DNA from: Thermoproteota archaeon
GTDB lineage: Archaea > Korarchaeota > Korarchaeia > Korarchaeales > Korarchaeaceae
DNA length: 64,000 nt
Direction of reading: 5' to 3'
Assembly (NCBI GenBank): GCA_027491785.1
Contig: JAOZGJ010000101.1
Span: 1-64,000, forward strand
Below are positions 1-64,000 of this stretch, in pieces; positions within the stretch are counted from its first letter, which is position 1; each line of letters opens with the position of its first letter. A program made the translations under genes and the position numbers. The notes below the pieces were generated by a model. That model was not told the origin of the DNA, did no database searches, and worked only from the letters and a program-made list of their open reading frames with translations.

Positions 1-695
1 TCGTTGCAGTGAAAAATTTGAGCTTTAAAGTGAGGGAAGGGATTATATTTGGGCTACTTGGCCCAAACGGTGCCGGTAAGACAACCACCTTAAGGATGAT
101 CTATGGAGCGCTCAGGCCCACATCTGGGACAGCTAAGGTACTAGGTATAAACGTAGTTAAGGAACCTCTGAAGGCCAAGAAGTTGATGGGAATACTTCCT
201 GAGGATACTGGCATCTATCCAAGGTTAACTGCGGAAGAGAACCTAATATACTTTGGAAAGTTAAGGGGAATGAAGGAGGATGTCTTAAGGAAGAGAATAG
301 AGGAGCTCCTAGATATTCTTAAATTGAAGGAGAAGCGTTATGTTATAGCAGACAAGCTATCAAGGGGTCAAAAGCAGAAGGTCGCTTTTGCTAGGGCAAT
401 ATTGGATGAGCCTCCCGTCTTGCTCTTAGACGAGCCAACCTTAGGGGTAGATGTCATGAGCGCTAGGGAAATCAGAAGGCTGATAAAGGAATATGCTTCC
501 TCAGGAAAAACGGTAGTGCTCTCCACTCATAACATGTGGGAGGTAGAGAAGCTATGCGAGAAGATAGGGATAATCAGTAACGGACAACTTAGATATCTGG
601 GAAGTAAGGACGAATTGGAAAAAATCTCAGGAGAGAAGGAATTCGAAGACGTATTCGTCAGGCTTGTGAGGGGGGAGGTTATTGAAGCTGTTTAA
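1..695 (+). CDS. ABC transporter ATP-binding protein (NatA/CcmA-like), 5' end lies outside the window
   Basis: Walker A GPNGAGKTT, signature LSRGQKQKVAFARA, Walker B LLLDEPT; frame is open to the window edge. Confidence 0.93.
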   Translation, partial: VAVKNLSFKVREGIIFGLLGPNGAGKTTTLRMIYGALRPTSGTAKVLGINVVKEPLKAKKLMGILPEDTGIYPRLTAEENLIYFGKLRGMKEDVLRKRIEELLDILKLKEKRYVIADKLSRGQKQKVAFARAILDEPPVLLLDEPTLGVDVMSAREIRRLIKEYASSGKTVVLSTHNMWEVEKLCEKIGIISNGQLRYLGSKDELEKISGEKEFEDVFVRLVRGEVIEAV

Positions 696-2004
696 GTTTA
701 AGGTTAAGGATAAGGGGTCTTCAGGTATAGTTAAATTATCTAGAGGATTCGGACAGGCAGGTTATTCTCTTCCAGACAAGCCTTGGCTGATAGTAGCTTG
801 GAAGGAACTTCTAGAGTCATTTAGGGACAAGAGGACCATGATAAATGTAGTACTCTTGCCTATGATAATAATGCCCATAGTAATAGCCCTTCCAATGATG
901 ATGCTGAGTCCTAAAACGGTTCCTCCCAAGATAATCGTAGTTGTGGAAGATAAAGGAGCGATGGATCTAGCAAGAAGCATAAGAGAGCTGTATAATGAAT
1001 CTAGAGCCTATGTTACAATAACAACAAGCGAGGGTAACTATGTCAGTCTTATTCTAAATGGGGGAGCAGATCTAATCGTTGAAATACCTCCCGGTTTTTC
1101 ACGTAACATCTCACTGGGGAGAAGCGGTTATATAGTCTATTATTACGATCCCTATGGTGCGAGATCTTCCGTTGCCATGGATATGGTACAGGGTATAATA
1201 GGAGAATACTCTGAGAAGATTCTCAGAGAGAGATTGGCAGCGATTAACCTGAGTGAGCAGTATATAAGGCCTATAGCTACGATTGCTAAGCAAGTTACCT
1301 CTACTGGCAAGGTAGCCACGACAGGCGAGGTAATGACTGCTATGATACTCCCTATGATGGTGGGTCTAATAGCCATTACCGGCGCGGGTACTTTCGCTAT
1401 AGACATGATAGCGGGAGAAAGAGAGAGAAAGACTATAGAAGCTTTATTTACCTCTCCAGTTAGCAGAGGAGAGATATTATTAGGGAAATTCGGTGCCTTA
1501 ACAATTTTATCTATCATAAGCGGTGTATCGACCCTCCTTTCAGCGTTAATAGGGATAGGTTTAGCGGTGACATCTCTAACGGAGGCGACAGCGACAGCAG
1601 TAACACAGCCTCAGATATCTCAATTTATAGAAGCTTCTAATCTTCCTTACATAACAGCTGGTATACTGATTACAGTTGCCCTAGGTGGCTTGACAGGTAA
1701 TGCCATAATGGTTATAGCAGCCTCCTTTGCTAAGACATTTAAAGAAGCCCAACAATATGTTGGATTCCTGACTTTTGTTCTAATACTTCCTATGATAGCG
1801 ATACCCTATGCTCCGCAAGGCCTCTATTTCATCCTTAGAGTACTACCTATATCGAGCCTAGCGATGTTTGCGAGGGATATAATCGTTAATCCTGGGGATG
1901 TAATGCCTATAGTAACATCACTCGCTTCATCTGTAATCTACTTAGTTGTATTTCTATGGTTGAGTTCGAAAATGTTCGGAAGAGAGTCTGTGATATATGG
2001 TTGA
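682..2004 (+). CDS. ABC transporter permease (NatB / ABC-2 type)
   Basis: Multiple TM segments, GERERKTIEALFTSPVSRGEILLGK motif typical of ABC-2 permeases, overlaps the ATPase gene. Confidence 0.88.
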   Translation: MKLFKFKVKDKGSSGIVKLSRGFGQAGYSLPDKPWLIVAWKELLESFRDKRTMINVVLLPMIIMPIVIALPMMMLSPKTVPPKIIVVVEDKGAMDLARSIRELYNESRAYVTITTSEGNYVSLILNGGADLIVEIPPGFSRNISLGRSGYIVYYYDPYGARSSVAMDMVQGIIGEYSEKILRERLAAINLSEQYIRPIATIAKQVTSTGKVATTGEVMTAMILPMMVGLIAITGAGTFAIDMIAGERERKTIEALFTSPVSRGEILLGKFGALTILSIISGVSTLLSALIGIGLAVTSLTEATATAVTQPQISQFIEASNLPYITAGILITVALGGLTGNAIMVIAASFAKTFKEAQQYVGFLTFVLILPMIAIPYAPQGLYFILRVLPISSLAMFARDIIVNPGDVMPIVTSLASSVIYLVVFLWLSSKMFGRESVIYG

Positions 2005-2056
2005 GCTATTGTTTAAGTTTTTCAATTACCTTACCCTAACCTTTGCGGTGTTCTAG

Positions 2057-3229
2057 GTGAAGGTCGTTATTGTTGGGTTTGGGTTAGGCGGCTTAGGTTC
2101 AGCGAGGCATATAGCTGAACAAGTTCCAGATGCTAAGATCACCGTAGTAGGGGATGAGAAGCCTTACGTTAGGCATAAGCTAAGGTTAGTAACTCAAGGC
2201 ATGGATTTATGGGTTAATACAAGGCACATAGAGTCCAAAGGAGTCGAGATTCTATTAGATAAGGTAACAAAGGTAAGGAGAGCACAGAAGGAGATCGTGC
2301 TATCAAATGGACAAACCATTCAATATGATTATCTAGTGTTGACAACTGGCTCTAACCCAACGATCCCTTCCAAATTGAAGGGAGGGGACAAATGTGCTGT
2401 ATTTAGGAGGCTTGAGGATGTACATAGATTGATAGATGAGAGACCAAACGAGGTCGCCATAATAGGCGCTAGCTTCGTCGCACTTCATGTGGCTGATGCA
2501 TCAAGAGCAATAGGGGCCAAGCCCAAGGTTATAGTTAGATCTAGGCTGATAAGAAGGAGCCTTGAGCCTGAACTCTCTGCCAAACTAGAAGAGTTCTTGG
2601 CTGAGAAGGGAGTAGAATTCGTTCATGGTAAACCAAAGGAAGTTCATGATGGTAAGGTGGAGCTAGAGGATGGAAGTGATGTGGCTTCTGAAATGACATT
2701 CATGGCAACGGGAGTTTCTCCCGAGATCACCCTAGCAAAGGAGGCAGGACTTGAATTGATGGATGGGTGGGTAATAAAGACAGATAGGCAAGGAAGGACA
2801 TCTGATCCCAATATCTTTGCGGTAGGAGATAATGCTACAGTGATGGATATACTGACAAATAAGCCTATTTACATGGGAATCGGCACGGCCGCGAGTATAA
2901 TGTCCCTAAACGTGGCTAAGGCACTAACAGGATTCAAGGCATCCTATAGAGTTCCTAGGTATCAGAGGGATGTCTTCTTCGGTGGCATTCATATGACATC
3001 AATAGGCTTAACTAGTATAGAAGCGGCTAAAGAAGGATTTGAAGTTGATAGGATGTACCTAAGCGGGGATGGATGGGGAGATCACGCCTATATAGTTTAC
3101 GATAAGAAAACGAAGAAGATTATAGGTTTCAGTTCAATATCAAAGCAGGATGTCGGTTGGAAGAGCATCGACGTTTTAATGGCTATGATTAGAAAATGGC
3201 CCCTGACAAAACTTGGATTTAATATATGA
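2057..3229 (+). CDS. FAD-dependent pyridine nucleotide-disulfide oxidoreductase
   Basis: N-terminal Rossmann GFGLGGLGSA and TSDPNIFAVGDNA FAD motif. Confidence 0.85.
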   Translation: MKVVIVGFGLGGLGSARHIAEQVPDAKITVVGDEKPYVRHKLRLVTQGMDLWVNTRHIESKGVEILLDKVTKVRRAQKEIVLSNGQTIQYDYLVLTTGSNPTIPSKLKGGDKCAVFRRLEDVHRLIDERPNEVAIIGASFVALHVADASRAIGAKPKVIVRSRLIRRSLEPELSAKLEEFLAEKGVEFVHGKPKEVHDGKVELEDGSDVASEMTFMATGVSPEITLAKEAGLELMDGWVIKTDRQGRTSDPNIFAVGDNATVMDILTNKPIYMGIGTAASIMSLNVAKALTGFKASYRVPRYQRDVFFGGIHMTSIGLTSIEAAKEGFEVDRMYLSGDGWGDHAYIVYDKKTKKIIGFSSISKQDVGWKSIDVLMAMIRKWPLTKLGFNI

Positions 3230-3263
3230 AGTGGAAAGCCGTTAAACAGATACCTTTTTCATT

Positions 3264-3728
3264 CTAATATTCTAATCTATCGATTGCGATCTTCGTTTCC
3301 ATAACCTTTTTGGCCGCTATTATCATGAAATAAGCACCCTTCATTGTTTCATCCCTCAGTTCCATTTCCTTAACCTGACTTATGGTGAACCATCCCCAAT
3401 CATCATGCTCCTCCGGCCTTATGACGGGTTCCGCCCTGTCTATTATCGTCGTGTAAAGGGGGATTATGAATTCTACCTTCATCTCAGGATACAGTATTCC
3501 GAAAGTATCGACTGGTTTTATATCAAATGGACTCAGTTTAAAGCCTGTTTCCTCCTTCAATTCCCTTAGAGCGCCTCTTCTAGGAGATTCTCCGTACCTC
3601 AAACTTCCACCTGGGATCTCCCACCTTCCGCCATTCCTCTTGCTCCTTGCCCTCTTCAAGAGGAGAACCATCCCACTTTTGTCAAAGACCACTACACAAG
3701 GTACAACATGCATCTTCGTCTTCTTCAA
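3264..3728 (-). CDS. NUDIX hydrolase
   Basis: Nudix box GGSLRYGESPRRGALRELKEETGF. Confidence 0.93.
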   Translation of the reverse strand: MKKTKMHVVPCVVVFDKSGMVLLLKRARSKRNGGRWEIPGGSLRYGESPRRGALRELKEETGFKLSPFDIKPVDTFGILYPEMKVEFIIPLYTTIIDRAEPVIRPEEHDDWGWFTISQVKEMELRDETMKGAYFMIIAAKKVMETKIAIDRLEY

Positions 3729-4168
3729 GATTTTTCACCGCTAGAAGCGAGGAGCGACTTTTTCTTCTGTTTAGGGGCCTTAGCGAATATCGAAACTATA
3801 ACCATCTGAGTACTGCACAGAGGACACTTATCCTGAGCGATCTTACCGACATAGTCGCCTTCTTTAAATGGCCTTAACATTTTTCTTCCACATTTAGGGC
3901 AATGTAATTCTGTTAATACTTCCTGTTTCTCTTCTTGGAAAGCCAGCCTAGCCTTTGCCATATCATATGCCACTTTAGCGGCAATACCAATACCAGCGAT
4001 TCCCATTAGAATATTGAGGAGGGCATCGTTCATTTTGTTAGATTCGAGGGATTGCATCCCTAAATAGAAGAATAGGAGAGAGATTAGCACTATACCTATC
4101 ATAGACGCTGCCCAGAAAGCATAAAATCCAAAGGAAATCTTTTTCTTCTCTTCAGGCATTGGAGACAC
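3725..4168 (-). CDS. Membrane protein with C-terminal zinc ribbon
   Basis: Two hydrophobic segments, then CPKCGRKML...CPLC. Confidence 0.6.
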   Translation of the reverse strand: MSPMPEEKKKISFGFYAFWAASMIGIVLISLLFFYLGMQSLESNKMNDALLNILMGIAGIGIAAKVAYDMAKARLAFQEEKQEVLTELHCPKCGRKMLRPFKEGDYVGKIAQDKCPLCSTQMVIVSIFAKAPKQKKKSLLASSGEKS

Positions 4169-5294
4169 CCTCTAAAATATTTCCAACCCCCACTGTATTC
4201 CCTATACCAGCGATAAGCACAAAATCCCCTGGGAGAGTCTTAGATTCTATTGCCATTTCTATTCTCTTCAGCACCTCATCCACGGACTTGGCGATTTCCT
4301 CTCTCATTACAGTTATAGCATCCAGTGGATCTTCCTTTATAGCTATAGCATAGAGGGGTATGTTATACTTTGTAGCCACCTCCTCTATCCTGTATTTCTC
4401 AGGACCTGGATCTCCTATAGCTGCACCTATCCCCTCGACGACTTCCGCTGTAGGCTCTCCCTCAAGCTTTGCAGCCGCATCTATCATTATTATTAGGGAT
4501 ACGTTCCCATTTCTTCCTTCAACTATCCTCTCTATGGCAACACCTGGTCTTCCTACCTCCGACCCCGGTCCCTTTGCCTTTATGACGAAAACCCTCCTAC
4601 CCTTAATCTCTACCTCAGCCCCGACTATCTTCTCAGCTACTTCCTCTGGATTAGCGTGATTCATAAGCTTAAGAGCAACCATGGGGCCTATACTATCACC
4701 TATCGGTATCCCTTTTCTGAATGCTTCTCCAGCCTTCCAGTAAGCCTTAGCAGTCCTAAGTATTTCAGGTAGTAGCATTTGTATCTGAGCGATATAAATG
4801 AGGTTCTGGGTCTTCCTACCGAGTATGAAATAATGCCTGACTATCCTGTAGATCATATCTAAGGCTAGGACACCAGCTAATTGATCCCTTAGATTGGATC
4901 TCTTCCAATCATCCGCATTTGGGGCTACTTCTTTCATAAAGTTGTTTAAATGCTCTCTAGAGTTCTCAATTAGGTGCTCTAATCTCTTCACCGCGCCAAA
5001 GGGATCTAGGGTAACGGGTTCTATAATGAAGAACCCTTTTATCCTCTGGAAAAGAGATCTCACTTCTTCCTCAGATTTTCCATATTTAGAGGCTTCTTCC
5101 ACGAATTTAGTAGTAGCATCATTCATGTACTCCTCCAGCTTAGATAGAGCTTTCCTTATCTCGTTAATCCAAAGCTGGGCTTGCAGCTTACTTGCATAAA
5201 ATTGCATCACGGTTATAACCACTAGGAAAAGTATCCATGAAAGCCAATCGCTCTGACCAGTTTGCATGAGCCTCAGGATTGGTTCCTGACTCAA
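4152..5294 (-). CDS. DUF1512-type conserved archaeal protein
   Basis: Long ORF with one N-terminal TM segment; family recognised from memory. Confidence 0.6.
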   Translation of the reverse strand: MSQEPILRLMQTGQSDWLSWILFLVVITVMQFYASKLQAQLWINEIRKALSKLEEYMNDATTKFVEEASKYGKSEEEVRSLFQRIKGFFIIEPVTLDPFGAVKRLEHLIENSREHLNNFMKEVAPNADDWKRSNLRDQLAGVLALDMIYRIVRHYFILGRKTQNLIYIAQIQMLLPEILRTAKAYWKAGEAFRKGIPIGDSIGPMVALKLMNHANPEEVAEKIVGAEVEIKGRRVFVIKAKGPGSEVGRPGVAIERIVEGRNGNVSLIIMIDAAAKLEGEPTAEVVEGIGAAIGDPGPEKYRIEEVATKYNIPLYAIAIKEDPLDAITVMREEIAKSVDEVLKRIEMAIESKTLPGDFVLIAGIGNTVGVGNILEGVSNA

Positions 5295-5336
5295 TATTTC
5301 TCCCTCCTCACGAGACCAATTCCATGATACCTCGTT

Positions 5337-6329
5337 TTAAAACTTCCCGATCAAATCCTTGCCCTTCCTCTCATATCCCTTAACTCTCTCTAGAAGCGCA
5401 ACGTACATCATAGGAAGTAAAGCAGTTATTTCGCCGGGTATGAATGTTCTCTTAGCTTTCTTTGAAACTTTACCCCAACTGATTGCTTCCCTCTCCCTAG
5501 CTCCGCTGAGGCTTCCGTCCCATTCCACAGCAGTAGATATGTAAATTACGTAATCAAGCCCCTCCTTAAATTGATTCCACCATATTGTATGGTGCTTCGA
5601 TATACCGCCTCCCAAGATTAGAGCACCACTCTTTTTCATGGCGAAGGATATATTGGCGAGTTTTAACATGTCTCTGATTAGATCTAAGTAGAAATCCTTC
5701 TCCTGAGAAATTAGGCTCAAAGCTGTTCCAAAGGATGAGTCTAGAATTCCCGGGGAGAAAATGGATATGTGGGATTCATGTGCTGCTTTAAGCAAGGAAT
5801 CTTCACATAGCTGTCCTCCTAGGAAGTGAAGCAATTCGCTTGGAGAGAACCTCTCACCGAGGTTATCTATAGCCTTAGGTAACTCTTCTCTTACGAATTT
5901 CTCTATAACAGGCCCATAGTTACTAAATGGTATGAATATGTTACCGAGCCTGTGGATTCCACGGTCATATAATTCTTCATCATTCGCATCGAACGTACCA
6001 TGGTAATAGTTTGCAAAGCACCTAGCTATGTCATGATCTATTGCCCCACCAGTAGTTATCACGATATCGAAGAATTTTCTCTTAAGCATATCTATTAGTA
6101 ATCCTCTTACACCAGTTGAAACTATATCGGCGGGGAAGGAGAGAAAATTCACGGAATCTTCGTCTTTCAGCATTTCCTCTAGAATATCTACGCCTTCAGC
6201 GATAAATCTAGCTGTGAACCCTCCTGATCTCCCCATTTCATTGATTAAATCGGATATAGTCATTCCTGGATAGGGCCTCATGTCCTTAACAACCAACTCC
6301 ATTTTTATCAGGTAAGGATTCACGGGCAC
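5337..6329 (-). CDS. dys: Deoxyhypusine synthase
   Basis: GTFDANDEELYDRGIHRLGNIFIP and GGGISKHHTIWWN catalytic-lysine region. Confidence 0.93.
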   Translation of the reverse strand: MPVNPYLIKMELVVKDMRPYPGMTISDLINEMGRSGGFTARFIAEGVDILEEMLKDEDSVNFLSFPADIVSTGVRGLLIDMLKRKFFDIVITTGGAIDHDIARCFANYYHGTFDANDEELYDRGIHRLGNIFIPFSNYGPVIEKFVREELPKAIDNLGERFSPSELLHFLGGQLCEDSLLKAAHESHISIFSPGILDSSFGTALSLISQEKDFYLDLIRDMLKLANISFAMKKSGALILGGGISKHHTIWWNQFKEGLDYVIYISTAVEWDGSLSGAREREAISWGKVSKKAKRTFIPGEITALLPMMYVALLERVKGYERKGKDLIGKF

Positions 6330-6347
6330 TAATATAAGGGGATATCA

Positions 6348-6608
6348 TTGGCGGAGGAAAGGGTTGTAAAGGCCTTAAGTGAGTATCTAACGGTTCATGG
6401 GAGGAGGATTCTATCTAATGTAGGAGATCAGAGGGAAGTTAGAATAGAGATCAAAGCTCTCTTCAGATACTATGAGAAAGAGAACAAAGAAGATAGAATT
6501 ACATACCACCTAAATGGATTTAGGTGGAGAGGATGTAGAGCCGAAGGGAATTATATAGTTGTCCCTGTACACGTCATAGAGGAATTCGCTAAGGGGGGAG
6601 GAAAATAG
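6348..6608 (+). CDS. Hypothetical protein
   Basis: 86-aa ORF with TTG start, divergent from dys. Confidence 0.5.
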   Translation: MAEERVVKALSEYLTVHGRRILSNVGDQREVRIEIKALFRYYEKENKEDRITYHLNGFRWRGCRAEGNYIVVPVHVIEEFAKGGGK

Positions 6609-6640
6609 GAAAAGGGAAGAGGAAAAGGGAAGACTACTTA

Positions 6641-7270
6641 GTGGCCTTTGATATGGATGGAACGCTTATTCCCATGGATAGCTCTTGGTCATTCATTCAC
6701 CGTATACTCGGGACTGTTAATGCTGCTTCAATCTATAGGAGGATGTATGAGGAGGGAAAGATAAGTTACAGGAAGTGGGCTGAACTTGATGTCTCTACGT
6801 GGAGAGATAAGGACTTCACCTTGGTCCTTAGTAAGGTAGAAGATCTGAACCTAATGGAGCATGCGAGGGAGTCCATATCGATTCTCAGGGAAAATGGATT
6901 TATAGTCGGCTTGATAAGCTCCGGCTTAGATATAGTGGCTAGGAAGGTGTGTAAAGAGCTAGATATGGATTTCTGTAGGTCAGCTACATTGAAGATAGTA
7001 AACGGCAAAGTCGTTGGTATAGATAAGGAATTAGCTCCAGAGTTGAAGGGATATGTGCTTAGATCCATAGCTAGGGATTATGGTATTTCCCTAAGTAGAA
7101 CGGCATTCGTAGGTGACGGAGATAGCGATCTATCCATTTTTCAGATGGATATAGGATTGAAGATAGCCTTTAGAGCGAGATCGGAACAGATCGTTAGGTT
7201 AGCTGACTATTCAGTGAAAGATCTACTTGAAGCCGCAAAGATACTCCTGATATGGAAAGGTTCGAATTGA
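6641..7270 (+). CDS. HAD-superfamily phosphatase (SerB-like)
   Basis: FDMDGTLIP, SSGLD, GDGDSDLSIF motifs. Confidence 0.85.
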   Translation: MAFDMDGTLIPMDSSWSFIHRILGTVNAASIYRRMYEEGKISYRKWAELDVSTWRDKDFTLVLSKVEDLNLMEHARESISILRENGFIVGLISSGLDIVARKVCKELDMDFCRSATLKIVNGKVVGIDKELAPELKGYVLRSIARDYGISLSRTAFVGDGDSDLSIFQMDIGLKIAFRARSEQIVRLADYSVKDLLEAAKILLIWKGSN

Positions 7271-7274
7271 GTGG

Positions 7275-7291
7275 AAGTAAATCATTTACTT
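7275..7291. promoter_or_regulatory. Inverted repeat abutting the TATA box of the wHTH gene
   Basis: AAGTAAA-TCA-TTTACTT overlapping TATA-like TTTATAT about 27 nt before the start at 7320. Confidence 0.5.
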
Positions 7292-7319
7292 TATATCCCT
7301 CTATCGGAGCTACTATAGG

Positions 7320-8012
7320 ATGAATTGGAAGGTATTCACGCTGGATGATGAGAAAACAAAATTGCTGGGCCAAGAGATATCCAATGAATTAGGTCAGAAG
7401 ATAATAGAACTGCTTAAGTACCCCAAGAGTCCGAACGACTTAGCTAAGGAATTAAATCAGCCTCTAACTACTGTAATATTCCATATAGAAAAGCTAGTTA
7501 ATGCTGGGATTGCGAAGCCTATAGGAAAGATGGCAGGCAGGAGGGGGAGGAAAACGCTCTATACCTTAGTTTCTCCAGCCTTCCTAATCTTGCCTGTGAG
7601 GAAGGATGAGAGGGAATCCTTAATGAGGAACATTATGGAGCGTATGGCTCCTCCTAAGGAAATAATAGCGAGAAGTTTGATAATAGGATTGCTTGTAGCT
7701 ATCTTCATTGTTGGTATGCCTTGGTATCTCTTGGGATACAACGCACCTCAAGCCTTCAAGGCAAAAGTTGCAGCGACCACTACCAAGGCCAAGCCTGTAC
7801 CCCTAACTGAAACCATACCTACCGCCACGACATGGACAGGGGAGAAAGGAGGAACTAAGCAACCAGATTTGACCGCTACTTCATCTAAGACAAATCAAGA
7901 TCTCATGATAATGCTGATCTTTGGAGTAGCTGCCTCTCTCTTAGCTGCGCTGATCACCGCATTATGGATTCTCCATCGAGAGGGTCACCTTTACAGTGAA
8001 CATAGCCCTTGA
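7320..8012 (+). CDS. Membrane-anchored winged-HTH (ArsR-like) regulator
   Basis: N-terminal wHTH (SPNDLAKELNQPLTTVIFHIEKLVNAGI) followed by two TM segments. Confidence 0.75.
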   Translation: MNWKVFTLDDEKTKLLGQEISNELGQKIIELLKYPKSPNDLAKELNQPLTTVIFHIEKLVNAGIAKPIGKMAGRRGRKTLYTLVSPAFLILPVRKDERESLMRNIMERMAPPKEIIARSLIIGLLVAIFIVGMPWYLLGYNAPQAFKAKVAATTTKAKPVPLTETIPTATTWTGEKGGTKQPDLTATSSKTNQDLMIMLIFGVAASLLAALITALWILHREGHLYSEHSP

Positions 8013-8214
8013 ACCTCCTGACATAGTTCGGGCAGCCCATACATATTAGGAAGCTGACCCTCTTCTCTAGTACCGGGCAATCGACAGCGTCTTTAGAGAA
8101 CTTAGATATTACCTTATTTCCATATAAATTTTTTAATTTTTCCTTATATTCCTTGGAAACCCTAATGGCTCTTTGCAACTTCACGACCGGTAGCTCATAT
8201 TTATGATCGGACAT
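7954..8214 (-). CDS. Hypothetical Cys-containing protein
   Basis: DCPVLEKRVSFLICMGCPNYVRRFKGYVHCKGDP; 3' end overlaps the convergent regulator gene. Confidence 0.55.
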   Translation of the reverse strand: MSDHKYELPVVKLQRAIRVSKEYKEKLKNLYGNKVISKFSKDAVDCPVLEKRVSFLICMGCPNYVRRFKGYVHCKGDPLDGESIMR

Positions 8215-8265
8215 CAGAAGGGCACCTCTCCGCTAGATTATTATGGCTCACCCATTAGAAGTAAT

Positions 8266-8949
8266 ATGCTTTACCTTCTCTTTGATTTTTGGAGAACTAT
8301 AGTAGATCCTCCAGATCTAGATTATTACTATAGATACAGAGTTGATAAGCTACTCGAGGTAAGTGGAAAGAGCGACAACTCTTCCGTGGATGAACTGCTA
8401 CCTATATATAAAAGGATATTGGATCTCTTTGATTCCAAAAGGAAAGCCAGTAGTATAGAAATTCCAGCTAGATTAGAGGTCTTAACTTTTCTCAGTCATA
8501 TAGGAATTGAAAGGCTTAGAGAAGAGCACATGAAGGCCTATGCTGCCCCTATGGTGGACCTGACAACGCTTAAACCTGGAGCCAAGCAAGTCCTCGAATA
8601 CCTTTCCAAGCGGGATTTCAATATGGCAATAGTTTCTAACACACCTTACCACGATATGGTGGTAGAGAAGTTAAGAAAGGAAGGCGTGCTCCAATTCTTC
8701 GACTCCGTCATATCTTCGCACAGAGTGGGGGTTAGGAAACCTCGGCAATTGATATTCGAATATGCATTAGAATCAATAGGAGGTAGCGTTAACAAGGCTG
8801 TTATGATAGGAGATTCACCCTACGAGGATATAATGGGCGCTAAGCGTTTAGGCATCAGAACCATATGGATGTTCAGAGAAGGATTTGATGTACCTCCATC
8901 AGATGGTATGATTAAGAGCTTGAGGGAATTACCTAGGATATTAGGGTGA
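8266..8949 (+). CDS. HAD family hydrolase
   Basis: LLFDFWRTIVDPP, MAIVSNTPY, GDSPYEDIMGAKRLGI; start placed at ATG 8266, where the HAD motif begins. Confidence 0.8.
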   Translation: MLYLLFDFWRTIVDPPDLDYYYRYRVDKLLEVSGKSDNSSVDELLPIYKRILDLFDSKRKASSIEIPARLEVLTFLSHIGIERLREEHMKAYAAPMVDLTTLKPGAKQVLEYLSKRDFNMAIVSNTPYHDMVVEKLRKEGVLQFFDSVISSHRVGVRKPRQLIFEYALESIGGSVNKAVMIGDSPYEDIMGAKRLGIRTIWMFREGFDVPPSDGMIKSLRELPRILG

Positions 8950-8953
8950 TCTC

Positions 8954-9247
8954 TTGAGGAGGAGGCTACTGGATCTATTGGCCTGTCCGTCCTGCCATCA
9001 CTTTCCTCTAAAGCTGGTGGTAGAAACTGAAGAAGAAGTGGAAGGTCTACCTTCTATACCCGAGAAACCTTTATGCGAGAAATGGTGCGCTTACGCTGAG
9101 TCCAAGCCGAAAGATCCTGCTCTCTGCTTTGAATGCATGAAGAAAGACATAATATCAGGTAAGTTAATCTGCGAGAATTGCGGAGCAGAGTACATGATAG
9201 AGGCAGGAGTTCCGAGAATGCTGAAACCAGGCGTTGACAAATCGTAA
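8954..9247 (+). CDS. Trm112-like zinc-binding protein
   Basis: LLDLLACPSCHHFPL ... LICENCGAEYMIEAGVPRML. Confidence 0.75.
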   Translation: MRRRLLDLLACPSCHHFPLKLVVETEEEVEGLPSIPEKPLCEKWCAYAESKPKDPALCFECMKKDIISGKLICENCGAEYMIEAGVPRMLKPGVDKS

Positions 9248-9280
9248 TAACTACTCGCTCAATATCAGGGCGGTGGGAAG

Positions 9281-9796
9281 GTGCCTAAGATAGTTATAGT
9301 TAAGGGGGATATTACCGAGATGGAGGTGGATGCTATAGTTAACCCGGCAAATACCCACCTCTTGATGGGAGGTGGGGTAGCTGGAGCTATAAGGAGGAAA
9401 GGTGGTGAGGACATACAGAGAGAGGCCCTTAGAAAGTCGCCTATCAATATAGGAGAAGCAGTAGAGACGACAGCTGGGAATCTCAAGGCTAAATATGTGA
9501 TACACGCTCCAACTGTTAGATCTCCTGGAGGCAGGAGCAATCCCGAGTTTGTGAGAAAGGCTGTAAGAGCGGCAATAAGGAAGGCCGAGGAATTGGGACT
9601 TAGGAGTATAGCCTTCCCGGCCATGGGGGCTGGTATAGGCGGCGTACCTGTAGATATAGCAGTTAAAATAACTTTAGAGGAAGCATTAATGTCCAATCTC
9701 GATAAAGTCATACTGGTAGCTTGGAGCGATGAGGATTTCAGGATATTCCGGCATGTGACCTCCAAGATAGGTGTAAGAGCTTATATAGAGAAATAG
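9281..9796 (+). CDS. Macro domain (ADP-ribose binding) protein
   Basis: GDITEMEVDAIVNPANTHLLMGGGVAGAI. Confidence 0.92.
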   Translation: MPKIVIVKGDITEMEVDAIVNPANTHLLMGGGVAGAIRRKGGEDIQREALRKSPINIGEAVETTAGNLKAKYVIHAPTVRSPGGRSNPEFVRKAVRAAIRKAEELGLRSIAFPAMGAGIGGVPVDIAVKITLEEALMSNLDKVILVAWSDEDFRIFRHVTSKIGVRAYIEK

Positions 9797-9866
9797 GTTT
9801 CTCTTGAGCCATGCATCGAGATATGAGATAAAAATTAATATAGGGAGCTACTATCTACCTAGATGG

Positions 9867-9986
9867 CGGGGCGTAGCTCAGCCTGGCAGAGCGGCCGGCT
9901 GTAGAGGGCGCCGGGTGGCGCTCCGTCAGCGGCCCGTTCTCACAGATACCGGCAGGCCGGGGGTTCAAGTCCCCCCGCCCCGACCA
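9867..9986 (+). tRNA. tRNA-Tyr(GUA) with 43-nt intron (9905-9947), encoded CCA
   Basis: Acceptor CGGGGCG/CGCCCCG (C1-G72, A73 archaeal Tyr identity), D stem GCTC/GAGC, anticodon stem GCCGG/CCGGC, T arm GGGGG-TTCAAGT-CCCCC, CCA 9984-9986; bulge-helix-bulge with central helix CTGT/ACAG and 3-nt bulges AGA and ATA at position 37/38. Confidence 0.95.
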
Positions 9987-10348
9987 CTATATACCCTCTT
10001 CAATATGTAACTCCCGAGTAATGTCCTCTCCAAGTCTCTAGCTAGAATCTCATTGGATGCCTCCTCTAATGTCCTAAGATCCATGAGCTTGACCACCCTA
10101 TATACTAGCCTCCTCAGGGAGTCGTGCTCATCGCATATATGAAACAGGTCCTCATCAGCGAGCATGATCCCCCTTTGAATGAGCGAGTAAACTGCTATTT
10201 TTAGTCTATCATCGAATATTAGCTCAGAAATTTCTGAATATCTATCTTTCAATTCAGAGAAAGCGTTAGATATATCATCATCCGTTGGATTTCCTCCCTC
10301 CTTCAACTTACTCAGTACTTCCTCAAGCTTACCTCTTTGATGCATCAC
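9965..10348 (-). CDS. Hypothetical helical protein
   Basis: 127-aa ORF; TATA-like AAATATATC about 26 nt upstream of the start. Confidence 0.55.
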   Translation of the reverse strand: MMHQRGKLEEVLSKLKEGGNPTDDDISNAFSELKDRYSEISELIFDDRLKIAVYSLIQRGIMLADEDLFHICDEHDSLRRLVYRVVKLMDLRTLEEASNEILARDLERTLLGSYILKRVYSGRGGGT

Positions 10349-10379
10349 TAAAATTGCATAAGTAAGAGGTAAAATATAT

Positions 10380-10508
10380 CTAGTCTAGTAAGCTAATCCT
10401 AACTAGGGATGAAGAGCGGTCGGCTTCCTTAACTTGAGCATCAGCGATGATGACGTGGTCCTCCCCCGACCCAACCTTATCTTCCTCAATCCTTATAGTA
10501 ATCTGCAT
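10380..10508 (-). CDS. Possible 42-aa small protein
   Basis: ATG-TAG ORF MQITIRIEEDKVGSGEDHVIIADAQVKEADRSSSLVRISLLD, below the ORF-track cutoff. Confidence 0.3.
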   Translation of the reverse strand: MQITIRIEEDKVGSGEDHVIIADAQVKEADRSSSLVRISLLD

Positions 10509-10522
10509 CCCTAAGATTCTCA

Positions 10523-11206
10523 ATGAACCTGAAAGTTCTTACCTTACTCTTCCTCTCATTGCTTATCGCTATATCTTCCTTAGTCTACTGGCGTCCCAGC
10601 ATCATAGAATATGAATGGTTTTTGATCTTGGTTATATGGGTTATCTTTGTAATTTTCATTCTATCTAAATGGGTTGCCGAGAAACAGAACTTATACGTTG
10701 CTAGGAAAACTATTCATATATTAGCTGGGGGCTTGGTAGCTTTTCTCTCCCCTTACATATTCAAATCACCAGCAATCCCATTGATCGGAGGCGTAGGTAT
10801 GCTTGCCTTGACCCTACTTCCCCGGCTCAAGGGAGAGAGGATGGATTGGTTTCAGGTGGAGGAGAACTTGGGGGAGGTATGGTTTTGCATAACCTGGACT
10901 GTAGTGATAGTGGGACTATGGTATATCGATTTGAGGGCCGGGATAGCTGCTGCCCTCTTCATGTCGGTTGGCGATGGCATTACGGGGATAGTTAGGAACA
11001 AGGTATATAGGAGATGGACTAAAGGCTTGGCAGGAAGCATCGCCATGCTCTTAGTAACCCTCCTTATAGGGTGGTATTATAAGGGAATCTCTGGTATAAT
11101 AGGAGCGTTAGCAGCGACTTTGGTGGAGAAATGGCCCAAGATAGACGACAATATAACAGTTCCCTTGATATCAGCAATGATCATGGTTCTAATACCGGGT
11201 GGTTGA
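10523..11206 (+). CDS. Phosphatidate cytidylyltransferase/dolichol kinase-like membrane protein
   Basis: ARKTIHILAGG ... SVGDGITGIVRNKVY motif of CTP-transferase/kinase family. Confidence 0.7.
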   Translation: MNLKVLTLLFLSLLIAISSLVYWRPSIIEYEWFLILVIWVIFVIFILSKWVAEKQNLYVARKTIHILAGGLVAFLSPYIFKSPAIPLIGGVGMLALTLLPRLKGERMDWFQVEENLGEVWFCITWTVVIVGLWYIDLRAGIAAALFMSVGDGITGIVRNKVYRRWTKGLAGSIAMLLVTLLIGWYYKGISGIIGALAATLVEKWPKIDDNITVPLISAMIMVLIPGG

Positions 11207-11840
11207 ATTGAGAATCAATGAGATATTGAGGAAGCTCATACATATAGCGTTCTCTTCCGTTTTACTGATTCCTCTCTTTTTCTCTTCTATAATAGATCCA
11301 GCGATAACGTATGCTGCCGCCCTCGCTTTAGGAGGATGGATCTATTCCATGCAGGTTAAGGGTCCCCCTCAATGGCTCAAGGCTAGTATGCAGATCCCTC
11401 AGCCAAGGGGTATGGAGGTAGTTCTAGACTCATTCAATCATCTCGTCCATCTGGTTGAGAGAGACTATGAAAGGAGAGCTGGATGGCTAGGCGCTTTATC
11501 CGGATTAATAGGTGTAACCTCGACGTATTTTCTGTTTGGATTACTGGCTTTTTATGGGATACTAGCTCTAATTCTAACTGACGGCATTTCCTCCATAGTT
11601 GGAATACTCTTAGGTAAGGTTAGGATCCCTTTATCAGATGGAACAGTTGAAGGAACCCTTGCAGGCTTCCTCTCCTACTGCGGAGTCCTTGTATACCTGA
11701 CGGGCAGTCTCCAGTTGGCCATCTTGATAGCTACTACATCGTCTATAGCAGAGCTCTACGGTGGAGAGGATAACATATCTGTTCCGATAGTCTCTACACT
11801 AGTCGCCTTTCTCCTAGGCGCCCCTGTTCTCCTTTCGTAG
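11199..11840 (+). CDS. Dolichol kinase-like/CTP transferase-like membrane protein (tandem paralog)
   Basis: LRKLIHIAFSS ... TDGISSIVGILLGK, DGTVEGTLAGF. Confidence 0.65.
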   Translation: MVELRINEILRKLIHIAFSSVLLIPLFFSSIIDPAITYAAALALGGWIYSMQVKGPPQWLKASMQIPQPRGMEVVLDSFNHLVHLVERDYERRAGWLGALSGLIGVTSTYFLFGLLAFYGILALILTDGISSIVGILLGKVRIPLSDGTVEGTLAGFLSYCGVLVYLTGSLQLAILIATTSSIAELYGGEDNISVPIVSTLVAFLLGAPVLLS

Positions 11841-11938
11841 AGCGGCTAGCAACTAGCATATCTAGGGATTTATGATCGGTTGGGCCTAAATATCCTAACA
11901 TATCTTTATGTAATTTAAGCGAGGACATAGGCCGAAAG

Positions 11939-13078
11939 GTGCATGACATGATACCTATAGCTAGGCCCTGCTTAGGTGAGGATGAGATAAGAGAGGTAAG
12001 GAGAGTACTAGAGTCAGGCATGATTGCCCAAGGCGAATTAGTAAGGAAATTCGAGGAAGAATTTGCCTCCTATGTGGGAAGCAAGTATGCTATAGCGGTA
12101 TCTAGTGGAACTGCAGCCCTTCACGTTGCCCTAATATCTTTAGGTGTAGGTCCTAGAGACGAAGTTGCAGTCCCAAGCTATACCTTCTATTCCACGGCAT
12201 CATCGGTGATCCTATCTGGAGCTAGACCTGTTTTCATTGATGTTGATATTAGAACAGGCACGATGGATCCAAGGGATTTAGCTAGTAAGATTAATGAAAG
12301 GGTGAGGGCGGTAATTCCTGTGCACATACATGGTCATCCAGCAGATCTAGATTCCATTAGAGAGGTAATAGGAGAGAAGGAGATATATGTACTAGAGGAC
12401 TCCGCTCAGGCTCATGGCGCTCTCTATAAGGGATCTAAGGTGGGGAGTCTAGGAGAAGCTGGAGCTTTCAGCTTTTACCCAACGAAGAACATGACCACTG
12501 GGGAAGGAGGAATAATAACTACTGATGATGAATATGTATACGAGCGAGCGAGAGCTATAAGGGATCAGGGACAGGTCTCAAAGTACGAGCATTACTACAT
12601 AGGGTTCAATTATAGAATGACCGAGATAAATGCCGCTATAGGGATCGTGCAACTGAGAAAGCTGGATAAATTCAATGCCAGAAGGAAAGAAATTGCTTCC
12701 ATATACACGCAGGAGCTCTCTGGACTGGTTGATACGCCCTTCGTAGCCGAATGGGCCGATCCCGTATGGCACCTCTATCCTGTGAGGGTAAGGGAGAAGA
12801 GGGATGAGGCGGTAAATAGACTTAGAGAGCTTGGTATTTTAGCTAGACCTGCATACCCGATGCCTCTTCAAAAGCAACCCGTGATGTCTAAACTAGCAAA
12901 TAGGGAGTACAATTACCTCCACGTACTCTTCGAGGGATTAGATTATTCAGAAATCGAGACACCTAATGCCGAGAAACTGACAAAGGAGCTGTTATACCTC
13001 CCTATATATTCATGTATGAAAGATGAGGAAGTGGAGGAGGTAGTGGAGAAGGCGAGGAATGTGTTTAAGTCCCTTTAA
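11939..13078 (+). CDS. DegT/DnrJ/EryC1 family aminotransferase
   Basis: GSKYAIAVSSGTAALHVAL, EDSAQAHGA, SFYPTKNMTTGEGG. Confidence 0.92.
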   Translation: MHDMIPIARPCLGEDEIREVRRVLESGMIAQGELVRKFEEEFASYVGSKYAIAVSSGTAALHVALISLGVGPRDEVAVPSYTFYSTASSVILSGARPVFIDVDIRTGTMDPRDLASKINERVRAVIPVHIHGHPADLDSIREVIGEKEIYVLEDSAQAHGALYKGSKVGSLGEAGAFSFYPTKNMTTGEGGIITTDDEYVYERARAIRDQGQVSKYEHYYIGFNYRMTEINAAIGIVQLRKLDKFNARRKEIASIYTQELSGLVDTPFVAEWADPVWHLYPVRVREKRDEAVNRLRELGILARPAYPMPLQKQPVMSKLANREYNYLHVLFEGLDYSEIETPNAEKLTKELLYLPIYSCMKDEEVEEVVEKARNVFKSL

Positions 13079-14693
13079 CTGCCTCAATAAATGAGAGGTA
13101 TACCGGGCTTGGATTTCCTGGCCTAGATTTGAACTCTGGATGAAATTGAACCCCGACAAAGTAGGGATGGCCTTCCACCTCGAAAGCATTGATAATCCTA
13201 CCGGTAACGTCAATTGCTGCTATTTTATATCCTCTCTCAGACATTCTCTCCGCATATTCCCTGATTATATGATATCGATGCCTGAATCTCTCAACAACTC
13301 TCTCCCTGCCGTAAGCCTTGCGAAGAGTCCCTTCTAGAAGTAGAACCTCATGTCCTCCAAGTCTCATGGTCCCTCCTATCTCATCTACTTGTTTCTGTTC
13401 AGGTAGAAGGTCAACAACGGGCCAAGGGGTGGTTGGATCTATCTCCGTTGAGTTTGCCCTAGCCCATCCCATGAACTCCCTTGCAAATGCGACTGTAGCT
13501 AGTTGAGCGCCGAAACATATACCTAGGAAAGGTTTCTTCTGCTTTAATGCCCACGTGGCTGCAGATATCATCCCTTCTGTTCCTCTGGAACCAAAACCAG
13601 GTGTTAGTAAGATTCCATCAGATTCTTTAAGCTTATCCCATCCATTTCCCTTCTCTAAACCTTCTGAATCTACAGGAACTATCTGAGGCCTTATTCCTGC
13701 TTCAGCTCCGGCATGTTTTATGGCTTCAACTATGGATATATAGACATCAGACATCCTCCAATATTTTCCTACCATTGCTATTTTTCTCGGTTTTCCTTCT
13801 CTAAACCTTCTTACTATCCCTTCCCATCCACTCATATCTGGTTTTCCCTTCAACCCAAGTTTTCTCTCGATTTTACTTCCTAAACCTTCTCTTTCAAGGT
13901 ATAATGGAAGACCATACACGATGTCTAGATCTGGATCCTCGAAAACAGCATCATATGGAACGCTTGCATATAAGGCGAGTTTTTTCTTCACCTTCTCGGG
14001 TAGAGGAGATGATGTTCTGGCTATAACGAAATCAGGTGGTAATCCAGCTGCTAGAACTTCTCTAAAGAATAGTTGTGCAGGCTTGGTCTTAAACTCACCA
14101 AGGGTCTCTACGAAGGGAACATAGGTCACATGGATATGTACTGAGTTACCTGCTCCGACCTCTAACCTCATCTGTCTCAATGCTTCCACGAAGGCCATAG
14201 CCTCGTAATCACCAACAGTCCCTCCAAGCTCTACTATCATTATATCTGGATTTTCCCTCTCAGCTACAAGATATACCCTTTTCTTTATCTCTTCTGTGAC
14301 GTGAGGGATTAGCCTTATCGTCTGCCCTAGATAGACGCCCTTTCTCTCGCCTAGTATGACACTAAGCATTATCTGACCGCTAGTTATGTTGTTAGAGGGA
14401 TGCATGTTTATGCCCAGAAATCTCTCATAATGGCCGAAATCTTCATCTATCTCAGCTATATTAAATTCCACACCCTTACCTGGACGAAAATGCCATACTT
14501 CCTCTGTTACAAAGACTTCACCATGCTCAACCGGGTTAAGCGTACCTGGATCTGGATTTAGGTAAGGATCTATCTTTATCATTGAAATGGAGAATCCTCT
14601 CGATTGCATCAGTTTCCCAATGGAGGCCGCTATTACCCCCTTACCTAAACCACTAATTACTCCGCCTGTAACCAGAATTAACTTAAAGCTCAC
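13065..14693 (-). CDS. pyrG: CTP synthase
   Basis: KLILVTGGVISGLGKGVIAASIG; glutaminase PFLGICFGAQ; GVQFHPEF. Confidence 0.97.
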   Translation of the reverse strand: MSFKLILVTGGVISGLGKGVIAASIGKLMQSRGFSISMIKIDPYLNPDPGTLNPVEHGEVFVTEEVWHFRPGKGVEFNIAEIDEDFGHYERFLGINMHPSNNITSGQIMLSVILGERKGVYLGQTIRLIPHVTEEIKKRVYLVAERENPDIMIVELGGTVGDYEAMAFVEALRQMRLEVGAGNSVHIHVTYVPFVETLGEFKTKPAQLFFREVLAAGLPPDFVIARTSSPLPEKVKKKLALYASVPYDAVFEDPDLDIVYGLPLYLEREGLGSKIERKLGLKGKPDMSGWEGIVRRFREGKPRKIAMVGKYWRMSDVYISIVEAIKHAGAEAGIRPQIVPVDSEGLEKGNGWDKLKESDGILLTPGFGSRGTEGMISAATWALKQKKPFLGICFGAQLATVAFAREFMGWARANSTEIDPTTPWPVVDLLPEQKQVDEIGGTMRLGGHEVLLLEGTLRKAYGRERVVERFRHRYHIIREYAERMSERGYKIAAIDVTGRIINAFEVEGHPYFVGVQFHPEFKSRPGNPSPVYLSFIEAVKGT

Positions 14694-14802
14694 GTATTAG
14701 CTCTTAGAGTAGGTCACATAAAAACTTGAGAACCACGGTGCCTACTGCGTATAATTACAGATTTTCACACTCAATCCGTTTTTCCTTCAATAAAAAAGGA
14801 AA

Positions 14803-15618
14803 TCATGGAAAACTCTTTGGCTGAACCGGAGGATTAAATACATTAGCTGAAACTGAATAAGAGATCGTTCTTGCTATTCCCTCATATCTGATAACATCCT
14901 TCCCATCGGAGGATTTCCATAGAGATAGGAAGTAACCCGGTATACCGTCTGATGTGATACATATTTCTATATATGCTAATCCCATTTTTTCACTTCCATG
15001 CACCATCATTTTCTCCTGCTTCTTTACGTAGTAACAGTAACAGGTTTTACCGGCATACTTCCTAGTACCGTTGTAAACGGGGCTTTTGAAGCCCTTGCCT
15101 TCTTTAACAGGATCGTTCACTTGAGGCTTATTTTCTCCCTGAGATGATGGGTACTGTCCCTCTTTGACCTTAAAACACTGCCAGTTTTGCTGAGCTTGCT
15201 TAAAGCAAATTATATAGCTGCTAGTGCCGTTCCTTATACTTATATATCGACCTTGAGGTGTGCTCAGATCGAATCTATTCCTCGTTCCCTTGACGTACAT
15301 GCTCGCAGTTCCCTCCTTCTTTAAGTTCTCATATAGATCATAAGTAACGGAAAACTCACCTTTCTTGAGGAATAGAGAGCTAAAGTTTGGGCCTTTCTCT
15401 GCACCAGTCTTCGTTTGAGTATTACCTCCGCCAGTTGATACTGCTGTAGTTGATGTACCTCCATGTCCGCTGCTGGATGTCACTGTCCCGAGCAGAGATG
15501 GAGCTACTCCTTTTGAAATTGCCATATACGCAGAACCGAGCACTATAACTACTATTATTACCACTCCAATGACTACGAGGCTATCTCTATTCATTGATAG
15601 AATCACCCTAATCAGCAT
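14803..15618 (-). CDS. Hypothetical membrane-anchored secreted protein
   Basis: N-terminal hydrophobic anchor, then Ser/Thr/Gly-rich linker. Confidence 0.6.
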   Translation of the reverse strand: MLIRVILSMNRDSLVVIGVVIIVVIVLGSAYMAISKGVAPSLLGTVTSSSGHGGTSTTAVSTGGGNTQTKTGAEKGPNFSSLFLKKGEFSVTYDLYENLKKEGTASMYVKGTRNRFDLSTPQGRYISIRNGTSSYIICFKQAQQNWQCFKVKEGQYPSSQGENKPQVNDPVKEGKGFKSPVYNGTRKYAGKTCYCYYVKKQEKMMVHGSEKMGLAYIEICITSDGIPGYFLSLWKSSDGKDVIRYEGIARTISYSVSANVFNPPVQPKSFP

Positions 15619-15696
15619 AATAAGGATTTGTGATCGAAAGTCGAGGTTTTATCTATTGTTAGGTGAAGTTAAAAGGAAGATGAGAATAAGAAAAAA

Positions 15697-17124
15697 TTAT
15701 GGAGTTATCATGGGTTTGGTTATGTATTTAACGTCAATAGTGGTCACTTTAGCGGCAAATAGAGCCCATCCAAAGGCTATTGTAAAGATACCGAAGTAGA
15801 AACCTGCAAGGTTATAATCATGATTGAGATGTGCTTGTACTCCTAAGGCAAACGATATGATCTCTACTACCAGCATAAGGAGAAATATATACCTCCCCCA
15901 CTCTAAGGCTAGAGGGTAGTGCCTAACTCTTTTAGCGGGAGGTCTTCTATTTGGTGGGACTGGCTTGGATGTATACCTAGCAGCTGGTATCCCAGTGACT
16001 ATTGCCACGACGGCTCCCACAACTAAAGCATTGATCAAGGGGATCTGCTGTCCTGGTGTGATCATTCCATATATAGTAAAAACAATAAACTCTCCTACCA
16101 TTATAGCCCCATAGACTGTTGCTATTCTCCTGTTCCTTGGATGTCTACTATAAACAGGATCTATCCAAGGCATAAGGACGAATATAAGCAGTAGTATACC
16201 TGGCACGATCAATCCAGCAAATACCGGGTCTACTCCTGTCTTTATGCCTGCATATACGGCCATCAAGTACCACTCGGGCTGACCAACGGGGAGCTGTTTT
16301 GTTGGAAGGAACTTCTTACCTAATTCAGGTGGAAAAACTGCTGCTGTTACTATTAATGCTCCTAGAACCACGAAAATAGCCGAAATCTCTGTGAGGATAT
16401 GGTTCGGGAAGAAGGGTACAGCAGGCTCGGGTTCTGAGCCATCATATGGTGGGGATACGTGATGCTCATGAATCGAGAGGAAGTGAAGTAAAACCAAGAT
16501 AAATATTAAGCCGCCTAACATGACGTGATAGGCCAGATAACGACCGACTATCTCGTCGTATGTACCTGTCCCATATATTAAAACAGCCAGAGGCTTACCA
16601 CCAGGTATACTCGAGACTAAAGTCCTCCCAATTCTAATAGCCTCTCCTGCAATGTGATCCAACCTTAAGGAATAACCAGTTACTCCAGCCAATATGGCTA
16701 ACAGACCAGTTAATATCCCAATTATGTAAGTAAGTTCATGAGGGTTCTTATAGCTCCCTAGAAAGTAGACCCTCAGAAAGTGGAGGATAGCTATGAAGAT
16801 CATTAAGTTCGCACCATAGAAATGCAGGCCCCTTATTATGGATCCGTATGCAACATCGTGGGTTATTCTTACTATACTATCGTAAGCCATGTTAGTTTCT
16901 CCGAAGACTGGAATGTAAAACATGAGTAGTAATAAGCCCGTTAACGCCTGTATTATGAACATTAAGGTTGTGAGACCTCCTAAGCTGTAAACTGGATGAA
17001 GGGAATGTCTCCATACAATAGAAGTAGTGAATTCTTTCATCCCCAGCTTATCAACAAACCAGTCGACAATCCAAGAGAGGCAGCTCTTTTCCTTCTTCTC
17101 CTCTAATTCTTCCATTATTTCCAC
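15697..17124 (-). CDS. Cytochrome b of a bc-type complex
   Basis: HFYGANLMIFIAILHFLRVYFLGSYK, paired His in TM helices, PEWY motif. Confidence 0.93.
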   Translation of the reverse strand: MEIMEELEEKKEKSCLSWIVDWFVDKLGMKEFTTSIVWRHSLHPVYSLGGLTTLMFIIQALTGLLLLMFYIPVFGETNMAYDSIVRITHDVAYGSIIRGLHFYGANLMIFIAILHFLRVYFLGSYKNPHELTYIIGILTGLLAILAGVTGYSLRLDHIAGEAIRIGRTLVSSIPGGKPLAVLIYGTGTYDEIVGRYLAYHVMLGGLIFILVLLHFLSIHEHHVSPPYDGSEPEPAVPFFPNHILTEISAIFVVLGALIVTAAVFPPELGKKFLPTKQLPVGQPEWYLMAVYAGIKTGVDPVFAGLIVPGILLLIFVLMPWIDPVYSRHPRNRRIATVYGAIMVGEFIVFTIYGMITPGQQIPLINALVVGAVVAIVTGIPAARYTSKPVPPNRRPPAKRVRHYPLALEWGRYIFLLMLVVEIISFALGVQAHLNHDYNLAGFYFGIFTIAFGWALFAAKVTTIDVKYITKPMITP

Positions 17125-17618
17125 CCTAATGCATATATATCTCCTTTTTCATCTATTTTGAGCTTTATTTGAGGAAGTGGTTTCTTTGGAGGACCAGCAA
17201 GCACATCTCCAGTAATTTCATCAAATTTACCAGCATGGCAGGGACAATATATATCATCATTAGGTTCCAAGTGGACTATGCATCCCAGATGAGTGCATAC
17301 AGCACTAAAGGCCTTAAATTCCGTACCTGCTTTTTGGGCTAGCTCGGGTCTCAATCTTATCAGTATGGAGGGATGTTGCCCCCTGCTTCCATCGGGATTA
17401 ATGGGCATGAGGAACTGTAACTGAGAATTTGGTTTTAGGTCTTTCTTATTAGCTATTCTCATGGGTAGCTTCTTTTCTTCTCCTCCGCCAACCTTTCCAA
17501 CAACTACTCTTTCAGAAGAAAGGAATTCTACTAAAGGAACACCTGCAGCGGCAGCTGCTAGTGCTACTGAAACAACTAATCCTCCCTTTATGAAATCCCT
17601 TCTAGTAACATCTACCAT
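17115..17618 (-). CDS. Rieske 2Fe-2S protein with Tat signal
   Basis: TRRDFIKGG Tat motif, CTHLGC and CPCHAG. Confidence 0.95.
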   Translation of the reverse strand: MVDVTRRDFIKGGLVVSVALAAAAAGVPLVEFLSSERVVVGKVGGGEEKKLPMRIANKKDLKPNSQLQFLMPINPDGSRGQHPSILIRLRPELAQKAGTEFKAFSAVCTHLGCIVHLEPNDDIYCPCHAGKFDEITGDVLAGPPKKPLPQIKLKIDEKGDIYALGWK

Positions 17619-17791
17619 TACTCCTCACCCTCTGGGATACCCAAACTCCTAGAGTAACATACGTATATAACGAGTCCTATTATGAACATGGCTGCGAGTC
17701 CCGTAAGAACCCATATCTGTGTTATTGGATTAAAAGTACTTTGGAGATAATGTTGAGCACCAGAAATGATTTTGGAAATTAACTCGATCAT
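17618..17791 (-). CDS. 57-aa single-TM protein in the Rieske/cytochrome b operon
   Basis: ORF MIELISKIISGAQHYLQSTFNPITQIWVLTGLAAMFIIGLVIYVCYSRSLGIPEGEE; stop overlaps the Rieske ATG (TAATG). Confidence 0.7.
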   Translation of the reverse strand: MIELISKIISGAQHYLQSTFNPITQIWVLTGLAAMFIIGLVIYVCYSRSLGIPEGEE

Positions 17792-17887
17792 ACAAACGCA
17801 CCTCTAATCTGAGAGACCTCTTATAAGTCTAACCTAAAAATAAATAAAATTTCCGTCGGATAATTGGTTATATTTATCTACATATTA

Positions 17888-17918
17888 ATTAGCTAGAATT
17901 AAATTAATTTTAGTTAAT
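17888..17918. promoter_or_regulatory. AT-rich quasi-palindrome upstream of the sdh TATA
   Basis: Core CTAGAATTAAATTAATTTTAG (17893-17913) is palindromic except one mismatched pair and the centre; ATTA/TAAT extends it. Confidence 0.4.
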
Positions 17919-17973
17919 GCGTCTTATGTTAAGAGATATATATGGAAAAGGCCTCAGGAACATTTATCTTATT

Positions 17974-17995
17974 GACCTTCTCGGGAGAGAAGGTC
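17974..17995 (+). promoter_or_regulatory. Stem-loop in the sdhA leader
   Basis: GACCTTCTC-GGGA-GAGAAGGTC perfect 9-bp stem, downstream of TATA-like GATATATA and upstream of SD GGGAGG. Confidence 0.65.
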
Positions 17996-18019
17996 CCTTA
18001 AGAAAGGGAGGTAATTATT

Positions 18020-19738
18020 TTGGCTGAGGTGATTACCACCGATGTTGTTATTATTGGATCAGGCTTAGCTGGTCTAAGGGCTGCAATAGAAGCTGCTAGA
18101 AGAAGTGAAGGAAAGCTAGAGGTCTCTGTTGTCACGAAAGTTCATGCCATGAGGTCGCATTCCGTTGCTTATGCAGGAGGGACAGCAGGTATGCTCTATC
18201 CCGATGAGGGGGACAGTTTCGATCTACATGCCTACGATACCATAAAGGGAGCTGCGTGGCTTGCTGATCAGGATGCAGTAGAGCTATTTGTTAGGCTCGC
18301 TCCTCAGGAGATATATCAGTTAGATCATTGGGGCATGCCATGGGCCAGAAGGCCTGATGGAAGGATAAATCAGAGGAGGTTTGGAGGACATAGTTTTCCT
18401 AGGGCCTGCTTCGCAGCCGATAAGACTGGCTTATATGCCATGCAGACCCTTTACGATACCTCCTTAAAGTACGATAACATAAAGTTCTACCATGAGTTCT
18501 TTGTTACATCCCTTCTAATAGAGGACGGCGAATTCAGGGGCATCACAGCTATAGAACTTAGAACAGGAGACTTTTACCTATTTAAAGCCAAGGCCGGTGT
18601 TTTAGCTACTGGAGGAGCTGGTAGGTTGTACTCATTCACCACATATTCTCATTCCTCGACTGCTGATGGAATGGCTATGGCCTATAGAGCTGGTTTGCCA
18701 TTGAAGGACCAGGAGTTCTTCCAGTTTCATCCTACTGGCTTAGTACCATCTGGAATATTGATATCAGAGGCTGTTAGAGGAGAGGGAGGTTATCTGCTGA
18801 ATAACAAGGGAGAAAGATTCATGAAGAGATATGCGCCAGAAAGGATGGAGCTTGCACCTAGGGATGTGGTTTCTAAGGCTGAGATGACAGAGATACTAGA
18901 AGGTAGAGGGTTTGAAGGTCCTGGTGGGTTAGATTATGTTTTACTTGATATGAGACATCTTGGTGAGGACAAAATAAATGAAAGGCTTCCTCACATAAGG
19001 GAGACAGCGATCAGATTTGCAGGCGTTGACCCCGTAGAGGAGCCAATGCCGGTGAGACCCGTTGCCCATTACAGCATGGGAGGGGTGCACGCTAACATTT
19101 ATGGTGCTACTCCTGCTAGAGGGCTCTGGGCTGCAGGAGAGGTAGCTTGCATCAGCTTACATGGAGCTAATAGGCTGGGAACGAACTCCTCCATTGATTG
19201 CCTAGTTTACGGCATGTTAACCGGAAGGCAGGCAGCTGAGTATGCCATGAAAAATCATATAAGGGATGTTTCGCCGGAAAAAGTTGCTAATGAGGAGAAG
19301 AGGATCTTTGATCGTATCCTTAAGGGCGCTACAGGTGAGAATCCATATCAGATAAGGAGGGAAATGCAGGACACAATGTCCAAACACGTATATGTATTTA
19401 GAGATGAGAAAGGACTTAAAGAGGCAATTAAAAAGCTTAAAGAGCTGAGAGAGAGATTCGGTGAAGGCCATGTGGCCGATAAAAGTAGGGAGTACAACAC
19501 GAACCTAGTTCACGTCCTTGAGTTAGATGCTATGCTTGAGGTAGCTTATGTAGTTGCCAGAGCTGCCTTAAACAGAACTGAGACCAGGGGAGCCCATACC
19601 AGATTAGATTATCCCAAGAGAGATGATAAGAACTGGCTGAAGCATACCTTGATAGCTAGAGGGCCTGATGGCGAACCACAGTTCAGCTACCTTCCCGTGG
19701 TGATAACTAAGTGGCCTCCCACCGAGAGGAAGTATTGA
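18020..19738 (+). CDS. sdhA: Succinate dehydrogenase/fumarate reductase flavoprotein
   Basis: VIIGSGLAGLRAAIEA, RSHSVAYAGG, HPTG, TTG start with SD. Confidence 0.96.
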   Translation: MAEVITTDVVIIGSGLAGLRAAIEAARRSEGKLEVSVVTKVHAMRSHSVAYAGGTAGMLYPDEGDSFDLHAYDTIKGAAWLADQDAVELFVRLAPQEIYQLDHWGMPWARRPDGRINQRRFGGHSFPRACFAADKTGLYAMQTLYDTSLKYDNIKFYHEFFVTSLLIEDGEFRGITAIELRTGDFYLFKAKAGVLATGGAGRLYSFTTYSHSSTADGMAMAYRAGLPLKDQEFFQFHPTGLVPSGILISEAVRGEGGYLLNNKGERFMKRYAPERMELAPRDVVSKAEMTEILEGRGFEGPGGLDYVLLDMRHLGEDKINERLPHIRETAIRFAGVDPVEEPMPVRPVAHYSMGGVHANIYGATPARGLWAAGEVACISLHGANRLGTNSSIDCLVYGMLTGRQAAEYAMKNHIRDVSPEKVANEEKRIFDRILKGATGENPYQIRREMQDTMSKHVYVFRDEKGLKEAIKKLKELRERFGEGHVADKSREYNTNLVHVLELDAMLEVAYVVARAALNRTETRGAHTRLDYPKRDDKNWLKHTLIARGPDGEPQFSYLPVVITKWPPTERKY

Positions 19739-19747
19739 GGTGATTAT

Positions 19748-20173
19748 ATGGGGGCTGAAAGGGAGTATGAAGAGTATTACGCTAAGAATATGAGGGGAAT
19801 TTCTGGTTGGTTTAAAGTAAGAGCTTATACGTTGGAAAGATGGCTTTATGCAGCTCATAGGGTAACGGGAGTTCTCATAGTCCTATGGATCATAACCCAC
19901 CTATACTATGTGGGTTGGCATCCCGGTGTATGGTGGGATGCATTGCTCGGTTTGGTGATTACATTCCATGTAGCTAATGGTATCAGGCTCATCCTAGTTG
20001 AGCTAGGACTGGGAATAGGCAAACCATTAAGAGTAAAGAAGCCCTCTCAGAGGCCAGTATCTATAGAGGGAGTACAGAAGTACATTATAGTTGCTTCTCT
20101 CGCGCTCTTCATCATACTTGCCGTAGTCTGGTCGTACTATGCCCTTCTAGTTAAGCCTCTGATGGGAGGGTGA
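19748..20173 (+). CDS. sdhC: Succinate dehydrogenase membrane subunit C
   Basis: RWLYAAHRVTGVLIVLWIITHLYY, between sdhA and sdhB. Confidence 0.85.
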   Translation: MGAEREYEEYYAKNMRGISGWFKVRAYTLERWLYAAHRVTGVLIVLWIITHLYYVGWHPGVWWDALLGLVITFHVANGIRLILVELGLGIGKPLRVKKPSQRPVSIEGVQKYIIVASLALFIILAVVWSYYALLVKPLMGG

Positions 20174-20174
20174 G

Positions 20175-20504
20175 GTGATATCCATGAGAGAGTCTACGAT
20201 CATGTTTCTTCACTATTTTGCCGCTATAGTGATTATTATAACAGGATTTATCCATTTATTAGCGAATAACGATCCAACAATAGGTCCTTTGATAAAAAAT
20301 AATACAGCTCTTTATGTGGGCAATATGGCGATATTCCTAGCTGCCCTCCTCTACCATGCCCTAAATGGTGTGAGAGTTATATTGATCGAAATGGTACCTA
20401 ACAGGTGTTGGACCAGGTGGATAGGCTGGGGCCTCCTTATAATAGGGATTATAGTATACGCAGCTGGGCTTCAGGTTTTGCTTATGGCTCTCGGCTTAGT
20501 ATGA
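20175..20504 (+). CDS. sdhD: Succinate dehydrogenase membrane subunit D
   Basis: Three TM segments, HALNGVRVILIEM, operon position. Confidence 0.82.
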   Translation: MISMRESTIMFLHYFAAIVIIITGFIHLLANNDPTIGPLIKNNTALYVGNMAIFLAALLYHALNGVRVILIEMVPNRCWTRWIGWGLLIIGIIVYAAGLQVLLMALGLV

Positions 20505-20505
20505 G

Positions 20506-21384
20506 GTGATAAAGATGGCGGAAGCTAAAGAATTTGTTCTTCCTCCAGAGGTAATAGAAGAAACTATAAAGGCTTCAAAGGAATTATGGAAGCCTATAGG
20601 GAAGGTAAAATTCAGGATATATCGCTATAATCCTAAGGAAGATTATGCTCCTCACTGGGAAGAATATGATGTTGAGGTTTCGAAGGGGACTACTGTCCTA
20701 GATGCTCTCCTCTTCATAAAGGGTGAGATAGATTCTACGGTTAGCTTTAGATATTCTTGCAGGATGGGACTATGCGGTTCTTGTGCCATGATGATAAATG
20801 GGAAGCAGATGCTCGCTTGCCAGACTAGAGTCGTCGACGTAGTGGGAGAGAAAGGTGTTGTGGAGTTAAGACCTCTAGATAACTTTCCTGTAGAGAGAGA
20901 TCTGGCTGCTGACTTCACCAAGTTCTTTGAGAAGCATAAGGCAGTAAAGCCTTACATAATAAGGAGAGATGAAGTTGAACTAAATTACCCAACTGGGCCT
21001 TATAAGCAGCCTCCTGATGAATACGCGAAATTCTACCAATTTACAGATTGTATTAAATGTGGCGCATGTCTATCAGCCTGTCCTACAGCTGCTACCGATT
21101 ATGAATACCTAGGACCTCAAGCTCTAGCTCAGGCTTACAGGTACAGCATAGACAACAGGGATGAAGGGTTCAATGAGAGGTTAGCTGTAATAGATACGGC
21201 GCATGGATGTTGGCGTTGTCATTTCGCTGCTTCATGCTCGGATGTATGTCCCAGAGGGGTTGATCCTGCTCAGGGAATACAGCTACTTAAGGGCCTCATA
21301 ATAAAGAAGAAGCTAGGCTACAAGATGCATAGACCAGCTGAAGCTTTACCTGCTAAGGTTAAGCCTAAGGAGAAGGAAGAGTAA
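20506..21384 (+). CDS. sdhB: Succinate dehydrogenase iron-sulfur subunit
   Basis: CRMGLCGSC, CIKCGACLSACP, CSDVCP cluster motifs. Confidence 0.96.
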   Translation: MIKMAEAKEFVLPPEVIEETIKASKELWKPIGKVKFRIYRYNPKEDYAPHWEEYDVEVSKGTTVLDALLFIKGEIDSTVSFRYSCRMGLCGSCAMMINGKQMLACQTRVVDVVGEKGVVELRPLDNFPVERDLAADFTKFFEKHKAVKPYIIRRDEVELNYPTGPYKQPPDEYAKFYQFTDCIKCGACLSACPTAATDYEYLGPQALAQAYRYSIDNRDEGFNERLAVIDTAHGCWRCHFAASCSDVCPRGVDPAQGIQLLKGLIIKKKLGYKMHRPAEALPAKVKPKEKEE

Positions 21385-21462
21385 CCCTCCTCTCTCATAC
21401 ATTTCATTTTTACTCTTTATAGCATAGTTACTCCTTATAAATTGGTTCTTCTCTGTTAATTT

Positions 21463-21518
21463 GGGAGATGAGGAAGACTAAGAGCTGATTAATGAAGATT
21501 TTGCCGAGTCCTGATCCC
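21463..21518 (+). ncRNA. C/D-box guide sRNA candidate
   Basis: Terminal stem GGGA/TCCC; C ATGAGGA (21468-21474), D' CTGA (21485-21488), C' ATGAAGA (21492-21498), D CTGA (21511-21514); TATA-like TTATAAAT centred about 25 nt upstream. Confidence 0.75.
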
Positions 21519-21631
21519 TTATAATGTTTTTATCCTAGAAATGGAGTCCTGAGACATTGGATGGGATATATAGGATGAGAAAGGACGGAATTATGGTAAA
21601 ATGTTAAAGTAGTACAGGGTATGCCCTAGAC

Positions 21632-22300
21632 TTGCTTAGATTAAAAATTAGAACGGTGATAAGGTTGAATAAAATCAGCGATATAGTAATGGAAGTAAAA
21701 AAATTAAAAGAAAGTAGTATAGCGAAGATAGTAAAAGAGAGGATAAAGGAGTTCGAGGAAATTGGTAAAGGTAGTAATGAGGAGATATTTAAGGAGTTAG
21801 CTTTCTGTCTGCTAACTGCAAATTACAGTGCTGAAGGTGGAATGAAAATACAAAGATTATTGGATGAAGGTTTAATAACACTTCCTGAAGAGGAACTAGA
21901 AAGGAGATTAAGGGATCTGGGACATCGTTTTCCCAAGACCAGAGCCAAATACATAGTTAATGCTAGGAAGCTTATTCCAAGGCTTAAGGATATTTTAGGA
22001 AGCTTAAATGATGAAAAAGCTTTAAGGGAATGGCTTGTAAAGAACGTTAAAGGATTGGGATACAAAGAAGCAAGCCACTTCCTTAGAAATGTAGGATTCA
22101 AAAATCTAGCCATAGTAGATTTTCATATTGTGGATTTACTGGTTAGATATGGCCTGATAGAGAAGCCAAAAAGCATGACTAAAAGGAGATATATGGAGAT
22201 AGAGGACCTGTTAGAGCAGATAGCGCGGGAAACGGAGCTAAGTCTCGCGGAGCTCGACCTATACCTTTGGTACATGGAAACAGGAAAGATTCTTAAATAG
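21632..22300 (+). CDS. N-glycosylase/DNA lyase (Ogg2-like HhH-GPD)
   Basis: LLTANYSAEGGMK, GLGYKEASHFLRNVGFKNLAIVDFHI. Confidence 0.85.
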   Translation: MLRLKIRTVIRLNKISDIVMEVKKLKESSIAKIVKERIKEFEEIGKGSNEEIFKELAFCLLTANYSAEGGMKIQRLLDEGLITLPEEELERRLRDLGHRFPKTRAKYIVNARKLIPRLKDILGSLNDEKALREWLVKNVKGLGYKEASHFLRNVGFKNLAIVDFHIVDLLVRYGLIEKPKSMTKRRYMEIEDLLEQIARETELSLAELDLYLWYMETGKILK

Positions 22301-22325
22301 GAATTAGAGGACTCTAGGAGGACCT

Positions 22326-22793
22326 ATGAAGACTAACTTGAGTCAGGAAATAGCTTCCTTATCCGTCATAGCTGCCGCTTATGCAGTTTTGACACTTGTC
22401 CTAGCGCCTATATCTTTCTATGCCATACAAGTCAGGATTGCTGATGCCTTGCTTGCATTATCTGTGGCTATGGGACCTCCAGCTATCTTAGGGACAACCT
22501 TGGGCTGCTTCATTGCAAATATGCTTGGTCCCTTTGGGATAATGGATGCATTAGGCGGGTCCTTAGCAAATCTAGTGGCCACTACGATAGCATGGAAGCT
22601 TAGAAAGAGACCTTACCTAGCCTTGGCCCAGCTCCCAATAACAGTCTCCCTAATAGTCTCCATGTATTTGAATCAGCTTTTGAACCTTCCATTCCTAGAG
22701 ATGTTCCTCTATATTCTTATAGGATCCATAATATCCATCGATGTGATAGGATTAGCTCTTCTTAAGGCCTACCAAAAGCTATACCATACCTAG
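22326..22793 (+). CDS. QueT family transporter
   Basis: Hydrophobic; QVRIADALLAL...GPPAILGTTLGCFIANMLGPFGIMDALGGSLANL. Confidence 0.8.
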   Translation: MKTNLSQEIASLSVIAAAYAVLTLVLAPISFYAIQVRIADALLALSVAMGPPAILGTTLGCFIANMLGPFGIMDALGGSLANLVATTIAWKLRKRPYLALAQLPITVSLIVSMYLNQLLNLPFLEMFLYILIGSIISIDVIGLALLKAYQKLYHT

Positions 22794-22862
22794 GGTTCGT
22801 TAATAGGCTTATTTTTACTTTGATTTTTTCGATAGTAAATGAAATGATATTTCTCTGGGAGT

Positions 22863-22914
22863 TATATTAACATAAGATCGACAAGCTCATGTTAATATAT
22901 TTTTTATTTATTTT
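22863..22914 (+). terminator. Inverted repeat followed by T-rich tract
   Basis: TATATTAACAT ... ATGTTAATATA (11-bp arms, 22863-22873/22889-22899) then ATTTTTTATTTATTTT. Confidence 0.5.
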
Positions 22915-23021
22915 CTCTCCGTAACATAATGATTTTTAATGTATCAAGGAGGTAGAGGTTGGTAAAATCTATAAACGCCGATTAGATCAGCTATACCCAT
23001 CAATTCTAACAGGGTGATTAT

Positions 23022-24107
23022 ATGAGAGCAGATAGGAGAGTAGGTATAGTTGGGTGGGGAGTTTACATTCCTAAATGGAGGATAAGATCAGAAGAACTTG
23101 CTAGAGGATGGGGCAGAGATTGGAATAGATATGCGGCAGGCATAATGGTTCAAGAAAAGAGCGTACCGGGCATAGACGAAGATACATTCACCATAGCATA
23201 TGAGGCTTCAATTAATGCCCTGAGGAGAGCCCGTATAGATGCTTCTAAGCTGAGAGCAGTCTATGTAGGAACAGAATCTAAGCCCTATGCAGTTAAGACC
23301 ACAGCTACTATGCTTATAGAGGCTTTAGGGGCTGGAGGAGAGAAGAGACTCACCACAGGAGCTGACTACGAGTTCGCCTGTAAAGCAGGTACTGAAGCAG
23401 TACAAGCGATTATAGGGCTTATAGGATCTAATATGATAGATTATGGACTTGCAGTAGGGGCCGATACTGCCCAGGGAGCTCCTGGAGATGCTCTAGAGTA
23501 CACTGCAGCTGCTGGAGGTGCTGCATATGTGCTAGGCCCAGTAACGGATTCAGTAGCTATCATAGAAGCCTCTCTCTCCCATGTGACAGATACGCCTGAT
23601 TTCTGGAGAAGGCAGCATGAGCATTATCCGGCTCATACAAGGGCCTTTACAGGCGGACCTGCTTATTTCAAGCATATAATGACAGCGGCAAAAGAGTTAA
23701 TGGATTTCATGGGAATGAGACCCGAAGATTATGATTATGCTATATTCCACCAGCCAAACGGTAAGTATCCGCTAAGAGTAGGCACTAGACTTGGTTTCAC
23801 TCCGGATAAGGTAAAGCCTGGTCTGATGACTCCTTACATAGGGAATACGTACAGTGGGTCAGCGCTGGTTGGTTTAGCAGCTGTCCTAGATCAGGCAAAG
23901 CCAGGGCAGCGTATCCTAGTTGTGTCATTCGGCTCTGGAGCCGGTAGCGATGCATTTCATATAGAGGTCACCGATGGTATTGAGGAAGTACAGGATCTTG
24001 CTCCTAAAACGCTAGATTATGTTAATAGAAAAGAATACGTTGATTATACGACTTATGCTCGCTATAGAAGAATGATACGTATGCTTCATGATTTCAGCTC
24101 TTACTAG
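23022..24107 (+). CDS. Hydroxymethylglutaryl-CoA synthase
   Basis: VGIVGWGVYIPKWRI, YEFACKAGTEA, archaeal HMGS type. Confidence 0.94.
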   Translation: MRADRRVGIVGWGVYIPKWRIRSEELARGWGRDWNRYAAGIMVQEKSVPGIDEDTFTIAYEASINALRRARIDASKLRAVYVGTESKPYAVKTTATMLIEALGAGGEKRLTTGADYEFACKAGTEAVQAIIGLIGSNMIDYGLAVGADTAQGAPGDALEYTAAAGGAAYVLGPVTDSVAIIEASLSHVTDTPDFWRRQHEHYPAHTRAFTGGPAYFKHIMTAAKELMDFMGMRPEDYDYAIFHQPNGKYPLRVGTRLGFTPDKVKPGLMTPYIGNTYSGSALVGLAAVLDQAKPGQRILVVSFGSGAGSDAFHIEVTDGIEEVQDLAPKTLDYVNRKEYVDYTTYARYRRMIRMLHDFSSY

Positions 24108-24118
24108 GGTGATGATTT

Positions 24119-25249
24119 ATGGTATACATAATTGGAGCTGGTCTAACTAATGTCGGAAATCATTGGGATAAGTCTTTAAGGCACCTCGCAGTTGAGGCAT
24201 CTCTAAAGGCATTGGAAGATTGCAGTAAGGATGTAGACTACATAGTTGTCGCAAATGCCTTATCAGGAGTTGTCAGTGGACAGGAAAATCTTGGCTCTTA
24301 CGTGGCTACCCATTTAGGTAAGATAGGTATTCCCGCAGTTAAGGTCGAAGCCGCTGGGGCTTCTGGAGGTGCTGCTGTTCTCTTAGCCAGTAGCTTAATA
24401 TCCTCTGAGATGGCAGACAGGGTGCTCGTTGTAGGTGTAGAGAAGGTTACAGATTATACGGCCCTCGAAGATTCCAATTCAGCTCTCTCTACATCGATAG
24501 ATTCGGAATATGAGGCTTTCCATGGAGGGACGCTGGATGCCATGCATGCTTTGATTATGAGGGCTTACATGAGGAAGTATAATTTACCTAAGGAAGAGTT
24601 TTCTTACCTTCCCCTGCTCATGCATGAAAATGCTGTGGATACCCCTCATGCTCAGCTCAGATTTAAGTTGAAGCCAGAAAGCTACTCTTCCTCCCCAGTT
24701 ATAGCAGAACCTCTAACAATGCTTGATTTAGCACCCCTAGGGGATGGAGCAGCAGCAGTTGTATTGTCTAAGAATGCTGAAGGTAGTAACGGGAATGCCG
24801 AGATAGTCTCCTCTGGGCAAGCCACTGATTCTATATCCATATATAGGAGGAAAGACCTGACAGAGATGCCCTCCATAAAAGCCGCTCTTAAGAGAGCCTT
24901 AGAGAGAACAGAATTCAAGCCAGACTTCTACATAATACACGATTATTCTAGTGTTATGGGGTATATAGCCGTGGAAGAGTTGGGATTAACAGAGAGAGGA
25001 AAAGCATACCATCTATTTAGTAGTGGGGAAGCTAGGAGAGACGGATCCACCCCCATAAATCCAGAGGGAGGACTGAAAGCCAGAGGCAATCCTGTTGGAG
25101 CTACTGGGGTGTACCAGGTGGCTGAGGCATATCTACAAGTGACCGAGAGAGCGAAAGGATGGCAGGTTAAGGGAGCTAAGAGCGGATTAACTCTCAGCAT
25201 TGGGGGAGTGGGAAGCAATTCTGTAATTCACTTGATTAGGGAGGTGTGA
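24119..25249 (+). CDS. Acetyl-CoA acetyltransferase (thiolase family)
   Basis: VEAAGASGGAAV, GGLKARGNPVGATGVYQ; conserved gene order. Confidence 0.92.
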   Translation: MVYIIGAGLTNVGNHWDKSLRHLAVEASLKALEDCSKDVDYIVVANALSGVVSGQENLGSYVATHLGKIGIPAVKVEAAGASGGAAVLLASSLISSEMADRVLVVGVEKVTDYTALEDSNSALSTSIDSEYEAFHGGTLDAMHALIMRAYMRKYNLPKEEFSYLPLLMHENAVDTPHAQLRFKLKPESYSSSPVIAEPLTMLDLAPLGDGAAAVVLSKNAEGSNGNAEIVSSGQATDSISIYRRKDLTEMPSIKAALKRALERTEFKPDFYIIHDYSSVMGYIAVEELGLTERGKAYHLFSSGEARRDGSTPINPEGGLKARGNPVGATGVYQVAEAYLQVTERAKGWQVKGAKSGLTLSIGGVGSNSVIHLIREV

Positions 25250-25252
25250 GGT

Positions 25253-25663
25253 ATGTGGGCATATTGGCAAAGTGTACCCGCTCACTGGAGGGAAATACCA
25301 GCTAGATATAGGCTAGAAGGTGGTAAATGTAGAGATTGCGGCTATACAATGATACCTAAGGAGGATGTATGTCCTGTTTGTGGTTCCACCAACATCGAGA
25401 CGATCAAGCTTCCTAGGAAGGGAAAGATACTAAATCACACTGTTGTATGGAATGCTCCTAGAGGATATGAGTACTACACGCCATACGTACTGGCCATTGT
25501 AGAGTTAGAAGATGGAAGTAGGGTAATGGCCCAGTTAACTGATATTTCTCCTTCAGAAGTAAAAGAAGGAATGGAAGTGGAGATGGTAATAAGGAAAACT
25601 AAGGTAAGCGGAGAATCAGGTATTATAGCCTACTCATACAAGTTCAGACCGGTAATCCGGTGA
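25253..25663 (+). CDS. DUF35 Zn-ribbon/OB-fold protein
   Basis: CRDCGYTMIPKEDVCPVCGS plus OB-fold; third gene of the HMGS-thiolase operon. Confidence 0.92.
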   Translation: MWAYWQSVPAHWREIPARYRLEGGKCRDCGYTMIPKEDVCPVCGSTNIETIKLPRKGKILNHTVVWNAPRGYEYYTPYVLAIVELEDGSRVMAQLTDISPSEVKEGMEVEMVIRKTKVSGESGIIAYSYKFRPVIR

Positions 25664-25698
25664 TCTCTCTTTCTCTACTATCCTACTTACTTTACTTT

Positions 25699-25714
25699 AT
25701 TTTTTATTTATTTT
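25699..25714 (+). terminator. T-rich terminator-like tract
   Basis: ATTTTTTATTTATTTT after the HMGS operon; same 16-mer as 22899-22914. Confidence 0.5.
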
Positions 25715-25729
25715 ATACCAGAAAGGAAG

Positions 25730-27058
25730 ATGACCCTGCACTATAGAGGAAGAGTTGGTAATGTACTCTCTAGCTTGGGAATAGAGGATTATGACAGGAT
25801 ACGCGTCATAAAGGATGAGGAAGTTTACGAGGGTATTCTAATACCTAGACCGGAGATCTTGGATGATGAGCATCTCATAATAAAGCTTGATAATGGATAT
25901 AACATAGGGATAAACATAGAAGGAGCTAAAATAGAGCTAATCAGCAAAGAGAAGCCTTCTAGAGAGAAGAAAATACCTGAGTTAAAGTACAAGGAGGATT
26001 TACCCTTTGTTCCCCTAATAGTTACCGGAGGAACGATAACTTCTAAGGTTGATTATTCTACCGGTGCCGTTATAACCCACGAGAAACCGGAAGAATTGCT
26101 TGATATTGTACCTGAGCTTGCTAACATTATTAACACGAAGTATATTACTCTGTTCTCGGAATTCAGTGAGAACCTCACACCAAGCCACTGGAAGCTCATA
26201 GCTAGAGCCGTATATGAACAGTTGAGAGGAGGAGCTGATGGTGTCCTCATAGCCCATGGTACTGATACCATGCATTACACAGCAGCCGCTTTATCATTCA
26301 TGCTCCGTAACCTAGATAAACCGGTAGTCCTTGTAGGATCGCAGAGGTCCATAGATAGACCCTCTACAGACGCTGTTCTAAATTTAATAGCTGCAGCTAG
26401 GGTCGCTGCAGAAAGCCCTATAGCTGAATCGGTCATTGTGATGCATGGTGGCCCAAGCGATGAATATGCCCATGTCATAAGGGGAGTGAGAGCTAGGAAG
26501 ATGCACACGTCCAGAAGAGATGCTTTTCAGCCTATAAATGAGCCACCTATTGCGAGAGTGACGTATGATGACGTGAAACTTTTAACAGAAAACTTCAGGA
26601 GGAGGAAGGAAGGACCTAGTGAAGTAGAGCTTGACGATGCGTTAGATCCTAATGTGGCCTTAGTGCAGATATGGCCAGGAATTCCAAATGGTTATCTCTC
26701 TACTCTCGCCGAGAGATTTAAGGGATTAGTTTTGGCTGGTACTGGGTTAGGTCATACTCCTAGGTACTTAATCCCGGAGATAGCTGAAATAGTGAGAGAC
26801 GGGGTTCCTGTAGTAATTACTTCCCAATGCCTATTTGGTAGGGTGAACCTCAATGTATATGAAACAGGAAGGAGGCTCCTAATGGCTGGCGCAATATCTG
26901 GGGAGGATATGTTACCAGAAGTGGCTTTGGTAAAGTTGATGTATGTATTAGGGCACACAGATGATCTTGAGGAGGTTAGAAAGATGATGAAGGAGGACAT
27001 GGCTGGAGAGATTGGGGCACACTTGGGACTTAATGTATTTCCTCCTTGCTGGAGGTGA
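25730..27058 (+). CDS. gatD: Glu-tRNA(Gln) amidotransferase subunit D
   Basis: VTGGTITSKVDYSTGAV, HGTDTMHYTA asparaginase-like motifs. Confidence 0.95.
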   Translation: MTLHYRGRVGNVLSSLGIEDYDRIRVIKDEEVYEGILIPRPEILDDEHLIIKLDNGYNIGINIEGAKIELISKEKPSREKKIPELKYKEDLPFVPLIVTGGTITSKVDYSTGAVITHEKPEELLDIVPELANIINTKYITLFSEFSENLTPSHWKLIARAVYEQLRGGADGVLIAHGTDTMHYTAAALSFMLRNLDKPVVLVGSQRSIDRPSTDAVLNLIAAARVAAESPIAESVIVMHGGPSDEYAHVIRGVRARKMHTSRRDAFQPINEPPIARVTYDDVKLLTENFRRRKEGPSEVELDDALDPNVALVQIWPGIPNGYLSTLAERFKGLVLAGTGLGHTPRYLIPEIAEIVRDGVPVVITSQCLFGRVNLNVYETGRRLLMAGAISGEDMLPEVALVKLMYVLGHTDDLEEVRKMMKEDMAGEIGAHLGLNVFPPCWR

Positions 27059-27062
27059 CGTC

Positions 27063-28958
27063 ATGAACTTTAACTATAAAGATCTGGGACTTAAAGTTGG
27101 CCTTGAGATCCATCAAAGGCTTGATTCGCATAAACTCTTCTGTAAATGTCCATCCATTATGAGGGAGGATGAACCTGATTCTTGGATTAGGAGAAAACTG
27201 GGTATCTCTTATAGCGAGCTAGGATCAGTAGATCCTGCCGCTAGATTTGAATCGTTAAGAAAGAGGGAATTTCTTTATGGCGTGTATTACGATAATACGT
27301 GCGAGGTTGAAGCAGACGAAGCCCCCCCATATCCATTAAATGAAGATGCCCTAGAGATCTCTCTAACCATAGCCCTGATGCTGAAGATGAAACCTATAGA
27401 TGAGGTTCATGTCATGAGGAAAATAGTAGTAGATGGAAGTAACACTACTGGTTTTCAGAGAACTGCCCTCGTAGCAATCGGAGGAAATGAAAGCGGTATA
27501 GAGACTAAATGGGGTTTTGTTAGGATGGCTACTCTCTGTTTGGAGGAAGAATCTGCTTATATAGTAGAAAGTAGGCCTGAACTAGCTAGATATAGGCTAG
27601 ATAGGCTAGGCATACCCCTAGTAGAGCTAGCAACCAAACCAGATATTTGGCATCCGGATCAAGCTAAGGAAGCAGCTCTTAAGCTGGGGAGAATGCTCAG
27701 AGCTACTGGTAGAGTTCAAAGGGGATTAGGTACGATAAGGCAGGATATAAACGTATCAATAAGGGATGGCGCTAGGCAGGAGATAAAGGGTGTGCAAGAT
27801 TTGGATCTTATACCGGAGATAATAAGAAGAGAAGTTCAGAGACAGGTAAATCTCATAAAAATTAGGGATATTTTGAGATCTAGGGGAATTAAAGAGGAAC
27901 ATTTGAGGGCACCTATAATAGATGTGACGAACGCTTTAGCTAATTCTAAGTCCCATCTCATAAGGAGAGCGCTAGCTAGGGGGGATAAAATATATGGAAT
28001 GAGAGTTATTGGATTCTCTGGTATAATAGGAAGAGAGGTTCAGCCAGGAAGAAGATTCGGAACGGAACTTTCCGATTACGCTAAGGTATTTGGAGGGGTC
28101 AAGGGGATACTGCATGGGGATGAGTTACCTAACTATGGAATAGATGAGGGTGATATCAGTAAGGTAAGGTCGGAGTTATCGTGTGAGAAAGGAGATTCAT
28201 TTATCCTCATTATGGGCAAGAGAGAATCCGTTGAACTGGCTTTTAAGTCCATAGAGGAAAGGCTCATATATGCCCTTAAAGGGGTTCCTAATGAGACTAG
28301 GAGGGCATTGCCTGATGGTAACACTTCCTTCCTAAGACCCATGCCCGGATCAGCTAGAATGTATCCTGAAACTGATATTTTACCAGTTAAAACAGGACCT
28401 CTCATTGAAAGGATAGGTTCCCTTCCGTCGGCTCCGGAACAAGTTGTTAGGAGGTTGATCGATCAGTATAACCTTACGGAAGATCTTGCTTGGGAATTAT
28501 TTGATGAGGGTAAGGTGCTTATCTTCGAGAAAATAGCAAAGTATAACGTCCCTACTAGATTTCTGGCCTCGATGCTTGTGTCAATGGTTAGATCCTTAAG
28601 GAGAGAAGGAGAACCTGTTGAGAAGCTCAAGGAAGAGAGTTTCGATGAGATCGCTAGGCTCTTAGGAGAAGGAAAACTGGCTAAGGAAGCTGTACCAGAA
28701 GTTTTAAGAGCCCTTGCAAGGGGAGATTATTCAAGTGCCGAAGATTACATCAAAGATCACCATTTATCGATGGAGAAATTAGATTCCCTAATAGAGGATG
28801 TCATAAGGAAGAATTCTGATATCGTTATGGAAAGAGGCAAGAGGGCCTTTGGTATGATAATGGGGGAGGTTATGAGGGAGGTTAGAGGGAAGATAGATGG
28901 AGCTGTAGTAAGTAGAAAGGTGAAAGAGAAGCTAGAAGAATTCCTCCAAACTGGTTGA
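27063..28958 (+). CDS. gatE: Glu-tRNA(Gln) amidotransferase subunit E
   Basis: LKVGLEIHQRLDSHKLFCKCPS; start placed at ATG 27063. Confidence 0.96.
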   Translation: MNFNYKDLGLKVGLEIHQRLDSHKLFCKCPSIMREDEPDSWIRRKLGISYSELGSVDPAARFESLRKREFLYGVYYDNTCEVEADEAPPYPLNEDALEISLTIALMLKMKPIDEVHVMRKIVVDGSNTTGFQRTALVAIGGNESGIETKWGFVRMATLCLEEESAYIVESRPELARYRLDRLGIPLVELATKPDIWHPDQAKEAALKLGRMLRATGRVQRGLGTIRQDINVSIRDGARQEIKGVQDLDLIPEIIRREVQRQVNLIKIRDILRSRGIKEEHLRAPIIDVTNALANSKSHLIRRALARGDKIYGMRVIGFSGIIGREVQPGRRFGTELSDYAKVFGGVKGILHGDELPNYGIDEGDISKVRSELSCEKGDSFILIMGKRESVELAFKSIEERLIYALKGVPNETRRALPDGNTSFLRPMPGSARMYPETDILPVKTGPLIERIGSLPSAPEQVVRRLIDQYNLTEDLAWELFDEGKVLIFEKIAKYNVPTRFLASMLVSMVRSLRREGEPVEKLKEESFDEIARLLGEGKLAKEAVPEVLRALARGDYSSAEDYIKDHHLSMEKLDSLIEDVIRKNSDIVMERGKRAFGMIMGEVMREVRGKIDGAVVSRKVKEKLEEFLQTG

Positions 28959-31421
28959 TCTCCTTTCCCTAACTATACTGTCGAAATCCATATCCAAGGA
29001 GTCGAGGATCTGCTCGAAAGTTGTCTTCATTATTTCTAGGTATTTTCCTTTATCTATCTGGGATTTATTGGCTAGTTCAATGGGCATGACCCCTTCTCTA
29101 CTTCTAACTTTAACGTATCTTATCACCTGACCAGGTACTATTCTATGACCCATGCTCTCCATCATCCTAGCTACTTTGACATGTTGCGGAGTTGTCTTTT
29201 TGTAGCTATCCAGTCTTTTGGACAGCATAGTTCTGAAGGCTAGGTCCTCTAGATCGAACTCGCCCAATTCTAACCTATTAACATAGGATCTTATGGTCTC
29301 AGTCACTCTTCTCTTGGCTTCCTCAAACTCCTCTGGAGATTTGACGCTCCTCAGAATTTCTAGAACCTCATTAAATGCGTCCTTAACGAATTTAGGCACA
29401 TTTCTTTTCTTACCTAATAGACCTTTTACATCCACAACGCCTTCTCTTGTGACCCCTAAATAGTTTTTCTTGAGTTTAGATAGGACTACATAACGATACC
29501 ATTTATCTAGCTCCAGATCTATACCAAGTTTGGATTCTATTGTAGCTTCTAAGGATTCAATGCTTTTCTCTGTAGCTTGCTTTATAAATAAGCTGTCTGT
29601 ATCTCCATATATTACTTCTAGCCCCATTTTCTTAGCTTCCTCTATTGAGAGGATCATTGCCTTTCTTGCGAGAGCTGTAATCATCTCAGCTGCTGGTGGA
29701 GAATATAAGGGGAAGTTTTCGTAACCAAAAACGCCGTAAGAGGCATTAAGAAATACCTTAAGGCTTCTTTGAACAGTATCGTACCACTTCCTCAGCTCTT
29801 CATTCTTTTCTTCCTTGGCCCTCCTTTTATATCTTCTGACCCTTACGTCTCTGAGAGCTTGTATTATATAGGGGATTATACCTAACCCCTTCTTACATAT
29901 CCAATGAGGTAGCTCCTTAACTGGCTTATTGCTCTTACAGTCAATGTGCGGGCAATTTATTGTCTCGAAACTGACCTTCCACCTGCCTATTATCGAAGGG
30001 TAAAGGCTTGCGAAATCCATAACAGCCACATTGAAGTGAACTCCTGGCACGGGTTCAAGTACTATGGCCCCCATATACTTCTTCCCTTTTATTATAGCCT
30101 GGGAGTATGTTCTTTCTCCTCTAATGGCCTTTATTTCATTTTGTTCTGGAATCAACCAGTTCCTCCTTCTGTATTCGAAGAATATCATATTTTTTATCCA
30201 CGATGAAACGCCCTGCCTAGATACCTCCTCCAAAGACATCTTGCTTATTCTCGATAGAAGAAACAATAGGTGTATTAGCTCTCCAGACCCTATATTTCCC
30301 AGTTTAAAGGTAAGTTCTGCATCTTGTAAGCAATATTCAGCTAAATCTTTCACTCTAACGGAATAGAAGTCTCTAGTTCCCAGCTGAATTTTCCTCTCAC
30401 CCAACAGAGCTTCAGCTACTTCATCCAGCGTATATCCTAAATATTTGTTGCTAAATACATATACTTGTATTGATTTGTTACTAAAAAGCTTGTATAGATC
30501 TATATGCATTCCAGTATCTAGCAAGGCGCGATCTCTCTCCAGCCTTATGGGCCTATCACTTACTCCTAGCTCCCTAGCCCTTCTAGCTAAGTAAGGCATA
30601 TCGAAGTTATCTCCATTATAAGTGAAGATGAGAGGATATCCTGAGATTATATCGAGGACAGATCTTATAAGCCTCCCTTCGTTTTCATATTTCACAATAT
30701 TAGCTCCATTTCCCAGCCTGTCTGGTATCTCTCCCCCTCTAGCTAGCACGTGAACTTCCTTCCTCCCTTCGCTATCTACCAAGGCTACAGCAGCGACAGG
30801 CCTGTCTGGCTTCGTTGGATCTGGGATGCGATCTGGAGATGAGAGAACCTCTATATCAAAAGCTGCATTACGAATAGATGGTGAGGGTTCATCGAATAGG
30901 GGTATAAATGACTCCAAGATTTCCTTCACTTTGGGATCAAGATCCTTAAATTCTTCAGGTAAAGCCCCTCTTAATGAAGTTCCCTTCAGGTTGCCCTCCT
31001 CATCTATTTCATAGGAACATCCAGGTATCAGTCCTCTATCGTAAACGTAACAATCATAGTACTTTATCTTAGCCTCCCAGACATTATATCCGCTCTTGAC
31101 TAGCTCATCTCTCATATTATGAGATGATCCGCCGATTGCTAGTGGATCTTTGGCTTCTATTTTAGTTAATTCGATTTGTTGGTCCCGGAGAATATCGTAT
31201 TTCTTAACTGAGGAAATACTATAAATCCTAGAGGCAATGTTAGGAGATAGAACTTTTTCTATAATATTCGGAGGGGCATCCGTAAGGAGGTATGGTTTGT
31301 GGCCTGTATTGTCTTTTACCAAGAAAACCTGGCCATTCTCCGGATCGTAAAACTTCAATATAGCAGCTTTATCATTTCCTGAATAAAACACCGAGAGTAG
31401 GATACCCTTTCTGACAAGCAT
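28932..31421 (-). CDS. Family B DNA polymerase with intact exonuclease and polymerase motifs
   Basis: FDIE, YNGDNFD, EYCLQDAE; DFASLYPSI, KVFLNASYG, YGDTDS. Confidence 0.95.
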   Translation of the reverse strand: MLVRKGILLSVFYSGNDKAAILKFYDPENGQVFLVKDNTGHKPYLLTDAPPNIIEKVLSPNIASRIYSISSVKKYDILRDQQIELTKIEAKDPLAIGGSSHNMRDELVKSGYNVWEAKIKYYDCYVYDRGLIPGCSYEIDEEGNLKGTSLRGALPEEFKDLDPKVKEILESFIPLFDEPSPSIRNAAFDIEVLSSPDRIPDPTKPDRPVAAVALVDSEGRKEVHVLARGGEIPDRLGNGANIVKYENEGRLIRSVLDIISGYPLIFTYNGDNFDMPYLARRARELGVSDRPIRLERDRALLDTGMHIDLYKLFSNKSIQVYVFSNKYLGYTLDEVAEALLGERKIQLGTRDFYSVRVKDLAEYCLQDAELTFKLGNIGSGELIHLLFLLSRISKMSLEEVSRQGVSSWIKNMIFFEYRRRNWLIPEQNEIKAIRGERTYSQAIIKGKKYMGAIVLEPVPGVHFNVAVMDFASLYPSIIGRWKVSFETINCPHIDCKSNKPVKELPHWICKKGLGIIPYIIQALRDVRVRRYKRRAKEEKNEELRKWYDTVQRSLKVFLNASYGVFGYENFPLYSPPAAEMITALARKAMILSIEEAKKMGLEVIYGDTDSLFIKQATEKSIESLEATIESKLGIDLELDKWYRYVVLSKLKKNYLGVTREGVVDVKGLLGKKRNVPKFVKDAFNEVLEILRSVKSPEEFEEAKRRVTETIRSYVNRLELGEFDLEDLAFRTMLSKRLDSYKKTTPQHVKVARMMESMGHRIVPGQVIRYVKVRSREGVMPIELANKSQIDKGKYLEIMKTTFEQILDSLDMDFDSIVRERRSTSLEEFF

Positions 31422-31489
31422 CCCAAGTAAGTTAAGAGGTGGCTATTTAAATAAAGGATGTAGTTAGGGTTTGTCGAAAGGTGTGAAAC

Positions 31490-32455
31490 ATGAGAAAGCT
31501 TAGGGCGATATTGCTAGCGTCCATTATTCTTATGAGCCTTAGCGTGTTACCAACTCACTCATCGAGGCCCATGCCTAAGGTAACCATAGAGATTCATAAG
31601 GATCTATCCGCCACGATGAAAGCGGAGGTATTTCGCCTAATTCATGAGCCAGAGACCCTTTACTTCTCCAATGTATTGAAGGCTCCCATACTTAATTGGA
31701 TAAATTACAGCGGAAACATAACGTTAGACATGACACAAGCCGGTCCCAGAGGAGCTTACTCTATGATAGCTATTCCTAGACCAGGAGAACCGACAAGAAG
31801 AGCGAGCTTCTTTACTAAAGCCGCAGCAGCTGGTCAATTTAATAATGCAACCGTTTATACAATGATGAATTTCTTCTATGGCGATAAGTTCCTTCTCTTA
31901 TACGGAATAAGATGGAACTTTGTGAATGTAACGTACAGGATCACTCCGTTCGTAAACTATACTGGGATAACAGCGATAGCGTCTTGTTCAACGAAGGATA
32001 ATAAGATCAAGCACGTCGGTGTATCATATAAAACCGAAACCCAAGCTGTCACCGGTGCTATGATAGTGGACTACAAAGTCACGGTAGATACTCTGCCTTT
32101 AGATCTGAGGAAAAGTACAAGTGGCTACTATTATATAGACCTGACTCCTCTAACCATGGCCTTACCCAATGATATATCTGCTAACGTATGGGTTAACTTC
32201 ACTAACAATGATATAGAAGTTTTGGGAGGGAGCCCTACTCCTAAGCTAGTATTATGGAATGATGCTCTATGGGAGTTCGTTCCTCAACTCCAAGAAAGCG
32301 GAAAATCTTTAATAGTCATAATACAAAAAACAGAACCTCACTTCCCTCTGCAAGAAATACTTCTAGCTTCTATACCTCCAATAATAGTTGGCGCATATGT
32401 ATATTGGAGGATAAAGTTTGAAAGAGAGCGTAAAGGCAGATCTAAGGAGAAATGA
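31490..32455 (+). CDS. Hypothetical secreted protein with C-terminal TM anchor
   Basis: N-terminal signal sequence, C-terminal hydrophobic segment, repeated N-x-T/S sequons. Confidence 0.6.
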   Translation: MRKLRAILLASIILMSLSVLPTHSSRPMPKVTIEIHKDLSATMKAEVFRLIHEPETLYFSNVLKAPILNWINYSGNITLDMTQAGPRGAYSMIAIPRPGEPTRRASFFTKAAAAGQFNNATVYTMMNFFYGDKFLLLYGIRWNFVNVTYRITPFVNYTGITAIASCSTKDNKIKHVGVSYKTETQAVTGAMIVDYKVTVDTLPLDLRKSTSGYYYIDLTPLTMALPNDISANVWVNFTNNDIEVLGGSPTPKLVLWNDALWEFVPQLQESGKSLIVIIQKTEPHFPLQEILLASIPPIIVGAYVYWRIKFERERKGRSKEK

Positions 32456-33146
32456 TCCTTTCTATTATTTTTAAAGCTAAAGGCAAACTATAACCATAGC
32501 CAGGTCCTCCTACTACAATATCTGCCTCCTTTTTCACATCTTCAGGTGCATTAGGAAGAGTTATTGATAGACCAGCGATGGAGAACATGCTAATGTCATT
32601 ATGAGAATCTCCTATTGCCACAACGTTATCACAGTTCACACCAAGTCTCTCACATAAAATGAGGAGGCCATTCCCCTTACTAACTCCTCTTGGAAGTATA
32701 TGCAGGGCATAACCACTAGATGTCGTCTTTACATTGAAGCCCATCTCATACAGATCTTTCTTTAACCTTTCTTGGTCTTCTGGTTTCATTCTAAGCGCTA
32801 TATCTACAAATCTGAACTTGGAATCCTCAGATAAATATCTATAGTACCCCTTCTTCATTAAAAATTTCCTTACATTCTCCATCTCCTTAAAATCTCCTTT
32901 TAGTATCTCCAGGGTACCTATGTAGATTACTGCACCATTCTCCGCTATGCCCATTACCTCGTTACATGGCCTCAGGTACACTGTGAGGGCGTACGCGATG
33001 GGATAAGGGTTTCCGGTAACCAATGCTATGGGTACCCTCTTACCTAATGATCTCAGTGATTTAACAGCACCTAGGTTGATATAGGGTTCCTTATAAGTTA
33101 TAGTACCATCCACATCTACAGCTACTAGGCTAACAGTTTCAAGCAT
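32442..33146 (-). CDS. HAD phosphatase (phosphoglycolate phosphatase-like)
   Basis: LVAVDVDGTITYKEP, ALVTGNPYP, AIGDSHNDISMF; start trimmed to MLETV. Confidence 0.85.
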   Translation of the reverse strand: MLETVSLVAVDVDGTITYKEPYINLGAVKSLRSLGKRVPIALVTGNPYPIAYALTVYLRPCNEVMGIAENGAVIYIGTLEILKGDFKEMENVRKFLMKKGYYRYLSEDSKFRFVDIALRMKPEDQERLKKDLYEMGFNVKTTSSGYALHILPRGVSKGNGLLILCERLGVNCDNVVAIGDSHNDISMFSIAGLSITLPNAPEDVKKEADIVVGGPGYGYSLPLALKIIERIISP

Positions 33147-33193
33147 TTTTATAAACACCTCCGATGTATGCCAACCGAGGGAGGTAAAGAAGG

Positions 33194-33664
33194 TTGCCAA
33201 CATGGGGATACTCATACAGCGCTAAGAGTGAACGGGAGGCAATGGCTTCTGGAAGGGATTTAAGAGTATCTTTTAAGGAGACAGTAGAGCTTCTGAGGAG
33301 CATTAGAGGTAAGAAGCTCTCTGAAGCTTATCAGATACTGGATGATGTAATAGCTCTGAAGAGAGCTATCCCCTTCAGGAGGTTTAAGAGAAGCGTGCCC
33401 CACAGAAAGGGGTTAAAGGGATGGAAGCCGGGCAGGTATCCTGTGAAAGCAGCCAAGCTTGTGAAGAAGATCCTGAAAAGCGCGGAGCATAACGCGACAA
33501 GTAAGGACCTAGATCCAGATAACCTTTATGTCAAGCATGCTGCTGCTCAAACAGGTGCAAAGCTCAAGAGAATATTTCCTAGGGCATATGGGAGGGCTAC
33601 TCCCAGGGTTGAGCAGATGGTTCACGTGGAGATAGTACTGGAGGAGAGGGAGGAAGGAGAATGA
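33194..33664 (+). CDS. rpl22: Ribosomal protein L22
   Basis: WGYSYSAK...RDLRVSFKETVEL, PRAYGRATPRVEQMVHVEIVLEE. Confidence 0.93.
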   Translation: MPTWGYSYSAKSEREAMASGRDLRVSFKETVELLRSIRGKKLSEAYQILDDVIALKRAIPFRRFKRSVPHRKGLKGWKPGRYPVKAAKLVKKILKSAEHNATSKDLDPDNLYVKHAAAQTGAKLKRIFPRAYGRATPRVEQMVHVEIVLEEREEGE

Positions 33665-34488
33665 GTAGTACTAAGACCCAGCCTAGTTATAAGAAGGTAG
33701 TTCAAGAGGGTATCGTCCGATATTCCTTGCATGAGCTTATGGAAAAGGTAGCCGAGAAGGCGGGCTTTCACGGAGTTGATATATCTTCCACACCGGTGAG
33801 GGACATAATAACCGTTTATGTGGAGAGGCCTGGCATAATAATAGGAAGAGGGGGAAAGGCATCTAAGAGGATAGGTGAGATGATAAAAGAGACTTTAGGA
33901 GTTTCTAATCCTTATATTCAAGCTAAGAAAGTGGAAGAACCTTTTTTAAGCGCGAGAATAGTAGCTAGCTATATAGCTAGGAGAATCGCTAGAGGGGAGA
34001 GGCATAAGAAGGTAGCTTTTTCTGCCCTCAGACGTGTCATGATGGCAGGAGCTAAGGGAGTAGAGATAAGGCTTTCTGGTAAATTTGGCGGCCAGAGAGC
34101 GAGAGAGGAGAGATTTAGGGCAGGGGTTATTTACAGATGCGGGCAAGATCAAATAGAAAAGGTTGACTATGCAGTAAGGCATATACTCATGCCCCAAGGT
34201 ATTATAGGAGTGAAGGTTAGGATAGTAAGACCCGATGTAAAGAGAGCAGATGAAATAAGGGTAAATGAGGAATTAATAGAGGAAATTAGACAGAAACTCA
34301 GTGAGGAGAGAGAGAAGCTAGCTGCATCGGAAGTCAGTGTAGAAGTTCCTGAGGAACTTGCCGAGGCCGTAGAACCATCTATTGAGGAGGAGAGCCAAGG
34401 AGAGGAACAAGAAAGCTCTAATATAGGAGAGGAGGAAAATAAAGGCGATTCTTCCGAGGAGGTGAGTGAGGATGCCGAAGGTGGTTGA
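33661..34488 (+). CDS. rps3: Ribosomal protein S3
   Basis: VERPGIIIGRGGKASKRIGEM KH domain; acidic C-terminal tail. Confidence 0.94.
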   Translation: MSSTKTQPSYKKVVQEGIVRYSLHELMEKVAEKAGFHGVDISSTPVRDIITVYVERPGIIIGRGGKASKRIGEMIKETLGVSNPYIQAKKVEEPFLSARIVASYIARRIARGERHKKVAFSALRRVMMAGAKGVEIRLSGKFGGQRAREERFRAGVIYRCGQDQIEKVDYAVRHILMPQGIIGVKVRIVRPDVKRADEIRVNEELIEEIRQKLSEEREKLAASEVSVEVPEELAEAVEPSIEEESQGEEQESSNIGEEENKGDSSEEVSEDAEGG

Positions 34489-34672
34489 GGAGTTAAAGGG
34501 AATGACTAACGACGAGTTATTGGAGAGATTAAGGGAGGTTGAAAAGGAATACTTTCTAATGGAGGCCAAAAGGTTATTAGGTGCAGCTGAGAAGATACAT
34601 TTAAGTAGATCTTTGAGAAAGGAAAAAGCTAGGATTCTAACAATTCTTAGAGAGAGGGGGATTAAGCTATAG
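34472..34672 (+). CDS. rpl29: Ribosomal protein L29
   Basis: ELKGMTNDELLERLREVEKEYFLMEAKRL; operon position. Confidence 0.88.
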   Translation: MPKVVEELKGMTNDELLERLREVEKEYFLMEAKRLLGAAEKIHLSRSLRKEKARILTILRERGIKL

Positions 34673-34941
34673 CGCCAATAAAGCAATCTAACATCCTTTA
34701 TCATGAACTGATAGGGCTAGAGGTGAGATTATTGTTAACTCCTAATTTGAGAGAGATCAATACTGGGGGTCGGGTCATATATGAGACTAAGAATACCTTG
34801 ATAATAAGAACTGGAAAAGGCGACTCCGTAATACCTAAGGAGAAGAGGGTGTTTTTATTTAGACTATCGAATGGTAAACAGGTTATTGTATCTGGTGATA
34901 GATTGATAGGAAGGCCCGAGGAAAGGGTGAAGAAAGCATGA
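34669..34941 (+). CDS. rnp1: RNase P protein component 1 (Rpp29)
   Basis: NILYHELIGLEV...GRVIYETKNTLIIRT; family similarity starts upstream of the first ATG/GTG/TTG, so the exact start is uncertain. Confidence 0.85.
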   Translation: MAPIKQSNILYHELIGLEVRLLLTPNLREINTGGRVIYETKNTLIIRTGKGDSVIPKEKRVFLFRLSNGKQVIVSGDRLIGRPEERVKKA

Positions 34942-35270
34942 GAAAGTTGCCTGAAGGTCTGATTAATGATGTTATTCCCCCTGAGAAGGAATGTAATGAC
35001 GATAAGTGTCCATGGCATGGATCTATCTCTATTAGGGGTAGAGCTATTATAGGGAGAGTATTGAGCACCAAGATGACGGGCACTATAACGGTTCTAGTGG
35101 AACATCTACAATATAAACCAAAATATAAGAGGTATGAGAGAAGGAGAAGTAAGATTCATGCTCATCTACCACCATGTATAGATATTAGCGAGGGAGATGT
35201 CGTAAAAATAGTAGAGACTAGAAGAATAGCCAAAACAGTGAGCTATGTTGTGCTAGGTAAGGTTAGGTAG
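34938..35270 (+). CDS. rps17: Ribosomal protein S17
   Basis: CPWHGSISIRGRAIIGRVLSTKMTGTITVLVE. Confidence 0.93.
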   Translation: MRKLPEGLINDVIPPEKECNDDKCPWHGSISIRGRAIIGRVLSTKMTGTITVLVEHLQYKPKYKRYERRRSKIHAHLPPCIDISEGDVVKIVETRRIAKTVSYVVLGKVR

Positions 35271-36372
35271 ATACCTTCTTTCTCCTCCATCCATACCTAT
35301 CCTCATCGTAAAATGGTAGCTTAGACACTCTCACTGTTATCTCTTTTATTCCTTTCACCACTAGTTTCTCTCCTATTTCTGCTAAGTCGGGTGAAATATA
35401 TCCCATCCCTATTCCTTTACCGACTGTGGGGCTGAAGGTTCCACTAGTAACTATTCCTACACGCTTTCCGTCCTTGTATATTAGATCTCCTCTCCTTGGG
35501 GAGTTTCTCGTCTCACTCAGAAGACCGACCCTTATCCTCGATATACCTTCCTGCCTTACCTTCTCTAGGGATTCCTTACCTACGAAGTATTCCTTAGAAA
35601 GATTAACGGCGAAATCTAGCTTGGCCTCAAAAGGATTGATATCTTCTTCTATATCATTCCCATAGAGGACAAGTCCTGCTTCGAGTCTGAGGATATCCCT
35701 AGCTACTAAACCACAAGGAACTGCCCCCAATTCGATTAAAGAATTGAATGTCTTCTCTGCCCATCCGATATCCCATGTTACCATTTCATATCCATCCTCT
35801 CCAGTATACCCTGTTGTACTTAGGACGTAAGCAGCTCCATCTTGCCTGCCTTCTACGACTCTGAATTTTCGGAGATTATATGTTGTGCCTAGTACTTTAT
35901 GGGCAAGTTCTTTAGCCATTGGGCCCTGAATAGCTATCATAACAGTTTTTAAGGTTTCATCACTCATTTTGATGTTTATATCTCTCCATTTTGAAAGGAG
36001 ATTTTGGAACCAATTCCATATCTTCTCTCTGTTAGATGCGTTAGCGACAAACAATACTTTATCGTCAGATAATTTAAAAACCACGTTATCGTCTTTTATG
36101 CCGCCATGTTCATTTAGAGTTAGCGTATATCTGGTCCTATTGTTTGATATTTTTATATTGTTAGATGTAGCTCTTTGGAGGAATTCTATAACATCCGGAC
36201 CCTCTAGGATGAACCTTCCCATGTGGGAAATATCGAATATTCCGGCATAATTTCTCACAGTTAAGGCCTCCTTCAATGAATTTGTGTATTTCATTGGCAT
36301 ATTCCATCCGGCGAATTCGAAGAATTTCGCACCTAGTTTAGCGTGAAGGTTCTCGAGCGATAATCTAAGCAT
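35263..36372 (-). CDS. gcvT: Aminomethyltransferase (glycine cleavage T protein)
   Basis: FDISHMGRFILEGPD, YTLTLNEHGGIKDDNVV, TGYTGEDGYEM. Confidence 0.93.
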   Translation of the reverse strand: MLRLSLENLHAKLGAKFFEFAGWNMPMKYTNSLKEALTVRNYAGIFDISHMGRFILEGPDVIEFLQRATSNNIKISNNRTRYTLTLNEHGGIKDDNVVFKLSDDKVLFVANASNREKIWNWFQNLLSKWRDINIKMSDETLKTVMIAIQGPMAKELAHKVLGTTYNLRKFRVVEGRQDGAAYVLSTTGYTGEDGYEMVTWDIGWAEKTFNSLIELGAVPCGLVARDILRLEAGLVLYGNDIEEDINPFEAKLDFAVNLSKEYFVGKESLEKVRQEGISRIRVGLLSETRNSPRRGDLIYKDGKRVGIVTSGTFSPTVGKGIGMGYISPDLAEIGEKLVVKGIKEITVRVSKLPFYDEDRYGWRRKKVST

Positions 36373-36445
36373 CCTGCCACCACCATCAAATTCCTTAAGG
36401 AAAAGTTATTACATTTTCTGGATCTATCCTGATCTCAGGGTTAAC

Positions 36446-37783
36446 ATGTCTGAGGAGCCTGCTATAAAAGCTGTTGAGGAAATTGCCTCTCAATTAGGTG
36501 AAAAGTACGTTCTAATTGAGGATTTAGATAGATCCGCCTATTCTTACGATGCATCTGGGATGAGACACGTTCCTTCAGCTGTAGTCCGACCTACCGAAAC
36601 CGAAGATATATCGTTTATCATCGAGGTAGCCAATAGGTATGGGGTACCCTTAGTGCCGAGAGGGTCAGGAACTTCTCTGGTTGGAGGTCCCCTTCCCATC
36701 GAGGGCGGTATCGTAGTAGATATGCAGATGATGAATAAAATTATAGACAAGGATGATTACACCGGTCTTGTTAGGGCTGAAACTGGTTTAAGAGTATATG
36801 ATCTTAACAATATCCTGCCAGGCAGGTTTATGCCGATAAATCCGGACGGTACTGGATTTTCAACGATAGGAGGTCTTATAGCGGAAGATGCTGCTTCTCC
36901 CTTATCTGTCAAATATAGCACCATGGCTGCGATGGTCTTAGGATTGGAAGTAGTCTTACCTACGGGAGAAGCTCTTCTAGTGGAACAACCTGGTCCTCCT
37001 AGTAAGAGGAATATCCTTGACCTGCTCATAGGATCCGAGGGTACTTTGGGGATATTTACATCCGCTCTTCTAAAACTCCCCTTGAAACCTAAGCATAGAG
37101 TTGCATATAGGATAGAGATGATCGATATATCTGATGCTATATCTATTCAAACGGCAGTTAAGAGAGAAGAGATCTCTATAGCCGGCTTTGAGGCTTATCA
37201 CAATTATAAGGAGTTAATTGGTGAGGGAGGAGCTGAAGCTATCTCTTTTTTAGAGATATCTGGAACAGAAGAATGCGTAGATGTATGGGGTTCTAAGCTT
37301 AGATCAATTTTTAAGGAACTGGATATACCCTTCGAGGAAATAAGCATTAACGAGGCAGATGATATATGGATAAGGAGGAAAAGCATTTATGAGCTTGCGA
37401 AAAGAAGAGAGGTTGCCATGAGGGTTGTAAGCCTACAGGTTCATACCCATCTCACCAGAGATGCTATTCAAGAGGTGGATAGAACAGGATCTAGGCTTAA
37501 GCTTCCTGTAGTTACCGTATTTAATCCATTGTTAGGATGGGTAATGGCCATTTTCCTCTATGACCCAACAGATGAAAGAGAGATCGAGAGAACAGATAAA
37601 GCTGCATCTAATGTGATAGACAGGGCCATAGCTTTAGGTGGCTCTATAGGTTTTGGAGTAGGGGCAGGTATTACCAAGATAACTTCTGATATGGATGAGG
37701 GATTTGTATCTACTTTTTCCAAAGTTAAGGAAGCAGTTGATCCCAACTGGATAATGAACCCTGGAAAGCTGATTGAGAGGTGA
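36446..37783 (+). CDS. FAD-binding oxidase (GlcD/D-lactate dehydrogenase type)
   Basis: VPRGSGTSLVGGPLPIEGG, IGGLIAEDAASP. Confidence 0.9.
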   Translation: MSEEPAIKAVEEIASQLGEKYVLIEDLDRSAYSYDASGMRHVPSAVVRPTETEDISFIIEVANRYGVPLVPRGSGTSLVGGPLPIEGGIVVDMQMMNKIIDKDDYTGLVRAETGLRVYDLNNILPGRFMPINPDGTGFSTIGGLIAEDAASPLSVKYSTMAAMVLGLEVVLPTGEALLVEQPGPPSKRNILDLLIGSEGTLGIFTSALLKLPLKPKHRVAYRIEMIDISDAISIQTAVKREEISIAGFEAYHNYKELIGEGGAEAISFLEISGTEECVDVWGSKLRSIFKELDIPFEEISINEADDIWIRRKSIYELAKRREVAMRVVSLQVHTHLTRDAIQEVDRTGSRLKLPVVTVFNPLLGWVMAIFLYDPTDEREIERTDKAASNVIDRAIALGGSIGFGVGAGITKITSDMDEGFVSTFSKVKEAVDPNWIMNPGKLIER

Positions 37784-38868
37784 AAATAGTGGAATTTAGC
37801 CTAGATTTAATGAAGGAATTAAGCCGATGCATAGGATGCGGTGCCTGCAATATCTCCTGTCCTATGTTTCATATAAGCGATTATAGAGAGACGGAAGGTG
37901 CTAGAGCTAGAATAAAGCTTATATCTATGTTAGGGAGTGGCAAGATGGATCTCACAGAGGAATTCCTTAGGTACATATTCACGTGCATGAATTGCGGCCT
38001 TTGTACGGATCTTTGTCCGGTGGGAATAGAGGTCTTTGATGTGATAGTAAAATCCCGATCCTCTCTAGTAGACATGGGTTATGTACCTCTAGTAACAGTA
38101 GATATGAGAGATGCCAAGAGGCGAACCGGAAGCCCCATAGGAGAAGGACTGACTAAGGGAGTCTGGCTACCTCCAGATTTCCAACCTAAGAAGGATGCAG
38201 ATATCCTTTTCTTTGCTGGATGTTGGGTTCATACAGCTCCCGATGTAGCCATCACTATGAGTAAAATCCTGCAGAAGATAGCCCCAAACATGACACCTGC
38301 AGGTCCAAATGAACCATGCTGCGGAGGGCTTCTGAGAGTAATAGGGGAGAAAGATAGTTCAGAAGAGTCTAAGAACGAATTGCTGAAATATATCAGGGAT
38401 CTCTCCCCTAAGTCAGTTGTATCCGGATGTTCTCTATGCGCTAGTTTATTTCCAGATCTTAGTATGAAATATTTCTCATCTTTCGTAGAAGAGGCACTGA
38501 ATTCCGGTAAAATAAGGACTAAGAGCATGAAAGGGAAGAAAAATAGAGTTTTCCTACTGAGATCTTGTCGATCTGATGGTGCTGCAGAAAGGATATTAAA
38601 CAGGATAAAGAACGCTAACGTTATCGATGCTCCCGATTGGATTTGTTGCGACTGCGGAGCTAGTTTGATCTACCAAGCAGATCCAGAAAAGTTCGATAGG
38701 TGGTTTAAGAGAGTATCAGAGATAGCAAGCGACTCGAATGCTGATTACTTGGTTATAGAGGAAACCGCTTGCTATTCCATGATCTCGAAGCTATTAGAAG
38801 GGAAAAACAAGTATAAGGGAATGAAGATATTATCATTTCCTAGCTTTTTAATCAGTTATATCTCATAG
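37780..38868 (+). CDS. (Fe-S)-binding heterodisulfide reductase/GlcF-like protein
   Basis: CIGCGACNISCP, CMNCGLCTDLCP, CCG-type motif PNEPCCGG. Confidence 0.88.
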   Translation: MKIVEFSLDLMKELSRCIGCGACNISCPMFHISDYRETEGARARIKLISMLGSGKMDLTEEFLRYIFTCMNCGLCTDLCPVGIEVFDVIVKSRSSLVDMGYVPLVTVDMRDAKRRTGSPIGEGLTKGVWLPPDFQPKKDADILFFAGCWVHTAPDVAITMSKILQKIAPNMTPAGPNEPCCGGLLRVIGEKDSSEESKNELLKYIRDLSPKSVVSGCSLCASLFPDLSMKYFSSFVEEALNSGKIRTKSMKGKKNRVFLLRSCRSDGAAERILNRIKNANVIDAPDWICCDCGASLIYQADPEKFDRWFKRVSEIASDSNADYLVIEETACYSMISKLLEGKNKYKGMKILSFPSFLISYIS

Positions 38869-40244
38869 AGATGGTTTATTTTTATCATTCTCTCCTCTAG
38901 TCTTCCAAAGGACCTACCGACCGATACATAGATAAATCCAGCTTCTTCCGCTTCAGATGGATCGAATAATAATCTTCCATCAAAGAGAATGACCTGTCTT
39001 TTATTGATATTTCTCCTTAACTTAGCTAAGTCGATAAACTTGAACTCACTATGATCTGTAACAAAGGCTAAGGCATCTGCATCCTTAATGGCTTCCATAA
39101 TATCAGAAACGTACTTACCTCCAAAGGAGAATTTAACTAGTGGATCATATATTTTCACAACATGGCCTCTATTTATGAGATCTTTAACGAAGGGCTCTGC
39201 CGGGGACTCTCTTATATCTGGAACATCTCCCTTGTATGTCACCCCTAAGACGGCTATAGTGCCGGTGCTCCCTCCATTCATCCTTCTAATTATATCATCT
39301 AGGATCATGGCATAGTGGTGAGGCATCTCAGAATTTATGCCTCTAGCATTCCTTATCAGTTCTGGCAAGTATCCATTCTCTTTTGATGCCCAAAAGAGAA
39401 ATAAGGGGTCCTTTGTCAGACAGCTTCCCCCTACACCTATTCCTGGAACCAGCATATGAACCCTCGGATGTCTGTTGGATAGCCTCCTAACATCCCTTAC
39501 ATCGAGGCCTAGAACTTCACATATCCTTGCTACTTCATTGGCAAATGCTATATTTACATCTCTATAGGAGTTCTCAACTAATTTAACCACCTCTGCTGTG
39601 AGTGGATCTGTTATCTCTATATCTGCTTTCACAAATGAACTATAGAGAAGCTTAGCTAGCTGACCTGATCTCTCATCGATCGCACCTATGATCCTAAAGT
39701 TATTTACTAGTTCGTGGAGGAGATTACCTGGAAGGGCCCTTTCTGGACAATAAGCCAGAAAGATATCTCGACCTATTTTCAACCCATGTCCTTCGACCTC
39801 AGGAATTATTATATCATAAAATGTCCTAGGTGGGAGAGTACTCTCTACTACTATAAGCCCGCCGGTTCTTACCAGTTCTAAGGCATTTTCTAGGGCTTCT
39901 AATACCATACTTATATTTGGCCCGTTTCTGCCCTTTGGCGTCGGAACCGCTATTATTATTACGTCGGATCCAATGAGATCCTCGAGTCTGCTTGTTGGCA
40001 TGTATTTTTTGCCTTTTAATTCACTGATTAAATTTTTTATCCCTTTTTCCTTAGCAAGCCTAGTCTTTCCAAGTAAAAGCTCCTTTATTAAATCTCGGTT
40101 AATGTCGTATCCGTACACGGAAAAGCCCGCTTTAGCTATAAGAAGAGATGTCGGTAATCCTATATATCCCTGACCAATGACCGAGACTTTAGCCTCCTTG
40201 GATTTAATGACAGTCTCTAGATCTTCAACTAGGACCCTCTTCAT
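38856..40244 (-). CDS. Nucleotide-sugar dehydrogenase (UDP-ManNAc/UDP-Glc dehydrogenase family)
   Basis: VIGQGYIGLPTSLLIAKAGF, VPGIGVGGSCLTKDP, GVTYKGDVPDIRESPAEP. Confidence 0.93.
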   Translation of the reverse strand: MKRVLVEDLETVIKSKEAKVSVIGQGYIGLPTSLLIAKAGFSVYGYDINRDLIKELLLGKTRLAKEKGIKNLISELKGKKYMPTSRLEDLIGSDVIIIAVPTPKGRNGPNISMVLEALENALELVRTGGLIVVESTLPPRTFYDIIIPEVEGHGLKIGRDIFLAYCPERALPGNLLHELVNNFRIIGAIDERSGQLAKLLYSSFVKADIEITDPLTAEVVKLVENSYRDVNIAFANEVARICEVLGLDVRDVRRLSNRHPRVHMLVPGIGVGGSCLTKDPLFLFWASKENGYLPELIRNARGINSEMPHHYAMILDDIIRRMNGGSTGTIAVLGVTYKGDVPDIRESPAEPFVKDLINRGHVVKIYDPLVKFSFGGKYVSDIMEAIKDADALAFVTDHSEFKFIDLAKLRRNINKRQVILFDGRLLFDPSEAEEAGFIYVSVGRSFGRLEERMIKINHLYEI

Positions 40245-40339
40245 TTTTACTCAAGTATCATCACGACAGATCTCTAAAAATAGTGGCATTGAAAAGATCG
40301 AAATACATTGAAACAGAGCCTGAAAATACACCGAAGAAC

Positions 40340-40543
40340 TCAAACTAGCGTTCCTTCCCTTTCTCTTACCTTTAGCCTAGTTATGTATCCCGCTATCCTG
40401 TTTCTATACACCTTTGACTTTATTTCAGCTATCTGGGACAACATCCTTTTATTATACTCAAAATCTTCAGTCCATAGATCAGGATACTTCTTCACTAGCT
40501 TATAAGCGGTTCTCTTTATTATCTTCTCTCTAACGGTCCCCAT
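40340..40543 (-). CDS. rps17e: Ribosomal protein S17e
   Basis: MGTVREKIIKRTAYKLVKKYPDLWTEDFEYNKRML...RNRIAGYITRL. Confidence 0.85.
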   Translation of the reverse strand: MGTVREKIIKRTAYKLVKKYPDLWTEDFEYNKRMLSQIAEIKSKVYRNRIAGYITRLKVREREGTLV

Positions 40544-40736
40544 CGTAGATCTATATAGCAAGATACCTTCCTCTTTTAAATCTTTAGATAAGCATAAATG
40601 AGCTACAAATCGATTAGGTAGTCCCTCTAAAAGGTCAGCTAGTAAGCTTCTTCTACTTACCGATCTATCTAACATATCTATTTGGTAGTGTAAACGGACC
40701 GAAGAGATTATATTTGCGGCAAGTGTCGTATAACAG

Positions 40737-40820
40737 CCGCCCACCACTTAATGACCCCGTAGATAGAGAGGAAAGCGTGGGCTGATCAATGATCTACGGG
40801 GATTAGTTGGTGGGCGGACA
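40737..40820 (+). ncRNA. H/ACA-like guide sRNA candidate
   Basis: Lower stem CCGCCCACCA/TGGTGGGCGG, internal loop CTTAATGA/ATTAGT, upper stem CCCCGTAGAT/ATCTACGGGG, apical loop with TGATCAATGA, ACA directly 3' of the lower stem; TATA-like TTATATTT (40708-40715) about 26 nt upstream. Confidence 0.65.
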
Positions 40821-40845
40821 TTTCCAAAATAGGAGGATGATTAAT

Positions 40846-42048
40846 TTGGCTGATAATTTGAGGAAGGATGGTTTTCATCATAAATATATAGCCAAATTAG
40901 AGGTTATAGTTAATGGTGTAGTGGAAACAAGTGATGTGATAGGCGCTATCTTTGGCCAATTAGAGGGACTCTTAGGTCCAGAGTTGGAGCTTAAAGAACT
41001 TCAGAGGACAGGTAAGATCGGTAGAATAAATATTAGAATGAGGAGAGAGGGGGATAAATCTAGAGGTATTGTGGAGCTCTATTCGGGACTCGATAAGGTC
41101 AGGACAGCATTATTAGCGGCAGCCATGGAAACAGTAGACAAGGTTGGTCCTTATCCAGCTAAATTCAGGCTTATAAGGATATTAGATGATAGGGAAGAGA
41201 GAAGAAATGATATAGCGAAAAGGGCTGCTGAAATTCTAAGGAAGTGGTCTGTGGAGAGGGAAGATAGTTTTAGGAAATTAATAGAATTTGTTCAGAGGGA
41301 AAGCGCCAAGTCCAATTTCATACTCTATGGAGAGGAAGAATTACCAGCTACAAGGGGGATAGAAGATGCAGAGGAGATCATCGTAGTTGAGGGAAGGGCT
41401 GATGTAATAAATCTCCTAAAGTACGGATATGATAATGTCATAGCCATGGGAGGGGCTGTAGAGAAGGTTCCTAAGTCTTTGATTAAGCTGATCTCAGAGA
41501 AGGAGGCCATTGCTTTCGTAGATGGAGATAGAGGAGGAGAAATGGTTCTAAGAACACTACTGGAACAAACCGATATAGACTATGTAGCTAGAGCTCCTGA
41601 AGGAAAAGTTGTAGAGGAAATGACTGCTAAAGAGATAAGAAAGGCGTTATCATCTCTTATTCCAGCAGACGACGTCAGAAGGGAGTTGGGGATTTCCCCT
41701 CCCAAGGAAGAGAAGCCTTTAGCTATTCAGAAAGTAAGAACAACCGAGGAGGATGAGAAGCTATCTAGAATACCAGAGATGCTCAGGGAGTACTACTTGA
41801 TGGTTAAAGATACGGACAAGGTACTCTTAATGGATGACGACCTTCATATACTCAAGGAGATTTCGGTAGGAGATCTACTTAACGAACTTAATGACTCAAG
41901 AGGCGTGAGATACATAGTTTATGATAGGATAGTGACGCAGAGAATTGTAGATAAGGCATACGAAGTTGGAGTTAGAGCTATAGTGGGAGGAATTGCTAAG
42001 GATATAGTGAGAAGGCCCACTGGGATTTCTATCTATACAACCCAGTAG
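40846..42048 (+). CDS. dnaG: DnaG-type primase (Toprim)
   Basis: SDVIGAIFGQLEGLLG, IIVVEGRADVINLLKYGYDNVIAMGG, AFVDGDRGGE; TTG start placed 9 nt after SD GGAGG. Confidence 0.93.
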   Translation: MADNLRKDGFHHKYIAKLEVIVNGVVETSDVIGAIFGQLEGLLGPELELKELQRTGKIGRINIRMRREGDKSRGIVELYSGLDKVRTALLAAAMETVDKVGPYPAKFRLIRILDDREERRNDIAKRAAEILRKWSVEREDSFRKLIEFVQRESAKSNFILYGEEELPATRGIEDAEEIIVVEGRADVINLLKYGYDNVIAMGGAVEKVPKSLIKLISEKEAIAFVDGDRGGEMVLRTLLEQTDIDYVARAPEGKVVEEMTAKEIRKALSSLIPADDVRRELGISPPKEEKPLAIQKVRTTEEDEKLSRIPEMLREYYLMVKDTDKVLLMDDDLHILKEISVGDLLNELNDSRGVRYIVYDRIVTQRIVDKAYEVGVRAIVGGIAKDIVRRPTGISIYTTQ

Positions 42049-43134
42049 GTGCCATCATTGAGGATATTAGAACAAGATAGAAAAAAGGGATTCATTAGGC
42101 TCAGAATAGATACCTTGGATGATCTTTACTGGCTTCTATCGATCATAGAACCTGGAGACTTGATAACAATGAAAACTACCCGAAGAATCAAGCAAGATGG
42201 TATTAGAGCAGATAGTGGGGAGAGAGTTCCAATGACCTTAACGTTAGAGGTAGAGAAGGTAAAGATAGATCAATATTCTGAAAGACTCAGGGTAACAGGT
42301 ATCGTAAGAGTTGGACCTGAGAAGTTTGGAATTCAAGGGCAACATCATACTCTTAACGTAACGGAGGGCTCGATAATAAAGATTGAAAAGAAGAAATGGA
42401 ATAAGCTTCACTTAGATATACTGAAAAGAGCCGAAGAATATTCGAAAAAAGGAAATGTTATTTTAGTAGCGATGGACGACGAGGGAGCTACAGTAGCGAA
42501 GCTAAATGCCTATAGGGCTGAGGAAATTGCTTATGTTAGATCTAGCCTCCCGCCTAAGGGAGGCGACCCAAGAAGGAGAAGTGACTCTGAGAGGAGATAT
42601 TATAGCGATTTATATAGATTACTTGATGAATTAAATTCCAGAATAAATCCTGAAACTATAATAATTGGAGGACCTGGTTATACTAAGGATAAGTTTCTCT
42701 CCTATATAAAGGAGAAGAAATCCAGCATATTAGAGAAGATTAGATTAGGAGGAGCAAGCAATTCTACATTCTCCGGCATATTAGAGATGATAAAGAGGGG
42801 AGATATAGAGAAGGTAACGAAAGAATTCACCTTAGCTCGCGATATGAAATCTGTAGATAATATATTCGAGCTTCTAGCTAGGAGCTCTAGATTAGTTACT
42901 TATGGGCTTAAAGAGGTAAGCAAGGCTGTGGAATATGGTGCAGCAGAAGAAGTATTAGTAGTTAGCTCTCTCCTCTTTAATCCTAAGACTAGAGAGGAAG
43001 TCCTTTCTCTACTGGAAAAGTGCAATGAAACCAATGCCAAATTTCATATAATAGATGCGAAAAGCGAACCTGGAGAAAAATTAGCCTCCTTAGGAGGTAT
43101 AGCTGCTAAGTTAAGATATCAGATATCTGATTAG
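42049..43134 (+). CDS. pelA: mRNA surveillance protein pelota
   Basis: [37 protein letters not shown]. Confidence 0.93.
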
Positions 43135-43135
43135 A

Positions 43136-43843
43136 TTAAAGAAAGTCCTCACTTAATCTTTTTCTGAACCCCTTCTTCAACCTCTTAAGCCTTAAAACTG
43201 CTTCTTCGAAGCTTTCTCTAGGCATAAGACGATAGTTCAGGTAGAGTCCCGTTGTTCCAACAATACTTCTCTTAGTAAGTACCTTCACCCTCTCCTCTAC
43301 TGATTCCCTTCTAATGCCTAGTACTTTAGCCACTGCTCCCTCATATCCCTTCACTGGATATTCTAAGTGGCCTTCTTTGTTGGGTACTATTAATTTCAAT
43401 TTTTTATTGACTCCTGGGACCCTAATACCGGATAATATATCTTTTAAACAGACTTCTCCACCAAATTTATAGAATTCTTCCTCTTTCTCCCTTAGTTTTC
43501 CAATAGGAAGAGACACCGTTATCCTATCTCTAAAGTAGATGTAGTATTTTGGGGTGCTCTGTGGAGTGGCTTGAGTTATTTCTCTAAAGAGTGGGCTATC
43601 TAAGTATGCAGAGAGATGCTCTTCTAGTAGAGAAAGGGGCAGTGTTGGCTCTATTATTATAATATCAATGTCGCTTCCTTGATGGATATCGCCCCTTGCT
43701 ATGCTTCCATATGCATAGGCAATAATTCCAATCTCTTCTAATATTTTAAGGACGATTTTCGCTTTATCTCTCTTCTTAGATAGAATTTTCCATTGCTCTG
43801 GGCTATAAAAGATCTTAGCCTCTGGTTTTATATCGAGCGTCAT
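43136..43843 (-). CDS. Nucleotidyltransferase domain protein
   Basis: AYGSIARGDIHQGSDIDIIII; start trimmed to MTLDIKPE. Confidence 0.85.
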   Translation of the reverse strand: MTLDIKPEAKIFYSPEQWKILSKKRDKAKIVLKILEEIGIIAYAYGSIARGDIHQGSDIDIIIIEPTLPLSLLEEHLSAYLDSPLFREITQATPQSTPKYYIYFRDRITVSLPIGKLREKEEEFYKFGGEVCLKDILSGIRVPGVNKKLKLIVPNKEGHLEYPVKGYEGAVAKVLGIRRESVEERVKVLTKRSIVGTTGLYLNYRLMPRESFEEAVLRLKRLKKGFRKRLSEDFL

Positions 43844-43856
43844 AGTGATCAATCTT

Positions 43857-44549
43857 ATGATATATGAAAATGCTACTAAAAAGGAACTTAGGTGCAGCAG
43901 GTGCGGGTCTAAAGAAGTAATTTTAATTAGAAGATATTCAGGAGAAGCCTTATGTCGTAAATGTTTGAGAGAGTCCCTCTTATCTAGAATGAGGAGATCC
44001 GTAAGTAAATACAATCTACTAGCAAGGAATGATAGCCTGCTATACATTAGAACGAGACTCCCTTACGATAATGTCTTATGGGAGCTTTTTCGAGACATGG
44101 AATCAGAGTTTCCCGTTAAGATAGATTCCATATATACTGATATGGAGTTACCTGATGAGCTATGGAATTCCCTCTATGGCATGGCTAGGGAGATTTTAGA
44201 AGGGAAGAAGCTAGTACTTCCCCTCATCTTAGATGACGTCGTGGCCCTCTTCCTTAGGTTCATATTTCGAGGATCCCCTAGTATTCTCATTATTAGGGGA
44301 AGAGTGTTCTTAGCTATGAGGGAGATAAGCACTATGATCACACCTTTTGTTGAGATCCCCATTGAGGAAGCATGGGCTCTCTCCAAAGGTAAAGTTAATG
44401 ATATGGATATACTAGGCTATATATCTGGAAATAATTTTTTAAATATGGCCTTTAAATTAGAAAAGGTTAATCCAGGAGCCAGATTTCACTTCTTAAGATC
44501 TCTTGAGAGATTAGATCTATTGAGATCGATAGGCATAATTTTTAGATAG
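43857..44549 (+). CDS. Degenerate TtuA/Ncs6-like protein, zinc ribbon kept, PP-loop lost
   Basis: CSRCGSKEVILIRRYSGEALCRKCL, SKYNLLARNDSLL, LDDVVALFLRFIFRG, NPGARFHFLRSLERL; no SGGKDS. Confidence 0.6.
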   Translation: MIYENATKKELRCSRCGSKEVILIRRYSGEALCRKCLRESLLSRMRRSVSKYNLLARNDSLLYIRTRLPYDNVLWELFRDMESEFPVKIDSIYTDMELPDELWNSLYGMAREILEGKKLVLPLILDDVVALFLRFIFRGSPSILIIRGRVFLAMREISTMITPFVEIPIEEAWALSKGKVNDMDILGYISGNNFLNMAFKLEKVNPGARFHFLRSLERLDLLRSIGIIFR

Positions 44550-44591
44550 GATGAGATAGGGGAAGTTGAAGTCTTCTAACAGGGGAGAGTT

Positions 44592-46031
44592 ATGTCGGAA
44601 AGAGAGGCCTTTGAGCTCACACCTAAGGAAGAGAATTTCTCCAGATGGTTTGACGAGGTTCTCTTTAAGGCTGAGATCTTAGACGAGAGATATCCTGTGA
44701 AAGGTATGTATGTATGGCTACCTTTTGGATACGAATTAATGGAAAATGTAATGAGCATAATGGAACGTTTAATGAGAGAAACAGGGCATAAAAGAGTCTA
44801 CTTTCCTGGTGTAGTTCCAGAGAGAGTGCTGGGAAGAGAATTCAGGTTCATAAAGGGATTTGAGGATTCTATCTATTGGATCACTAGGTTAGGAAGGCAA
44901 AATATAGAAGAAAAGCTAGCTCTGAGGCCTACCAGTGAAGCTATAATGTATGAAGTCCTAAATAGATGGATTACGAGCTACAAAGACCTACCACTTAGAA
45001 TCTATCAAATAGTACCTGTGTATAGGTATGAAACAAAGGCAACGAGACCTATGCTTAGAGTAAGGGAGATCGCTTTCTTCAAGGAGGGCCATACATTTCA
45101 TGCTACCTATGAAGATGCAGTTAAGCAAGTAGAGTTAGGTGTTAAAATTTACAGGAAGTTTTATGACGAGCTTCTTATCCCTTACGTAGTAGTCAAGACA
45201 ACGCCTTGGGATACGTTCCCAGGGGCAAAGTACAACTATGATATCTTAACCATAATGCCAGATGGAAAGGCATTAGAGCTGGGCAGCGTGATAAATTTCG
45301 GAGATCTATTTGCTAAAGCTTATGGCCTCGAATACATGGATGAAAATGGAGAGAGAAGACATGTCAACACAACATCCTTTGGAATTTCCGAGAGATCACT
45401 TGCAGCTCTAATATCGATACATGGAGACAATAGGGGGCTAAAGTTACCACCCAAGCTAGCTCCCATCCAAATAGTAATAGTACCCATAATATCTAAGGGG
45501 TACGAGGAGAAGATAATGGAGTATTGCAAGGAGATATCTGGTATGCTATCCAAGGAATTCAGGGTATTTTTGGACGATAGTGAAGATAGACCTGGATATA
45601 AATTTTACAAGTGGGAGATGAAAGGTGTACCCATTAGAGTAGAGATAGGAAGGAAGGAGTACGAAGAAGGAACGCTGACAATATTTAGAAGAGACACCAT
45701 GGAAAGGATAAAGATTCCATCCGATGATGCTATAGCTTCTTTGAACAGCACTATGAAAGATATAGAAGATAACATGAGATCTCAGGCTAAGAAGTACTTT
45801 AGCGAGAGAACAGTCCACGCCACCAGCATAGAGGAGATAAAAGAAAACGTTGGAGATAAGATGGTTTCCTTTGCATGGTGCGGACTAGATGAATGCGGGC
45901 ATGAGGTCGAAGAGGAAGTTGGATACGGCATCCTTGGATATGAAGAAAATGCGCTTGCTGGTTCAGGAGAAAAATGCGTTATTTGCGGTAGAGAGGCAAA
46001 ACATAAAGCTTGGATAGGAAGATCCTATTGA
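44592..46031 (+). CDS. proS: Prolyl-tRNA synthetase
   Basis: GMYVWLPFGYELMENV, LRPTSEAIMYE, REIAFFKEGHTFH. Confidence 0.97.
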   Translation: MSEREAFELTPKEENFSRWFDEVLFKAEILDERYPVKGMYVWLPFGYELMENVMSIMERLMRETGHKRVYFPGVVPERVLGREFRFIKGFEDSIYWITRLGRQNIEEKLALRPTSEAIMYEVLNRWITSYKDLPLRIYQIVPVYRYETKATRPMLRVREIAFFKEGHTFHATYEDAVKQVELGVKIYRKFYDELLIPYVVVKTTPWDTFPGAKYNYDILTIMPDGKALELGSVINFGDLFAKAYGLEYMDENGERRHVNTTSFGISERSLAALISIHGDNRGLKLPPKLAPIQIVIVPIISKGYEEKIMEYCKEISGMLSKEFRVFLDDSEDRPGYKFYKWEMKGVPIRVEIGRKEYEEGTLTIFRRDTMERIKIPSDDAIASLNSTMKDIEDNMRSQAKKYFSERTVHATSIEEIKENVGDKMVSFAWCGLDECGHEVEEEVGYGILGYEENALAGSGEKCVICGREAKHKAWIGRSY

Positions 46032-46157
46032 TTTTCCTTCGTATCCCATTTTATCCGACATATTTTGAGCATCTCTATGGCTCCTAAACTCAGAGAACCT
46101 GAGGGCTAAAGGCAAACCTTTATTTTCGCCATACGCCAGACCACTTGGGGGAAATAT

Positions 46158-46499
46158 ATGCCAAAAAAGAGGAAAAACAGGGGTAGGAAACTAGGTGGTT
46201 CAGGCCATGAGAGGATAGTTCAGTGTTATCAGTGTGGTAGAGCCATACCAGCTGATAAAGCTGTGAAGGTAACTAGGTGGATCTCTCCCGTAGGGGGAAG
46301 CCTAGGTAGGGATCTCGAGAGGCAGGGGGCATATATCTCAAAGAGGTTAGAGACTAGATATTACTGCATAAGCTGCGCGGTATATCTAGGGATCGTGAAA
46401 CCAAGGGCTGAGGAGGAAAGGCGTGTAGCTGTTCCTTTGAATAGATCCTATAGAAAGAGAAGGTCTTCTAAGTTACCACTTAAGTTCTTAAAAGTGTGA
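46158..46499 (+). CDS. rps26e: Ribosomal protein S26e
   Basis: MPKKRKNRGRKLGGSGHERIVQCYQCGRAIPADKAVK. Confidence 0.93.
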   Translation: MPKKRKNRGRKLGGSGHERIVQCYQCGRAIPADKAVKVTRWISPVGGSLGRDLERQGAYISKRLETRYYCISCAVYLGIVKPRAEEERRVAVPLNRSYRKRRSSKLPLKFLKV

Positions 46500-46503
46500 G
46501 GAA

Positions 46504-48717
46504 TCAAAACCACTCTTCAAGCCCCCTTGTTGCCTTCTCTGATATCCCTACCTTCTTTAGTGATGATACCGTCCTCTCCATAACTTGATCGAATAATCTA
46601 ACGTAATACCCTATATCTAGGTCAGGCACATCGAAGAAAGCAGCTGGTCTTGCTCTTTCATTGACATTCCCCGGTCCCTTTACTATCAGTATTCTGAGCA
46701 CTTGCCCCCTGTGAACATCTATACCTTTCTTATTCAGGAGCCAAGAGGCTACGTAGAACCCTTTTGTTTTTCTCTCGAACCTCCCGAGCTCCTTCCCCAT
46801 CGTTTCCATTATTATGAGATCTTCCTTTTCCACCTGCCTATTTAATATTTTATTCCTAAAATTATTTATTTCTCTCTTGATTTCCTCTAAATCCTTGCCC
46901 TTAAGGGCCATTTCTACTACTTTCCTCTGAGCTTCCTTAATTATCTTGGGATAATCTCTCCTGACGAATTCGAATCCTTTAGCCACTAATCTTCCGTTAA
47001 CAAGGTGAGCGTACTTTTTCTTTGCAAGGTAGAGCCCTTTTTCTGCAATGTACTCTAATTCAAGCCTTATTGGTAGCTTTTCATTTATCTCGTCAGGGAG
47101 TGATGTATAGATGGTTGAGTTCCCTCCTATCAATTGAATACCATCTGTATCTATGTAAATAGTTGTTAGACCCTTGCTTTCCGCATACTCCTTTACTCTT
47201 TTGATATAATACCTTCCTAGAGCAGAGGTCAGCTTTGCAGCATTTAAATTCATTAGAAGAGCATTTGACCATCCCATATATCCGTACATTGCATTTGTAA
47301 CTACTTTTACAGCCCTCTGAATTGAATCGAGCCTCTTAAATTCTGGACTATCTGCTGGTAGGCTCCTCATTTGAGATTTTATCTTGGATCTCTCCTCCAT
47401 CAGCTCCATGACAAGCGTCGGTATTAATCCTCTAATATCTCGGCACACATTAGCTGAGATCCCCTCCACCTCGATCTTCTCAACTTCATTGCAGAGCCCT
47501 AGAGGGGGATTAACCGTCTCAAAGCTTATATTATGATGAGCCATTATGGAAGGGTACATACTCGCAAAATCCCAATAGCAGATCTCTTCATATAACCCTG
47601 GAGATCTTAACCAGACGTATCCTCCAACATAACCGCTCTCCTTACGTGGTTCCTTAGTAGAGAAGACCCATCCCATTTTCTTAGCTTCCTTAATTATGTA
47701 CGACTCAACTATTTCACCTACTGGTGTTCTTATGAGCTTATGGATGGGTCTCATGGTCAATTTAGATAATTCCACTTGATGATCCATAAGTTTTCCATAT
47801 ATTTCTCTAATAGTGGAAAGCTTATTCTTTAAATAAGATAAAGTATTATTTCTGTCTGATTTCCATGCTTCTGCTATCCTAAATTTCATAAGAACTTTCG
47901 GCCTCGTTACTCCTATTTCATCGGCCAGTTCGTACCAAGTCCTCTCTGGCAATTGGGGGAAATCCCTCCAAGCAATTGGAAATAGATCCAAGTTGGCCCT
48001 TCCTCTTATCCTATTCTCCACTAATATTGTTCCCCTAAAGAATCTCCCAGTTTCTTTAGGCTCCGATCCATCTCTTCCTATAGATAATTTAATTCCATGG
48101 TATTGGGATCTCGCCTTTAGATGTTTAAGTTCATCAGCATCATGACCATAGCCAGCTAAGGCATCAGGATTCTCCTTTTTAATTAATGAGATGAATTCCT
48201 CAATGACCTGTTTATCATCTTCATCGGTAGTAGATATTATCTCTATTGGGCCATCATCTATTGCATAGGCTATAGCTACTATTGGGCTCTTTCCTTCCAA
48301 GGGAAAACCATCCTCGCTATATACAAGTCCCGAGAAGAAGAGTTTCTTTAACTCCTCTTGACCCCTCGGAGACCCTAGTGATGCTAAATCATCATCCAAT
48401 TCGCTGAAGGGTATTAAACCTCTATCTACGCTAAGTTGAAACCAAGGCGGTATTTCCAAATCAAATGGCTTTTCTACTTTCTTAGCTGCTTTCTTCCTAG
48501 ATTTATCGTCCAGAAAACTGAACTTCACTAGCTCTTTATCTATGCCGAGCACCTTTGCCCGAACTTTTTCCTTCTCTATAAATCCAGAGACCTTGTTTTC
48601 CTCTTCAGGTAGTGTATAGAAGTATGGGTTATGTCTTATCTTCTTACTGGATCCACCAGCGAACCATATCTCAATAACCCCATCTAGGTTCTCGAGATGA
48701 AAATATACTCCTGGCAT
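46504..48717 (-). CDS. Family B DNA polymerase paralog with apparently inactivated exonuclease
   Basis: Pol motifs DFASMYPSI, KVVTNAMYGYMG, YIDTDG present; canonical FDIE and Exo III aspartate not found. Confidence 0.9.
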   Translation of the reverse strand: MPGVYFHLENLDGVIEIWFAGGSSKKIRHNPYFYTLPEEENKVSGFIEKEKVRAKVLGIDKELVKFSFLDDKSRKKAAKKVEKPFDLEIPPWFQLSVDRGLIPFSELDDDLASLGSPRGQEELKKLFFSGLVYSEDGFPLEGKSPIVAIAYAIDDGPIEIISTTDEDDKQVIEEFISLIKKENPDALAGYGHDADELKHLKARSQYHGIKLSIGRDGSEPKETGRFFRGTILVENRIRGRANLDLFPIAWRDFPQLPERTWYELADEIGVTRPKVLMKFRIAEAWKSDRNNTLSYLKNKLSTIREIYGKLMDHQVELSKLTMRPIHKLIRTPVGEIVESYIIKEAKKMGWVFSTKEPRKESGYVGGYVWLRSPGLYEEICYWDFASMYPSIMAHHNISFETVNPPLGLCNEVEKIEVEGISANVCRDIRGLIPTLVMELMEERSKIKSQMRSLPADSPEFKRLDSIQRAVKVVTNAMYGYMGWSNALLMNLNAAKLTSALGRYYIKRVKEYAESKGLTTIYIDTDGIQLIGGNSTIYTSLPDEINEKLPIRLELEYIAEKGLYLAKKKYAHLVNGRLVAKGFEFVRRDYPKIIKEAQRKVVEMALKGKDLEEIKREINNFRNKILNRQVEKEDLIIMETMGKELGRFERKTKGFYVASWLLNKKGIDVHRGQVLRILIVKGPGNVNERARPAAFFDVPDLDIGYYVRLFDQVMERTVSSLKKVGISEKATRGLEEWF

Positions 48718-48763
48718 TCCGCTCCAACGATATTGTTTTTGGCGAGAGCTATAAGGTTACCCG

Positions 48764-49897
48764 GTGGGCCTTGTGGAAAATTTTAATTCAGTGATAGTCA
48801 GATACTCTGAAATAGGGCTTAAAAGTTCTCATGTTAGAAGAGAAATGGAGAGAAGGCTCATTAAGAACCTGGAGGAGGCTTATAGGAATGAAGGAGTTTA
48901 TTTCCTGAGAATCGTGAAGAGGGCCAGTAGGATTATCGTCTATACATCGGATCCCAAAGTGAGAGAGGTGACCAAGTTAGTTTTCGGTATAAAATCTTAT
49001 AGCCCTGCTCTAGAAATTGAAACAGATATTGAAGAGTTGAAAGCTGTTGCTTTATCAATAGCAGAAGGAAAGCAGGGGAGCTTTGCTGTTAGAGTGCGTA
49101 GAATTACTAAGGAATTTCCTTTAACATCGATAGAGGTTGCTAAGCTTATCGGATTCGTTATAAAGGAACAAACGGGCAGATCTGTTAACCTGAACGATCC
49201 TGATCAGGAGATTCTCATCGAGATAATTGGAAGAAAGACTTACGTGACTGATGAGAGGATAGAGGGATATGGTGGCCTTCCAGTTGGTACACAAGGTAAG
49301 GTCTTAGCACTCATATCAAGTGGAATAGATAGTCCTGTGGCGGCATGGCTGCTTATGAAGCGTGGAGCCCATGTTATTCCGGTCCACTTTAAGAAGACCG
49401 ATGAGGAAGAAGGCGGCTTTATGAGACTCGTATCCGTATTGAAGAGATTTTCCTATGGAACGGAATTCAAACCTATTGTAATAGAACATGCTTCTACTTT
49501 GAGAAATTACCTACAGAAGGGTGCTAGAGAATGGATTTGCCTCCTATGTAAGAGAAGGATGCTTATCTTAGCTAATAAAGTTGCTAATGAACTTGGAGCG
49601 AGTGCTATAGTTACAGGAGATTCTTTAGGTCAGGTGGCATCACAAACCTTAGAGAACTTAGAAGTCGAGAGCCGCTGTCTAGAGAAGCCTGTACTTAGAC
49701 CTTTGATAGGTATGGATAAGGAAGAAATTGTGAGAATAGCTAAGGAGATAGGTACATATGACATTTCCATAACCTATGATGTAGCATGTCCTTTTGTCCC
49801 AAAGAAGCCCAAGACTAAAGGTAAATGGAACCAATTCTTGAAAATCGTAAGGAAGGTTGGTGCAAATGATCTCATCGATGTTTGTAAAGGGGCTTAG
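48764..49897 (+). CDS. thiI: tRNA 4-thiouridine synthetase-like ThiI
   Basis: THUMP region plus PP-loop ALISSGIDSPVAAWLLMKRG. Confidence 0.93.
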   Translation: MGLVENFNSVIVRYSEIGLKSSHVRREMERRLIKNLEEAYRNEGVYFLRIVKRASRIIVYTSDPKVREVTKLVFGIKSYSPALEIETDIEELKAVALSIAEGKQGSFAVRVRRITKEFPLTSIEVAKLIGFVIKEQTGRSVNLNDPDQEILIEIIGRKTYVTDERIEGYGGLPVGTQGKVLALISSGIDSPVAAWLLMKRGAHVIPVHFKKTDEEEGGFMRLVSVLKRFSYGTEFKPIVIEHASTLRNYLQKGAREWICLLCKRRMLILANKVANELGASAIVTGDSLGQVASQTLENLEVESRCLEKPVLRPLIGMDKEEIVRIAKEIGTYDISITYDVACPFVPKKPKTKGKWNQFLKIVRKVGANDLIDVCKGA

Positions 49898-50013
49898 CAG
49901 CTTCCGTGTTTCCCGAGCCCTTACGGAGCTCAGTACTCCACAGAACGCGGCCAGGCTTAACTTCCGGGTTCGGAATGGGTCCGGGTGTGTCCCTGGCCGC
50001 TATGGCCGCTCGC
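49893..50013 (-). rRNA. rrf: 5S ribosomal RNA
   Basis: Reverse complement AGCGGCCATAGCGGCCAGGGACACACCCGGACCCATTCCGAACCCGGAAGTTAAGCCTGGCC...; helix I AGCGGC/GCTGCT; ends approximate. Confidence 0.95.
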
Positions 50014-50085
50014 CCCTCATCAGCGAATATCTAATTTCATTTATAAACTTGAAGGTACTCGTAGGTGTGAACGCGCGGTCATGAG

Positions 50086-53055
50086 GTGGCCCCCAGAATG
50101 AGTAGAGTTAGACAGCTGACTAGAAATTTCAACCCTAAGAAGTATGAGCCTGAGATCTTAAACTTCTGGGAGGAGAATAAGATCTATGAGAAGTTGAGGG
50201 AACTTAAAAAAGGTAAAAAACAATTCCATTTCCTAGATGGACCACCATATCCATCTTCGGATATGCCTCATCCAGGAACTGTTTGGAATAAAATACTAAA
50301 GGATACAGTTATCCGATTTAAGAGAGGAGAGGGATTTAATGTACTCGACAAGCCCGGGTGGGATACTCATGGGCTTCCCATAGAGGTTATGACAGAGAAA
50401 TCCCTAGGATTCTCGTCTAAGAAAGATATAGAGGAATATGGCATAGATAAGTTTGTTAAAAAATGTAAGGAGCTTGCCACTAAGAATCTTAAATCTATGG
50501 CTAATCATTTCAAGGAATTCGCGGTATCAATGGATTGGGACAACCCTTACAGAACTTATGAGAGGGATTACATAGAAAGCGCATGGTGGGGCGTGAAGAA
50601 GATTTGGGAGAATAATAGGCTATACCAGGGAAAGAGACCTGTCCATTGGTGTCCTAGATGTGAAACCGTTCTCTCTGATTACGAAGTCAGTGAAAACTAC
50701 AAAGATATAATGGATCCCTCTATCTATGTCAAATTTAAGGTCTTAGGAAAGGAAAGAGAATATCTCCTCATATGGACAACAACTCCGTGGACCTTGCCAG
50801 GAAATGTAGCCGTCATGGTTCATCCTGAAGAAACGTACGTCAGGGTAAGAGTAGGTGAGGATATACTAATACTTGCGAGAGCTAGGCTAGAGAAAGTTAT
50901 GAAAGAGGCTGGTATAGAAGATTACAGCATACTGGAAGAGTTTAAGGGAAGAGATCTTGATGGAATGAGATATGAACATCCACTAGAAGATATTATAGAA
51001 GTCCAGAGAGAACTAAGGGATGTTCATAGGGTTGTGCTCAGTGAAGAGTTCGTTACCATGGAAGAGGGAAGTGGATGCGTGCATAGTGCTCCGGGCCATG
51101 GAAAGGAAGACTTTGAGGTTGGAAGAAAATACAATCTCCCAGTAGTTAGTCCAGTTGATGAGAGAGGTAGATTCACTAAGGAAGCTGGAAAATATGAAGG
51201 TCTTCGAGTAAGGGAAGCTAATTCAGTGATAATAGAAGACCTAAGGGAGAGAGGCGCTCTCTTTCATCAAGGAACAATCATACATAAATATCCTGTCTGC
51301 TGGAGATGCGATACCCCCCTAATAATAAGAACAACAGCCCAGTGGTTCGTTAGATTAACCGATTTGAGAGAGAAACTACTAAAAGAGAGTGGCAAAGCTA
51401 AGTGGATCCCTAGATGGGGAGGGGAAAGACGGTTTAGAGACTGGCTACTTGGTCTAGAGGATTGGATAATCTCTAGGCAGAGATATTGGGGTATTCCGCT
51501 GCCCATTTGGAAATGCGATAGATGTGGAAATATAGAGGTAATAGGCTCAGCTAAGGAATTGGAGGAAAAATCGGGCACTCATTTAGAGGACCTCCACAGA
51601 CCTTGGGTAGATAAAGTAACTTGGAAATGTCCTAAGTGTGGGGGAACCATGAGAAGGATACCGGATATAATGGATGTTTGGTACGATTCGGGTATATCGT
51701 TCTTCGCTAGCTTAGGTTATCCATACAAGAATGAAGGGATGTTCAGCGAGATATTTCCCGTAGACTTCATAACGGAAGGGCATGATCAGGTAAGAGGATG
51801 GTTCTTTTCTCTTCTTAGGATGGGAACTCTTCTCTTTGATAGCGTGCCCTATAAATCGGTCTTAATGCATGGTTTCATGCTAGATGAAAAAGGGAGGGAA
51901 ATGCACAAGAGATTAGGAAACTATGTGCCACCTCCTGATATAATTAAAAAGGCATCAAGGGATTCATTCAGGTTCTTCGTACTTACTAAGGTCCCATGGC
52001 AGGATTTGAGGTTCTCATGGAGAGGATTAGAGGAAATTCAAAGGAAGCTGTCGGTAATATGGAATATCTACGTATTTGCGACTACGTACCTCAGAGATAG
52101 AGAAATTGGGGCGCTTCCCCCTATGAGCGATCTAGATCCAGTTAATAGATGGGTGCTTTCCAGACTTAACTCCATGAAAAAGGCAGTCAGGGAATACATG
52201 AACGAGTATCATATACATATGGCGAGTAATGAAGTCTTAAGCTTCCTGCTAGATGATATAAGTCATTTATACCTCAGGGTAGCTCGAAGGAAATTGAGAT
52301 CTAAGGATAAAGCGATCTCTGATCTGTGGTCCAGAGTACTTTATCATGTTTTGAAGGAATCGCTGCCTTATTTATCTCTATTCGCCCCATTGATGGCAGA
52401 GAAGATATATCAGGAATCTTTCAGGCAAGATAATGATCCTGAGAGTATAAATTTCGTTTTGCTCGGCCCTCATAGATCCGAATTTATAGATGAAGAGTTA
52501 GAGAATATGATGAATTATGTAAGAGAAATTGTGAGCTCTTCTGGGTTCGCTAGGTCTAATGCAGGGATCAAGAAGAGACAGCCTCTGAAAGAGATGATTA
52601 TAGTATCTAGCGATCCTATGACCATGAAAGCTGTTAACTCCCTGAAGGATGTGCTATTAATTGAAGCCAACGTCAGAGAAGTAAGGGTTGGAGAACAGCC
52701 AGTTGATGGAAACTGGTCAGAAGCCAGCTTTAGTACAGGTAAGGTATTCTTGAATCTAGAAATGGGCGAGGAAGAAATTTTAGCGGGTTTAGCTAGAGAA
52801 GTTATTAGGAGAATACAGTCGATGAGAAAGGAGTTAGGCCTAACTATAGGAGTAGAGAGAATAGAGATCTACATAAGGGGAAGCGATGCTATACACAAGG
52901 CTGTTAAGACGTTTTACGATGATATACTATGGGACTCAGATGCCAATTCCATAAAAGTTGTGAAGAGCGATGAAGAGGTGCCTAGCAGCTCCTTTGGAAA
53001 GGAATGGAAGATAAATAATGAGAAGGTGTTCATATGGATAAAGAAAGTGAAGTAA
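50086..53055 (+). CDS. ileS: Isoleucyl-tRNA synthetase
   Basis: DGPPYPSSDMPHPGTVWNKILKD, GWDTHGLPIE, KRLGNYV (KMSKS-equivalent). Confidence 0.96.
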   Translation: MAPRMSRVRQLTRNFNPKKYEPEILNFWEENKIYEKLRELKKGKKQFHFLDGPPYPSSDMPHPGTVWNKILKDTVIRFKRGEGFNVLDKPGWDTHGLPIEVMTEKSLGFSSKKDIEEYGIDKFVKKCKELATKNLKSMANHFKEFAVSMDWDNPYRTYERDYIESAWWGVKKIWENNRLYQGKRPVHWCPRCETVLSDYEVSENYKDIMDPSIYVKFKVLGKEREYLLIWTTTPWTLPGNVAVMVHPEETYVRVRVGEDILILARARLEKVMKEAGIEDYSILEEFKGRDLDGMRYEHPLEDIIEVQRELRDVHRVVLSEEFVTMEEGSGCVHSAPGHGKEDFEVGRKYNLPVVSPVDERGRFTKEAGKYEGLRVREANSVIIEDLRERGALFHQGTIIHKYPVCWRCDTPLIIRTTAQWFVRLTDLREKLLKESGKAKWIPRWGGERRFRDWLLGLEDWIISRQRYWGIPLPIWKCDRCGNIEVIGSAKELEEKSGTHLEDLHRPWVDKVTWKCPKCGGTMRRIPDIMDVWYDSGISFFASLGYPYKNEGMFSEIFPVDFITEGHDQVRGWFFSLLRMGTLLFDSVPYKSVLMHGFMLDEKGREMHKRLGNYVPPPDIIKKASRDSFRFFVLTKVPWQDLRFSWRGLEEIQRKLSVIWNIYVFATTYLRDREIGALPPMSDLDPVNRWVLSRLNSMKKAVREYMNEYHIHMASNEVLSFLLDDISHLYLRVARRKLRSKDKAISDLWSRVLYHVLKESLPYLSLFAPLMAEKIYQESFRQDNDPESINFVLLGPHRSEFIDEELENMMNYVREIVSSSGFARSNAGIKKRQPLKEMIIVSSDPMTMKAVNSLKDVLLIEANVREVRVGEQPVDGNWSEASFSTGKVFLNLEMGEEEILAGLAREVIRRIQSMRKELGLTIGVERIEIYIRGSDAIHKAVKTFYDDILWDSDANSIKVVKSDEEVPSSSFGKEWKINNEKVFIWIKKVK

Positions 53056-54311
53056 GAGTCCATGGATGGGTCAGCGAAGTTAGAGATTTAGGGAGAGTCA
53101 GGTTTATAGTCTTAAGAAACTGGAATGAGAAAATACAGTTAACACTGAAGAAAGGCGTTACACCGGACGATCTATTCGATATAGCTGGGAGTCTAACTCA
53201 AGAATCCGTTATAGAAGCTGTTGGTAAGGAGGTGAAGGAAAAGAGAGCTAGGTCTGTTGATAGAGAGATATTACCTAGAACAATCAGAGTCCATTCCATA
53301 TCTCAACCTAAACTCCCTTTAGATCCAAATTGGAAAGTCCCCGCTTTACTATCCACTAGGTTGGACAATAGGCCCTTGGATCTTAGAAGGCCAAAAATAC
53401 AGGCTATATTTAAGATAGAATCTTCTCTTGTTGCTGGAATGGAAGAATGGTTGAGAGATAATGGCTTTCTAAGGGTATTTACCCCCGCTATAATAGGAGC
53501 TGCTAGTGAAAGCGGAGCAGAAGTGTTCAAGGTTCAATACTTTAACAGAGATGCTTATTTAAGGCAGGATCCACAGCTTCATAGACAGCTAACTATATTA
53601 GGAGGCTTTGAGAGGATATATGATTTAGGAGTTAATTGGAGAGCGGAGCTCAGCCATACTCCAAGGCATTTGAGCGAATTCAGATCGATGGCTGTGGAGT
53701 TGGCTTTTATAGAGAATGAGCAAGATACTATGAGGATAGAAGAAGAGCTCATCAAGGCTGGGATAAGGAAGATCATTGAGGAGAGGGAGAAAGAATTAGA
53801 GCTCCTTGGTATAGAGTTAAGCTTACCTAGGACGCCTTTTCCCGAGCTGAGATTCCCTCAAATATATGAAATATTGGAGGAGATGGGAAAGGAGATAGAG
53901 TATGGAGAAGATTATGATACAGAATCAGAAAAGCTTCTCTGGGAATATGTTAAGCAGGAATACAATACAGATTTCTTTTTCGTGAATAGATTTCCCTTTA
54001 AAGCGAAACCTTTCTATGTAATGAGAGAGGACGATCTATGGGCTAGAAGTGTAGATTTGTTATATAAAGGTTTAGAACTTAGCTCTGGCGGCCAAAGGGA
54101 GCATAGATATGATGTATTAATCTCCCAAATTATGGAAAAGGGCCTGAATCCAAAGAACCTAGAATGGTTCACTAGATTTTTCTCTTATGGAGCGCCTCCC
54201 CATGGAGGATTTGCTATAGGAATAGAGAGATTGATCATGAAACTGCTCGACCTAGATAATATAAAAGAGGCAGCCCTCTTCCCCAGAGACCCTGAAAGGG
54301 TACTGCCTTAA
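53034..54311 (+). CDS. aspS: Aspartyl-tRNA synthetase (archaeal type)
   Basis: RVHGWVSEVRDLGRVRFIVLRN, LRQDPQLHRQ, FAIGIERLIMKLL. Confidence 0.95.
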   Translation: MDKESEVRVHGWVSEVRDLGRVRFIVLRNWNEKIQLTLKKGVTPDDLFDIAGSLTQESVIEAVGKEVKEKRARSVDREILPRTIRVHSISQPKLPLDPNWKVPALLSTRLDNRPLDLRRPKIQAIFKIESSLVAGMEEWLRDNGFLRVFTPAIIGAASESGAEVFKVQYFNRDAYLRQDPQLHRQLTILGGFERIYDLGVNWRAELSHTPRHLSEFRSMAVELAFIENEQDTMRIEEELIKAGIRKIIEEREKELELLGIELSLPRTPFPELRFPQIYEILEEMGKEIEYGEDYDTESEKLLWEYVKQEYNTDFFFVNRFPFKAKPFYVMREDDLWARSVDLLYKGLELSSGGQREHRYDVLISQIMEKGLNPKNLEWFTRFFSYGAPPHGGFAIGIERLIMKLLDLDNIKEAALFPRDPERVLP

Positions 54312-54380
54312 ATTCAGGAATAAAAATTCGGCGATAGCCGTCCAAACATAAAAATAGGTTCTCGATATGAGAAGTTTGAC

Positions 54381-56861
54381 ATGTGGAAAAGAAGAGTTCT
54401 TGCAATAGTAGCAGCATTACTAGTGCTGTTTATGGGATTTCCGAGGACCCTAGCGCAGCCTACAGGTTATATTAAGTATTATGGTGATGTACTCATCCCT
54501 AATACAAATAGTTCCTCTCAACTAGAGGTCTTGGAGGCTGAAATATATAGGGTTTACATATTAGCTAAGGTAGGTGAAAACGGCCTATTTGATTTAATAG
54601 AACATAATTCTACGTTTAATACAGTACTAATTAATGGAACTAACGTAACATTTGTCCTCAGGAAATCTTCTTCCATATATCAGCCAGTCAGGCATGGGAA
54701 TATTTCTAGGACCTCTAATCTGACGAAATATGGGTTAGTAGGTCCTTTCTTAGTTAGAATTTCCCAAGGGAAGATATTAGAAGTCTCTAAGATATCTAAT
54801 TTTGCCCCTCAAATAGAACTCCTAGAAGCGAAAGTCGGCGAAGAAGCTCGAGCTTTAATAGAAGGGAGGAATTTATCCGGCTTCTGGTATGAAGGTCTTA
54901 ATGGATGGGTTTTTCACCTGAACTGGACGCAGCCTGGAAATTTATCGGCCATTATAATACATAGAAATGGTACGATAATACCCTTCCGTGCAATTTTACA
55001 TGCTCTAAGTAGAGACATATCATTTAACATGAGCGGCAGCCCGTATGAGTGGGTACATATATCTATATCGAATGATTCGATATATCTTGATGCCAGAAGC
55101 ATCACTCTATCAGCCGTCAAACAGGTTAATGAGCTACCAATAGGGGAATTCTTTGGTTTCTATAAGTACAATTCTAGTGTCTTTCTTGTACATGAGACCA
55201 AGCTAAGGCATCTTTTATATAATGTAGTTACACCTGAAAAATGCAAAACTTGCATCATTGGAGGAGTAACTTACGTAGTAGATACTAATTTCAAATTGAA
55301 TATCAAGTTAGATATGCCGAGCGAAGGTATTGGTGGCTCTTTCATCCCTCTGACAGTATACCTGCCTGAAAATGTAACAAACGCAACTCTCTATGTTCCT
55401 GGGAAGAGAGCTATAATGCTAAATAGACTGGAAGTACCCTATCGTCTAATGCTATCCCTACCTCCTGTTAATGCCGATATTAAGGATTATGTCTATCTCA
55501 CCGCATACTCCAGTAATGGAGTATATGGCTTAAGAGAAAGTTTGAATATTCTTAAGGCATATGAAGCTAAATTGCTTAACGAAACTAGCATTTTCTTAGT
55601 TGGAGGTAGGGGTAACTTATACGTGTCAGTTGCAAACTTTGCGGCAGAGCCAATATCCCTAACTGATGCCCAAATAAACCTTACAACAAAGAAAGGAGAA
55701 GTATTATCTCTCAGATTTCCTCTCTCTATAAATTTACGAGGCAATAGCTCCCAAAGGATAATTCTGCCCTTAAATCTTCCTACAGGAGATTACGAAGCTG
55801 CAATTTCATTGGATATAAGGGACCATCTTGGGCATACGACTACAATATATGTGGGAGAGATATCTATCGTATCAACGGGGAGAGATCCCCTCAATACAGT
55901 AGTAACTTTGTCTCCCGCCACTCCTAACGTAGGAGACAAAGTTAAGCTCGGGATCACAATAACAAGTATGATCCCCCTAAGCGAGATCTTGGTAAGCACA
56001 AATGCCAGTAGTAACTTAGAACCAGTTTCAGAGACATCTAAGATACTTAAGGAAGTACCCGAGGGAAGCACTAAAAAGCTGAGCTTCCTGTTTAAGGCAA
56101 AGAACATCGGTCCTGCTAAGATATCCGTCCTGTTTTACTATAGAATAAAGGGCGAGAACTTCCAGAGATTTTATACCAAGGAAATTAAAGTACCCATAGG
56201 GGGCGTGCCGGGAAAAGCTTCTGTCGAGGTATCGGAGTCTAAAGTAAAAGTTGGTGAGAAGATTACTATTGATGTGAGAGTTGAGGATGTATCAGGAAAT
56301 CTGACAGTAGAACTCCCAAGAGAACTAGCTATAATAGAAGCTAATGGTAGGATTAAGGGGAACAGCATCGAGAGTACTGCCCCAGGAGAGATAAGAATAG
56401 TTGGGGCATTTAGAGAAAGTGGCGAATACACATTACCTACTTATGTATTGATTAATGGAAGTCTGTTAGTACCTTCTAATACCATTACCGTAAAGGTCAT
56501 CAGTAAGAGCAACGTAGGATACTTGGAAAAGGCTCTTAGATCTAAATTAGCCGACTTAATGAGAAGGTATAAGACATTAAAGGAAACTTCCGGTGGTTTG
56601 AGTCCTGATGAGAGGAGGAAGCTTGATCTAATAGAAAAGTCATTAGAGGAAATTGAGAGCTCGATAAATAGGGGAGAATTTGATAAGGCCAGTAAAATGC
56701 TGTCAAGTGTGGAGAATGAGATATCGTCCATGGAGGAGCATGCATTTTCCTCATTAGACCAAATTATGAGCGGCTTTATATATTTCCTCATTGGAGCCGG
56801 AATAGCTTCTGCTTTCCTCCTTGCTATTAGATTAAGAAAGGGAGAAAAGCATGGATCTTGA
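54381..56861 (+). CDS. Large secreted/surface protein with C-terminal coiled coil and TM
   Basis: Signal peptide, many N-x-S/T sequons, Ig-like segments, C-terminal coiled coil then TM. Confidence 0.6.
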   Translation: MWKRRVLAIVAALLVLFMGFPRTLAQPTGYIKYYGDVLIPNTNSSSQLEVLEAEIYRVYILAKVGENGLFDLIEHNSTFNTVLINGTNVTFVLRKSSSIYQPVRHGNISRTSNLTKYGLVGPFLVRISQGKILEVSKISNFAPQIELLEAKVGEEARALIEGRNLSGFWYEGLNGWVFHLNWTQPGNLSAIIIHRNGTIIPFRAILHALSRDISFNMSGSPYEWVHISISNDSIYLDARSITLSAVKQVNELPIGEFFGFYKYNSSVFLVHETKLRHLLYNVVTPEKCKTCIIGGVTYVVDTNFKLNIKLDMPSEGIGGSFIPLTVYLPENVTNATLYVPGKRAIMLNRLEVPYRLMLSLPPVNADIKDYVYLTAYSSNGVYGLRESLNILKAYEAKLLNETSIFLVGGRGNLYVSVANFAAEPISLTDAQINLTTKKGEVLSLRFPLSINLRGNSSQRIILPLNLPTGDYEAAISLDIRDHLGHTTTIYVGEISIVSTGRDPLNTVVTLSPATPNVGDKVKLGITITSMIPLSEILVSTNASSNLEPVSETSKILKEVPEGSTKKLSFLFKAKNIGPAKISVLFYYRIKGENFQRFYTKEIKVPIGGVPGKASVEVSESKVKVGEKITIDVRVEDVSGNLTVELPRELAIIEANGRIKGNSIESTAPGEIRIVGAFRESGEYTLPTYVLINGSLLVPSNTITVKVISKSNVGYLEKALRSKLADLMRRYKTLKETSGGLSPDERRKLDLIEKSLEEIESSINRGEFDKASKMLSSVENEISSMEEHAFSSLDQIMSGFIYFLIGAGIASAFLLAIRLRKGEKHGS

Positions 56862-57903
56862 TTCTTGGGCTAGAGAGGCGTATCGACTATTTGAATCTGG
56901 GATCTCCGGAGCGAGCAAGGCGGGAGTTATCTTCCCGCCAACACCTGATGGCATATCCTCTGCTGTCATAATAGCCGAGATACTCTCGCAGAAAGGATTG
57001 GAATCTGATTTCATAGTCTCGACGCCTGAGAATTTGCTAGATGCCATTGAATCATGCGTTGGAAAGTGCGATTCAATGATTTTCTTAGACCTGCCACCGC
57101 ATGGAAAGGGACCATTGCAAGTTTCCACTGAATTTTATAAGAGTACTATTATTATCGACCATGGTTCCTTGAGCTTTTCAAACTACAATTATGGGAGAAG
57201 TGTTATTAGGATAAATGCTGATATAGGAGGCATATCCACTGGCTTATTAGCATACTTCATTGCCTTACAGGTGAGTGAGAATAACGATATACTATCTTGG
57301 GTAGCAGCATCTGGATTCTATGGTGAATGTACCTCCAACCTATGCATAGATCTAGAAAAGAAGGCGATTTTATCATGGCCTGAGCTCATGGGGGGAAATT
57401 CCCTAGATAGAATATGGCAAATTCTTGTAGCATCATCCTATTTGGGAGAGGAATGGGTGCTCCTCGCCGTATCAGCTTTACAGGAATCATTTGATGATCC
57501 AAGCTGGTTTTTGAATGGAAATTCTGCAACTGCTAGCATTATAAGAAGTAAAGTGGAGGAGGTGCGGTCTGAGATAAGAGATATATTAGATGAGCCATAC
57601 CTCAAAAGGAGAAATTTCGGAGCGTGGGAGTCCCCAGAGCCATACCAGAGGTTCGTTTTATCTATGCTAGCGAGAAAAGAAATCGTAGAAAATGCCTTAT
57701 CTTTCTTCTACGATCCACCTCTTGGACTCATTTATTTAGTAGGGGACCCTAACATAGATCTATATGAAAAGATGTCCAGTTACTTAGAAAACTCTGAATG
57801 CTCTATCTTCGGAGGGAAAGGTTTCCTTTCTATAATAGTGGACTCCGAGTTTTTAAGGGATCTAATATACTCATTAAGCCGAAGGATCGATGAAGGGCTT
57901 TAA
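56851..57903 (+). CDS. Degenerate DHH/RecJ-like protein
   Basis: PTPDGISSAVIIAEIL and IIIDHGSLS resemble DxDGxxSA and DHH motifs with substitutions. Confidence 0.55.
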   Translation: MDLDSWAREAYRLFESGISGASKAGVIFPPTPDGISSAVIIAEILSQKGLESDFIVSTPENLLDAIESCVGKCDSMIFLDLPPHGKGPLQVSTEFYKSTIIIDHGSLSFSNYNYGRSVIRINADIGGISTGLLAYFIALQVSENNDILSWVAASGFYGECTSNLCIDLEKKAILSWPELMGGNSLDRIWQILVASSYLGEEWVLLAVSALQESFDDPSWFLNGNSATASIIRSKVEEVRSEIRDILDEPYLKRRNFGAWESPEPYQRFVLSMLARKEIVENALSFFYDPPLGLIYLVGDPNIDLYEKMSSYLENSECSIFGGKGFLSIIVDSEFLRDLIYSLSRRIDEGL

Positions 57904-57976
57904 CTATAATCTCCAGCGGCAGGATTATATGTTGTGTTTCTACTATCCAACATAGCCCATGGGAGGATGAGATGGT

Positions 57977-58309
57977 TTGCCGATTCGTGTCGCTGTTGCC
58001 ACAGATGATGGTAAGACTTTGAAGGATGGATCCTTCCATGATGCCAAGTTCTTTGCTATATACGATGTACTGGGTAGAAGCCCTACAAAAGTAGATACGA
58101 GAGTAAATACTAGGAAGGGAAGTAAGAGAGGACCTACTTCCGTCCTTGAAATTCTTAGGGACTGTGAGGTTCTCATAGCCAAGAAATTTGACGCCGAATT
58201 AAGGGAGGTTGTAGAGGCTAGAGGGATTATAGCTCTAGAGACCGATAAGGAAGATGTAGAATCGGCTGTTTTGGAAATAGCTGAAAAGATATCTAGGTTG
58301 AGCGGATAA
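57977..58309 (+). CDS. NifX/dinitrogenase iron-molybdenum cofactor-family protein
   Basis: RVAVATDDGKTLKDGSFHDAKFFAIYDV. Confidence 0.6.
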   Translation: MPIRVAVATDDGKTLKDGSFHDAKFFAIYDVLGRSPTKVDTRVNTRKGSKRGPTSVLEILRDCEVLIAKKFDAELREVVEARGIIALETDKEDVESAVLEIAEKISRLSG

Positions 58310-58310
58310 C

Positions 58311-59078
58311 ATGCCGAATTGGAAAGATAGAGAGATTTTCTCACGCTTAAATGTTCCAGAGGACTCTCCAGTAATAATTAGAGTTGATGGATGGAATTTC
58401 AGAAAGATAACAGAGAAGATTGGTCTTAAGAGACCTTATGATACTAGACTTGCAAAGTCACTTGCAGAGGCCTCATCAGAGCTGATGAGGATGGGATTTC
58501 CTATAGCATTCGCATTTACATTTTCTGATGAGATTTCTTTTCTCTTGGCTCCCCCTTTGCCTTGGAGGGGGAGGATAGAGAAGCTCATCACGATATTGGC
58601 ATCTTACACATCTGGCTATCTGTCTAAGGTATTCGATGAAGCACTAGCCTTCGATGGGAGGGTTGTATTTGTTAGAAATGAAGACGAGATCGTGGATTAT
58701 ATGAGGTGGAGGCAGTCAGAAGCTTGGAGAAATGCTTTAAACTCCTATGCCCTAAAAGCATTAGAGAATCAGGGTTTAAGCAGGAAGGATGCTGTGGAGG
58801 CCCTTAAGGGAAAGAAATCCAGCGAGCTTCATGATCTCATTTTCAAGAACCTTGGAGTGAATGTAAATGATGTCCCAGCATGGCAAAGGAGAGGTATCAT
58901 GATAAGGTGGATAATAAAGATTAAGAACAGCAATTTTGGTCCAGTTCAGAGAAGAAGTGTGAGAGTGGATTGGGATCTTCCCTTATTTTCAACTCCAGAG
59001 GGAAGGGACTATCTTCTAGAATCTATTAGTATAGGAATGTCAAGTTTTAGAGGGATGATGAGTTCTTCGGAGGGGTGA
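58311..59078 (+). CDS. Thg1-like 3'-5' RNA polymerase/tRNA(His) guanylyltransferase family
   Basis: VIIRVDGWNFRKITE, FAFTFSDEISFLL. Confidence 0.85.
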   Translation: MPNWKDREIFSRLNVPEDSPVIIRVDGWNFRKITEKIGLKRPYDTRLAKSLAEASSELMRMGFPIAFAFTFSDEISFLLAPPLPWRGRIEKLITILASYTSGYLSKVFDEALAFDGRVVFVRNEDEIVDYMRWRQSEAWRNALNSYALKALENQGLSRKDAVEALKGKKSSELHDLIFKNLGVNVNDVPAWQRRGIMIRWIIKIKNSNFGPVQRRSVRVDWDLPLFSTPEGRDYLLESISIGMSSFRGMMSSSEG

Positions 59079-59084
59079 CTCCTA

Positions 59085-59591
59085 TTGCTAGTAGGTGTTT
59101 TATCTGACTCTCACGATGATCTAATTTCTTTAGAGAGAGCTGTGGAAATATTTCAGAGAATTGGAGTCGATGAGATTGTCCACTTGGGAGATTTAGTATC
59201 TCCATTTGCATTAAAACCTATTTCTAACTCTGGTATTCCTTTCAGATTGCTAAAGGGTAACAATGATGCGGAGCCTTTGGTGACAATTATGACCCTAGAG
59301 AATGATGGTACTTACTATCCCAGCCCTGTTGAGATAGAATTAAGTGGAAAGAAAGCCTTACTCTTTCATGGATTTGGATCTAAGGACTTAACGAAGTTCA
59401 TAGCAATGCAAGCCGCTGCCAGTGGGAAGTATGAATTCGTACTCTATGGCCACACCCATGAGCTTCACATAGATATAGTTAACTCCTCCATGATAATAAA
59501 TCCAGGAGAGGCATGTGGAAAGCTAACTGGTAGGAAGACAGTCGTGATATTGGATACAAAAGAGAAGGATGCTGAGGTTATAGATCTATAG
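59085..59591 (+). CDS. YfcE/MJ0936-type phosphodiesterase
   Basis: GVLSDSHDD, HLGDLV, KGNND, YGHTHE. Confidence 0.92.
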   Translation: MLVGVLSDSHDDLISLERAVEIFQRIGVDEIVHLGDLVSPFALKPISNSGIPFRLLKGNNDAEPLVTIMTLENDGTYYPSPVEIELSGKKALLFHGFGSKDLTKFIAMQAAASGKYEFVLYGHTHELHIDIVNSSMIINPGEACGKLTGRKTVVILDTKEKDAEVIDL

Positions 59592-60755
59592 GCTAGATAC
59601 GAATTCTCTTATTCTTCTCATACCTTCCACTATGTCCTCCATAGGACCAGCGAAGGATATCCTGAGATAACCCTCCCCTGCATCACCGAAAGCGGTGCCT
59701 GGTAGCAAAGCCACTCCGGCTTCTTCCAATAATCGGTTGGCCAGTTCATTAGAAGACATTCCTGTTCCCTTTATGTTAGGAAATGCATAGAAAGTAGCAG
59801 CTGGTTTGATCATTCTGAATCCCTTTATCTTATTTATCTCATCAAATATTACATCCCTCTTCCTCTGATAGTCCCTTACCATCTCAATTACCTCATCTTG
59901 AGGCCCTCTGATGGCCTGTATTGCAGCTACTTGGGTGAAGTTAGGAGGACATGATACAGCATTTGATTGTATCTTAGCTAATATATCGGCCACTTCTCTC
60001 TTCGCTACAGCATATCCAAGTCTATAACCAGTCATAGCCCACGTCTTGCTAAAACCGCTGATTAAGATAGTTACATCCTCAGCTCCTGGTATAGATAAGA
60101 CACTCTCATGCTTCTTTCCATCGAATATTATATCTTCGTATATCTCATCTGATATTATCAGGATATCTTTCTCCTTAGCAAGTTTCACAATCTCTTCAAG
60201 GTCCCTCCTCCGATAAATCCCACCTGTTGGATTGCTAGGTGTATTTATCACAATAGCCTTTGTTTTGTCGGTAACTTGAGCTAATATATCATCGACATCG
60301 GGCGAAAAGGCCCTCTCTTCCTTCAAAATCACCGGTTTGACTATTCCTCCCACGAACTTTGTCACACTTTCATATGATGGATAAGCTGGCATCGGTACTA
60401 TTACTTCATCTCCCGGGTCTACAAAGGCCATTATCGCAGCAAATATAGCCATTTTAGCCCCTACAGTAACCACAACGTTCTCGGGGGATATATCTATGCC
60501 TCTAGTACTGGATACTCTCTCAGCTATGGCTTCTCTGAGTTCGTATATTCCAGCCGATGGAGTATACTTAGTTTTCCCCTCATCTAACGCTTTTTTAGTC
60601 GCTTCAAGGACATGATTGGGCGGCTGATATCCTGGTTCCCCTATCTCTAGATGAACTATACTTTTTCCCTGCCTCTCCAGCTCTTTAGCCTTAGCAAGAA
60701 CAACAAAAGCACCCTCAACACCAAGAGAATTAACTCTAGATGCAAACTCAGGCAT
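59586..60755 (-). CDS. Class I/II PLP-dependent aminotransferase
   Basis: NTPSNPTGGIY, ISGFSKTWAMTGYRLGY. Confidence 0.95.
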   Translation of the reverse strand: MPEFASRVNSLGVEGAFVVLAKAKELERQGKSIVHLEIGEPGYQPPNHVLEATKKALDEGKTKYTPSAGIYELREAIAERVSSTRGIDISPENVVVTVGAKMAIFAAIMAFVDPGDEVIVPMPAYPSYESVTKFVGGIVKPVILKEERAFSPDVDDILAQVTDKTKAIVINTPSNPTGGIYRRRDLEEIVKLAKEKDILIISDEIYEDIIFDGKKHESVLSIPGAEDVTILISGFSKTWAMTGYRLGYAVAKREVADILAKIQSNAVSCPPNFTQVAAIQAIRGPQDEVIEMVRDYQRKRDVIFDEINKIKGFRMIKPAATFYAFPNIKGTGMSSNELANRLLEEAGVALLPGTAFGDAGEGYLRISFAGPMEDIVEGMRRIREFVSSL

Positions 60756-60804
60756 AAACTAGGACCCCCTATCTGATGGCTAGCATTACTGAAAAAGTTT
60801 CAAG

Positions 60805-61800
60805 TCATTTATGGATGTCCTTGAGTACCAGCAGATAAGCTATGAATCCAAACACCAATTCGTTCAGGAATACTGTAATTGTTGAAGAAACGAGGGTTAT
60901 AGCTAAAGCATCTCCTTTGCTGAATCCCATAGCTGAAAGTAAACCTGTCATTACCCATTCTCTTATACCGGTATTTCCAGGTATACCTATTGGGATCAAT
61001 ACCATTATTATTGAGACAGAATAAATGAGAATACCCATCAAAGGATCTATCCAGTAGCCCAGCGCGTAAAAGTATATGAATATGGGCAGCATGTCGAATA
61101 TCCAGTTTAAGAATGCACAGGCTAAAGAGATCGCTAGCTCTTTCCTTTTCTTCATCAAATTCCTAAAGGCCTCTGAATACTCTATTACTATCTCCTTCAA
61201 TGTAGTAAAATCCCTTTTCAACTTTCTCTCGAAAAATTCTATCAGCCTAAGAAGTCGACTTTCTTCCATACTCAACTTGTATATCAGGTAAAAGGAGATT
61301 GTAAGCATTGCGATGGCTACAGTTACTGTAATAATGGTATTATGTCCTAAACCAACCAGATTTATAAGATAGGACATGCCCAGCACTATACTTACTATGA
61401 ACGGTACTATCATTACTACTCTATGAGCAACAATAGTCGATAGGGCTTGTCCTAAGGAAATTTTGGACTTTTTCGTTATGAAATATGTTCTAGCTACTTC
61501 CCCTGTAGTAGATCCAGCGGGAATAAGTAAATTTATAAACAAACTCGTCCATCCTATCAAGAATACATCTTTAAAGGGGGCTTTTCTCTCTAAAAGCTCG
61601 TACCATCCCATATTATAGAAGAAGACACCTAAATGAATCGATATGAAAGATAAAACTACTGGAATAAAGCCTATTGTCTTTAAGCTTTTCAGTGCTTTAT
61701 TTAAATCGAAGGCCGCAAGCAAAGGTATCATCAGGATTATTCCCAGCAGGAGAAGCAGTATGCTCTTCTTTCCGATGCGAGGTGTTCCCTCGTAGCTCAT
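60805..61800 (-). CDS. Flippase-like/LPG synthase TM-domain membrane protein
   Basis: Multiple TMs, PAGSTTGEVARTYFITKKSKISLGQALSTIVAHR; start at MSYEG. Confidence 0.75.
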   Translation of the reverse strand: MSYEGTPRIGKKSILLLLLGIILMIPLLAAFDLNKALKSLKTIGFIPVVLSFISIHLGVFFYNMGWYELLERKAPFKDVFLIGWTSLFINLLIPAGSTTGEVARTYFITKKSKISLGQALSTIVAHRVVMIVPFIVSIVLGMSYLINLVGLGHNTIITVTVAIAMLTISFYLIYKLSMEESRLLRLIEFFERKLKRDFTTLKEIVIEYSEAFRNLMKKRKELAISLACAFLNWIFDMLPIFIYFYALGYWIDPLMGILIYSVSIIMVLIPIGIPGNTGIREWVMTGLLSAMGFSKGDALAITLVSSTITVFLNELVFGFIAYLLVLKDIHK

Positions 61801-61831
61801 CAGCAGCTCTACCATCCAGATATTAAAAGTA

Positions 61832-62764
61832 TTAACGCATGTTTCTACAATTATCTGCTTTACCATAGGAAATGAATTCCATTGCCACTACCTCATCCCA
61901 TACAGGTAATCCATATGATGTACCTGGTCTAGATATTGTTAAGGCTGCCGCGGCATTTGCTAATCTTATAGATTTTCCTGGAGGGAACCCTTTAGCTCTA
62001 GCAGCTAGATAGGCTGCTGCAAAGACATCCCCTGCACCTGTAGTGTCAACTACATTAACTGGTATTGCTCTCACGAAGCATTTCTCACCATCTATCCAAG
62101 CTAGTGATCCTCTAGCTCCCATCTTAATGAAAACCTCTTTGGGTCCCTCTCGAGCTATCATATGGGCCGCTCTCTCTGGATTTTCTTCCCCAGATAACAT
62201 TTTAGCCTCCTTTAAATTTAGGAATAATCTCTCAACTCCATTCAAAAGTTTCCAAACATCTTCCCTATTGTTCATTATTATCCTAGATCCTGGATCCCAG
62301 GACACACCTTCTTTTTCTTTTATTACGGTCTCAGCTATAGGTATCCTTACACTAGCCATATGCACTATATCAGCTGCTTTCAGTAAGTCCCTCCTGTTTA
62401 TTATGTCACTAGGAAGCAGTTCCTCGTTGGCTCCGGGGCTCTCTATCATCCTTCTATTCTCGCCTAAAACATTTAATATGACTACTAATCCAGATCTTCG
62501 TCCTTCTGCTATCTTTATATGGCTAATGTCTACTCCTCTAGCCTCTAAGGTGTGCAAATAAATTTTTCCTAATGGATCATCCCCCACCGAGGATATTATT
62601 GATACATCCATTCCGAGTCCTGCTAATGCCATTGCGAAATTAGAAGCCGAGCCTCCAGCACTAATTGTAGCAGCTAGCGCTTCCGATGCTTCATCTTGAT
62701 CTGGTATTCTATCTACAAAGACCGTTATATCTATGTTGGCATTTCCTATGGCTATGAACTTCAT
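61832..62764 (-). CDS. PfkB family carbohydrate kinase
   Basis: GGSASNFAMALAGLG, DTTGAGDVFAAAYLAA. Confidence 0.93.
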   Translation of the reverse strand: MKFIAIGNANIDITVFVDRIPDQDEASEALAATISAGGSASNFAMALAGLGMDVSIISSVGDDPLGKIYLHTLEARGVDISHIKIAEGRRSGLVVILNVLGENRRMIESPGANEELLPSDIINRRDLLKAADIVHMASVRIPIAETVIKEKEGVSWDPGSRIIMNNREDVWKLLNGVERLFLNLKEAKMLSGEENPERAAHMIAREGPKEVFIKMGARGSLAWIDGEKCFVRAIPVNVVDTTGAGDVFAAAYLAARAKGFPPGKSIRLANAAAALTISRPGTSYGLPVWDEVVAMEFISYGKADNCRNMR

Positions 62765-63354
62765 TTTATCCCCCTTAACACCGAGAGAGTTATGTCAAGG
62801 ATCTCTCTAAAGACTTCCTCTTCGCGGCCGCTAGTATTCACCAAGTATGTTTTATTTTTCCAAGGATTCGAGTTTATTAATTTTAGATAGATATCCCTTA
62901 CTCTTCTAAGTTTATCGATAAGATGGTATCTCTCCCCGCTTTTCACTCTTTTTATCGCATCTTCGGGCTCTAGGTCAAGGTATATAACGATATCTGGCAT
63001 TCTTGCCCATCTATTTATGAAATAAACCCATTCTATAGGAAGTTCCGACCCCTGATAGGCAAGGGAAGAGAGGATGTATCTATCTGAGATAACTATCTTC
63101 CCTTCTTTGAGTAGAGGACTTATCCTCTCGTTATGATAGATTCTATCTGCTGCAAAAAGCAAAGCCAGTATTTTAGTATCGAACTCTAGTTCTCCTCTCA
63201 AAGCCTTCCTGATTATAGTCCCTATAGGACCCTTTGTTGGCTCCGAAGTCCATTCAGATTTGTACCCTAGATCTCTGAGCTTAAAATAAAGCCTTTTACT
63301 ATGGGTCGTTTTACCTGAACCATCTATTCCCTCGAAGGCGATTAGCATCAACAT
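62761..63354 (-). CDS. tmk: Thymidylate kinase
   Basis: IAFEGIDGSGKTTHSKRL, DRYILSSLAYQG. Confidence 0.94.
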   Translation of the reverse strand: MLMLIAFEGIDGSGKTTHSKRLYFKLRDLGYKSEWTSEPTKGPIGTIIRKALRGELEFDTKILALLFAADRIYHNERISPLLKEGKIVISDRYILSSLAYQGSELPIEWVYFINRWARMPDIVIYLDLEPEDAIKRVKSGERYHLIDKLRRVRDIYLKLINSNPWKNKTYLVNTSGREEEVFREILDITLSVLRGIK

Positions 63355-63399
63355 GGAGCATCCGACTACCTTTTTAATCTCATAGTCGAATCTTAACTT

Positions 63400-64000
63400 A
63401 TGCTATTGGTGGGACCTGAAGATAATTTCAATAGGATTTTATCTGAGAGGATAGGAGCTAGCCTTATCCCGATGGAGAGGAGAGTATTCCCTGACGGTGA
63501 AGTCTGCCCTAGGGTCATGAATGAAGTTAGGGGAAGTGATGTGATCCTCTCATTAAGAATGAAGGCCGGAAGATGTAAACCAAATGAATATCTTTTGGAG
63601 GTATTGTTTACCATTAGAAACTTAAGGGAGCATATGAATTCAGGTGAGGTAACCTTAGTAATGCCTTATTTTCCCTACGCGCGGCAGGATGCTATATTTA
63701 GGTTAGGAGAGCCTCTTAGCTCTAAGTATGTTGCAGAGCTGCTTGAGAGCTCAGGAGTTAATAGAATAATAAGCATTACAGTTCATCTGCATAGGATAGG
63801 TAATTTCTCTAACTTATTTGATAGAACAGAAGCTATAAATCTAAGCGGATTCGAGTCCTTAGCAGAGGAGTTAAGGCTATTAGACCTGAGGAATCCCTTC
63901 ATCCTAGGACCAGATACCGAAAGCATAAATTGGGCTAGAGAATTGGCTGAATTTTACGGAGCTGAGGAGTATGATGCATTTACTAAGGAGAGAGATATCC
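63400..64000 (+). CDS. prs: Ribose-phosphate pyrophosphokinase, truncated by the window end
   Basis: MLLVGPEDNFNRILSERIGASLIPMERRVFPDGE, MPYFPYARQDAIFRLGEPLSSK. Confidence 0.9.
   Translation, partial: MLLVGPEDNFNRILSERIGASLIPMERRVFPDGEVCPRVMNEVRGSDVILSLRMKAGRCKPNEYLLEVLFTIRNLREHMNSGEVTLVMPYFPYARQDAIFRLGEPLSSKYVAELLESSGVNRIISITVHLHRIGNFSNLFDRTEAINLSGFESLAEELRLLDLRNPFILGPDTESINWARELAEFYGAEEYDAFTKERDI

Follow-up and report, generated by a model that had tools for sequence, protein, structure and literature searches.

A probable H/ACA-type small RNA at the 5' end of the dnaG transcription unit in a heat-loving archaeal lineage

It is known that archaeal H/ACA RNAs obey a set of structural rules, i.e., a lower stem, a pocket, a GA stem of ~10 layers, a kink-turn, and an ACA at 14-16 nt (PMC4652768). 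GA stems of 8-11 layers have been reported, and the productive guides of Pyrococcus have 10 layers and an ACA spacing of 14-15 nt (PMC4652768). Targets or roles of archaeal H/ACA RNAs outside the ribosome are listed as unknown in a review (PMC7991803). Kink-turns also occur in mRNAs, as in the 5' UTR of l7ae, where one mediates the repression of this mRNA by L7Ae itself (PMC5539422). In archaea, DnaG belongs to the exosome, as an RNA-binding subunit of its cap (PMC4227792). The window analysed here is a stretch of 64,000 nucleotides from an archaeal draft genome (1.8 Mb, 114 contigs). It contains, at positions 40737-40820, a short structured RNA, previously without annotation, which in this heat-loving lineage is located at the start of dnaG in every member found, and whose fold is very probably of the archaeal H/ACA type. 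All the features described below are on the + strand of the window unless stated otherwise.

The RNA is flanked by the divergent gene rps17e (40340-40543, - strand) and by dnaG (40837-42048), followed by pelota (42049-43134) as the next gene of the dnaG unit. The assignments rest on NF002242 for S17e, on NCBIfam NF003108 for DnaG (392.5 bits versus a cut-off of 300), and on TIGR00111 for pelota (251.8 bits, above cut-off). S17e matches its family from residue 1, with a true start at 40543, and dnaG, preceded by a Shine-Dalgarno sequence GGAGG (40832-40836), starts at ATG 40837 or TTG 40846; hence, the open reading frame starts at 40747 and 40807, already distrusted in the reading made from the sequence alone (the sequence-only reading), are wrong. 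That reading had overlooked dnaG as the invariable 3' neighbour of the RNA: in every homolog examined, dnaG lies 3' of the RNA on the same strand, with 13-48 nt between the RNA and the start codon in most genera and ~120 nt in one of them (g2; genera are denoted g and families f). The neighbour on the opposite side varies, being the divergent rps17e in the window and, in other cases, a polyprenyl synthetase, a molybdopterin-binding-domain protein, or a TGS GTPase.

An archaeal promoter (40699-40715), formed by a BRE-like element CCGAAGAGA and a TATA box TTATATTT (40708-40715), is nearly invariant in the genus alignment. A promoter belonging to the hairpin itself had been proposed in the sequence-only reading, in agreement with the position of the TATA box, centred 25.5 nt before the hairpin, and with a TATA-like 8-mer that occurs in five genera, its centre at -24 to -28.5 relative to the first base of the hairpin, so that in these the stem would form the start of the RNA. 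The TATA box of f2 and f3 lies ~40 nt upstream of the hairpin, and the 5' end there would therefore differ from the hairpin base. In one g3 genome (L117, ~1464-1490), the TATA box TTTTTAAAT is embedded in an operator-like inverted repeat GCGAGGTC...GACCTCGC, degraded in the sister genome G017. In the window, the ACA is separated from the Shine-Dalgarno sequence by 11 nt, which would leave dnaG without room for a promoter of its own after the RNA; since, in addition, a TATA box precedes the hairpin, the RNA and dnaG very likely share one transcript.

The hairpin consists of a lower stem of 10 bp (40737-40746/40808-40817) and an upper (GA) stem of 10 bp (40755-40764/40792-40801), separated by a pocket with a 5' strand CTTAATGA (also given as CUUAAUGA; 40747-40754) and a 3' strand AUUAGU (ATTAGT in the DNA; 40802-40807), and is closed by a 27-nt apical loop (40765-40791). 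These coordinates, as first given in the sequence-only reading, agree with the sequence. The fold energy is -46.3 kcal/mol versus -24.3 +/- 3.0 for dinucleotide shuffles (z = -7.45), and none of 200 shuffles was as good. In a MAFFT alignment made without structural information, 97.4% of the cells pair and 12 to 13 of the 25 pairs display changes on both sides; this level of pairing was reached by no shuffle and was lost when the partner strand was slid. In an alignment of 25 sequences, made with a covariance model and leaning towards it, 96.5% of the cells are paired and 17/25 pairs show double changes (73 cells), a level equalled by 0/500 shuffles. Both-side changes affect 8/10 pairs of the lower stem and 7/10 of the upper one. 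Thus, the covariation in related genomes by which the sequence-only reading had proposed to check the stems is present. The pairs that might be formed across the pocket (UUAAU/AUUAG) occur in 60% of the cells, which is the shuffled level, with no double changes; since the pairing of the two strands does not exceed the shuffled expectation, the pocket is open, and the earlier caveat that the element might be a plain long hairpin did not hold.

The lower stem measures 9-10 bp across homologs, in keeping with the about 5-9 bp expected below the internal loop of H/ACA RNAs, and the pocket strands of 8 and 6 nt in the window fall within the ranges of the class (5-8 nt for the 5' strand and 5-6 nt for the 3' one). 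The upper stem, counted by eye on the alignment, has 10 layers in g2-g5 and f2, a mismatch or bulge included, and 11 (9 bp plus two) in the window's genus, which is within the reported 8-11 range and outside the strict productive rule of 10.

The apical loop contains a kink-turn. Its non-bulged strand (40765-40769) comprises A at position 1n, the C-stem GA (40766-40767), and a second tandem GA (40768-40769), whereas the bulged strand (40784-40792) comprises GA, the C-stem UC, the bulge AAU (40788-40790), and GA (40791-40792); position 2n corresponds to 40764, the last base of the 5' strand of the upper stem. The apical UGAUCAAUGA had been taken for a K-loop in the sequence-only reading; this had to be revised, in that CAAUGA forms the bulged strand of a kink-turn and UAGA (40764-40767) the strand opposite. 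The pair 40767-40786 covaries, being G-C, A-U, or G-U in every sequence, with nine double changes. RNAalifold places GG/YC near the apex; a better fit joins the lower-lying G and R of the 5' strand to that YC, and the second pair of the C-stem re-fitted in this way is G-C in 10, A-U in 9, and G-U in 4 distinct sequences. The bulge has the consensus NNU, with the U and the following GA invariant in 25/25 sequences. Position 2n is a G, completing a full tandem G-A, in g2, g3, and g4, and a U in the window's genus; the 2b-2n pair is U-A or A-A outside g2-g4. As judged from these bases, the motif is a textbook kink-turn, i.e., an NNU bulge, GA opposite UA or GA, a two-pair C-stem, and a second tandem GA. 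The sequence thus has the kink-turn expected of the H/ACA class, for which binding by L7Ae is predicted. Between the two strands lies a near-invariant apical domain (40770-40783, GGAA plus AGC-GUGG-GCU), with bulge and loop hardly changing; the cap reads GGAN-RGC-RUGG-GCY across the alignment, and its stem AGC/GCU shows a compensatory change from A-U to G-C in other genera.

The box ACA (40818-40820) directly follows the lower stem, exactly 16 nt past the upper stem, as the sequence-only reading had observed. It is ACA in 9/9 lineage representatives, among which conservation drops to background immediately 3' of it, and in 24/25 genomes, the remaining one (G016) having UCA. The spacing of 16 nt becomes 15 nt in genus g5 and is maintained in f2 despite a different lower-stem sequence, in both cases within the 14-16 nt from the upper stem allowed for an ACA (ANA) box. 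Altogether, the proposed H/ACA architecture (covarying stems, unpaired pocket, kink-turn, and ACA at 15-16 nt) is present and conserved, in accordance with the published rules (PMC4652768), from which the window's genus departs slightly twice, i.e., in its 11 layers and in its 16-nt spacing. In f2 (genome G024, L017 560-900), the H/ACA-like hairpin is enclosed by a perfect 10-bp outer stem, in which an extra 5' sequence GCGUCAGCCC can pair with GGGCUGACGC after the ACA, leaving the ACA in an internal loop; this could be a processing stem.

Concerning its distribution, a DNA search retrieved the element from all 16 genomes of the genus, from a second genus, and from another family. With the covariance model built on these 19 sequences, a single copy per genome was then detected in 25 of the 29 phylum genomes analysed, in seven genera (E-values from 2e-27 to 9e-8). 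The element occurs in each of the family's five genera, in a further family within the same order (f2), and in a family elsewhere in the class (f3); the carriers are uncultured, and their database entries are metagenome genomes labelled Thermoproteota or Crenarchaeota. Scores decrease from 113 to 42.5 bits, the weakest member being that of f3, whose own fold reaches only z -2.8. The model did not find the element in one g5 genome and in three genomes outside the class (f4, f5), the dnaG region of the latter containing nothing similar. The frame just 5' of dnaG in these three (L133, L134, L136) seems, by eye, to encode a small Toprim-like protein. A second, weak match in G020 (L122, 20.4 bits) was judged to be noise. 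In the dnaG regions of 28 other archaea, the same model gave nothing significant except for one HgcG-like match, described below.

The guide function implied by the sequence-only reading found no counterpart among the targets searched. Ten 23S and twelve 16S loci, the latter partial in several genomes, were scanned with strict, offset, and lenient pocket geometries, and no site exceeded the permuted-guide control; none was found among the 45 tRNAs of genome G010, and the candidate sites in 5S RNA, RNase P RNA, and the dnaG operon were weak and inconsistent between genomes. Hence, the conserved complementarity leaving UN in the pocket that would mark a guide for rRNA or tRNA pseudouridylation was not observed. 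A direct antisense interaction with 16S rRNA was also considered and discarded, as the lower-stem match to CCGCCCGUCAAC is lost where the stem changes. Pocket conservation is limited to AUGA (UUGA in one genus) on the 5' strand and to AYUAGU on the 3' strand (in g1-g4 and f2; AUUGUC or AUUGCU in g5); the other positions of the 5' strand vary freely inside the genus, which argues against a long duplex with rRNA. The element is an orphan RNA of the H/ACA type, which may be a guide for some other RNA or a dnaG leader acting in cis. Two side observations concern RNA genes: the 16S matches in G003, G016, and G018 (L129, L045, L130) all end at model position 828, which points to a single insertion or intron site or to contig breaks at that position, and a tRNA match in the window (9867-9983, +) covers 117 bases, suggesting an intron in the tRNA gene.

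According to the strongest rival reading, the RNA is a cis-acting leader of the dnaG mRNA, in which the binding of L7Ae/Cbf5 to the kink-turn, or to the H/ACA-like particle as a whole, controls dnaG translation or decay, with no need of guide activity. The position directly 5' of dnaG in every homolog next to a varying second neighbour, the proximity of the start codon in most genera, together with a Shine-Dalgarno sequence and too little space for a second promoter, and the negative outcome of the rRNA and tRNA search all speak for it, and the leader of the L7Ae mRNA is a precedent. Nevertheless, a leader would need neither an open pocket, nor an ACA at 15-16 nt, nor a hairpin at the transcription start, yet all of them are conserved; dnaG is distant in g2, and the linkage could be kept by the shared promoter alone. 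Moreover, the Shine-Dalgarno sequence of l7ae flanks the kink-turn bulge, so as to be masked, whereas here the two are 40 nt apart, the kink-turn ending at 40792 and the Shine-Dalgarno sequence beginning at 40832. This reading is thus rather unlikely, and we lean towards a small RNA co-transcribed with dnaG, as a simple kink-turn leader would have no use for the pocket or for the spacing of the ACA. It is possible, though less likely than not, that an H/ACA particle sits on the 5' leader of the dnaG mRNA in cis (or that the RNA serves both as leader and as small RNA), so that the amount of an exosome subunit made would depend on how much H/ACA protein is available.

The H/ACA likeness of another structured RNA (a reduced RNase P RNA, a riboswitch, or other) might be accidental. 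The apical GGGAGGAAAG..GGGCU bears a likeness to the first of the conserved regions in RNase P RNA, and a near-invariant apex is unusual in a pure guide; however, a normal RNase P RNA (full RF00373 matches) is present elsewhere in 8/10 genomes, so that the element is not the RNase P RNA of its genome, the RNase P-like apex is lost in other genera, and no Rfam riboswitch matched either the whole window or the isolated RNA, which makes an accidental likeness very unlikely. Short reading frames, one from the AUG of the pocket and one from a GGAGG-GUG in the apex, were rejected, their frames breaking between genera and the compensatory changes favouring an RNA. Finally, a plain long hairpin (terminator-like, or a DNA/mRNA stem) without the H/ACA fold, suggested by the pocket strands that can pair in the window sequence taken alone, is contradicted by the comparative data, as this pairing is not conserved, the apical domain and the ACA are conserved far beyond its needs, and the element lacks a U tract and is placed upstream of genes, beside a promoter; its probability is negligible.

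The element is probably best explained as a small RNA of the archaeal H/ACA type, ~84 nt long, with which the dnaG(-pelota) transcription unit begins at its 5' end, because two covarying stems round an open pocket, a kink-turn, an ACA at fixed spacing, and the constant linkage to dnaG emerge together from the comparison. Transcription would start with the first base of the lower stem or close to it; L7Ae would bind the kink-turn, and Cbf5 with Nop10 the lower stem and the ACA; the RNA might then be cut from the dnaG mRNA or be kept on it, and its pocket would present, for pseudouridylation, a uridine of an RNA outside rRNA and the tested tRNAs. Against this explanation count the negative search for rRNA and tRNA targets, the 11 layers together with the 16-nt spacing, the Rfam scores below cut-off, and the position of the TATA box in f2 and f3. 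In a little-studied archaeal phylum, the element represents an RNA family that is undescribed and strongly supported, and its constant joining to dnaG without a visible rRNA or tRNA target offers a testable case for archaeal H/ACA roles outside the ribosome. A role in cis would connect the modification machinery with the exosome, and an H/ACA RNA would then have been retained to control a gene instead of modifying rRNA.

As for known H/ACA RNAs, Rfam matched only 5S RNA and a tRNA on the whole window, with no HgcG. When the RNA was isolated, its best match was the archaeal H/ACA RNA Pab91 (RF02795), over the full length including the ACA, with 24.4 bits (E 0.005) and hence below the gathering cut-off of 71 bits; the cut-off of HgcG (RF00064) was likewise not reached. 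Conversely, in a Methanopyrus-like genome, the covariance model found, at 30.5 bits (E 1.3e-5), an H/ACA hairpin on which it had not been trained; this hairpin is the last one of an RNA labelled HgcG by Rfam, weakly and below cut-off. Neither match is proof, yet the two are independent and in agreement. The RNA in question (G037, L144 3943-4146, - strand) is an unannotated HgcG-like multi-hairpin H/ACA RNA, located ~90 nt before the gene gap, with dnaG beyond it on the same strand.

The single-hairpin H/ACA sRNAs of Pyrococcus (Pab91, RF02795, and Pab160/Pf9) share with the present RNA a lower stem of ~9-10 bp, the pocket, an upper stem of ~10 layers, a kink-turn or K-loop, and the ACA; they differ in their guide sequences, whereas here no rRNA target was found, the ACA lies at 15-16 rather than 14-15 nt, the apical domain is larger and near-invariant, and dnaG is always adjoined. 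The HgcG/Pab40 (RF00064)-like RNA of the Methanopyrus-like genome has, in the hairpin found by the model, the same GGGA/GACC extension of the kink-turn and the ACA, but it contains several hairpins and another pocket, and lies ~1.3 kb from dnaG, behind the gene gap. The 5' UTR of the l7ae mRNA (PMC5539422) similarly places a kink-turn between the promoter and the Shine-Dalgarno sequence of a gene of RNA metabolism; in l7ae, the kink-turn is a simple one and masks the Shine-Dalgarno sequence, whereas the dnaG-linked RNA has a full H/ACA-like fold, which ends 11 nt upstream of that sequence. Lastly, the H/ACA-like sRNAs sR201-sR210 of Pyrobaculum (PMC4652768) are alike in combining a kink-turn and a pocket in archaea outside the Euryarchaea; most of them are devoid of a lower stem, which in the dnaG-linked RNA is long and covarying.
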